From: Gemmatimonadota bacterium
GTDB taxonomy: Bacteria; Gemmatimonadota; Gemmatimonadetes; Palauibacterales; Palauibacteraceae
Reading direction: 5' to 3'
NCBI GenBank assembly: GCA_020351855.1
Contig: CP070670.1
Span: 604,928 to 640,852 of the forward strand
Length of the DNA stretch: 35,925 bases
The position numbers and the translations under genes are program-made. This document shows, in pieces, positions 1-35,925 of this stretch. The notes beneath the pieces were generated by a model, which was not told where the DNA came from, did not search any database, and was given only the letters and a program-made list of their open reading frames with translations. Positions within the stretch are counted from its first letter, which is position 1; each line of letters starts with the position of its first letter.

Positions 1-1
1 G

Positions 2-241
2 CGGACGAAGCGGGATCTGGGACGCCTGACGCTGCCGGTGCTCGCGGTCCACGGCGGAGCGGACCCCCTGAACGCGCCACGGGGAAGCCGCGAGGTCATC
101 CGGCGAGCGTCCTCTTCCGACAGAACGCTTCGAATCTACGAGGGTGCCCGCCACGAGCCGCACAACGACTTCGGATGGGAAGCGGTCGTGGCCAACGTCG
201 TGGCCTGGATCGAGGCCCGCTGCCTCGGGACCGGACGGTAG
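2..241 (+). CDS. Alpha/beta hydrolase, C-terminal fragment
   Basis: Only the last 79 codons lie in the window; the reading frame is open from the left edge, so the true start is outside. The fragment reads LPVLAVHGGADPL, then about 30 residues later YEGARHEPHND. These match the acid and histidine parts of the catalytic triad in serine aminopeptidase S33 / monoglyceride-lipase type hydrolases (Asp in HGGADPL, His in ARHEPHND). The nucleophile serine elbow is not visible. A cytoplasmic lipase or esterase role is plausible but the substrate cannot be read. The gene converges on the acyl-CoA dehydrogenase 28 bases away, and a lipase next to a fatty-acid oxidation enzyme fits, though this is only context. 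Confidence 0.75.
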   Translation, partial: RTKRDLGRLTLPVLAVHGGADPLNAPRGSREVIRRASSSDRTLRIYEGARHEPHNDFGWEAVVANVVAWIEARCLGTGR

Positions 242-269
242 AGGCTTCGGTCCGCCCCGGTTGGCCCCG

Positions 270-2213
270 CTACCCGACGTCGGCCGTCGTAGCGCCGATC
301 TCGCTCTCGAGCCGCTCCTCCGGCCCGGGTGTCTCCGCGGGCTGCCAGCTTTCCGCGGTGCTGCCCCTCCTGGCCAGCTCCTGCAGCTCGACGACCCCTT
401 CTTCGAGCCACCGGTGTTGGCCGTCCAGGACCTCGCGGGCGGTCCGGTAGAGTCGCGCATCCTCGTTCGACGAAATGTCCCGGAACAGGTTGCGCACCCG
501 GCGCCGCGACAGCCGGCAGAACAGGTCGGCCACCTTGCGGGCCTGAAGCGCGGCCGGGTCGCCGCGCCTCGCAAGCATCTGCGCCTTCGCCACGACGGCG
601 GTCATGGCGAACAGCTCAGCGCCGATGTCCACCCCCCGGAAGAGCAGCGCCTGCTTGCGCTGCAGTCGCGCCCCGTACCGCAGCATCTTGTGGAAGAGCG
701 TGCGGGCCAGCTTTCGCGATGATCGCTGCACGAAGCGGACATGCGTGGCGAGCTCGCCGAACTCGCTGTAGCGGGGCCACCAGCCCCAGCCCAGCCAGCG
801 GGAAGGGTACCAGACCGCGTAGGTGAGCAGGACCCGCGGCAGCCGGGCCAGCTTGGCTCCGAGGGAGAGGTCGCCCTCGACGAGCTCGCCCGCCAGCTGC
901 AGGTGCCAGTCGACGGCCTCCCGGGCGATGAATAGGCGCATGATCTCGCTCGAGCCCTCGAAGATCCGGTTGATACGGAAGTCACGAAGCATCCGCTCGA
1001 GCCCGACGGGGTCCTCGCCGCGATCCGCCAGCGAGTCGGCGCGCTCGTAGCCCCGTCCGCCCCTCACCTGGACGGCCTGGTCCACCATGAGCCATCCGAT
1101 CTCGGTATTGAACAGCTTGGCGATCGCCGCTTCGAGCCGTATGTCGTAGCCTTCTCGATCGGCCAGGAGAGCCGAGATCTCCGAGACCGCGTCCATGCCG
1201 AAGGTGTTGGCGGTGATCTCGGCGATCATCTGTGCCACCGCCTCGTGCTTGCCGACCGGCTGCCCCCACTGGACGCGCTCGGATGCCCATTCCCGGACGA
1301 TCCTGACCGCCGCCTTGCCACTTCCGACCGCCACCGCCGGGATGGCGAGACGACCCGTGTTGAGCGTGACGAGCGCGATCTTCAGGCCGCGCCCCTCCTG
1401 GCCCAGCAGGTTCTCGCGCGGGACGCGAACGTTCCGGAAGCGGATGATGCCGTTCTCGATCCCGCCCAGGCCCATGAAGTGGAGTCGCTGTACGACCTCG
1501 ACGCCCGGCCAGTCCATCTCGACGATGAAGGCCGAGATCTTGCCGCTGTCCGTATGGCGGGCCATCACCACGATGATCTCCGCCACCGTGCCGTTGGTGC
1601 ACCACAGCTTCTCGCCGTTGAGGATGAAGTCCCCGCTCTCCGTGCGCTCAGCGGACGTGTGGAGTCGGGCGGGGTCGGATCCGACATCATCCTCCGTGAG
1701 CGCAAAGGCCGAGATCGCCCCGGCCGCGAAGCGGGGGAGGTATCGCTGCTTCTGTTCCTCCGTGCCGAACAGCTTCAGGGGTTGCGGGACCCCGATCGAC
1801 TGGTGGGCGGAGAGGAGCGCGATGAGGCTGCCATCGACCGTGCCCAGGACCTCCATGATCTTGCTGTATTCCGCCTGGTTGAAGTCGTGACCGCCGTACT
1901 CCCGCGGGATCTTCAGGCCGACGGCGCCCATCCGGCGGAGGCGGTCCACCACGTACGGCGGGATCTTGCGCTCCCGGTCGATCTGCTCCGAGTCGACCTC
2001 GGTGCGCAGGAACTCGCGCAGCTCCTCGATCCAGGCACGCGCCGGCTCCCGGATGTGCTCCTCCGGATCCGGGTAAGGGTGGACCAGTCCGAGCCGCAGG
2101 TCGCCGAGGAAGAGATCCCTCACGAACGTGTGATCGCCCCATTCCTGCTGGCGTGCGCTCTCCGCGAGCTGCCGCGCCTCTGCCTCTGTCGCGTGGGTTC
2201 TGTTATCGCTCAT
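270..2213 (-). CDS. Acyl-CoA dehydrogenase, long VLCAD/ACAD9-like form
   Basis: FAD-dependent enzyme that would carry out the first alpha,beta-dehydrogenation step of fatty-acid beta-oxidation. The 647-residue protein has the usual order: N-terminal helical domain (about 55-165), central beta domain with [11 protein letters not shown] (170-180) and the LWCTNG flavin-site region (203-208), then the C-terminal helical domain with QVRGGRGYE (382-390). The catalytic-base motif is [11 protein letters not shown], placing the glutamate near residue 419. At over 600 residues it is much longer than the usual 380-residue form. The extra 200 or so residues after the catalytic domain resemble the C-terminal extension of VLCAD and ACAD9, which mediates membrane association in those proteins. 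The start at ATG 2213 is the first in the frame and gives a sensible N-terminus. Acyl chain-length preference cannot be read from the sequence. Confidence 0.9.
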
Positions 2214-2362
2214 CGTTCGATCTACCGATCCAGAAAGCTCATCCCGTTTGAATCTTCAGCTTCGATCAAGTTAACGGAGCCCAGGCCTTCACACACGCAT
2301 CCGGCACGCCGAAATCCTTCCCGCCCGCGGCGGACCACGGCAAGTACACTCGGGCCATCCGG

Positions 2363-2392
2363 TTGGACCGCGGTCGGCGGCCGACCTACCTT
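2363..2392 (+). promoter_or_regulatory. Possible promoter for egtD
   Basis: TTGGAC (2363-2368) and TACCTT (2387-2392) are separated by 18 bases and lie about 40 bases upstream of the egtD start. The same TACCTT hexamer with a similar 18-base spacing lies upstream of the helicase gene at 12,612-12,641. The matches to the sigma-70 consensus are only partial, so this rests mainly on position and on the shared hexamer. Confidence 0.35.
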
Positions 2393-2430
2393 TCGCCTCG
2401 GCCATCCGGCGGCACGCGAGGGAGAGCGGC

Positions 2431-3429
2431 ATGCACAGACGGAGCACAGGGACGGCCGGCGAGCGGGTCGTCGTGCGGGATGTCCTCGGCCGCCGCGACC
2501 GCCGTGCCGAGCTGGCGCAGGACGTCCACGGTGGCCTGTCGGGCAGGGTCAGGCAGATCCCGCCGAAGTACTTCTACGATGCGCGGGGATCGGAGCTGTT
2601 CGAGCGGATCACCGGGCTTCCCGAGTACTACCTCACCCGCGCCGAGACCGAGATTCTGCAAGATCATGCCCTCGATCTCGTGGCGGAGATCGGAGCCCAC
2701 GTGCTGGTGGAGTACGGCTCGGGAAGCTCCGTGAAGACCCGCCTGCTGCTCGACGCGATGGAGGCCCGGGGAAGCCTGGAGCAGTACGTGCCGGTCGACG
2801 TCAGCGAAGAGGCGGTGCACGCCGCCGCGGACATCCTGGCGGCCGAGTATCCCGGGCTCCAGGTCGTGATCGTCGTGGCCGACTTCGACATGCCGCTGGA
2901 TCTGTCGTTTGCCGGGCGCCCTCGTCTCATCGCGTTCCTGGGCTCGACGATCGGGAACTTCGAGCCGCAGGCGGCCCGGCGGTTCGTCGAGTGCGTCGCG
3001 GAGGAGCTCGAGCCGGGCGACGGCTTTCTCGTCGGCTTCGACCTCGTGAAGGACCGCCGGGAGCTCGAAGCGGCCTACAACGATGCGGCGGGCGTCACGG
3101 CCGAGTTCAACCTGAACCTGCTCGCGGTGCTGAACCGGGAGCTCGGTGCCGACTTCGACCTCGGCGCCTTCAGGCACCGGGCCACCTACGATGAGGAGGG
3201 AGCGCGCATCGAGATGCGGCTCGTCTCCGAGCGAGACCAGGAGGTCCGGATCGGGGCGCTCGGGCTCGCCGTCCACTTCGAGGCCGGGGAAGCCCTTCTC
3301 ACGGAGTTCAGCCACAAGTATACGCACGGGTCAGCGCTCGCTCTCCTGCAGGCGGGCGGGCTGCATCTGCGTCGCTGGGAGACGGACCGCGAGGGCCGCT
3401 TCGCGCTCGCCCTGGCGGGGCTGGGCTGA
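2431..3429 (+). CDS. egtD: L-histidine N-alpha-methyltransferase (EgtD family)
   Basis: SAM-dependent enzyme of the Methyltransf_33 family that converts histidine to hercynine (N-alpha-trimethylhistidine), the first step of ergothioneine synthesis. The 332-residue protein shows PPKYFYDARGSELF (44-57), the SAM-binding loop EYGSGSSVKTRLLLDA (94-109), VPVDVS (120-125), FLGSTIGNF (169-177), DLVKD (204-208), AAYNDAAGVTA (214-224) and TEFSHKY (291-297). Residues equivalent to the histidine-binding Asn, Tyr, Glu and Ser of mycobacterial EgtD appear present (about N176, Y216, E292, S294), which supports true histidine methylation. A GGGAGAGC Shine-Dalgarno-like stretch precedes the ATG. The sulfoxide synthase partner EgtB is not in the window. 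A DUF72 gene follows after 19 bases. Confidence 0.9.
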   Translation: MHRRSTGTAGERVVVRDVLGRRDRRAELAQDVHGGLSGRVRQIPPKYFYDARGSELFERITGLPEYYLTRAETEILQDHALDLVAEIGAHVLVEYGSGSSVKTRLLLDAMEARGSLEQYVPVDVSEEAVHAAADILAAEYPGLQVVIVVADFDMPLDLSFAGRPRLIAFLGSTIGNFEPQAARRFVECVAEELEPGDGFLVGFDLVKDRRELEAAYNDAAGVTAEFNLNLLAVLNRELGADFDLGAFRHRATYDEEGARIEMRLVSERDQEVRIGALGLAVHFEAGEALLTEFSHKYTHGSALALLQAGGLHLRRWETDREGRFALALAGLG

Positions 3430-3448
3430 GCGAAGGACAGGGGCGACG

Positions 3449-4153
3449 GTGCGCCTGTCGGCGGGAACGAGCGGGTTCAGCTACAAGGAGTGGAAGGGGA
3501 GCTTCTATCCCGAGGCGCTGCCGGCGGCGGAGATGCTGCGCTTCTACTCGGAGCGGCTGCCGGCCGTGGAGATCAACAACACCTTCTATCGCATGCCGCG
3601 CGCCTCGGTCCTCGAGTCGTGGGCTGACCAGGTCGGGTCGCGGTTCCGGTTCGTGCTCAAGGCGTCGCGTCGCATCACCCACTTCAAGCGCCTGAACGAC
3701 GTGGCGGAGGAGACGGACTACCTCTTCTCGACGGCGGCCGCCCTGGGGGACCGCCTGGGCGCCATCCTGTTCCAGCTGCCGCCCACCATGAAGAAGGACA
3801 TCGACCGCCTGTCGGGTTTCCTGCCCCTCGTCCCGACGGGGTTTCGGGCGGCGCTCGAGTTCCGGCACGGCTCCTGGCTCGACGAAGACGTCTATGCCCT
3901 CCTGGCCCGGCACGACGCCGCGCTCTGCGTGGCGGAGACGGACGAGGAGGCAGCGCCCCACCGCATCGCCACGGCAAGCTGGGGCTACGTGAGACTGCGC
4001 CGGGCCGAGTACGATGAGGAGCGGCTCCGCCAGTGGGCCGAGCGGATCGGCGCCCAGCCCTGGGACGAGGCCTTCGTCTTCTTCAAGCACGAGGATGCCG
4101 GGACCGGTCCGATGCTGGCCGGCCGGTTGCTGGAGCTGGCCTCGCGGGGCTGA
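3449..4153 (+). CDS. DUF72 (YecE-like) protein
   Basis: Member of the DUF72 family, which adopts a TIM-barrel-like fold and has no firmly established biochemical role. The 234-residue protein opens with LSAGTSGFSYKEWKGSFYP, the family hallmark, followed by VEINNTFYRMP, FVLKASRRITH, LFQLPPTMK, ALEFRHGSWL, YVRLRR and AFVFFKHED, all typical blocks in the right order. The frame is open far upstream into egtD, but homology begins at the GTG at 3449, which has AGGGG a few bases before it. It starts 19 bases after the egtD stop and is probably co-transcribed with it. Length is normal for the family. Confidence 0.88.
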   Translation: MRLSAGTSGFSYKEWKGSFYPEALPAAEMLRFYSERLPAVEINNTFYRMPRASVLESWADQVGSRFRFVLKASRRITHFKRLNDVAEETDYLFSTAAALGDRLGAILFQLPPTMKKDIDRLSGFLPLVPTGFRAALEFRHGSWLDEDVYALLARHDAALCVAETDEEAAPHRIATASWGYVRLRRAEYDEERLRQWAERIGAQPWDEAFVFFKHEDAGTGPMLAGRLLELASRG

Positions 4154-4174
4154 GGCGCCGAACTATGGGCGCCG

Positions 4175-5566
4175 CTACAGCGCCTTCACCTCGTGGATCA
4201 CGTCGGCGATCGACTTCTCCGCCGACCCGAACAGCATGCGCGTGTTCGGCAGGAAGAAGAGCTGGTTCTGAATGCCGGCAAACCCCGGGTTGAGGCTGCG
4301 CTTCAGCACCACGCAGTGGCGCGCCTTGTCCACCTCGACGATCGGCATCCCGGCGATGTCGCTGTTCGGGTCGTCCCGCGCCGCCGGGTTCACGACGTCG
4401 TTGGCCCCCACGACCACCGCGACGTCGACGTTGGCGATGTCCGGGTTGACGTCCTCGATCTCGTACAGCTGCGTGTACGGGACGTTGGCCTCGGCGAGGA
4501 GCACGTTCATGTGCCCCGGCATGCGTCCGGCCACGGGGTGAATGGCGTACTTGACGTCCACGCCCCGTGCCTCGAGCAGATCGGCCAGCTCGCGGAGCCG
4601 GTGCTGGGCCTGGGCGACGGCGAGGCCGTATCCCGGCACGAACACGACGGACCGCGCGTAGGCCAGCATCATCGCGCAGTCCTCCGCATCGACCGGATTG
4701 GCGACTTGCTCTCCCGCCGCTGCGGCTGCTGCCCCGGTGGCCGCGCCCGCCCCGAAGGCCCCGAACAGCACGTTGGCCAGCGAGCGGTTCATCGCCCGGC
4801 ACATGATGTTCGTGAGGATGAGTCCCGATGCCCCCACCAGGGCGCCGCTGATGATCAGCGCGTTGTTGGAGAGCACGAAGCCGGCCGCCGAAGCCGCAAG
4901 GCCGGAGTAGGAGTTAAGCAGCGCGACCACGACCGGCATGTCGGCCCCGCCGATCGGGATGACCACGAGGACGCCGAGCACGAGCGCGAGCCCCGCGAGG
5001 ACCAGGTAGATGTTCGGCTCCACCGGCGAGAGGATCAGGAAGACCGCGATCGCCACGGCGGCCGCCGCGAGGATGAAGTTGAACGTCTTCTGAAGCGGAT
5101 AGGTGGCTGCGGCCTCCGCCACCCCCTGCAGCTTCGCAAAGGCGACGAAGCTGCCGGAGAGCGTCACGCCACCGATCAGCGTTCCGGCCATGATCGAGAT
5201 GCCGAGGTCGGCCGTGAGCGGCTGCGCGCCCCCCATGTGGCGGACGTACTCGGCCGCCGCCACGAGGCCCGAGGCGCCGCCGCCGAAGCCGTTGAACACG
5301 GCGACCATCTGGGGCATCGCGGTCATCTTGACGCTGCGGGCCATGATGGCGCCGATCAGCGATCCCGTGATCAGGCCGATGACGATCCAGCTGAAGTCGA
5401 TGATCTGGCGGTCGAGCAGGGTGGCGATGACGGCGAGCAGCATGCCGAACGCCGCGATCCTGTTTCCGCGCCGGGCGGTCTCGGGTGAGCTGAGCTGCTT
5501 CAGGCCGAGGATGAAGAGAACGGCCGCCAGCAGGTAGGCCAGCCAGATGTAGAGATCGAAGTTCAC
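4175..5566 (-). CDS. pntB: NAD(P) transhydrogenase subunit beta
   Basis: Beta subunit of the proton-translocating nicotinamide nucleotide transhydrogenase of the inner membrane, which uses proton re-entry to drive hydride transfer from NADH to NADP+. The 463-residue protein begins with a multi-spanning region (about residues 1-280). The NADP(H)-binding dIII domain follows, with GYGLAVAQAQ, HPVAGRMPGHMNVLLAEA, GANDVVNPAARDD and KRSLNPGFAGI near the end, all diagnostic. The GTG start at 5566 overlaps the stop of pntAB (GTGA), so the two are translationally coupled. It converges on the DUF72 gene with 21 bases between stops. Length is normal. Confidence 0.96.
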   Translation of the reverse strand: MNFDLYIWLAYLLAAVLFILGLKQLSSPETARRGNRIAAFGMLLAVIATLLDRQIIDFSWIVIGLITGSLIGAIMARSVKMTAMPQMVAVFNGFGGGASGLVAAAEYVRHMGGAQPLTADLGISIMAGTLIGGVTLSGSFVAFAKLQGVAEAAATYPLQKTFNFILAAAAVAIAVFLILSPVEPNIYLVLAGLALVLGVLVVIPIGGADMPVVVALLNSYSGLAASAAGFVLSNNALIISGALVGASGLILTNIMCRAMNRSLANVLFGAFGAGAATGAAAAAAGEQVANPVDAEDCAMMLAYARSVVFVPGYGLAVAQAQHRLRELADLLEARGVDVKYAIHPVAGRMPGHMNVLLAEANVPYTQLYEIEDVNPDIANVDVAVVVGANDVVNPAARDDPNSDIAGMPIVEVDKARHCVVLKRSLNPGFAGIQNQLFFLPNTRMLFGSAEKSIADVIHEVKAL

Positions 5567-5865
5567 GACGCCCCCTCCCCTCCCCGATCGCGCCGGAACA
5601 TCTGAAGCATCCGGTCCGTGACCATGAAGCCGCCGATCACGTTGATCGTCGCGAGCACGACCGCGACGAAGCCGATGATCGTCAGCAGCTGCGAGCCGCC
5701 GGTTCCCGCGATGACCAGCGCCCCGACGATGGAGATCCCCGAAATGGCGTTGGCCCCCGACATCAGCGGGGTGTGCAATGTGGGCGGCACCTTGGTGATC
5801 ACCTCGAAACCGACGAACATGGCGAGGACGAACACGTAGATGCCGACGAGCAGCGTTCCGGTCAT
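5563..5865 (-). CDS. pntAB: NAD(P) transhydrogenase subunit alpha, part 2
   Basis: Small membrane subunit of the transhydrogenase, equivalent to the membrane segment at the C-terminus of the single-chain E. coli PntA. The 100 residues contain about three hydrophobic helices and the conserved FVGFEVITKVPPTLHTPLMS block followed by NAISG. Splitting the alpha subunit into a soluble NAD-binding protein and this membrane peptide is the Rhodospirillum rubrum-type arrangement. It lies between pntAA (64 bases upstream) and pntB (4-base overlap). The 3' end of the frame is charged (RRDRGG), as expected for a cytoplasmic tail. Confidence 0.95.
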   Translation of the reverse strand: MTGTLLVGIYVFVLAMFVGFEVITKVPPTLHTPLMSGANAISGISIVGALVIAGTGGSQLLTIIGFVAVVLATINVIGGFMVTDRMLQMFRRDRGGEGAS

Positions 5866-5929
5866 CCCTCGATCCCTTTCTCGACGCGAGCCCTGCCGCT
5901 CGCGAATCCCGGGCCCATGCGGATCGGAC

Positions 5930-7069
5930 TCACGTTCCGAACCGCACTTCGCCCGCGTGCGTCACGCAGATCGCTCCGGTGATCTCGTCCTCCAGGTCGA
6001 TCTGGACCCCCTCCTCCGAGATGAGGTGGTTGAGGAGCGCCTGCAGGTTGCGCGAATACATCTGGCTGGCGTGGACCGGCACCTGCGCCGGCAGGTTCGT
6101 GGCTCCATGGATAGTCACGCCGTGCCGCTCCACCGTCTCACCCGGCTCGGTGAGCTCACAGTTGCCCCCGGCCACCGCCGCCAGGTCGATGATCGCCGAG
6201 CCTTGCCGCATGCCCTGCACCATCTCCTTCGTGATGATCCGGGGCGCCGGCCTTCCCGGGACGAGCGCGGTCGTGATCACGACGTCCGACTTGGCCACGT
6301 GCTTGGCGAGCAGCTGGCGCTCCTTCTCCTGCTCGTCCTCGGAGAGCTCCTCGGCGTAACCGCCCTCCGTCTCCTCTCCGACCAGGCTACCGTGCTCCTC
6401 CTCGGGCTCGACGAACTTGGCGCCGAGGCTCTCCACCTGTTCCTTCACGGCGGGACGCACGTCGAACGCCTCGACCACGGCGCCCAGACGGTGGGCCGTC
6501 GCGATCGCCTGCAGTCCGGCCACCCCGGCGCCGATCACGAGGACGTGTGCGGGAGAGAGCGTCCCGGCCGCCGTGATGAGGAGAGGGAAGAGCTTGCCGA
6601 GCGTGTCCGCCCCGATGACGACGGCCTTGTAGCCGGCCACCGTGCTCATGGCGGAGAGCGCGTCCATGCGCTGTGCCCGCGTGATGCGCGGCATCAGCTC
6701 CATGGCCAGCGCCGTCACCTGGCGGCCGGCCAGACGCTCCAGCAGCTCGGGAGACTCGGTGGGGCTGAGGAAGGCGGCCAGCACGCCGCCGGAACGGATC
6801 ATGTCGACTTCGTGCGATCCGTCCTCCCGCTGGCGCGGCGGCTGAACCTTGACCCACACATCCGCATCCGCGAGGCCGTCCGCCGTCGAGACCTCGGCTC
6901 CGGCCTCCCGGTAGGTATCATCCGGAAAGGCCGCGGCAGCACCGGCTCCCTGCTCGACCCGCACCGCCACCTCGTCGGAGACGAGCCGGCGAACGGTGTC
7001 CGGAGTCAGCGCGACGCGGGTCTCGCCCGGAGCGCTCTCGCGCGGCACTGCGATCACGATCTTGGGCAT
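5930..7069 (-). CDS. pntAA: NAD(P) transhydrogenase subunit alpha, part 1
   Basis: Soluble NAD(H)-binding dI component of the transhydrogenase, related to alanine dehydrogenase. From the chosen start the protein is 379 residues, as expected for the split form. It begins MPKIVIAVPRESAPGETRVALTPDTV and carries the Rossmann motif VIGAGVAGLQAIATAHRLGA, then AFDVRPAVKEQVESLGAKF and VITTALVPGRPAPRIIT. The frame is open upstream to 7168, but that extension is not conserved-looking. ATG at 7078 or 7069 are the likely starts; 7069 is preferred because AGGA sits at a proper Shine-Dalgarno distance. It is the first gene of the pntAA-pntAB-pntB operon and is divergent from the lipoprotein gene. Confidence 0.95.
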   Translation of the reverse strand: MPKIVIAVPRESAPGETRVALTPDTVRRLVSDEVAVRVEQGAGAAAAFPDDTYREAGAEVSTADGLADADVWVKVQPPRQREDGSHEVDMIRSGGVLAAFLSPTESPELLERLAGRQVTALAMELMPRITRAQRMDALSAMSTVAGYKAVVIGADTLGKLFPLLITAAGTLSPAHVLVIGAGVAGLQAIATAHRLGAVVEAFDVRPAVKEQVESLGAKFVEPEEEHGSLVGEETEGGYAEELSEDEQEKERQLLAKHVAKSDVVITTALVPGRPAPRIITKEMVQGMRQGSAIIDLAAVAGGNCELTEPGETVERHGVTIHGATNLPAQVPVHASQMYSRNLQALLNHLISEEGVQIDLEDEITGAICVTHAGEVRFGT

Positions 7070-7157
7070 CGGTTTCATCCTGTCGGTCTTTTCGGCCGTG
7101 GCCTCGTTCGGGGGCGAAACACTGGCAGTCCGGAGAGGCTCCCGCAAGGGTCGACCG

Positions 7158-7179
7158 GTGCCGTGCACGGCGCCGGCAC
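7158..7179. repeat. Inverted repeat in the pntAA/lipoprotein divergent region
   Basis: GTGCCG at 7158-7163 is the reverse complement of CGGCAC at 7174-7179, and GCCGTGCACGGC (7160-7171) is a 12-bp palindrome inside it. It sits between two divergent genes, where an operator would be expected, but GC-rich DNA makes such palindromes fairly common. Confidence 0.3.
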
Positions 7180-7233
7180 AGGTGATAGCGTTATCGGGCT
7201 CGTGCGCTCACTCGAACAGGGGGAGACTGATCC

Positions 7234-7830
7234 ATGCGTCCCACCCGGAACGCGGGCCGGCTGGCCCCGGTGCTGCTGGTTCTCACGGCCTGCGATGCGG
7301 CGGTGCCGGCGTCCTACAAGCCGGCCGAGGAGCAGATCGCCGAGGCGGTTCTCGCCGCCCCCGAGTCCCTCCGCGACGACGCCGCGGTCCTTGGCTACAG
7401 CCGGGGCGGCGCGTTGGCAACGCTTCGCGAGGGCTCACCAGCGGGGGGCCTGATCTGTCTGGCGGACGATCCGCGGAGCCCGATCTTCCACGTCGCCTGC
7501 TACGACCGATCGCTGGAGCCCTACATGAGCCGGGGGCGCGAGCTCGCGGCAGAGGGGGCGGATCGTGGGGAATCGATACGGATCCGCCAGGAGGAGGCCC
7601 GGCAGGGGAAGCTCGCGATGCCGTCGCACCCGGCCGCGCTCTACAACCTCTCGGCGCCGGAGCCGCCGAGCGAGCCCGGCATGCCGCCGGCGGGCGCCTC
7701 CCGTCTCCATGTGGTCTATGTGCCGGGGGCCACGGCAGAGGAGCTCGGCCTGCCGGCCGCTCCCGCCGGGGACGTGCCGTGGCTCATGTACTCCGGCGAG
7801 CCGAACGCCCACGTGATGATCTTGCGGTGA
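7234..7830 (+). CDS. Uncharacterised lipoprotein
   Basis: 198 residues with a classic lipoprotein signal: basic N-terminus (RPTRNAGR), hydrophobic stretch and lipobox LTAC, so the mature protein would be lipid-anchored at Cys21. The mature part has no domain I can name. It resembles a recurring unnamed group of proteins with a LGYSRGGALATLREGS-like segment, LICLADDP, HVACYDRSLEPYMSRGREL, GKLAMPSHPAALY and a C-terminal AHVMIL. It probably has two internal cysteines (in LICLADDP and HVACYD). GGGGGAGA precedes the ATG. The stop overlaps the start of the next gene (GTGA), implying co-translation. No function is proposed. Confidence 0.75.
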   Translation: MRPTRNAGRLAPVLLVLTACDAAVPASYKPAEEQIAEAVLAAPESLRDDAAVLGYSRGGALATLREGSPAGGLICLADDPRSPIFHVACYDRSLEPYMSRGRELAAEGADRGESIRIRQEEARQGKLAMPSHPAALYNLSAPEPPSEPGMPPAGASRLHVVYVPGATAEELGLPAAPAGDVPWLMYSGEPNAHVMILR

Positions 7831-8525
7831 GCCACCTCACCCGCCACGAGGTGGGTGCCATGCTCCTGGCGGCGCTGCGGCAGGAGGGTCTGGGCACCCG
7901 TGACCTGTTCGAGGGCCGGCAGGAACCCCTCTCCTGGTTCTTCCGGGGCCTGGCCTTCGACCAGTCGGAGCTCGATATCATGGAATCGGGCGCGGTGGAG
8001 ACGTTGCACGCTCCGTCGGCGCTCGTCGAGCTGGTCGTGGACGAGTTCGCCCTCGCCTGCGCGATCCTCGGGCCGGAAGGGGTGGCCGGCTATCTCACGG
8101 CGCCGCCCGAGGTCTCCGACGCGCAGGGGGAGCCGCTGACGACGGATGACCTGGCGTTCGATCCAGGGGTGATGCTGGGCGTCCTCAACGTGGATGTGGC
8201 GCCTCCCGGCCTCTGGCTCGACGAGCGCCCGACCGATCCGGAGGCGAACGAGCGGCTGGCTGCTCGCCTCGCCCGGGCGGCGCAGGAGGTGGGTGGCGAT
8301 GCGGATGCGGTCGAGGTCCACATGGAGGGTGCACTCGATGCCGCGGCGGGGTGGAGCGATGCGGACGCGGCGAACGTCCGCCCGGTCGGGGTCTCCATCC
8401 ACTTCACCTACGAGATCCCCCTGGATGGGGCGGGCGAGCGCGAGCTCGTCCGGATCTTCGCCGCCGGGGCGCGTGCGGCGTCCTCCGCTCTCGAGGGCAT
8501 CCGAAGGGCCTTTCGCGAGGACTAG
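7827..8525 (+). CDS. Uncharacterised cytosolic protein
   Basis: I do not recognise the family. The GTG start at 7827 overlaps the stop of the lipoprotein gene by four bases; an ATG at 7860 is an alternative. The 232-residue product is acidic, has no signal peptide or membrane helix, and looks alpha/beta with Ala- and Glu-rich helices at the C-terminus (RIFAAGARAASSALEGIRRAFRED). The frame is open well upstream, but the coupled start is the best supported. A glycosyltransferase gene begins five bases after its stop, so the three genes probably form one transcript. Confidence 0.6.
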   Translation: MSHLTRHEVGAMLLAALRQEGLGTRDLFEGRQEPLSWFFRGLAFDQSELDIMESGAVETLHAPSALVELVVDEFALACAILGPEGVAGYLTAPPEVSDAQGEPLTTDDLAFDPGVMLGVLNVDVAPPGLWLDERPTDPEANERLAARLARAAQEVGGDADAVEVHMEGALDAAAGWSDADAANVRPVGVSIHFTYEIPLDGAGERELVRIFAAGARAASSALEGIRRAFRED

Positions 8526-8529
8526 TCCC

Positions 8530-9462
8530 ATGGTCAGCGACAGCCCGTCCGACCCGCGCCGGGTGGTCGCCCTGGTGGTGAACCGCGACAGGGTGAAGCA
8601 GCTGCTCGAGTGTCTGCACCAGCTCCAGCGGCTCGCCGAGCCGTGCTGTGGGATCATCGTAGCGGATGATGCCTCGACGGACGGTTCGGTCGTGGCGGTG
8701 CGGGACCGCTTCCCGCACGTGCACGTCGCGAGGGCGGAAACCCAGCTCGGGCCGGCTGGCGCGCGCAACCTGGGCGTCGATCTGGCGCTGCGCCGCTTCA
8801 CGTTCGATTACCTGCTGTTTCTGGACAACGACGCGTTCGTGGAGCCGACGACCCTCACGAACCTCCTGGACGCCGCGACGTCGCGTCCCGACGTGGGCAT
8901 CGTCGCCCCGAAAGCCTACCAGTCAAAGGCCGAGAAGCGGTTGCACCTCGCAGGAGAGCTGCGGGTGAGCCTGGCCGCGGGCCGTGTGCGTGATGTCGGG
9001 GCGGGGGAGATCGATCGCGGACAATACGATGCCGCACGCCTCGTTCAGGCATGCTCAGGCTGCGCGATGCTCGTCCGCCGGGAGGTGGTCGAGCGGATCG
9101 GCGGGTTCGATCCGGCGTTCCGGCTGGCTGCCTGGGAGGACATCGACTTCTGCCTGCGAGCCGCTGAGGCCGGCTTCGAGATCGCCTACGCGCCCACGGC
9201 CATTGTGGAGCACGTGGGCGGGGTGCGCGGCCGCGGACGCGATCCGGGCAGAGAGAAGGCCAAGGCACGAAACTGGTGGTTGCTGATGCGCCGCCACGCC
9301 TCCCCGCTGCAATGGGCCTGCCTGCTGGCGCTGCTGCCGCTGCGGGCGCTCCAGACCGCAACCGGTAGAGTGCGGGAGGGCAACGCGTGGGCTATCGGGG
9401 CCCTGTGGAGCGGGCTGCGCGATGCCGCGAGGATCGAGCGCTCGCGCCGCGGCCGCGGCTGA
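8530..9462 (+). CDS. Family 2 glycosyltransferase (rhamnosyltransferase-like)
   Basis: GT-A fold glycosyltransferase that would transfer a sugar from a nucleotide-sugar donor to a surface glycan or lipid. The 310 residues show VVALVVNRDR at the N-terminus, the donor-binding block IIVADDASTDGS, the LGPAGARNLGVD motif, the metal-binding DXD equivalent LFLDNDAFVE, and the acceptor-side WEDIDFCLRAAEAG motif typical of WcaA/RfbF-like enzymes. A hydrophobic segment near the C-terminus (WACLLALLPLRALQ) suggests membrane attachment. ATG 8530 gives a natural N-terminus. Sugar specificity cannot be read. It follows two uncharacterised genes in one probable operon. Confidence 0.9.
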   Translation: MVSDSPSDPRRVVALVVNRDRVKQLLECLHQLQRLAEPCCGIIVADDASTDGSVVAVRDRFPHVHVARAETQLGPAGARNLGVDLALRRFTFDYLLFLDNDAFVEPTTLTNLLDAATSRPDVGIVAPKAYQSKAEKRLHLAGELRVSLAAGRVRDVGAGEIDRGQYDAARLVQACSGCAMLVRREVVERIGGFDPAFRLAAWEDIDFCLRAAEAGFEIAYAPTAIVEHVGGVRGRGRDPGREKAKARNWWLLMRRHASPLQWACLLALLPLRALQTATGRVREGNAWAIGALWSGLRDAARIERSRRGRG

Positions 9463-9519
9463 TCCGCGAAGCTTTCGCACCCCTCTTGAGCGCCGTCCGG
9501 CGCTTGCCTCCATGCTGCG

Positions 9520-10260
9520 CTACGGTTCCCCCACCTTGAGGAGGCTGTCCAGCACCGTACGGAACTGGCTCGCCTGGGCGGCGCCGCGAATCGAGAGGCT
9601 GTCGGCGATGATGAAGAACGGGGTGCTGCTGATCCCGGCCCGCTGCACCGACTGGAAATCGCGCACCTGAAGGGGTGCCGTCCGGTCGTCCCGCAGGCAG
9701 GCGCCGAACGAGGCCTCGTCGATCCGGAGCTCCCGGGCGTATCCGACGAAGGTGGCCCACGCATCCGCTGCCGTGGACCACTCCCCCTGCCGCTCGAACA
9801 GCACGTCGTGCATCGGCCAGAACTTGCCGACTGCGCCTGCACAGAAGGCGGCCTCGACGGCCGGCCACGCGAGCTGGTGGCTCGGGTTGACGAAGGAGAT
9901 CCAGACGTACTCGACCTTGCCGGTCCGAATGTAGAGGCTGTCCAGGACCGGGAACGTCTCGCGGTTGAACTGGGCGCAGAACGGACACTGGAAATCGGAG
10001 ATCTCGAGGATGCGGACCGGCGCGTCCGAGCTTCCCCGCACGCGGGCCTGGTCGGCCCGGCTGAGCAGGACGCTGAGCTGCGTCGGAAGCACGCTCCATG
10101 CATCCGGGCTGTCCGCGTCGTCCTGCCCGGCGGCGGGCCTCGCCGCACCGAGCATCGAAATGGCCCCGATGGCCGCCGTCAGGGCGGCGGATGGACCGGC
10201 GCTGGAACGGCGACCCCGCCAGCCGACGCGCAGGCTCAGCCGGGCGCCCCTCCGCCTCAT
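9520..10260 (-). CDS. Exported DsbA-like thioredoxin-fold protein
   Basis: Periplasmic thiol oxidoreductase of the Thioredoxin_4/DsbA type. From ATG 10260 the 246-residue protein has an Arg-rich N-terminus, a hydrophobic stretch and a likely cleavage after RPAAGQ (about residue 46). It then has the active site ISDFQCPFCAQFNRETFP (Cys92-Cys95, CPFC) and the cis-proline loop SSTPFFII. The spacing between them holds the helical insertion typical of DsbA-like proteins. The start overlaps the stop of the PLP decarboxylase gene by four bases (ATGA), so it is the last gene of the AhpD-DoxX-decarboxylase-DsbA operon. It may form or reshuffle disulfides in exported proteins. Confidence 0.88.
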   Translation of the reverse strand: MRRRGARLSLRVGWRGRRSSAGPSAALTAAIGAISMLGAARPAAGQDDADSPDAWSVLPTQLSVLLSRADQARVRGSSDAPVRILEISDFQCPFCAQFNRETFPVLDSLYIRTGKVEYVWISFVNPSHQLAWPAVEAAFCAGAVGKFWPMHDVLFERQGEWSTAADAWATFVGYARELRIDEASFGACLRDDRTAPLQVRDFQSVQRAGISSTPFFIIADSLSIRGAAQASQFRTVLDSLLKVGEP

Positions 10261-11738
10261 GCCGACATCTCTCCACCGACGTCGAGCGCCGCAGCCATGG
10301 CATCGTGCTCCTCGCAGAGCAGCCGGTAGGCCTCGTCCACGTTCCGAGATGCGGTGTGGACGCTCCCCACCGCCAGCCTCAGCGTGTAGCGGCCTCCGAG
10401 GACGGTGTGCGACAGGAAGACCGGTCCACGCCGGTTGACCCGCGTCAGCAGCTCCCGATTCCACTCGTCGGCCAGCCCCCCGTCCTCCATGCCTGCCCCA
10501 CCCGGCATGCGAGCGCGGAAGCACACCGTGGAGAACGGCACGGGCGCCACCAGCTCGAACCGTTCGTTCTGGCCGATACGCTCGGCGAACCCGGTGGCCA
10601 GCCCGAGATGGCGACGGAGCATGGCGCGCAGCCCCTCCGCCCCCATCTGTCGGAAAAGAAACCAGAGCTTGAGCCCGCGGAACCGGCGTCCGAGCGGCAG
10701 GCCGATGTCCATCAGATCGAGCGCGCCCTGCTCGTCCGAGCTCAAGTACTCGGGCGTGAGGGCCAGGGACGCCCTGAAGGCGGGCCGGTCACGGTACAGG
10801 AGCGCGCTGCAGTCCATCGGCGTCGCCATCCACTTGTGCGGGTTGATGACGATGGAGTCGGCCCGCTCCCAGCCCTCGAAGTGCCCGCGGAGCTCGGGGA
10901 GCAGCGCGGCCGGACCGGCGTAGGCGGCATCGACGTGCAGCCAGACGCCCGCGCGCTCGCAGATGTCGGCGATGCGCCCCACCGGATCGATGGCGTTGCT
11001 GGAGGTCGTGCCGATCGTGGCGCACACCATGACGGGCCGCATGCCCGAATCCGCGTCAGCGCTCAGCTGCCGCCGCAGCGCTTCGGCATCCATGGCGTAC
11101 CGGTCATCCGTGGCGATCTTCCTCAGGCTGCCACGACCGAGACCGGCCGCCATCGCCGCCTTCTCGAGCGAGGAATGGGCCTGCTCCGACACGTACAGGG
11201 CCAGCGGCGGAACCTCGGGTCGACCGGCCAGGCCGCGCTCCCGGGCTCCCAGGCCGGCCGCTTCCCGCGCCGCGAGAAGGGCGGTGAAGCTGCTTGTGGA
11301 GGCCGTGTCGAGGAGGATGCCCTCGAAGGCCTCCGGCAGGCCTACCAGCTCGCGGAGCCAGGCGATCATGCGCTGCTCGAGCTCCGTCGCCGCGGGCGAC
11401 GTGCGCCAGAGCATGGCGTTGACCCCCAGCGCCGCGATCACGAACTCCGCCAAGATCCCCGCGGCGGAGGAGGAGCTGGAGAAGTAGGCGAGGAATCCGG
11501 GATGGTTCCAGTGCGTCAGGCCGGGCAGGATGATGCGATCGAGGTCCGCGAGGATCGCCTCGAGAGGCTCGGGCCGCTCCGGAGGCGAGTGCGGTAGGAG
11601 CGCGGCGGTGTCCCCCGGGGAGACGCGAGCGAGGACGGGAAACGCCTCCACGCCCTCCCGGTAGCCGGCGACCCAGTCCGCGATCCGCCGCGAGGCCTGC
11701 CGGAACTCCGCCGGGCTCAGATCGCCAGTTCGGGCCAC
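10257..11738 (-). CDS. PLP-dependent aromatic-L-amino-acid decarboxylase family protein
   Basis: Group II pyridoxal-phosphate decarboxylase, the family of DOPA, tryptophan, tyrosine and related decarboxylases. The 493 residues contain GLTHWNHPGFLAYF (73-86), MLWRTSPAATELEQRM (109-124), HVDAAYAG (268-275, the aspartate that binds the pyridine nitrogen) and INPHKWM (298-304) with the Schiff-base lysine near 302. Length is normal. Substrate is uncertain: family members of this type in bacteria can use tryptophan, phenylalanine, tyrosine or DOPA, and some act as aldehyde synthases. The GTG start at 11738 lies inside the end of doxX (22-base overlap), and its stop overlaps the DsbA-like gene. Confidence 0.92.
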   Translation of the reverse strand: MARTGDLSPAEFRQASRRIADWVAGYREGVEAFPVLARVSPGDTAALLPHSPPERPEPLEAILADLDRIILPGLTHWNHPGFLAYFSSSSSAAGILAEFVIAALGVNAMLWRTSPAATELEQRMIAWLRELVGLPEAFEGILLDTASTSSFTALLAAREAAGLGARERGLAGRPEVPPLALYVSEQAHSSLEKAAMAAGLGRGSLRKIATDDRYAMDAEALRRQLSADADSGMRPVMVCATIGTTSSNAIDPVGRIADICERAGVWLHVDAAYAGPAALLPELRGHFEGWERADSIVINPHKWMATPMDCSALLYRDRPAFRASLALTPEYLSSDEQGALDLMDIGLPLGRRFRGLKLWFLFRQMGAEGLRAMLRRHLGLATGFAERIGQNERFELVAPVPFSTVCFRARMPGGAGMEDGGLADEWNRELLTRVNRRGPVFLSHTVLGGRYTLRLAVGSVHTASRNVDEAYRLLCEEHDAMAAALDVGGEMSA

Positions 11739-12100
11739 TGGTAGAGGACGTAGAAGACGATCGATGCCCCGGCCAGCGCCACGTTCTTCATGAACTGGGC
11801 CATCTCGACCTGTCGGACCGCCGGATCCTCCTCCTTCCAGAACGCGTGCATGCGGATGGCCGCTGTGAAGAGGAAGAGCGCGAGCAGCCAGGCGCCCACA
11901 TCGACCCAGGTCCAGAACAGGATGCTGAGGCCGCCCGCGAGGAGCATCAGTCCCGTCAGGGGTACGAGCGTTCCCGCGGCGGCAAGCCCCTTGGCTTCTG
12001 CGTAGGCCGTCATCGCCTGCCGCTGCGTGAAGTGATTGAGGCCGGAGGCGATGAAGAGCATCGAGAACAGGATCCTGCCGATCCAGAACAGCGCGGTCAT
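11717..12100 (-). CDS. DoxX family membrane protein
   Basis: 127-residue, four-helix inner-membrane protein of the DoxX group, starting MTALFWIGRILFSMLFIASGLNHF, with the GLNHF block typical of this group, then LVPLTGLMLLAGGLSILF, WLLALFLFTAAIRMHAFW and a final helix. Some DoxX proteins take part in membrane-linked thiol or redox reactions, but the exact activity is not known here. ATG 12100 is preferred because GGAGGG lies just upstream; the open frame beyond it is not conserved-looking. Its 3' end overlaps the decarboxylase gene by 22 bases, so the two are translationally linked. Confidence 0.85.
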   Translation of the reverse strand: MTALFWIGRILFSMLFIASGLNHFTQRQAMTAYAEAKGLAAAGTLVPLTGLMLLAGGLSILFWTWVDVGAWLLALFLFTAAIRMHAFWKEEDPAVRQVEMAQFMKNVALAGASIVFYVLYQWPELAI

Positions 12101-12191
12101 GGCATCCCTCCAGTGCGGTCTGCGGTGGTGCAGTGTGCGGTCTTCCGGATGGGGTCCGGTCCGGTGATCTCGGGCCGGGTGGGCCGGGCGC

Positions 12192-12548
12192 TCACGATTC
12201 GCGCCCAGCCGAGCGGAGCTCTGCCAGGAATTCGACGGCTCTCCGCAGATGCGGGATGACGATGGAGCCGCCGACAACGAGGGCGACGGCGAACGCCTCG
12301 AACAGCTCGTCGTCCGTGGTGCCTTCGCGAACGCAGCCGTCCAGGTGATAGCGGATGCAGTCGTCGCAGCGGAGTACCGTGGATGCGACGAGGCCGAGCA
12401 GCTCCTTCGTGCGGACATCCAGGGCGCCCGGCTCGTAGGCTCTCGTGTCGAGGGCGAAGAACCGGCCGATCGTCAGGTTGCCGGCGCCCAGGATGGCCTC
12501 GTTCATGCGCTCCCGGTACGCCCTGAACTCATCGACCTGGTGAGCCAT
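12192..12548 (-). CDS. Carboxymuconolactone decarboxylase / AhpD-like protein
   Basis: 118-residue all-helical protein of the CMD family. It carries CDDCIRYHLDGCVREG, which holds the CxxC plus following His characteristic of AhpD-type peroxidase/disulfide-reductase members. The start ATG 12548 (MAHQVDEFRAYRERMNEAIL) is preceded by GAGAGGGGC. An open extension upstream reaching about 13,007 is antisense to the helicase and rejected. It is the first gene of the four-gene minus-strand operon and is divergent from the helicase. The redox-active cysteines fit the DoxX and DsbA-like partners downstream. Confidence 0.9.
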   Translation of the reverse strand: MAHQVDEFRAYRERMNEAILGAGNLTIGRFFALDTRAYEPGALDVRTKELLGLVASTVLRCDDCIRYHLDGCVREGTTDDELFEAFAVALVVGGSIVIPHLRRAVEFLAELRSAGRES

Positions 12549-12611
12549 TGCCCCTCTCCGTCCGAAAGGTGGGACCCGGGCAGGACGGGGCGTCAGCTGA
12601 GCTCCGGTCGA

Positions 12612-12641
12612 CTGACGCGCCATCCGGCGCCAGGCTACCTT
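12612..12641 (+). promoter_or_regulatory. Possible promoter for the helicase gene
   Basis: CTGACG (12612-12617), 18 bases, TACCTT (12636-12641), ending 8 bases before the ATG. This is the same TACCTT hexamer as upstream of egtD. It leaves almost no leader, so translation would begin from a nearly leaderless mRNA if this is the real promoter. Confidence 0.3.
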
Positions 12642-12649
12642 ACGGGCCG

Positions 12650-14674
12650 ATGATCCAAACCGCGACCTCACGTGAGCTCGACGATCTGCTTGCGGGCTGT
12701 CTGCAGGGGCTGGATGAGGAGATCCTTGCCGTACGGGATCAGCTGGCTGCCCGCGGACTGAGCGAGCCGGTCCGCGTTTCGGACGGGCGCGTGGCGGACA
12801 CGGCCGGAGCGATCGTCTACGAGTGGCGGCTTCCGTCCGCGCGTCTCGATGTGCGTCCCAACGACGCCGTGCGCGTGCGCTGCGATGCGGGCGAGGCTGC
12901 AGGCTTCGTGACCGCGGTGAGCCGCGAGACGCTTCGTCTCCGGACGGCCGTATCCGAGTGGCTGGGTGCGGGACCCGGCGTCGCGTCGCTCGAGTTCGAC
13001 CCGACATGGCTCCTCGGCTCCCTCAGGGGGCGCCTCGAGGCGATCCGGGAAGCGCCTTCGCGTCACCATGCGGCCACCATCCTGCGGCTGTTCGGCCGAA
13101 CCATGCCGAAGCTCGGGGTGGCCGAGACGCCGCGCGCCCCGTCCCCGGAGCTGAATCCGGCCCAGCGCGAGGCCCTCCTGCGCCTGCTCGGCAGTGAGGT
13201 GCAGTTCGTCTGGGGACCGCCGGGGACGGGGAAGACGCGGTTGCTCGGACAGGCGGTGGCCGAGCTCGTGCGGGACGGGAAGGTGCTGGTGACGGCGGTC
13301 ACGAACGGGGCCGTCGACGAGGCCGCCGGGCGCGTGGTCGACGCGATCGGGAGGGCTGCCGCCGAGGCCGGCCGGATCGTGCGCGTCGGAGCGGAGCTGA
13401 GCAGGACGGGCGACCCGGGCCTGTCCCTGGAGGCGGCGCTGGAGCGACGCGTCCGCGGGGGCCGGCTCGCCCTGAGCATCCGGGAGATGGAGCGGGAGCT
13501 CGGCATCCGAACGTCGGACAGAGGGAGGGAGCTGTCGCACCGCGCCAGGGCCTACCGCCTGCTCGCCCTGGCCAGGGAGCGGGGAGACCCGGAGATGCTG
13601 GACGACGCCGCCCGGCTTCTGCGGGATCTGCAGCTCAGGGCGATCCTCACGCTTCGGGAGGCCGATGTCGTGCTGACCACACTGGCTCGACTCGCGCTCT
13701 GGGACGAGCTGGTGGCGCTCCGATTCGACTCTCTGGTGATCGATGAGGCGAGCGCGGCGCCCTTGCCCTACCTCGCGCTCGCCGCGGCGAGAACGGCGGG
13801 CCGCACGGTGGCGTTCGGGGACTTCCAGCAGCTGCCTGCCGTCGTGGTTTCCCGCGGAGAGGCGGCCGCCAGGTGGATGAGCCGGGATCTGTTCCGCGAG
13901 GCGGGCGTCGTCGACGACACGTCCGGTCGGATCGGACTCCCGTCCCGGCGGGACCGCCTGTGCGCGATGCTCGATGAACAGTACCGGATGAGTCCGACGA
14001 TCTGCCGCTTGGTGAGCGAGATGTTCTATGGGGGCAGGCTGCGAGATGCCCCCGAGGTGGCGGGGCGTCCGCAGCTCGCCTGCCCGCTGGTCATCGTGGA
14101 CAGCGAGGATCGGCGGCCCACGGTGGAGAGGGCCGAGGGCTCCCGCGCCAACGCAACGCACATCGGGCTGGTCCTGCGTCTCCTGGAGGCGCTTGCCGGG
14201 AGCGGGATCGCGGACGTGGCGGTGGTGACGCCCTACCGCCTTCAGGTGAGGAGGCTCGCGGAGGCGGTGCGGGCGCAGTTGGGCGACGTCGCCCCACGCG
14301 GCCTGGAGATCGCCACCATCCACCGCTTTCAGGGACGAGAGAAGTCGATCGTCGTGTTCGATACGGTGGATGCTCCGCCGGGGAGGAGCTGGTTCCTGCA
14401 TGAGGGTCGGAACCCGGATCTCCCGCGGCTCGTCAACGTGGCCCTCTCGCGCGCCCGCCACGGACTCGTGCTGGTCGGCACCATTGCGGGCCTGCGCCAG
14501 ACCCTGCCTCCCGATGCCCTGATCAACCATCTCGTAGCGCGCGTCGCCGCGCAGGGAGCGGTCGTTCGAGCGGCCGAGCTGGGCGACTCCCTCAGCGCGA
14601 GGTCGCTGTGGGGTCCGGTCTCGCCGGCGGCCCGCCTCGAGCATGGGGACCGTGGCGACGAGCCGATTCCGTGA
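12650..14674 (+). CDS. Superfamily 1B helicase, UPF1/IGHMBP2 (DNA2/NAM7)-like
   Basis: ATP-dependent nucleic-acid helicase of 674 residues. Seen in order: an N-terminal beta-rich region (about 40-110) like the domain that precedes the helicase core in IGHMBP2, LNPAQREALL (168-177), Walker A GPPGTGKT (189-196), Walker B VIDEASAAPL (363-372), motif III GDFQQLPAV (390-398), EQYRMSPTIC (443-452), motif V IATIHRFQGREKSIVVFD, and motif VI LVNVALSRARHGL. A helical insertion (about 265-335) separates motifs Ia and II. No nuclease domain is visible. ATG 12650 begins a sensible protein, whereas the frame is open further upstream without a plausible N-terminus. Whether it acts on RNA or DNA is unknown. 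It ends at the large intergenic RNA region. Confidence 0.9.
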   Translation: MIQTATSRELDDLLAGCLQGLDEEILAVRDQLAARGLSEPVRVSDGRVADTAGAIVYEWRLPSARLDVRPNDAVRVRCDAGEAAGFVTAVSRETLRLRTAVSEWLGAGPGVASLEFDPTWLLGSLRGRLEAIREAPSRHHAATILRLFGRTMPKLGVAETPRAPSPELNPAQREALLRLLGSEVQFVWGPPGTGKTRLLGQAVAELVRDGKVLVTAVTNGAVDEAAGRVVDAIGRAAAEAGRIVRVGAELSRTGDPGLSLEAALERRVRGGRLALSIREMERELGIRTSDRGRELSHRARAYRLLALARERGDPEMLDDAARLLRDLQLRAILTLREADVVLTTLARLALWDELVALRFDSLVIDEASAAPLPYLALAAARTAGRTVAFGDFQQLPAVVVSRGEAAARWMSRDLFREAGVVDDTSGRIGLPSRRDRLCAMLDEQYRMSPTICRLVSEMFYGGRLRDAPEVAGRPQLACPLVIVDSEDRRPTVERAEGSRANATHIGLVLRLLEALAGSGIADVAVVTPYRLQVRRLAEAVRAQLGDVAPRGLEIATIHRFQGREKSIVVFDTVDAPPGRSWFLHEGRNPDLPRLVNVALSRARHGLVLVGTIAGLRQTLPPDALINHLVARVAAQGAVVRAAELGDSLSARSLWGPVSPAARLEHGDRGDEPIP

Positions 14675-14755
14675 GAATGGGCGCCGGAAGTCCGCGACCG
14701 GTGGCCGTTGCCGGATCATGTTTTGCAAAAACTGGAAGATGCCGCCGCTTCAGGG

Positions 14756-14784
14756 TTGACCACAAAAAAATTGTTTTGTATTCT
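14756..14784 (+). promoter_or_regulatory. Strong sigma-70-like promoter for the intergenic RNA
   Basis: TTGACC (14756-14761), a 17-base spacer rich in A and T, and TATTCT (14779-14784). Five of six -35 bases and four of six -10 bases fit the consensus with ideal spacing, and the A/T stretch is striking in this GC-rich DNA. It predicts transcription starting near 14,791. No protein gene begins within 600 bases, so the product is most likely an RNA. Confidence 0.65.
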
Positions 14785-14790
14785 TGGTCC

Positions 14791-15058
14791 GTGCTCGAGG
14801 AGGAAGCACCAGCAAGACCGGAAGCTGCACCCTCTGGCGCATATCGACGGGACGCTTGGCGTGGGGAAGGGAGCAGGTCGAAAGACCGGTGACCGGAAAC
14901 CACACCGCGGGTTGAGCGACGAAGGTGCCAGGCCCGTCGAGTCTTGGAAGGCGAGCGCAGCCGGCCAAGACGCAACAGCCGGAACGGTGAGATCTGTCTG
15001 AAGGCGGGTCGAATCCTCCCTCAGCCCCTGACACTCTTCGGAGTGGGCAGGGGCTGAG
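14791..15058 (+). ncRNA. Candidate structured non-coding RNA, family not recognised
   Basis: About 270 bases directly after a strong promoter, with no plausible protein. Helices seen by eye: GTGCT/AGCAC (14791-14795 with 14805-14809); TCGACGGG/CCCGTCGA (14844-14851 with 14933-14940), continued after a three-base bulge by CTTGGC/GCCAGG (14855-14860 with 14927-14932, one G-U pair), about 14 pairs enclosing 66 bases; GGTC-GAAA-GACC (14876-14887), a GNRA tetraloop; GTGG/CCAC (14861-14864 with 14900-14903); GTCTTGG/CCAAGAC (14941-14947 with 14965-14971) with an inner GGC/GCC; possible 5'-3' closure GGAGGA/TCCTCC (14799-14804 with 15014-15019). It ends in a UUCG-capped hairpin. The conserved cores of RNase P RNA, tmRNA, SRP RNA and 6S RNA are absent. 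Exact ends are inferred, and the function is unknown. Confidence 0.5.
15020..15058 (+). terminator. Very stable UUCG-capped hairpin at the end of the RNA
   Basis: CTCAGCCCCTG (15020-15030) pairs perfectly with CAGGGGCTGAG (15048-15058). Inside it CACTC (15032-15036) pairs with GAGTG (15041-15045) around a cUUCGg tetraloop. In total there are 16 base pairs with one small internal bulge. No U-tract follows, so it could be a 3'-end stabilising or U-less terminator structure rather than a classic intrinsic terminator. Confidence 0.5.
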
Positions 15059-15090
15059 TACATCCGGGAACGGGCCGTCCGCGTGTACTC
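15056..15090 (+). other. Second hairpin, overlapping the first
   Basis: GAGTACA (15056-15062) is the reverse complement of TGTACTC (15084-15090). The GAG at 15056-15058 is also the last three bases of the preceding hairpin, so the two stems compete at their junction. Between 15,091 and 15,217 I see nothing further except a 12-bp palindrome CGGGAGCTCCCG at 15,190-15,201. Confidence 0.3.
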
Positions 15091-15223
15091 CACCCGCATC
15101 ACCGTTGCCGCTCGCTTCCCTGATCGCGTTCTCCGCCTCTTCGCCGGCGAACCAACGCCGATTCCCGCCCGCTCGCCACCGGATGACAGCGGGAGCTCCC
15201 GGCCGCGACATCTGCTGCGGTGC

Positions 15224-15300
15224 TTTTTTAAAAAAATTGCAGTGCTGATGTGGAAGGTATGGGGATAAAAACGCGATTTATTTGGCGCGACGCTAGTTTT
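15224..15300. other. A+T-rich segment with DnaA-box-like nonamers
   Basis: A T6A7 run at 15,224-15,236 opens a stretch unusually rich in A and T for this DNA, including GGATAAAAACGCGATTTATTT. TGGGGATAA (15,260-15,268) matches the DnaA box TGTGGATAA at 8 of 9 positions. Further box-like nonamers follow in the tandem repeat just downstream (TTTTCCACA at 15,326, TGTGGATTG at 15,339 and 15,358). The element could be a duplex-unwinding region or just a promoter region for dtd; no dnaA, dnaN or parA gene is in the window. Confidence 0.35.
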
Positions 15301-15325
15301 GGGAGGCACGGGCGGCCGGAGGATG

Positions 15326-15368
15326 TTTTCCACACGGCTGTGGATTGGACACACGGCTGTGGATTGGA
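15326..15368. repeat. Perfect 19-bp tandem repeat containing inverted TGTGG motifs
   Basis: The unit CACACGGCTGTGGATTGGA occurs at 15,331-15,349 and again, without any change, at 15,350-15,368. Each unit holds an inverted repeat CACA-CGGC-TGTG, and the first copy is extended to TCCACA-CGGC-TGTGGA. The preceding TTTTCCACA is 8 of 9 to a DnaA box. A spacing close to two helical turns and the dyad symmetry suggest protein binding sites on one face of the helix, either DnaA or a dimeric regulator of dtd. Confidence 0.6.
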
Positions 15369-15386
15369 GCGACGGTGAAGTGCGGC

Positions 15387-15414
15387 GCGGCCTCGTGAGG
15401 CCGCTTCTCACGAG
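15387..15414 (+). promoter_or_regulatory. Two mutually exclusive hairpins in the dtd leader
   Basis: GCGGCCTCGTGAGGCCGC (15,387-15,404) folds as an 8-pair stem. CTCGTGAG (15,392-15,399), which makes up the core of that hairpin, is also the exact reverse complement of CTCACGAG (15,407-15,414). Only one stem can form at a time. The pair ends 44 bases before the dtd start, leaving the ribosome site free, so a switch is possible but unproven. Confidence 0.35.
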
Positions 15415-15458
15415 ACGCCGGCGACCGCTCGGGTGCGACCAGGAGGGGAGAGGAGACC

Positions 15459-15896
15459 ATGCGGGTGGTAGCTCAGAGGGTGTCGAGGGCGTCGGTGCGC
15501 GTGGAAGGAGAGACGCTTGGAGAGATCGGCCGTGGTCTCCTCCTGCTGGCGGCGTTCGCGCAGGGCGACGGAACGGCGCAGCTGGAATGGATGGCGCGAC
15601 GCGTGGCGGGCCTCCGAATCTTCCCGGACGACGAGCGGCGCATGAACCGGTCGATACGCCAGGCGGGAGGCGCTTTGCTGGTCATCTCCCAGTTCACGCT
15701 CTACGGTGACACGTCGCGCGGCATGCGTCCGTCTTTCGCCGCGGCGGCGCCCCCGGCCGAGGCCGAGGATCTCTACGACCGGTTTCTGGCCGCCCTGCGG
15801 GCCGAGGGATTGCCTGTCGAGAGCGGGCGGTTCGCCGCGATGATGGATGTCGAGCTGGTGAACGACGGTCCCGTGACCCTGATCCTCGATCGGTAG
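15459..15896 (+). CDS. dtd: D-aminoacyl-tRNA deacylase
   Basis: Cytoplasmic editing enzyme that removes D-amino acids (such as D-tyrosine) and glycine mischarged on tRNA, using the tRNA itself for catalysis. The 145-residue protein is the normal length. It has MRVVAQRVSRASV at the N-terminus, the SQFTLYGDTSRGMRPSF block containing the conserved SQFTL motif, and the Gly-cisPro motif in LVNDGPVTLILDR at the C-terminus. ATG 15459 is preceded by a strong GGAGGGGAGAGGAG site. It is the first protein gene after the large intergenic region, with the tandem repeat and switch-like hairpins in its leader. Confidence 0.96.
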   Translation: MRVVAQRVSRASVRVEGETLGEIGRGLLLLAAFAQGDGTAQLEWMARRVAGLRIFPDDERRMNRSIRQAGGALLVISQFTLYGDTSRGMRPSFAAAAPPAEAEDLYDRFLAALRAEGLPVESGRFAAMMDVELVNDGPVTLILDR

Positions 15897-15964
15897 CAGA
15901 CAACGGGTGCCGGAGGATAGCTTCGCGGGCGGGATGGACACGGGACTCGGAGCGTCAGGCTGAA

Positions 15965-16504
15965 ATGACGGATCGGGAGAGGGCAACGCACGGGCGGCCG
16001 CTGCGCTTGGGGGTGATCGGTTCGGGCGGAGCGCTGGATGCGGCGACCGCGGAGGCGGCACGCCGGGTCGGGGTCGCGATGGCCGGCCGGGGCGCCGTGC
16101 TGGTGTGCGGCGGGCTGGGCGGCGTCATGGAAGCTGCGGCGGAGGGTGCGGCGGTCGCCGGGGGCACGGTGCTCGGCATCCTCCCGGGCACGAGCCCCGA
16201 GAGCGCGGCTCGCGGCGTCTCGATACCGCTTCCCACCGGCTTGGGGGAGGCGCGAAACGTTCTTGTCGTCCGCTGCTCCGAGGCGGTGATCGCGATTGCC
16301 GGTGGGTACGGCACCCTGAGCGAGGCCGCCTTCTGTCTCAAGCTCGGCGTCCCTCTTCTCGGTCTACACGATCGGCTCCCCGCAGAACTTCCGATCGAGC
16401 GGCTGGACGACCCGGAGGCGGCGGTCGAGCGGGCCCTGCGGCTTGCGGAGCAGAGGCGCCGGGGGCATGCCGGGGCCACCCGGGCTGCGGGGGGTGTTCG
16501 GTGA
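15965..16504 (+). CDS. LOG/TIGR00725-like protein
   Basis: Rossmann-like protein of the SLOG superfamily related to 'lysine decarboxylase'-like LOG proteins and to the TIGR00725 group. The 179 residues show LGVIGSGGALDAA, CGGLGGVMEAAAEGA (the GG..G.ME phosphoribosyl/nucleotide-binding loop) and AIAGGYGTLSEAAFCLKLG, the hallmark PGGxGT-type motif with a tyrosine variation. LOG relatives hydrolyse nucleotide 5'-monophosphates to release bases; members of this subgroup have no settled function. Start ATG 15965 is supported by the N-terminal block. Its stop overlaps the next gene (GTGA). Confidence 0.8.
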   Translation: MTDRERATHGRPLRLGVIGSGGALDAATAEAARRVGVAMAGRGAVLVCGGLGGVMEAAAEGAAVAGGTVLGILPGTSPESAARGVSIPLPTGLGEARNVLVVRCSEAVIAIAGGYGTLSEAAFCLKLGVPLLGLHDRLPAELPIERLDDPEAAVERALRLAEQRRRGHAGATRAAGGVR

Positions 16505-16803
16505 CCGGCTTTTACATCCTGGGGGCGCTCCTCCTGATCCTCATCATCGTCGTGGTCCTCGCGGGACTGCGAGGCGGTGGCCCGGTCGGGGCCGGGGAGG
16601 AACCGGACGGGCCGGCCGAGCGCCAGCGTCACGCGCTCGCTCAGCTTGCCGAGCTCGAGTTCGAGTACCAGACCGGGAAGATCGGGGAGGAGGAGTACGA
16701 GGAGATCAAGCCCCGGCTGGCGAGGGCGGCGTTGGCCGCCCGGGCGGAGATCGAGGGAGTCCCGGAGTCCGAACCGAGAGCCGCGGATGCGACGGCCGAC
16801 TAG
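16501..16803 (+). CDS. Small membrane-anchored protein with CcmI-like helical tail
   Basis: 100 residues. One N-terminal membrane helix (MTGFYILGALLLILIIVVVLAGL) is followed by a cytoplasmic or periplasmic helical part reading ALAQLAELEFEYQTGKIGEEEYEEIKPRL. That segment resembles the short 'E-x-D/E-x-xTGK-L-s-xEe-Y' stretch found in CcmI/CycH-type proteins and many small unnamed membrane proteins. No haem-lyase genes are present, so a cytochrome role is not claimed. The GTG start overlaps the preceding stop by four bases. The function is unknown. Confidence 0.72.
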   Translation: MTGFYILGALLLILIIVVVLAGLRGGGPVGAGEEPDGPAERQRHALAQLAELEFEYQTGKIGEEEYEEIKPRLARAALAARAEIEGVPESEPRAADATAD

Positions 16804-16857
16804 AGCGCGGCCGGATGGCGCCGTGCCGGCTGCACGAGGCCGAACGACCGGGAGGGA

Positions 16858-17904
16858 ATGAGCACGCCCGCCGTCGACCTGCGAAGCGACACGGTCACCC
16901 GCCCTTCCCTCGGGATGCGCGAGGCGATCGCCGGGGCCGAGGTTGCCGATGACGTGCTCGGCAAGGACCCGACGGCGGACCGGCTCGAGCGGCGGGTGGC
17001 GGCGCTGCTCGGGAAAGAGGCCGCACTGTTCTTCCCGTCCGGTACGCAGGCCAATCAGGCAGCCGTGCTCCTGCACACGCAGCCCGGAACGGAGGCCGTC
17101 TGCGAGGGGGAGGCCCACGTCTTCCACTACGAGTACGCGGATGCGGCCTGGCTGTCGGGCGTGCAGCTGCACCCTGTCGCTTCGGAGTCGGGTCGGATCA
17201 CCGCCGAAGCGGTTCGCGCCGCCATACGCCCGGGCGATCGCCACCACCCCACAAGCAGCCTGCTGTGTCTGGAGAACACCCACAACATGCACGGTGGGAC
17301 GGTCCTTCCCGTCGAGAACATGCGTGCGATCCGCTCGCTGTCGAGGGAGGCCGGGATTCCGGTGCACCTGGACGGCGCCCGCCTGTGGAACGCGTCGGCC
17401 GCGTCCGGCGTGCCGCTCGACGCGTTCGCGGCCGAGGCCGACACCGTCATGGTCTCGCTGTCGAAGGGACTGGGCTGTCCGATCGGTTCCCTGCTGGCCG
17501 GGCCGGCTGCGCTGATCGACCGCGCCTGGTGGATGCGCAAACGGCTGGGGGGCGGCATGCGTCAGGTCGGGATTCTGGCCGCGGCCGGCCTGTATGCCCT
17601 GGACCACAACCTGCCCCGCCTGCCGGAGGATCACGAGCGGGCCCGCCGGCTGGCGTCCCGAGCGGCGCAGGTCGAGGGGCTGGCGGTCGACGAGCCCGAG
17701 TCCAACATCGTGATGATCCGGATCCGCTCCGGCGGGCCCGACCCGCAGGACCTGAGCACCGCCCTGGCGGGTCGCGGCGTGCTCATCCTCGCGGCCGGCC
17801 CGGACCGCCTGCGGGCCGTGACGCACCTCGATGTGGACGACGAGGGCATCGAGCGGGCGGGCGAGGCCCTGGCGGCCACGATGTCGGAATTGACACGAGG
17901 GTGA
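16858..17904 (+). CDS. ltaE: Low-specificity L-threonine aldolase
   Basis: PLP enzyme that splits L-threonine (and allo-threonine) to glycine and acetaldehyde. The 348-residue protein matches the family length. Seen blocks: VDLRSDTVTRPS at the N-terminus, FFPSGTQANQAAVLLH, EGEAHVFHYEYADAA, CLENTHNMHGGTV, PVHLDGARLWNASAASG (PLP-binding aspartate in HLDGAR) and SLSKGLGCPIGSLLAG with the Schiff-base lysine. GGGAGGG precedes ATG 16858. A related beta-eliminating lyase function is possible, since these enzymes share the same fold, but the motif set fits threonine aldolase best. It lies 54 bases after the small membrane protein. Confidence 0.93.
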   Translation: MSTPAVDLRSDTVTRPSLGMREAIAGAEVADDVLGKDPTADRLERRVAALLGKEAALFFPSGTQANQAAVLLHTQPGTEAVCEGEAHVFHYEYADAAWLSGVQLHPVASESGRITAEAVRAAIRPGDRHHPTSSLLCLENTHNMHGGTVLPVENMRAIRSLSREAGIPVHLDGARLWNASAASGVPLDAFAAEADTVMVSLSKGLGCPIGSLLAGPAALIDRAWWMRKRLGGGMRQVGILAAAGLYALDHNLPRLPEDHERARRLASRAAQVEGLAVDEPESNIVMIRIRSGGPDPQDLSTALAGRGVLILAAGPDRLRAVTHLDVDDEGIERAGEALAATMSELTRG

Positions 17905-18035
17905 GCGAAGGCGCCATTCTCGTGCGCGGCGCGTGGGAGCGCGGTGTCCGCCCGGTCCGGCCGGTCCGGCCGGCGGGAGCCGCGGCTGGCGGGAGTCCGC
18001 CCCTCGTTGGTGCCCGCTCTCGGTACCCGAAGAAA

Positions 18036-18064
18036 TTGCGAAAGGTAGCGTTGCGTGCTATAGT
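18036..18064 (+). promoter_or_regulatory. recA promoter
   Basis: TTGCGA (18036-18041), 17-base spacer, TATAGT (18059-18064). It is a good sigma-70 match with ideal spacing, about 85 bases before the recA ATG. The leader contains short GC-rich hairpins (GGGC/GCCC and CCGCC/GGCGG). I saw no clear LexA box overlapping it. Upstream, CCGGTCCGG repeats twice at 17,952-17,969. Confidence 0.7.
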
Positions 18065-18150
18065 GGCGAAGGAGGGCTTCTGCCCCCGCCGGGCGGCCTC
18101 TGAGTGATGCCGCGCAGATCCCGAAACCCCGTTCCAGGACGTTGTCATTC

Positions 18151-19242
18151 ATGGCCCTAGAGCTCAGCGACGAGAGGAAGAAGGCGCTGTCCGTGGCGAT
18201 CAGCCAGATCGAGCGGGCGCATGGCAAAGGTGCGATCATGCGGCTCGGCGCCGATGGGGCGCGTGTCAAGGCCGCGGCGATCTCCACCGGATCGATCAGC
18301 CTTGACCACGCCACCGGGATCGGCGGGATTCCGCGCGGACGGGTCACGGAGGTTTTCGGTCCCGAGTCATCGGGCAAGACGACGCTTACCCTGCACGTGA
18401 TCGCCAACGCCCAGAAGCACGGGGGCGTGGCCGCCTTCGTCGACGCCGAGCATGCGCTCGATGTCGCCTACGCGCGGAAGCTCGGGGTGGATACCGAGAA
18501 CCTGCTGGTCTCGCAGCCCGACACGGGCGAGCAAGCCCTGGAGATCGCGGAGGTGCTCGTCCGGTCGGGTGCGCTCGACGTCGTCGTGATCGATTCGGTC
18601 GCCGCACTCGTGCCCCGAGCCGAGATCGAAGGGGAGATGGGGGACGCACACGTCGGCCTGCAGGCCCGCCTCATGTCGCAGGCGCTGCGCAAGCTCACGG
18701 GAGCGATCGGGAGGTCGAACACGGCGGTCGTCTTCACGAACCAGATCCGCGAGAAGATCGGCGTCATGTTCGGGAACCCGGAGACGACGTCCGGCGGGCG
18801 GGCGCTCAAGTTCTACGCCTCGCTGCGACTGGACATCCGCCGGATCGCCGCGATCAAGGAGGGGCAGGAGCAGATCGGCAACCGGGTGCGCGTGAAGGTC
18901 GTGAAGAACAAGTGTGCGCCGCCGTTCCGGCAGGCGGAGTTCGACATCATGTTCAACCAGGGGATCAGCGTCGAGGGCCTCCTCGTCGATCTCGGCGAAG
19001 AGCTGGGCGTGGTGAATCGGGCCGGTGCGTGGTACTCGTTCGGGGACGACCTGCGGCTCGGCCAGGGGCGCGAGAACGCCAAGGCCTTCCTGGCGGAGAA
19101 CGAGGACATTGCCGCCGAGATCGAGCGGAAGGTCCGCGAGGAGCTCGGGATGCTGCCCACGACCGCTGAGGCCGGAGGTGAGGACGGCGAGACATCCGGG
19201 GCGGACGAGACGTCCCAGGAGGCCGGAGTCCGGAAGTCCTGA
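18151..19242 (+). CDS. recA: Recombinase A
   Basis: DNA-dependent ATPase that forms filaments on single-stranded DNA, catalyses homologous strand exchange and triggers SOS cleavage of LexA where that exists. The 363-residue protein shows Walker [10 protein letters not shown] (70-78), the [13 protein letters not shown] segment, [30 protein letters not shown] and [20 protein letters not shown] variable acidic tail ([20 protein letters not shown]) fits the RecA C-terminal regulatory region. ATG 18151 gives the normal N-terminus; an upstream TTG at 18142 is weaker because AGGA is too close to it. It is followed by recX after 19 bases, the classic pair. Confidence 0.98.
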
Positions 19243-19261
19243 TCCTTCCGCTCGCCGACGA

Positions 19262-19819
19262 TTGACGGCGGAGGCCTCGGTACCGCCCGACGCTGACGAG
19301 GAGGCGTGGAACGCCGCCCTCTCCTATCTTTCCTACCGCGCTCGCAGCCGCCGCGAGCTGGAACGTCATCTACGCCGCCGGGGGTACGAGCCCTCTCTAG
19401 TGGACCGGGTGCTCTGCCGCTGCGAGCGCCTGGACCTGCTCGACGATCTGTCGTTCGCGACCGCGTTCACGAGAGACCGCATTCGCCTTCGTCCCCGGGG
19501 CGTGGCGCGCCTGGAGAGCGAACTGCTCGCCAGGGGCGTGGCGCGGGAGGACGCTCGGGAGGGCATTCGCGCGGCGTTCGCGGAGGAGGAGGTGAGCGAG
19601 CTCGACCTGCTCGAGAGCGCGGCCCGCCGGCGCTGGACCAGGCTGGCGGCGACGAAGCCGGGCACGGCGCGCCGACGGCTGTACGCGTATCTGGTGCGGG
19701 CCGGCTTTCCGCGGGACGAGGTGAGCCGGGTCGTGGCGGCGGTCGCAGAGGCCTCGGAGAACCGAGGGCAGGGAGGGGCGGGACGTTCGGGCGCGGGTGA
19801 CGGGACGGACAAGGGATAG
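19262..19819 (+). CDS. recX: RecA regulator RecX
   Basis: Small helical protein that inhibits RecA filament extension. About 185 residues if the TTG at 19262 is the start. The order of motifs fits RecX: ALSYLSYRARSRRELERHLRRRG, LVDRVLCRCERLDLLDD, SFATAFTRDRIRLRPRG, then a third helical repeat with RRRLYAYLVRAGFPRDEVSRVV. No ATG or GTG in frame gives a full domain, and the longer open frame runs back inside recA, so TTG is the best guess. It is followed by alaS with one base between stop and start. Its C-terminus is a short Gly/Arg-rich tail. Confidence 0.85.
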   Translation: MTAEASVPPDADEEAWNAALSYLSYRARSRRELERHLRRRGYEPSLVDRVLCRCERLDLLDDLSFATAFTRDRIRLRPRGVARLESELLARGVAREDAREGIRAAFAEEEVSELDLLESAARRRWTRLAATKPGTARRRLYAYLVRAGFPRDEVSRVVAAVAEASENRGQGGAGRSGAGDGTDKG

Positions 19820-19820
19820 C

Positions 19821-22532
19821 ATGAAGGCTTCGGAGATACGCTCGCGCTTCGTCGCATACTTCCAGAGGCACGGCCACGTTCATCTGCCGAGCAGCTCGCT
19901 CGTTCCCGCCGAGGATCCCAGCCTCCTGTTCACCAACGCCGGCATGGTGCCGTTCAAGCGCATCTTCACGGGAGAGAGGGCGCGGGACAACGCCCGGGCG
20001 GTCACGGTCCAGAAGTGCCTGCGGGTGAGCGGCAAGCACAACGACCTCGAGGAGGTCGGGGTGACCGCGCGGCACCACACGTTCTTCGAGATGCTGGGCA
20101 ACTTCTCGTTCGGGGACTACTTCAAGGCCGAGGCCATCTCCTACGCCTGGGAGTTCGTCACCCGGGAGCTCGGTCTCGAGAAGGAGCGGCTGTGGGCCAC
20201 CGTGCATCGTTCCGACGACGAAGCGCACGCGCTCTGGCTGGAGCGCTCCGAGCTCCCGCCCGAGCGAGTCCTCCGACTCGGCGACAAGGAGAACTTCTGG
20301 CAGATGGGCGACACGGGCCCCTGCGGTCCGTCCTCCGAGCTCCACTACGATCTGCGCCCGGCCGGAAAGCTCGAATCGCTGAGTGCGGAGGCGTTTCTCG
20401 CCGCCGGTGAAGCCGATCTCTTCATGGAGATCTGGAATCTCGTGTTCATGCAGTTCGAGCGGCTGGAGGGCGGCGAGGATCGTCCGCTTCCGGCCCCATC
20501 GATCGACACGGGGGCCGGTCTGGAGCGAATTGCCGCGGTCCTCCAGGGTGTCGGCTCCACCTATCACACGGATCTGTTCCTCCCGATCATCGCGCGGGCG
20601 GAGGAGGTGCTGGGGCGCGAGTACCCGCGCAGCCCAGACCGCTGGGCCGATGGGCTTCCCTTTCGGGTTCTGGCGGATCACGCGCGCGCCGTGGCCTTCC
20701 TCCTGGCCGACGGCGTCTTCCCATCCAACGAGGGGAGAGGCTACGTCCTGCGGCGGGTGCTGAGGCGAGCGGCGCGGCACGCGTGGCTACTGGGAAGGCG
20801 CGAGCCCACCCTCGACAAGCTGGTCGAGACGGTCGTCGAGGAGATGTCGGCGGCCTACCCCGAGCTGCGGGCGCGCCAGGACCATCTGGTGCTGACGACG
20901 CGGGCGGAGGAGGACCGGTTCCTCTCCACGATCGACGAGGGGATGAGGCGCTTCGAAGAGGTTGCGCCCGCGGGCGTCGGCGGCGTCCTTCCGGGCGAGG
21001 AGGTCTTCCGGCTGTACGACACCTATGGATTCCCGCTCGATCTCACGCAGCTCATGGCTGCGGAGCGGGGCTACACCGTCGATACGGAGGGCTTTCGCGA
21101 GGCGCTGGCCGAGCAGCGGGAGCGGTCTCGCGAGAGCCGGCTCGTGGCGGCCGGGGGCGAGGAGCGCCTGGCGTTCGCCGAGGAGCTCGAGGTCGGCGAG
21201 CCCGGCCTGGAGCAGGATTTCGTGGGCTACGAGCAGCTGGAGGTGGAGTCGGCGGTGCTTGCCTACGCGGCGGATGACGGGTGGCGGGCGTTCGTGCTGG
21301 AACGGAACCCCTTCTACGTGGAAGCCGGCGGGCAGATCAGCGATCGCGGGCGGGTCGTCGGCTCCGACTGGGAGGTGGATGTGCGACGTGTGGTCCGGAA
21401 CGAAGGCGGGCAGACGGTCGTCGCCGGGCCCGTCCTTCACGGCAGCCTCGCTGCCGGGCCCGAGCGGGTCGTGGCGCGCGTGGAGGAGCCGACGCGGCGC
21501 GATACGGAGCGGAATCACACGGCGACCCACCTGCTGCATGCCGCGCTCCGCTCGGTGCTGGGCGATCACGTCCACCAGGCCGGATCGCTCGTCGCGCCCG
21601 ATCGGTTGCGCTTCGACTTCACCCACCGCGGCCCGCTGAGCGCGGGGGAGCGGCAGGTCATCGAACGTCAGGTGAACGAGGCGATATGGGCCAACCGGCC
21701 GGTCGTCTCCGAACACACGGCGTATCAGGAGGCCCTCGCCGCCGGCGCGATGGCGCTGTTCGGCGAGAAGTACGGCGAGGTGGTCCGGGTGATCGAGGTG
21801 CCCGGAATCAGCCGAGAGCTCTGCGGCGGCACGCACGTCCGGAGCACCGGCCAGATCGGCGTGTTCAGGATCGTGAGCGAGACGGGCGTCGCGGCGGGGA
21901 TTCGCCGGATCGAAGCCGTGACGGGCAGGGTCGCGTACGAGCGTGCCATAGAGGCTGAGGAGCGTCTGGCCGACATCGCGCGACGCCTCAGGGTCGCGCC
22001 GGCGGAGCTCGACCGCCGGGTGGCGGTGCTGCTCGAGGAACGGGCCGAGCTCGAGGCCGCCGCCGCAGGCCAGCGCGAGAAGAGCGTGGTGGACCAGGCC
22101 CGCCAGCTCGTCGCCCAGGGCACGCGGGTCGGCGGTGGGGTGATCGCGGCGGGGCGAGTCGAGCTGCCCGAAGGGACCGACCTCGCCGAATTCGGCGATC
22201 TCCTTCGGTCGGAGCTCGGCCGCTGCGGCTCCGGCGCTGCCATAGCGTTCGTCAGCTTTCCGGACGGCGGCAAGCAGGCCTTCCTATCGGTGGTCACGGA
22301 CGACTGGATCCGCAGGGGCGTGCACGCCGGAGAGCTCGTCCGCCAGGCCTCGAGATCGACGGGGTCCTCCGGCGGCGGCCGCCCGCACCTCGCGCAGGGC
22401 GGCGTGGGCGACGGCGCCAAGGTCCAAGAGGCGCTGGAGGCGGCGACGGGTTCGATCGGCGCGACGATCGGCGGCGACGGGACCGACGGTGCGGGAAACG
22501 CCGCGGCTGGTGGCGCGGGCGGCACAGATTGA
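19821..22532 (+). CDS. alaS: Alanine-tRNA ligase
   Basis: Class II synthetase that charges tRNA-Ala and hydrolyses mischarged Ser/Gly-tRNA. The 903 residues contain the N-terminal catalytic domain (IRSRFVAYFQRHGHVHLPSSS, FTNAGMVPFKRIF, RHHTFFEMLGNFSFGDYF), the editing domain with zinc ligands NHTATHLLHAALR (HxxxH) and SRELCGGTHVRSTG (C-x-x-x-H), and the C-terminal oligomerisation domain with SGGGRPHLAQGGV. The tail is Gly/Ala-rich (DGTDGAGNAAAGGAGG). The ATG at 19821 begins the classic MKASEIR start with AAGGGA before it. It sits between recX and the PHP gene, whose TTG start overlaps its stop. Confidence 0.97.
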   Translation: MKASEIRSRFVAYFQRHGHVHLPSSSLVPAEDPSLLFTNAGMVPFKRIFTGERARDNARAVTVQKCLRVSGKHNDLEEVGVTARHHTFFEMLGNFSFGDYFKAEAISYAWEFVTRELGLEKERLWATVHRSDDEAHALWLERSELPPERVLRLGDKENFWQMGDTGPCGPSSELHYDLRPAGKLESLSAEAFLAAGEADLFMEIWNLVFMQFERLEGGEDRPLPAPSIDTGAGLERIAAVLQGVGSTYHTDLFLPIIARAEEVLGREYPRSPDRWADGLPFRVLADHARAVAFLLADGVFPSNEGRGYVLRRVLRRAARHAWLLGRREPTLDKLVETVVEEMSAAYPELRARQDHLVLTTRAEEDRFLSTIDEGMRRFEEVAPAGVGGVLPGEEVFRLYDTYGFPLDLTQLMAAERGYTVDTEGFREALAEQRERSRESRLVAAGGEERLAFAEELEVGEPGLEQDFVGYEQLEVESAVLAYAADDGWRAFVLERNPFYVEAGGQISDRGRVVGSDWEVDVRRVVRNEGGQTVVAGPVLHGSLAAGPERVVARVEEPTRRDTERNHTATHLLHAALRSVLGDHVHQAGSLVAPDRLRFDFTHRGPLSAGERQVIERQVNEAIWANRPVVSEHTAYQEALAAGAMALFGEKYGEVVRVIEVPGISRELCGGTHVRSTGQIGVFRIVSETGVAAGIRRIEAVTGRVAYERAIEAEERLADIARRLRVAPAELDRRVAVLLEERAELEAAAAGQREKSVVDQARQLVAQGTRVGGGVIAAGRVELPEGTDLAEFGDLLRSELGRCGSGAAIAFVSFPDGGKQAFLSVVTDDWIRRGVHAGELVRQASRSTGSSGGGRPHLAQGGVGDGAKVQEALEAATGSIGATIGGDGTDGAGNAAAGGAGGTD

Positions 22533-23353
22533 GCGCTGAGGCGGACCGGTCCTCCGGGGACTCCCTGTCGCTCGTCGATCTGCACACCCACTTCGTGCCC
22601 GGGGTCGATGACGGGGCGCGTTCGACCGAGGAAGCGCTCGCCGCGCTCGGTGCGTTATGCGCGCAGGGGGTGACGCGCGTCGCCACGACGCCGCACTTGA
22701 GGGCCAGCCGGGCGGGCGGCTCGCGCAAGCTCGTGGTGAGGGAGAAGTACGAGGCGCTGCGCAGCGCAGCGGCCGAGGCCCTTCCGGATCTCGGGCTCAG
22801 CCTTGCGTACGAGGTGCGCCTGGACGAGCCGGAGGTCGATCTTTCGGATCGCTCCCTCGGCCTGAGCGATCGGCATCTGCTCGTCGAGTTCTCTATGCTG
22901 GTGATGCCCGCCTTTCCGGTCGAGACGCTGGAGGTGGCCACGCGCCAGGATTGGGTGCCCGTGCTGGCCCACCCCGAGCGCTACAGCGGGATCGAGGCTC
23001 GCTACCGCATGATCGCCGCCTGGCGGGAGATGGGCGCCTTGATGTGCCTCAACGTGGCGAGTCTGTGGGGCCGCTACGGGCGGGAGGCCGAGACGGTCGC
23101 CCATCGCATGCTGGCCGATGGGCTGGTCGACGTCATCGCCTCGGATCACCATGCCCGGCCGAATCGCTCCGAGAGCGTCCGTCAGGCCTGGGACCGGCTG
23201 GCCGAAGCCGGACACCAAGAGGCTGCGCGTCTGCTGCTGAGCGCGAATCCGGGGGCCATCCTGGACGGCCTGGACCCGGCGCCCGTTCCGGCTGTCCGGC
23301 TTGGGGATGGCTGGTCCGGACGGATCAAGCGGTTCATCGGGTGGTCGCGGTGA
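22529..23353 (+). CDS. PHP-domain CpsB/CapC-type tyrosine phosphatase
   Basis: Metal-dependent phosphoesterase of the PHP fold, the CpsB/CapC/YwqE group, which dephosphorylates tyrosine kinases that control capsule or exopolysaccharide export. Metal-ligand blocks seen: VDLHTHFVPGVDDGARS, VATTPHLR, LVEFSMLVMP, PVLAHPERYSGI and VIASDHHARPN. Length (274 residues) is typical. The start is TTG at 22529, forming TTGA with the stop of alaS; no better ATG or GTG lies before the DLHTH block. No capsule genes are in the window, so the partner kinase is unknown. The stop overlaps the start of the following SDR gene. Confidence 0.85.
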   Translation: MSAEADRSSGDSLSLVDLHTHFVPGVDDGARSTEEALAALGALCAQGVTRVATTPHLRASRAGGSRKLVVREKYEALRSAAAEALPDLGLSLAYEVRLDEPEVDLSDRSLGLSDRHLLVEFSMLVMPAFPVETLEVATRQDWVPVLAHPERYSGIEARYRMIAAWREMGALMCLNVASLWGRYGREAETVAHRMLADGLVDVIASDHHARPNRSESVRQAWDRLAEAGHQEAARLLLSANPGAILDGLDPAPVPAVRLGDGWSGRIKRFIGWSR

Positions 23354-24156
23354 TGACGACACGGGACTGTCGACTTCCCGGCATAGGGGGTCGCCGGGCC
23401 CTGGTGACCGGCGGCTCGCGCGGCATCGGCCGAGCCGTGGCGCGGATGCTGGCGGGGATGGGGGCCTCCATCGGGCTGGCCTACCGGGCGGACGAAGCCG
23501 CCGCTGCCGAGGCGTTGACCGAAGCGCGGACGGCGGCCGCGCAGGCGGGGGGAGGCGCTCCCGAGGCCGTCTTCTGGGCGGAGGGCGGCGATCTTTCGAG
23601 GGAGGAAGACGTGGACCGCCTGTTCGCCCGCGTCGACGAGGAATTCGGGCGGCTGGACCTGTTCGTCGGCAACGCGGGGATCTGGAACGAGGCCGAGGCA
23701 CCGATCGGGCGGCTGGAGTCGGCCGAGTGGCGGGGCATGCTGGAGGCGAACCTGACATCCATCTACCTGACGACGCGCCGGGCCGTGGCCGCCATGGGGC
23801 CTGGCGGACGGATCGTGCTGCTCTCCTCGACGGCCGGGCAGAGAGGAGAAGCGGGCCACAGCCACTACGCTGCCAGCAAGGGAGCGATCATCTCCTTCTG
23901 CAAGTCGCTGGCGACCGAGCTCGGTCCGGCCGGCATCACCGTAAACGCGGTGGCGCCCGGCTGGGTCGACACGGACATGAGCGCCGCGGTGCTCCGCTCT
24001 CGGGAGCGGGAGCGGATCGAGCGTGAGATTCCCCTCCGTCGCGTGGCCAGCGCAGATGATGTCGCCGGGCCCATCTGCTTTCTCCTCTCCGATCTCGGAC
24101 GGCACATCACCGGCGAGGTGCTGAACGTCAACGGCGGCAGCGTGCTGTGCGGCTGA
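23353..24156 (+). CDS. Short-chain dehydrogenase/reductase (FabG-like)
   Basis: NAD(P)-dependent oxidoreductase of about 267 residues with the classic SDR pattern: TGGSRGIGRAVA (cofactor-binding TGxxxGxG), FVGNAGIWNE (NAG), LLSSTAGQRGEAGHSHYAASKGA with the catalytic Ser, Tyr and Lys, and VNAVAPGWVDTDM. The C-terminal ITGEVLNVNGGSVLCG is FabG-like. It starts at ATG 23353 (or GTG 23350), overlapping the stop of the PHP gene by one base. Its substrate is not readable: 3-oxoacyl-ACP reductase or a related alcohol dehydrogenase are both possible. The downstream CCA enzyme starts ten bases before its stop. Confidence 0.88.
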   Translation: MTTRDCRLPGIGGRRALVTGGSRGIGRAVARMLAGMGASIGLAYRADEAAAAEALTEARTAAAQAGGGAPEAVFWAEGGDLSREEDVDRLFARVDEEFGRLDLFVGNAGIWNEAEAPIGRLESAEWRGMLEANLTSIYLTTRRAVAAMGPGGRIVLLSSTAGQRGEAGHSHYAASKGAIISFCKSLATELGPAGITVNAVAPGWVDTDMSAAVLRSRERERIEREIPLRRVASADDVAGPICFLLSDLGRHITGEVLNVNGGSVLCG

Positions 24157-25490
24157 GCGCCTCGGACCTGTCTCCACCCGCCGAGCTGCTGGAGATCGCA
24201 GACACCTTGGAAAGTCGGGGCTTTCAGGCATGGGCGGTGGGTGGAGCGATCCGTGACGAGCTCCTGGGGCAGAGCCGGAAGGACTGGGATCTCGCCACCG
24301 ACGCCCGGCCCGAGGATGTGAGAGGCGTGTTTCGGCGCACGGTGCCCCTCGGCATCGAGCACGGAACCGTGGGCGTCATCGCCCCCGGCGGAACCATGTT
24401 CGAGGTGACGACCTTCCGGAGGGACATCGAGACCGACGGGCGTCATGCGGTGGTCGAGTTCGCCGACACGATCGACGAGGATCTGGCCCGGCGGGACTTC
24501 ACGATCAACGCGATCGCCTGGCGTCCGGCGACCGAGGAGCTCGCCGACCCGTGGAACGGACGGGCCGATCTGGAGCAGCGGATCCTGCGTGCCGTAGGCG
24601 ATCCGACGCAGCGCGTGGCGGAGGACTATCTTCGGGTCCTGAGGGGCCTCCGCTTCGCCGGTCGGTACCGACTCGAGATCGAGCCGGGGACGCGCACCGC
24701 GCTGGAGTCCGGGGTGGAGGGAACGGCGGGGCTCTCTGCCGAGCGGGTCCGCGAGGAGCTGGAGAAGGTGCTGGCCGGTCCCCAGCCGTCCGTGGCGCTC
24801 GGCCTGTACGCCGAGCTGGGGGTGCTGCACATCTGGTATCCGGAGATCGCGTCCGCGTCCGGCCATGCCCGCTGGGCGTTCGATCTCGCTGCGGTGGACG
24901 CCCTGCCCGCCGAGCCTCCTGAGCTCAGGCTGACTCGCTGGCTGCTGTCTGCGGCGGAGGTCGGTCGGAGCCGGGAGGAGGACGCAGAGACGGCCGGCGA
25001 TACCAGGGCGGGTCTCGGGGCGACCATGCTCCGCCGGCTTCGGTGCTCCAACGCCACCATCCACCGGGTGACCCACCTGATGCGGCACTACCTGCCGATG
25101 GTCGGGCCGCTCGACTCCGCGGCCCGGATCCGCGAGTGGCTCTCCGAGGTCGGGGTGGAGTCGGCGAGTACCCTGTTCGAGCTGCACCTGGCCTACGCAC
25201 GGGCGGCGAGAGCGACCGAGACGGAGCGCTACCTGCAGGCCGCCCGCCAGCGGGTCGAGGAGGAGATCGGCGGGGCGCCCCCTCTGGAGCTCGCCGATCT
25301 TGCGATCGGGGGCGAGGAGCTTCTGGCTCTCGGGGTGCAGGAGGGGCCGGCCATTGGCATCCTCCTGCACGAGCTGCATGCGAGGGTCCTGGAGGATCCC
25401 GATCTCAACGACCCCGGCACGCTGGCCGAGCTGGCGCGGGAGTTGATCGAGATCGGCGGTTTGGGGCGCGGCGGGTCGAGCCGGCGATGA
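24147..25490 (+). CDS. CCA tRNA nucleotidyltransferase / poly(A) polymerase family
   Basis: Class II nucleotidyltransferase that adds or repairs the CCA end of tRNAs. The 447 residues show the catalytic loop WAVGGAIRDELLGQSRKDWDLAT (GG..R..L plus DxD), HGTVGVIAPGGTMFEVTTFR, the EDLARRDFTINAIA block, WNGRADLEQRILRAVGDP and AEDYLRVLRGLRFAGRY. The C-terminal part is helical, and no HD motif is visible. The tRNA-Gln in this window lacks an encoded CCA, so such an enzyme is required. GTG 24147 overlaps the SDR gene by ten bases. Distinguishing CCA-adding enzyme from poly(A) polymerase needs alignment. Confidence 0.88.
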   Translation: MRLSASDLSPPAELLEIADTLESRGFQAWAVGGAIRDELLGQSRKDWDLATDARPEDVRGVFRRTVPLGIEHGTVGVIAPGGTMFEVTTFRRDIETDGRHAVVEFADTIDEDLARRDFTINAIAWRPATEELADPWNGRADLEQRILRAVGDPTQRVAEDYLRVLRGLRFAGRYRLEIEPGTRTALESGVEGTAGLSAERVREELEKVLAGPQPSVALGLYAELGVLHIWYPEIASASGHARWAFDLAAVDALPAEPPELRLTRWLLSAAEVGRSREEDAETAGDTRAGLGATMLRRLRCSNATIHRVTHLMRHYLPMVGPLDSAARIREWLSEVGVESASTLFELHLAYARAARATETERYLQAARQRVEEEIGGAPPLELADLAIGGEELLALGVQEGPAIGILLHELHARVLEDPDLNDPGTLAELARELIEIGGLGRGGSSRR

Positions 25491-25500
25491 GCGGTAGATA

Positions 25501-26913
25501 ATGGACGAACCCAGCCTGTTCGGCGCGGATGCCGAAGCAACGCTCGAGCGCGGCGCGCCGCGCGCCCCCGCGGTCTCAGCGGGCGGCGCACCGCTCGCAA
25601 CGCGCATGCGTCCGCGCTCGCTGGACGAGTTCGTCGGCCAGGCGCCGCTGGTCGGCCCGGGCGGCACGCTTAGCGAGCTGATCCGTCGCGATCGGGTTCC
25701 GAGCCTCATTCTGTGGGGGCCGCCCGGGTGCGGAAAGACGAGCCTGGCGCACCTCATCGCGCGGGAGACGGAGTCGGTGTTCGTGCCGTTCAGCGCGGTG
25801 ACGGAGGGCATCGCCAAGGTGCGGGCCGTCATCGCAGAGGCATCCGAGCGGCTCCGGGCGACGGGGCGCGGCACGATCCTGTTCGTCGACGAGATCCACC
25901 GGTTCAACAAGGCCCAGCAGGACGCCTTCCTGCCGCACGTCGAGGACGGCACGATCGTTCTCATCGGCGCCACGACCGAGAACCCGAGCTTCGAGGTCGT
26001 CGGCCCCCTGCTCAGCCGGACCCGCGTTATCGTCCTGCAGGCGCTCGGCGTCGAGGAGATCGTTCAGATCTGCAGCAGGGCGCTGCGCGAGGAGAGGGGG
26101 CTCGCCTCCCGCGCGCTCGAGGTGTCGGGCGATGCCCTTGAGCGGCTCTCGGAGGCAGCCGACGGCGATGCGCGGAGGGCGCTGAACGCGCTCGAGACCG
26201 CGGCCGACTTGGCGTCCGAGGGCCGGATCGGGCTGCCGGAGGTCGAGCGGGCACTGCAGCACCGGTTCGCGCGGTATGACAAGGGGGGCGAGGAGCACTT
26301 CAACCTCATCTCCGCCCTGCACAAGGCGGTGCGAGGGTCGGATACGGACGGGGCGCTGTACTGGCTGGCCCGCATGCTGGAGGCGGGGGAGGATCCCATG
26401 TACGTCGCCCGTCGCCTGGTCCGCATGGCCACGGAGGATGTGGGGCTGGCAGACCCGGCTGCCCTGACCGTGTGCCTGGCGGCTCGAGACGCCTTTCACT
26501 TCCTCGGCTCGCCGGAGGGAGAGCTGGCCCTGGCGGAGGCGGTGATCTACCTGGCCGCCGCGCCGAAGTCGAACCGGACATACGTCGCGTTCTCGAGGGC
26601 CCGGCAGGCGGCGCGCGAGACTCCGGCGGAGCCCGTGCCGCTGCACATCCGTAACGCTCCCACCCGGCTCATGAAGGAGCTCGGCTACGGTCGGGGCTAC
26701 CGGTACGACCCGGACGAGCCCGGAGGGGTCGCTCCGCAATCCTACCTGCCGGAAAGGCTCGCCGCGGCCAGGTTCTACCAGCCCGGCGAGCATGGCGGTG
26801 AGGCGGCCATCGCCGAGCGCCTGAGGCGGTTCGCCGAGTTGCGGCGGGTGGTTCGCTCCGGCGCTCAGGGAGGGCGCGAAGCCGAACCGGAACCCGAAGA
26901 TCAGGTATCATAG
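25501..26913 (+). CDS. rarA: Replication-associated recombination protein RarA
   Basis: AAA+ ATPase (MgsA/RarA family), related to clamp-loader subunits, that acts at stalled replication forks. The 470 residues contain TRMRPRSLDEFVGQAPLVG, Walker A GPPGCGKTSLAHLIA (73-87), Walker B ILFVDEIHRFNKAQQDAFL (126-144), LIGATTENPSFEV, and the C-terminal tetramerisation block with DEPGGVAPQSYLPERL. Length is normal. The ATG at 25501 lies ten bases after the CCA enzyme stop and has only a weak ribosome site. It is followed by hflX after four bases. It fits with recA and recX upstream as a fork-repair set. Confidence 0.95.
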   Translation: MDEPSLFGADAEATLERGAPRAPAVSAGGAPLATRMRPRSLDEFVGQAPLVGPGGTLSELIRRDRVPSLILWGPPGCGKTSLAHLIARETESVFVPFSAVTEGIAKVRAVIAEASERLRATGRGTILFVDEIHRFNKAQQDAFLPHVEDGTIVLIGATTENPSFEVVGPLLSRTRVIVLQALGVEEIVQICSRALREERGLASRALEVSGDALERLSEAADGDARRALNALETAADLASEGRIGLPEVERALQHRFARYDKGGEEHFNLISALHKAVRGSDTDGALYWLARMLEAGEDPMYVARRLVRMATEDVGLADPAALTVCLAARDAFHFLGSPEGELALAEAVIYLAAAPKSNRTYVAFSRARQAARETPAEPVPLHIRNAPTRLMKELGYGRGYRYDPDEPGGVAPQSYLPERLAAARFYQPGEHGGEAAIAERLRRFAELRRVVRSGAQGGREAEPEPEDQVS

Positions 26914-26917
26914 GTCG

Positions 26918-28207
26918 ATGATCGACATCGGCAGGGTACCCGAGCGCGCCATCCTGGTGGCGGCGCCGCACCTCGAGGACTCCCAGGAGCTGGTCGATGA
27001 GCACCTCGAGGAGCTCGGCCGACTGGCGGACACGGCCGGCGCGCAGGTTGTCGGACAGCTCGTTCAGCGGCTGACGGCACCGACTGCGGCGCTGTTCATC
27101 GGCCGGGGAAAGGCGGATCAGCTTCGAGAGCGGCTGGAGCGCGAGCGAGCGACGCTCGTCATATTCGACGAAGATCTCTCGCCCGCCCAGGGATCGGCCC
27201 TCGAGAAGCGGCTGGCCGCCCGGGTCATGGACCGCACCGAGTTGATCCTGGACATCTTTGCGCTGCGAGCCCGGACCGCGGAGGCGAAGGCGCAGGTCGA
27301 GCTCGCGCAGCTGCAGTACCTTCGGACACGCCTGAAGCGGATGTGGACACACCTCTCCCGTACGGCGGGAGGCATCGGTGCCCGCGGTCCGGGCGAGCAG
27401 CAGCTCGAGACCGACCGGCGGCTGATTGACCGCCGAATCGCCAGGCTGCGCCGCGAGCTCGGCGGCATCTCACGCTCCCGGGAGACCCGCCGGAAGGCAC
27501 GGCGGGACGAGTTCCGGGTGGCGCTGGTCGGGTACACGAATGCCGGGAAGTCATCCATCCTTCAGGCACTCTCCGGCCGCGAGCTGTTCGTGGAGGATCG
27601 GCTATTCGCGACGCTCGACTCCGCCACTCGAAGCGTCGATCTGGGGGATGGCTACCGCGCTCTGCTGACCGACACCGTCGGCTTCATCCGCAAGCTTCCC
27701 CACCACCTCGTCGCCTCCTTCCGCGCCACGCTGGAGGAGATCCAGGAGGCCGATCTGCTGGTCCACGTGGTGGATGCAGCGGCCCGCAACTGGGAGCATC
27801 AGATGGAGGCCGTGAACGAGGTGCTGGCGGACCTCTCCCTGTCGGGCCCCGTTCTCCTCGCCCTGAACAAGGTCGATCAGCTGACGCACGCGGAGGAGGA
27901 GGCCCTCCGCGGCCGTGCGGCTGAGCTGTACGGGCCTCACGTGCTCACTTCGGTGCGTGAGGAGGGCGGGCTCGAGCCGCTGCGCGCCGCCCTGCGGGCA
28001 CGGACACGCGCGAGCCGCCCGACCGTCCGGGTGATCCTGGCCAGCGAGGATGGCGGGACACTGGCGGAGGTCTATCGGGAGGGCGAGGTGCTGGAGCGGC
28101 GGCAGAACGGTTCCCGCATCGAGCTCACGGCGCGTGTGCCCGTGGCGGTGGTTGGTCGATGGCGACGCAAGCGGGGCGTCGAGGTGAGGGGGTCAGACGC
28201 GGCTTGA
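26918..28207 (+). CDS. hflX: GTPase HflX
   Basis: Translation-factor-related GTPase that binds the 50S subunit and splits stalled ribosomes after stress. The 429 residues have the N-terminal HflX domain with VGQLVQRLTAPTAALFIGRGKADQL and DIFALRARTAEAKAQVELAQLQYL, the linker GGIGARGPGEQQLETDRR, G1 GYTNAGKSS (205-213), the DTVGFIRKLPHHLVASFRATLEE block (G3 DxxG plus family signature) and NKVD. Length is normal. It starts four bases after rarA and its end overlaps the next gene. Confidence 0.96.
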   Translation: MIDIGRVPERAILVAAPHLEDSQELVDEHLEELGRLADTAGAQVVGQLVQRLTAPTAALFIGRGKADQLRERLERERATLVIFDEDLSPAQGSALEKRLAARVMDRTELILDIFALRARTAEAKAQVELAQLQYLRTRLKRMWTHLSRTAGGIGARGPGEQQLETDRRLIDRRIARLRRELGGISRSRETRRKARRDEFRVALVGYTNAGKSSILQALSGRELFVEDRLFATLDSATRSVDLGDGYRALLTDTVGFIRKLPHHLVASFRATLEEIQEADLLVHVVDAAARNWEHQMEAVNEVLADLSLSGPVLLALNKVDQLTHAEEEALRGRAAELYGPHVLTSVREEGGLEPLRAALRARTRASRPTVRVILASEDGGTLAEVYREGEVLERRQNGSRIELTARVPVAVVGRWRRKRGVEVRGSDAA

Positions 28208-29151
28208 TTCGACAACTGATCGTGGTCGGCGATGGGCGTGTCGGGCTGTCGATCGCCGCCGATCTGGGGGCCGCTGCGGATCTCCGGGTCACGGTAGTCG
28301 GACGCTCGCCCGAGCGGCCGCCGTTTCTGCGCGATGAGCCGGACGTGGCCTACCTTGCCGACGGTCTGCCCGCCGAGTCGTCCGTCCGCGCGCTCCACGA
28401 GCGGCTCGGAAGGGCGTCGCACGATGGGGGAGGGCGGCAGCGACCGGAGGGGCACGGGCCGGTCCTGGTCTTCTGTGTTGCGGACGACCAGCTGGCGGAA
28501 GTCTCCGGGACGTGGCAGGCGGCGGCCCGGATCCGGCCGGCCGCCGCGCTGCATACGAGCGGGGTGCACTCTGCCGAGGCGCTGGCCGGCTGGTCGGAGC
28601 TCGGCGTGCCCGTTGCGGCCTGGCATCCGCTGGTCGCCGTGGCGGCTCCCCGCCGCGGGGCGTTCGCCGGCGTGTGGTTCGGCACGGACGGGGAGGTGGC
28701 GGCCGTGCGGATCGGCGAGGAGCTTGCACGGCGTCTCGGAGGTCGCGCCCATGCGGTGCGGCCCGAGGCGAGAGCGCACTACCACGCCGCCGGGGTCTTC
28801 GCGTCCAACTACCTCGTCGCCTGCCTCCGCATCGCCCTGGAGGAGCTGCGCCAGGCGTCCGACGAGGCGGACCTTGCCGCTCTTCTCCCGCTGGCCGAGT
28901 CGGCGATCCGCAACCTGAAGGCGCTCGGGCTGCCGGAGGGAGCGACCGGACCGGTCGTTCGGGGCGACGTCCGAACCGTCCTCACGCACCTCGCGGTGCT
29001 CGACCCGGGACGGGCGACCGTGTATCGTGGCCTCGGTGAGGAGCTTCTGGCGCTGGCCGGCAATCGGCTCGACCCCGAGGTCCGGGCGCGGCTGGCCGAG
29101 GCGTTATCGGATCCCAGCACGGGGACCGACGGACAGGAGACCGTACGATGA
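28204..29151 (+). CDS. Rossmann-like and DUF2520 protein
   Basis: Two-domain protein with an N-terminal Rossmann-like fold ([17 protein letters not shown]) and the C-terminal DUF2520 region ([28 protein letters not shown]), architecturally like 6-phosphogluconate-dehydrogenase-type reductases. No substrate is known for this family. I prefer the TTG at 28204, which forms TTGA with the hflX stop and places the GxGxxG motif soon after; an ATG at 28159 within hflX is the alternative. The stop overlaps the pdxJ start (ATGA). Its place in the operon suggests it is co-expressed with hflX and pdxJ. Confidence 0.78.
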
Positions 29152-29885
29152 GCGCGCCGCTTAGGCTCTACGTCAACATCGACCATGTGGCCACCGTACG
29201 GCAGGCGCGACGAGCCGACGAGCCGGATCCCGTCCGAGTCGCGGTTCTGGCTGAACTGGGAGGGGCGGACGGCATCACGGTTCATCTGCGGGAGGATCGA
29301 AGGCACATCCAGGACCGGGATGTCCGCCTGCTGCTGGACACCGTCCGCACGGGCGTGAACCTGGAGCTCGCTGCGGATGAGGAGATGTTGCGCCTCGCCG
29401 AGGACTGGCGACCCATGCAGGTGACGTTCGTGCCGGAGCGGCGACAGGAGGTCACGACCGAGGGAGGGCTGGATCTCGAGGAGACGGGGCGCCGACTGCT
29501 TGCCGCGGTGGCACAGATGCGGGCCCAAGGCGTGCGCACGGCGCTCTTCGTCGATGCGCGGGAAGACCTGATGCGTGCCTCCGCTGCCCTCGGGGCCGAC
29601 GCGGTCGAGCTGCACACGGGTGAGTACGCGAATGCTCGCACCCCCGAGGGCTCCAGCGCCCAGCTCGGTCGGCTGCGGGCGGCTGCCCTGGCGGCCCGGG
29701 AGGCCGGCCTCGCCGTGCACGCCGGGCACGGCCTCACCTACGAGAACGTGGCGCGGGTCGCCGCGATTCCCGAGATCGAGGAGCTGAACATCGGCCACGC
29801 CATCATCAGCCGCTCGGTCTTTGTCGGCATCGAGCGAGCAGCTAGGGAGATGAAGGCGATCATCATGGCCGCCCGTCATGCCTGA
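29148..29885 (+). CDS. pdxJ: Pyridoxine 5'-phosphate synthase
   Basis: Condenses 1-deoxy-D-xylulose 5-phosphate with 3-amino-2-oxopropyl phosphate to make pyridoxine 5'-phosphate in the DXP-dependent vitamin B6 route. The 245-residue TIM barrel has [71 protein letters not shown] and [14 protein letters not shown], all signature blocks. GGACAGGAGACC precedes ATG 29148, which overlaps the DUF2520 stop by four bases. A stem-loop lies just after its stop. pdxA and pdxB are not in this window. The PLP it helps make is the cofactor of the decarboxylase and threonine aldolase seen elsewhere here. Confidence 0.97.
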
Positions 29886-29906
29886 TCGCCCGCCCTCGGC
29901 GGGCGA
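29886..29906 (+). terminator. Stem-loop after pdxJ
   Basis: TCGCCCGCC and GGCGGGCGA form a perfect 9-pair stem with a three-base loop, starting at the base after the pdxJ stop codon. No U-tract follows. It separates the recA-pdxJ run from the flippase gene and may slow or stop transcription or stabilise the mRNA end. Confidence 0.5.
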
Positions 29907-29927
29907 CCGGGGACGGTAGCGCGACGC

Positions 29928-30995
29928 ATGCTGAGAGGGCACCGCTACAAGACGCTCATCGGCCTCCTGGTCACGGTGGTGCTGCTCGCGTGGGTCCTGC
30001 GCGACGTCTCCGTGGCGGCCGTCCTGGGGGAGATCCGGCGGGCGCACGTGGGTCTGCTGGCCGCCTGCGTGGCGGCCGCGACGGCCTCCTTCCTCATCCG
30101 GGCCTTTCGCTGGCACGTCCTGCTGCTCCCGGACTTCCCGACTTCCCGTCTGGGGACGCGCTTTGCGGCGGTTTGCATCGGGTTCATGGTGAACAACGTG
30201 TTCCCGGCCCGCCTCGGCGAGTTCGCACGGGCGTACAGCTTCACGCGGGTGGAGCCGATCAAGATCTCGCAGTCCCTGGCCTCTCTGGTCGTGGAGCGCG
30301 TGTTCGACGCCATCGTTCTCGGCACCTTCTTCGTTCTCACGATCTCCTACGCCAGCTTCACGGCGGACCGGGAGCTGCTCCTCGTCGGAGCGGGCTGGGT
30401 GGCGGGGTCGGTGCTGAGCATCGGCCTCCTGCTGCTTTGGGCCATGGCCCGCTGGCCGCAGCAGGTCCTCGGCCTCGTCCAGCGTGTGGCGGGACGCTTC
30501 CTCGCCCCTGCGCTCACCGAACGGGCGGTCGGCATCCTCGCCTCGTTCATCCGAGGTCTGGGTGCGCTTCGAGACCCCTGGGTGTTCGCACGAGCCCTCC
30601 TTTGGTCGCTCGCCGTCTGGCTTTGCATTGCGGCATCTTACTGGTTGGGACTGCTGGCCTTCGATATCCGCGCCCCCGGTTTCGTGGGCGCCACGTTCCT
30701 CATGTGCGTCATCGGCTTCGCGGTCGCGATTCCCTCGAGTCCGGGCTTCTTCGGCCCCTTCGAGGCCGGGGCTCGGCTGGCCCTCAGCGCCTTCGGGGTG
30801 GACAGCGTCCTCATCGTGAGCTTCGCGACCGGGTACCACATCCTGACCTTCATCCCGGTGACCCTGATCGGTATCTGGTATCTCTACCGGCTGGGTATCC
30901 GGTGGTCCGAGGTGGAGCACAGCGAGGAGATCGTGGAGGAGGCGGCAGAGCAGCACGAGATCGGCCCGGCGCCGCCCCCGGAGAAGGCCGTGTGA
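29928..30995 (+). CDS. Flippase-like / lysylphosphatidylglycerol synthase TM-region membrane protein
   Basis: Polytopic inner-membrane protein of 355 residues of the UPF0104 / AglD-type group, with about eight hydrophobic segments. Family blocks seen: SFLIRAFRWHVLL, GFMVNNVFPARLGEFARAY, SQSLASLVVERVFDAIVLG, and AIPSSPGFFGPFEAGARLA. The C-terminus is charged (EEIVEEAAEQHEIGPAPPPEKAV). Related proteins move or modify lipid-linked molecules, but the substrate is not readable and the synthase catalytic domain found in MprF is absent. ATG 29928 is 22 bases after the pdxJ stem-loop. Not clearly linked to neighbours. Confidence 0.85.
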   Translation: MLRGHRYKTLIGLLVTVVLLAWVLRDVSVAAVLGEIRRAHVGLLAACVAAATASFLIRAFRWHVLLLPDFPTSRLGTRFAAVCIGFMVNNVFPARLGEFARAYSFTRVEPIKISQSLASLVVERVFDAIVLGTFFVLTISYASFTADRELLLVGAGWVAGSVLSIGLLLLWAMARWPQQVLGLVQRVAGRFLAPALTERAVGILASFIRGLGALRDPWVFARALLWSLAVWLCIAASYWLGLLAFDIRAPGFVGATFLMCVIGFAVAIPSSPGFFGPFEAGARLALSAFGVDSVLIVSFATGYHILTFIPVTLIGIWYLYRLGIRWSEVEHSEEIVEEAAEQHEIGPAPPPEKAV

Positions 30996-31037
30996 TGCTC
31001 CGGCCGTCTGGCGCCCAGCCGGTCGCTGCCTGGCTGT

Positions 31038-31066
31038 TTGACGGTCCCGGTAGGGTGAGCCATCAT
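31038..31066 (+). promoter_or_regulatory. Possible promoter for tRNA-Gln
   Basis: TTGACG (31038-31043), 17 bases, CATCAT (31061-31066), about 70 bases upstream of the tRNA. The -35 hexamer is close to consensus, the -10 is partial. The tRNA and the RCC1 gene could share this transcript, since only 41 bases separate them. Confidence 0.4.
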
Positions 31067-31135
31067 GCGGAGGCCCGGCTGTCGTCGGCCGGCGGTGACA
31101 CGGGCAGGGTCGGCGCCGTGGCCGCCCGGCGCTGC

Positions 31136-31206
31136 TGGCCCCTCGTCTAATGGCAAGACCCCGGCCTTTGGAGCCGGTAATCCAGGTTCGAATCCTGGGG
31201 GGCCAA
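31136..31206 (+). tRNA. tRNA-Gln (anticodon TTG)
   Basis: Seventy-one bases fold into a complete cloverleaf. The acceptor stem is TGGCCCC (31136-31142) with GGGGCCA (31199-31205), and the discriminator base is A31206. The D-arm is GTC/GAC around TAATGGCAA. The anticodon stem CCGGC/GCCGG flanks loop CTTTGGA, giving anticodon TTG, which reads CAA/CAG. The T-arm is CCAGG-TTCGAAT-CCTGG. CCA is not encoded, so the CCA-adding enzyme at 24,147 would finish it. Confidence 0.95.
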
Positions 31207-31247
31207 TCTCGCCGATCCATTCGATCACACTCCTGAGAGCCGCGACG

Positions 31248-32435
31248 ATGCAGAACAGGCAGGAGTCTTTGGCGGCGTGGTCGCTGTTCGCGGCGGCGTG
31301 TCTGCTTCCTGGCTGCGACGCTGGCGGCGGGATCGAGCCGAACGAGCCGGAGCCTCTGGAGCTCCTGTACATCAGCGCCGGTGCCGAGCATAGCTGCGGC
31401 GTCGCCCCGGGCGGCTCCGCGTTCTGCTGGGGCAATGGCGAGGCGGGACGCCTGGGCACGGGCAACACGCTGACGAAGCTGCGACCCGACGCCGTACTCG
31501 GCGGGAGAGCGTTCAGGGAGGTGAGCGCCGGCGCGCGCCATACCTGTGCGGTCGAAACCACGGGCCGCGCCTTCTGCTGGGGAGCCGGGGAAAGTGGCCA
31601 GCTCGGCGTGGGAAACGCCAACGGCAGCGCCCAGCCCCTAGCCGTGGCGGGCGACCTGGAGTTCATCCAGCTCAGCGCGGGCGTGCGGCACACCTGCGGT
31701 GTCACGAGCGCTGGTCGTGCGTATTGCTGGGGTGAGGGCGGGAAGGGGCAGCTGGGGAGCGGCACCACCCAGGATCGGCTGTCGCCCGTTCCGGTGGAGG
31801 GTGACCGCCGGTTCGTCCAGATCAGCGCGGGGGAGGAGCACACCTGCGCGGTGGGCGAGCCGGGCATCGCGTACTGCTGGGGCGAGGGGGAGAACGGGCA
31901 GCTGGGCAACGGCACGACGCTGGACCGGCTCACGCCGACCCCCGTCGACGCCGTGCTGGCGTTTCGGCAAGTCCGCGTCGGCGGGAATCACAGCTGTGCC
32001 GTGACCACGGACGACCTCGCCTACTGCTGGGGAGAGGGAGGGAGGGGCCAGCTGGGTAGCGGGACTTCGCTCGACCGGCTGACGCCCACCCCCGTCGTCG
32101 GGGGGCGACGGTTCCTCCAAATCGCCGCCGGGACGCTTCATACCTGCGCACTTTCCGAGGACGCCCGGGCGTACTGCTGGGGCGAGGGAGACGGCGGGCG
32201 CCTGGGCACCGGTAACGAGGACGACCGCCTGAGTCCACAGGCCACGCTGGGCACGTGGACGTTCGCCCACATCTCGGCGGGACTGGCGCACACCTGCGCC
32301 CGGACGGGCGCCTCGGCCGAACCGGCACAGCCGGGGGGCGACGCCGATCCGTTCTGTTGGGGCGTCGGCTCCGACGGGCGCCTCGGCAACGGCGACACGA
32401 ACGACCAGCTTTCTCCGCGGCGGGTGGTCCGGTGA
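31248..32435 (+). CDS. RCC1-repeat lipoprotein (seven-bladed propeller)
   Basis: 395-residue exported protein. The N-terminus has a hydrophobic segment and lipobox LLPGC, so it is likely lipid-anchored at the outside of a membrane. The rest is seven RCC1-type repeats of about 50 residues, for example [20 protein letters not shown] and [20 protein letters not shown], enough for a closed beta-propeller. Every repeat carries two cysteines, one in H-[TS]-C and one in [FY]CWG, suggesting one disulfide per blade, a detail that the cytoplasmic eukaryotic RCC1 lacks. The last blade has a short insertion. ATG 31248 is chosen because it starts the signal peptide; the frame upstream crosses the tRNA. 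Its stop overlaps the SSP411-like gene (GTGA). Binding partner unknown. Confidence 0.85.
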
Positions 32436-34591
32436 GCGGGCGCGGCGAGGATAACGCCGGCCGCCCCCCAGCCGGCCGGCCGAACCGGCTGATCGGGGAG
32501 AAGAGCCCCTACCTCCTGCAGCACGCGTACAATCCCGTCGATTGGCACCCGTGGGGGGAGGCCGCCTTCGAGGCGGCCGTGCGGGAGGATAAGCCGGTCT
32601 TTCTCTCCATCGGCTACTCCACCTGCCACTGGTGCCACGTGATGGAGCGCGAGTCGTTCGAGGATGCGGAAGTGGCGGCGCTGTTGAACGAAGGGTTCAT
32701 CCCGGTGAAGGTGGACCGGGAGGAGCGCCCCGACGTCGACAGCGTCTACATGACCGTCGCCCAGATGATCACGGGACATGGCGGGTGGCCTCTGACCGTC
32801 GTCATGACACCGAGCAAGGATCCCTTCTTCGCCGGCACCTACTTCCCGAGGGAGTCGACACAGGGCAGGATCGGGATGCTCGACCTCCTCCCGAGGCTCT
32901 CGGCGCTGTGGAGGGAGAGGCGCAGCGAGGCGCTGAACTCGGCCGGGCAGATCTCGACCGCCCTCTGGCAGAGCCTTCACGGACCGGCGCCGGATCCCGC
33001 GGGCGAGCTGGGTGAGGCGTCACTCCACGAGGCGTACCGGCAGCTGTCGCGCGTGTACGATCCACTGCAGGGCGGATTCGGGCGCGCCCCGAAGTTCCCC
33101 ACCCCGCACAACCTGCGCTTCCTACTTCGCTACTGGCGGCGGACGGGAGAGGACGGCGCCCTGCAGATGGTCGAGAGGACGCTGCAGGCAATGCGACAGG
33201 GCGGCGTGTGCGACCAGGTCGGCTTCGGCTTCCACCGGTACTCCACCGACGCGCGCTGGCTGCTGCCCCACTTCGAGAAGATGCTCTACGACCAGGCGCT
33301 CCTCGTGCAGGCCTACGTCGATGCCCATCAGGCCACCGGCCGTGCGGAGTACGCGGAGACGGCGCACGAGATCATCGCCTACGTGCTGCGCGATCTGCGA
33401 CATGACCGCGGTGCCTTCCTCTCGGCCGAGGATGCCGACAGCGAGGGACGGGAGGGGAAGTACTACCTGTGGACCGTCGAGGAGCTCGGCGGGGTGCTGG
33501 GCGCGGATGCGTCGCGCCTCGTCCGCGCGGTGTTCAACTGCGACCGCCGGGGGAACTTCGCCGAGGAGGCCTCGGGGGAGCGCACCGGTGAGAACGTCCT
33601 CTACATGGGCCGCTCCTGGCGCGATGCTGCGGAGTCGCTCGGGCTCGCCGAGACGGAGCTGCGCGCCCGCTGGTCGAGCGCCCGGGAGACCCTTCTCGAG
33701 GCGCGGGAGAAGCGCGTGCGTCCGCATCTCGACGACAAGGTGCTCGCCGACTGGAATGGCCTGATGATCGGCGCCATCGCGCGGGCCGGCGCCGCGCTGG
33801 GGCGTCCCGACTACGTCCGCGCGGCGGCGGAGGCGTACGATTTCGTACAGGCGGAGATGGTGGGACCGGATGGCACTCTACTCCATCGATACCGCGAGGG
33901 AGAGGCGGCCATACCCGCCTTCGCGGATGACTACGCCTTCCTGACATGGGGCCTGCTGGAGCTCTACGAGGCCGCTCTCGACCCGGCGTACCTCGACGGA
34001 GCGCTGCAGCTGAACGACCGGCTGATCGAGTGCTTCTGGGACGAGGAGCGGGGCGGTCTGTTCCAGACGTCGTCCGCAGCGACGGATCTGCCGGTCCGGA
34101 ACCGCGAGATCTACGACGGTGCCATCCCGTCGGCCAACTCGGTGGCGATGCTCAACATGCTGCGGCTCGCGCGGCTCACGGCCGATCCGGCGCTCGAGGC
34201 GAAGGCCCGCGCGATCGAAACGGCCTTCGCGGAGCCGGTGCGGAAGGTGCCCTCCGCCTACACCCAGTTGCTGATGGCCGTCGATTTTCGGCTGGGTCCG
34301 TCCCGGGAGGTCGTGATCGCCGGGCCGCCGGGAAGCGCCGACACCGAAGAGCTGCTGCAGGTCGTGCGCAGCGGATTCAGGCCGCAGGCTGTCCTCCTGT
34401 TCCGGCCCGTCGCCGAAGGGGCTGAGGATGGCCACGACGAGCTGTCACGCATCGCTCCGTACACGGCGGCGATGGTACCGATCGAGGGGCGTGCGACCGC
34501 CTACGTGTGCCGGGAATTCGCCTGCGAACGGCCCGTCACGGATCCCGGCCAGCTGCGTGCCCTGCTCGCGGGCGAGGAGGATGGAACATGA
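32432..34591 (+). CDS. Thioredoxin-domain protein, SSP411/YyaL (DUF255) family
   Basis: 719 residues, a typical length for the family. It begins with the Thioredox_DsbH domain: [52 protein letters not shown] with the CHWC active site, [16 protein letters not shown] and [13 protein letters not shown]. It continues into a large alpha/alpha-toroid-like region with [43 protein letters not shown] and [13 protein letters not shown]. The family resembles N-acylglucosamine epimerase-type barrels in its C-terminal half. Its substrate is unknown. GTG 32432 overlaps the RCC1 stop, and its own stop overlaps the prolyl oligopeptidase start. It has no signal peptide. Confidence 0.92.
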
Positions 34592-35925
34592 CCGCGACGC
34601 CAGGCCGCCACGGCCGTCCGCCGGCGGCCTCGGCCGTCGGCGGCCTGCTGTCGCTCGGGATCGCGGTACTCGCCCCGAGAATCGGCGGCGCGCAAACCAT
34701 CGAGTACCCGTCCACCAGCAAGGCGGAGGTCGTGGACGAGTACCACGGAACGTCGGTAGCCGACCCGTATCGATGGCTCGAGGATACGGAGTCGGTGCAG
34801 ACGGCTCGTTGGGTGGCGGACCAGAACGCCCTGACCTTCGCGTACCTCGCGTCGGTCCCGGAGCGGGAGAACATCCGGCAGCGGCTGACCGAGCTCTGGG
34901 ACTACGAGCGATACGGCCTGCCCTTCCGGGAGGGCGGGCGCTACTTCTACTTCAAGAACGACGGTTTGCAGAACCAGTCCGTGCTCTACGCCCAGGAGGA
35001 GCTCGGGGGAGAGGCGCGAGTTCTGCTGGACCCGAACCTCCTATCGGACGACGGAACGGTCGCGCTCACCAACGTGGCCGTGGCGGAGTCCGGAGAGTAC
35101 CTAGGCTACGGCACGGCGGCCGGTGGGTCCGACTGGCGCGAGTTCCGCGTCCGGCGCGTAGCGGACGGGCTGGATCTTCCCGATCGGGTCCGGTGGGTGA
35201 AGTTCTCGGGCCTTAGCTGGTCGAAGGATGGAGGAGGCTTCTTCTACTCCCGCTACCCGGAGACCAGCGTAGCGGACAGCCTCCTCGGCCAGAACCGCAA
35301 CCAGATGCTCTACTACCACCGGCTCGGGACGGCACAGGACGACGATCTGCTGGTGTACGCGCGGCCCGATCAGCCGGAGTGGAGTTTCGGCGGCGAGGTG
35401 ACGGACGACGGACGCTACCTGGTCATCCGGGTAGGGTACGGGACGGACGAACGGGAGCGCATCTACTACCTCGATCTCGGCCCGGGAGAGACGCCGGTGC
35501 TCGATGGTCAGGTGGTCCGGCTGCTCGACGACTTCGACGCCTCCTACGATTTCGTCGGAAACGTGGGCTCTCTGTTCTATTTCGTCACGGATCTGAAAGC
35601 CCCTCGCGGGCGGGTCATCGCGATCGACCTGGAGGATCCCGACCCGGAGAGCTGGAGAGAGATCGTCGCCGAGCGGAACGATGTGCTCCAGAGCGCCTGG
35701 ATCATCGCCGGCCGTCTCGTCACCCGCCACCTGCGGGACGCTCACGGGCGCTTGAGCGTGTTCGCCCTGGCCGGCGATCGGGAGCGCAAGATCGCCCTTC
35801 CGACGCTCGGCACGATCAGCGGGGTCACGGGCGAGCCCGGCGGGACGGAAATGTTCTTCTCCTTCACCTCCTTCCTCTACCCGACGACTGTTTTCCGGCA
35901 CGACTTCGAGAGCGGGACGACCGCC
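34588..35925 (+). CDS. Prolyl oligopeptidase (S9A), N-terminal part, cut by window edge
   Basis: The frame is open from ATG 34588 to the right edge (446 codons), so the stop and the catalytic domain are outside. The start overlaps the preceding stop (ATGA). An export signal is likely: basic start, hydrophobic run [19 protein letters not shown], then a cleavage after about GGAQ. The mature N-terminus has [19 protein letters not shown], the hallmark of family S9A, followed by [15 protein letters not shown] and the beta-propeller with [19 protein letters not shown] and [19 protein letters not shown]. The family cleaves short peptides after proline. Ser, Asp and His of the triad would lie beyond the edge, so activity cannot be judged. 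Confidence 0.9.

Follow-up and report, generated by a model that had tools for sequence, protein, structure and literature searches.

The window analysed here, a stretch of 35,925 nucleotides, covers positions 604,928 to 640,852 of a single-contig 2.96 Mb Gemmatimonadota genome. Between a gene for an SF1 helicase (AAA_11/AAA_12) and dtd, it carries what is almost certainly a gene for a structured non-coding RNA with a conserved fold. The elements that delimit this gene are:

14725..14740, + strand: upstream promoter element TTTTNNAAAA (TTTTGCAAAA within the window), seen intact or nearly so, at an almost constant distance, in 15 aligned copies
14756..14784, + strand: promoter, TTGACC (14756-14761), a 17-base A-tract/T-tract spacer and TATTCT (14779-14784)
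14790..15064, + strand: structured non-coding RNA gene, copy a, matched over the full model length at 277 bits by a covariance model partly built from copy a itself
15020..15064, + strand: 3' hairpin P7 (UUCG loop here) with the tail UACAUC, the probable transcript end (z = -5.1)

The promoter of the RNA is conserved. A preliminary description of this DNA had proposed the near-consensus promoter TTGACC-17-TATTCT; we find it in place and conserved in 15 of 15 aligned copies. It is the single sigma-70-like match in 14680-15460, where 0.1 would be expected. All 15 copies share the same order: TTTTNNAAAA or a near variant, a gap of about 20-28 bases, TTGAC or TTGCA, a spacer in which A- and T-tracts abound (less so in genome G006), and a -10-like box. 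The distance from the promoter to the conserved CGUGC start of the RNA is also nearly constant among them. The element at 14725..14740 is a possible UP element or activator site. The full arrangement of TTTTNNAAAA plus promoter occurs once in the genome, at copy a; the promoter of a second copy (copy b, below) departs from the exact full pattern. Sequence conservation begins at C14790, which fits the start near 14,791 suggested earlier, and its last base is C15064, giving a length of about 275 nt. At the level of sequence, the RNA has both its own promoter and its own 3' end.

The RNA is predicted to fold far more stably than expected by chance. The folding energy of the 275-nt RNA is better than that of 200 out of 200 dinucleotide shuffles (z = -4.2), and fold z-scores lie between -2.8 and -4.3. 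Hairpin P0, hairpin P2, a two-part helix P3, a long arm P4, hairpin P5 and hairpin P7 are common to the aligned copies. The helices of copy a other than P7 are:

14791..14809, + strand: hairpin P0 (GUGCU/AGCAC; GUGCY/RGCAC across copies) with GGAGGA in its loop; 100% of cells paired (alignment A3)
14799..14804, + strand: 5' strand of P1, GGAGGA, whose pairing with UCCUCC at 15014-15019 would make a pseudoknot with P0
14810..14827, + strand: hairpin P2; 98-100% of cells paired, with double-sided changes
14828..14838, + strand: 5' strands of P3, partner 14978-14989; many compensatory versions
14847..14937, + strand: arm P4, formed by 14847-14853/14931-14937 and 14854-14859/14912-14917; 98-100% of cells paired
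14941..14971, + strand: hairpin P5 with a conserved GCGCA apical loop, from comparison of the aligned copies
14978..14989, + strand: 3' strands of P3, partner 14828-14838
14990..15013, + strand: hairpin P6, present in this genus only; 8 pairs, 4 of them with double-sided changes in the genus copies
15014..15019, + strand: 3' strand of P1, UCCUCC, immediately 5' of the 3' hairpin

Compensation is clearest in P3, where the copies show CUGGC/GCCAG, CUGUC/GACAG, CUGAC/GUCAG, AGCG/CGCU and ACCGC/GCGGU. In P4, 6-8 pairs carry double-sided changes; its tip is variable, with a GAAA hairpin, and it contains a conserved bulge that reads GGUGCCA here and GGUACCA in most copies. This bulge and the GCGCA loop of P5 are conserved unpaired motifs. 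At the 5' end, one P0 pair occurs in U-A, U-G and C-G versions, and the GGAGGA/UCCUCC of P1 is replaced by GGAGGC/GCYUCY in Palauibacter-type copies (A-U to C-G). From these few varying pairs, a 5' pseudoknot of P0 and P1 is probable rather than proven. RNAalifold also proposed a pairing of the 5' GUGC with a GUAC in the 3' tail, which finds no support; the tail changes are uncompensated in two copies.

Most of the helices drawn by eye in the preliminary description hold up, including the GAAA tetraloop stem and the 7-pair stem at 14,941-14,971, which is P5. The exception is its bulged long-range helix. The outer part of that helix is conserved and corresponds to the outer part of P4, but its inner CUUGGC/GCCAGG pairing is not. 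This inner pairing occurs in the minimum-energy fold of this single sequence and is impossible in relatives, in which the strand 14854-14859 pairs with 14912-14917 instead.

Compensatory changes are abundant across the copies. In a plain MAFFT alignment, which was not fitted to the structure (the named structure was, however, drawn with this alignment in view), 92.4% of cells are paired, compared with 85.3% when shuffled and 36-49% when slid, and 0 of 500 shuffles are as high. The same alignment has 83 cells with double-sided change (31 when shuffled) and a covariation score of 0.324 (0.203 when shuffled; 0 of 500 as high). Supplied with no structure, RNAalifold recovered P2, P4 and P7 from 29 copies, with 15 of 34 pairs changed on both sides. 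A model-fitted alignment of five genera shows double-sided change in 29 of 59 pairs (shuffled 14.7; 0 of 500 as high), and a hand-fitted alignment of 18 copies is 95.8% paired with double-sided change in 39 of 65 pairs (shuffled mean 26, maximum 34); fitting to the structure biases both of these alignments in its favour. The conservation and compensation in relatives for which the preliminary description had called are thus both present, and they attest to a conserved fold.

The 3' end of the RNA is marked by a strong hairpin. The terminal UUCG hairpin noted earlier is found at 15020-15058, with a folding energy of -31.2 kcal/mol. Its loop is not strictly UUCG, since GCAA and UCUU loops occur in other copies, and sequence conservation ends at ACAUC just past P7. 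A U-tract after P7 is absent in most other copies; in the G006 copy (locus L055), P7 is followed by UUUUUC, the tail of a classical terminator, which suggests that P7 is the transcript end. The dtd start lies 395 bases downstream of the RNA, in agreement with the approximately 400 bases given before. Two further features lie in this interval. At 15202-15240, a terminator-like stem is followed by TTTTTTAAAAAAA, and this may be another stop for the RNA transcript or else belong to a dtd promoter. At 15333-15370, there is a tandem short direct repeat, CACACGGCTGTGGATTGGA.

The RNA matches no listed family. The region 14,600-15,300 was scanned against all Rfam families, raiA included, and none matched, whether at gathering or at relaxed thresholds. 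RNaseP-T gave a chance match of 11.8 bits over 35 bases (gathering threshold 60), and a relaxed Rfam scan of 12 homologous loci returned one chance microRNA-type match, outside the RNA. The failure of the preliminary description to recognise RNase P RNA, tmRNA, SRP RNA or 6S RNA here is therefore borne out, as none of their models matches. The genome encodes genuine RNase P RNA, SRP RNA and tmRNA at other sites. 6S RNA was detected neither in this genome nor in the order, and the RNA itself has no RF00013 match and a multibranched consensus, not a long rod with one large central bubble. A role as a CsrA sponge was also rejected, because CsrA (PF02599) was found neither in this genome nor in 18 family genomes. 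None of the reading frames stays open throughout the homologs, in keeping with the earlier view that the stretch codes for no plausible protein. Among the open-access papers searched, no structured RNA of this kind has been reported for Gemmatimonadota. Separately, the genome contains two RNase P RNA matches (G000:C1:2431464-2431771, L032, and 2089386-2089777, L031). One is full (268.6 bits); the other is about 89% identical, covers model positions 20-303 of 367 at 190.4 bits and, from its sequence, looks like a duplicated, 3'-truncated gene.

Homologs of the RNA are widespread within one bacterial family. By DNA search, this genome was found to contain a second copy, 70% identical, and 26 of 60 genomes gave matches. 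With a covariance model (R1) built from 14 copies, the RNA was then recognised in 27 of 35 genomes from a single Gemmatimonadota family, to which Ca. Palauibacter and Ca. Benthicola belong. By genus, it occurs in 6 of 6 genomes of g1, the genus of this genome (two copies each), 1 of 2 of g2, 1 of 2 of g4, 4 of 6 of g5 and 15 of 17 of g6, and in neither the one g3 nor the one g7 genome. Palauibacter, the type genus of the order Palauibacterales, has been found in marine sediment, in sponges and in saline soil (PMC10469786). The RNA is not a universal housekeeping RNA, since it is missing in 8 of the 35 family genomes, several of which are incomplete.

No credible copy was found outside the family in a class-wide scan (394 genomes), a phylum-wide scan (395 genomes, an overlapping set) or a less strictly filtered scan of 30 chosen genomes; the filtering of the class and phylum scans was strict enough that very distant homologs could escape. 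The three strongest of the weak matches were inspected and rejected: one is a plain UUCG terminator in a genome outside the family (G373), one lies inside a stretch that by eye resembles a GMP synthetase gene (G039), and one lacks all hallmark motifs (G055). A pattern search with the 3' hairpin, among named genomes, matched Gemmatimonadota assemblies only, again including Ca. Palauibacter and Ca. Benthicola. Viral contigs gave no match to this pattern, and viral carriage was set aside. Inheritance from a family ancestor followed by several losses would be the simplest reading.

The position of copy a is shared across genera, as it lies between the helicase gene and dtd in g1, g2, g4, g5 and g6. 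This site is empty in some relatives. In G007, G011 and G012, the aligned ends of the helicase gene and dtd are 112, 23 and 99 bases apart, respectively, without the RNA between them, and no copy of the RNA was found elsewhere in these genomes. The RNA is dispensable, given the empty site in at least three relatives, and since some relatives with nearly complete genomes lack it, it cannot be essential in the family. Its presence also varies within genera, since G012, which lacks it, shares a genus with G006, which carries it. G024 (L136) and G032 (L135) also lack the RNA although their genus otherwise carries it. The helicase-dtd region of G024 stands out as A+T-rich, which may point to genome reduction.

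All six genomes of g1 carry two diverged copies, a and b. Copy b has an M1 peptidase gene on one side and, on the other, a gene that belongs to no consistent family (loci L002/L033 and L041); in G004, this second gene has a weak Prok-JAB match. In a tree of the RNAs, the genus copies a and b group together (support 0.93). This grouping indicates that the duplication occurred within the genus lineage, before the six genomes split. The two diverged copies may have split roles.

We considered whether the RNA could instead be a cis-acting leader of dtd, that is, a riboswitch or attenuator that senses a ligand and whose 3' hairpin gates transcription into dtd. Copy a does precede dtd, in the same orientation, in all five genera that share its position, and the RNA ends in a terminator-like hairpin. 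However, the gap from the RNA to dtd ranges from about 300 to 690 bases among relatives, copy b adjoins the M1 peptidase gene and an unrelated gene, no alternative antiterminator pairing could be seen by eye, and relatives without the RNA still have dtd near the helicase gene. The RNA is thus not always directly upstream of one regulated gene, and the gap and the neighbours of copy b make a dtd leader implausible; we regard it as unlikely. The same observations, with the conserved promoter and the terminator-like hairpin, argue for a stand-alone gene, as the preliminary description had favoured. Less probable still is that one of the known housekeeping RNAs (6S, RNase P, SRP or tmRNA) lies here in highly diverged form. 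A strong promoter, the size, the stable fold and the lack of detectable 6S RNA in the genome or order would all suit it, but the other three RNAs are encoded elsewhere, the multibranched fold lacks the single rod and central bubble of 6S RNA, and several relatives have neither this RNA nor a detectable 6S RNA. A chance fold or a protein-coding stretch in a G+C-rich intergenic region can be practically dismissed: G+C-rich DNA folds readily and unconserved reading frames overlap the region, yet the z-scores, the abundant double-sided changes and the want of any frame open across homologs all speak against it.

A more serious alternative, which we hold possible though clearly not the leading one, is a trans-acting small RNA that works mainly by base pairing with mRNAs, seeded by either the GCGCA loop or the GGUACCA bulge. 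Both motifs are unpaired and conserved, and the RNA has its own promoter and a terminator-like end. Seed-pairing RNAs usually need less structural constraint, whereas here the whole scaffold is strongly constrained. The conserved unpaired sites on a conserved scaffold instead suggest a trans-acting, protein-bound RNA. Taken alone, and by analogy with known RNAs, this mechanism is an even bet; for the RNA gene, its fold and the trans-acting, protein-bound mechanism jointly, we put the probability at roughly 0.55.

Under this protein-bound reading, the conserved promoter, at its nearly fixed spacing, would produce a discrete transcript of about 275 nt. The transcript would fold into a P2/P3/P4/P5 core, with a probable 5' pseudoknot and a strong terminator-like 3' hairpin. 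Bound by protein, it may then act in trans, either as a regulator or as a scaffold, with its GGUACCA bulge and GCGCA loop displayed to a partner that would be a protein or another RNA. Such an RNA would be useful yet dispensable, and its duplication in one genus would have yielded two diverged copies whose roles are possibly split.

Comparison with known systems places this RNA within a familiar general kind. Like 6S RNA (RF00013), it is non-coding, has its own promoter and is present in two copies in some genomes, and some bacteria carry two 6S RNAs; unlike 6S RNA, it is multibranched and pseudoknotted, has no rod with a central bubble and is not matched by the 6S model. It resembles RNase P RNA (RF00010) in being multibranched with its 5' and 3' parts joined by long-range pairing, but it does not match that model, and the genuine RNase P RNA is encoded at another site. 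GGA motifs in loops recall the protein-sequestering RNAs of the CsrB/RsmZ type, although CsrA was not found in the genomes searched and the GGAGGA loop is probably paired in P1. A further parallel is raiA/ModT, likewise a stand-alone structured RNA of a few hundred bases that is conserved in fold and inherited within lineages, and for which the action in trans that we infer here has been shown (PMC11706538). ModT, however, is known from Bacillota and Actinomycetota (PMC11706538), while the new RNA is known from one Gemmatimonadota family only and matches none of the Rfam families, either in sequence or by model.

The absence of an Rfam match and the compensatory changes support the earlier proposal of a new stand-alone structured RNA. 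It defines a previously unlisted family within a general kind of RNA that is already known, and in the genomes tested it is restricted to a single bacterial family. A bolder reading, that of a new pseudoknotted, protein-bound class with an abundant, housekeeping-like role, arisen in one Gemmatimonadota family, with two specialised copies in one genus and a mechanism unlike that of 6S, raiA or any known RNA, seems doubtful to us. For an Rfam entry, the boundaries, the alignment and the consensus fold are already available. The two-copy genus and the relatives with an empty site offer a natural comparison for finding the role of the RNA. The RNA joins a small set of large, structured bacterial RNAs that lack an assigned function, and through it their role can be tested in a new lineage.
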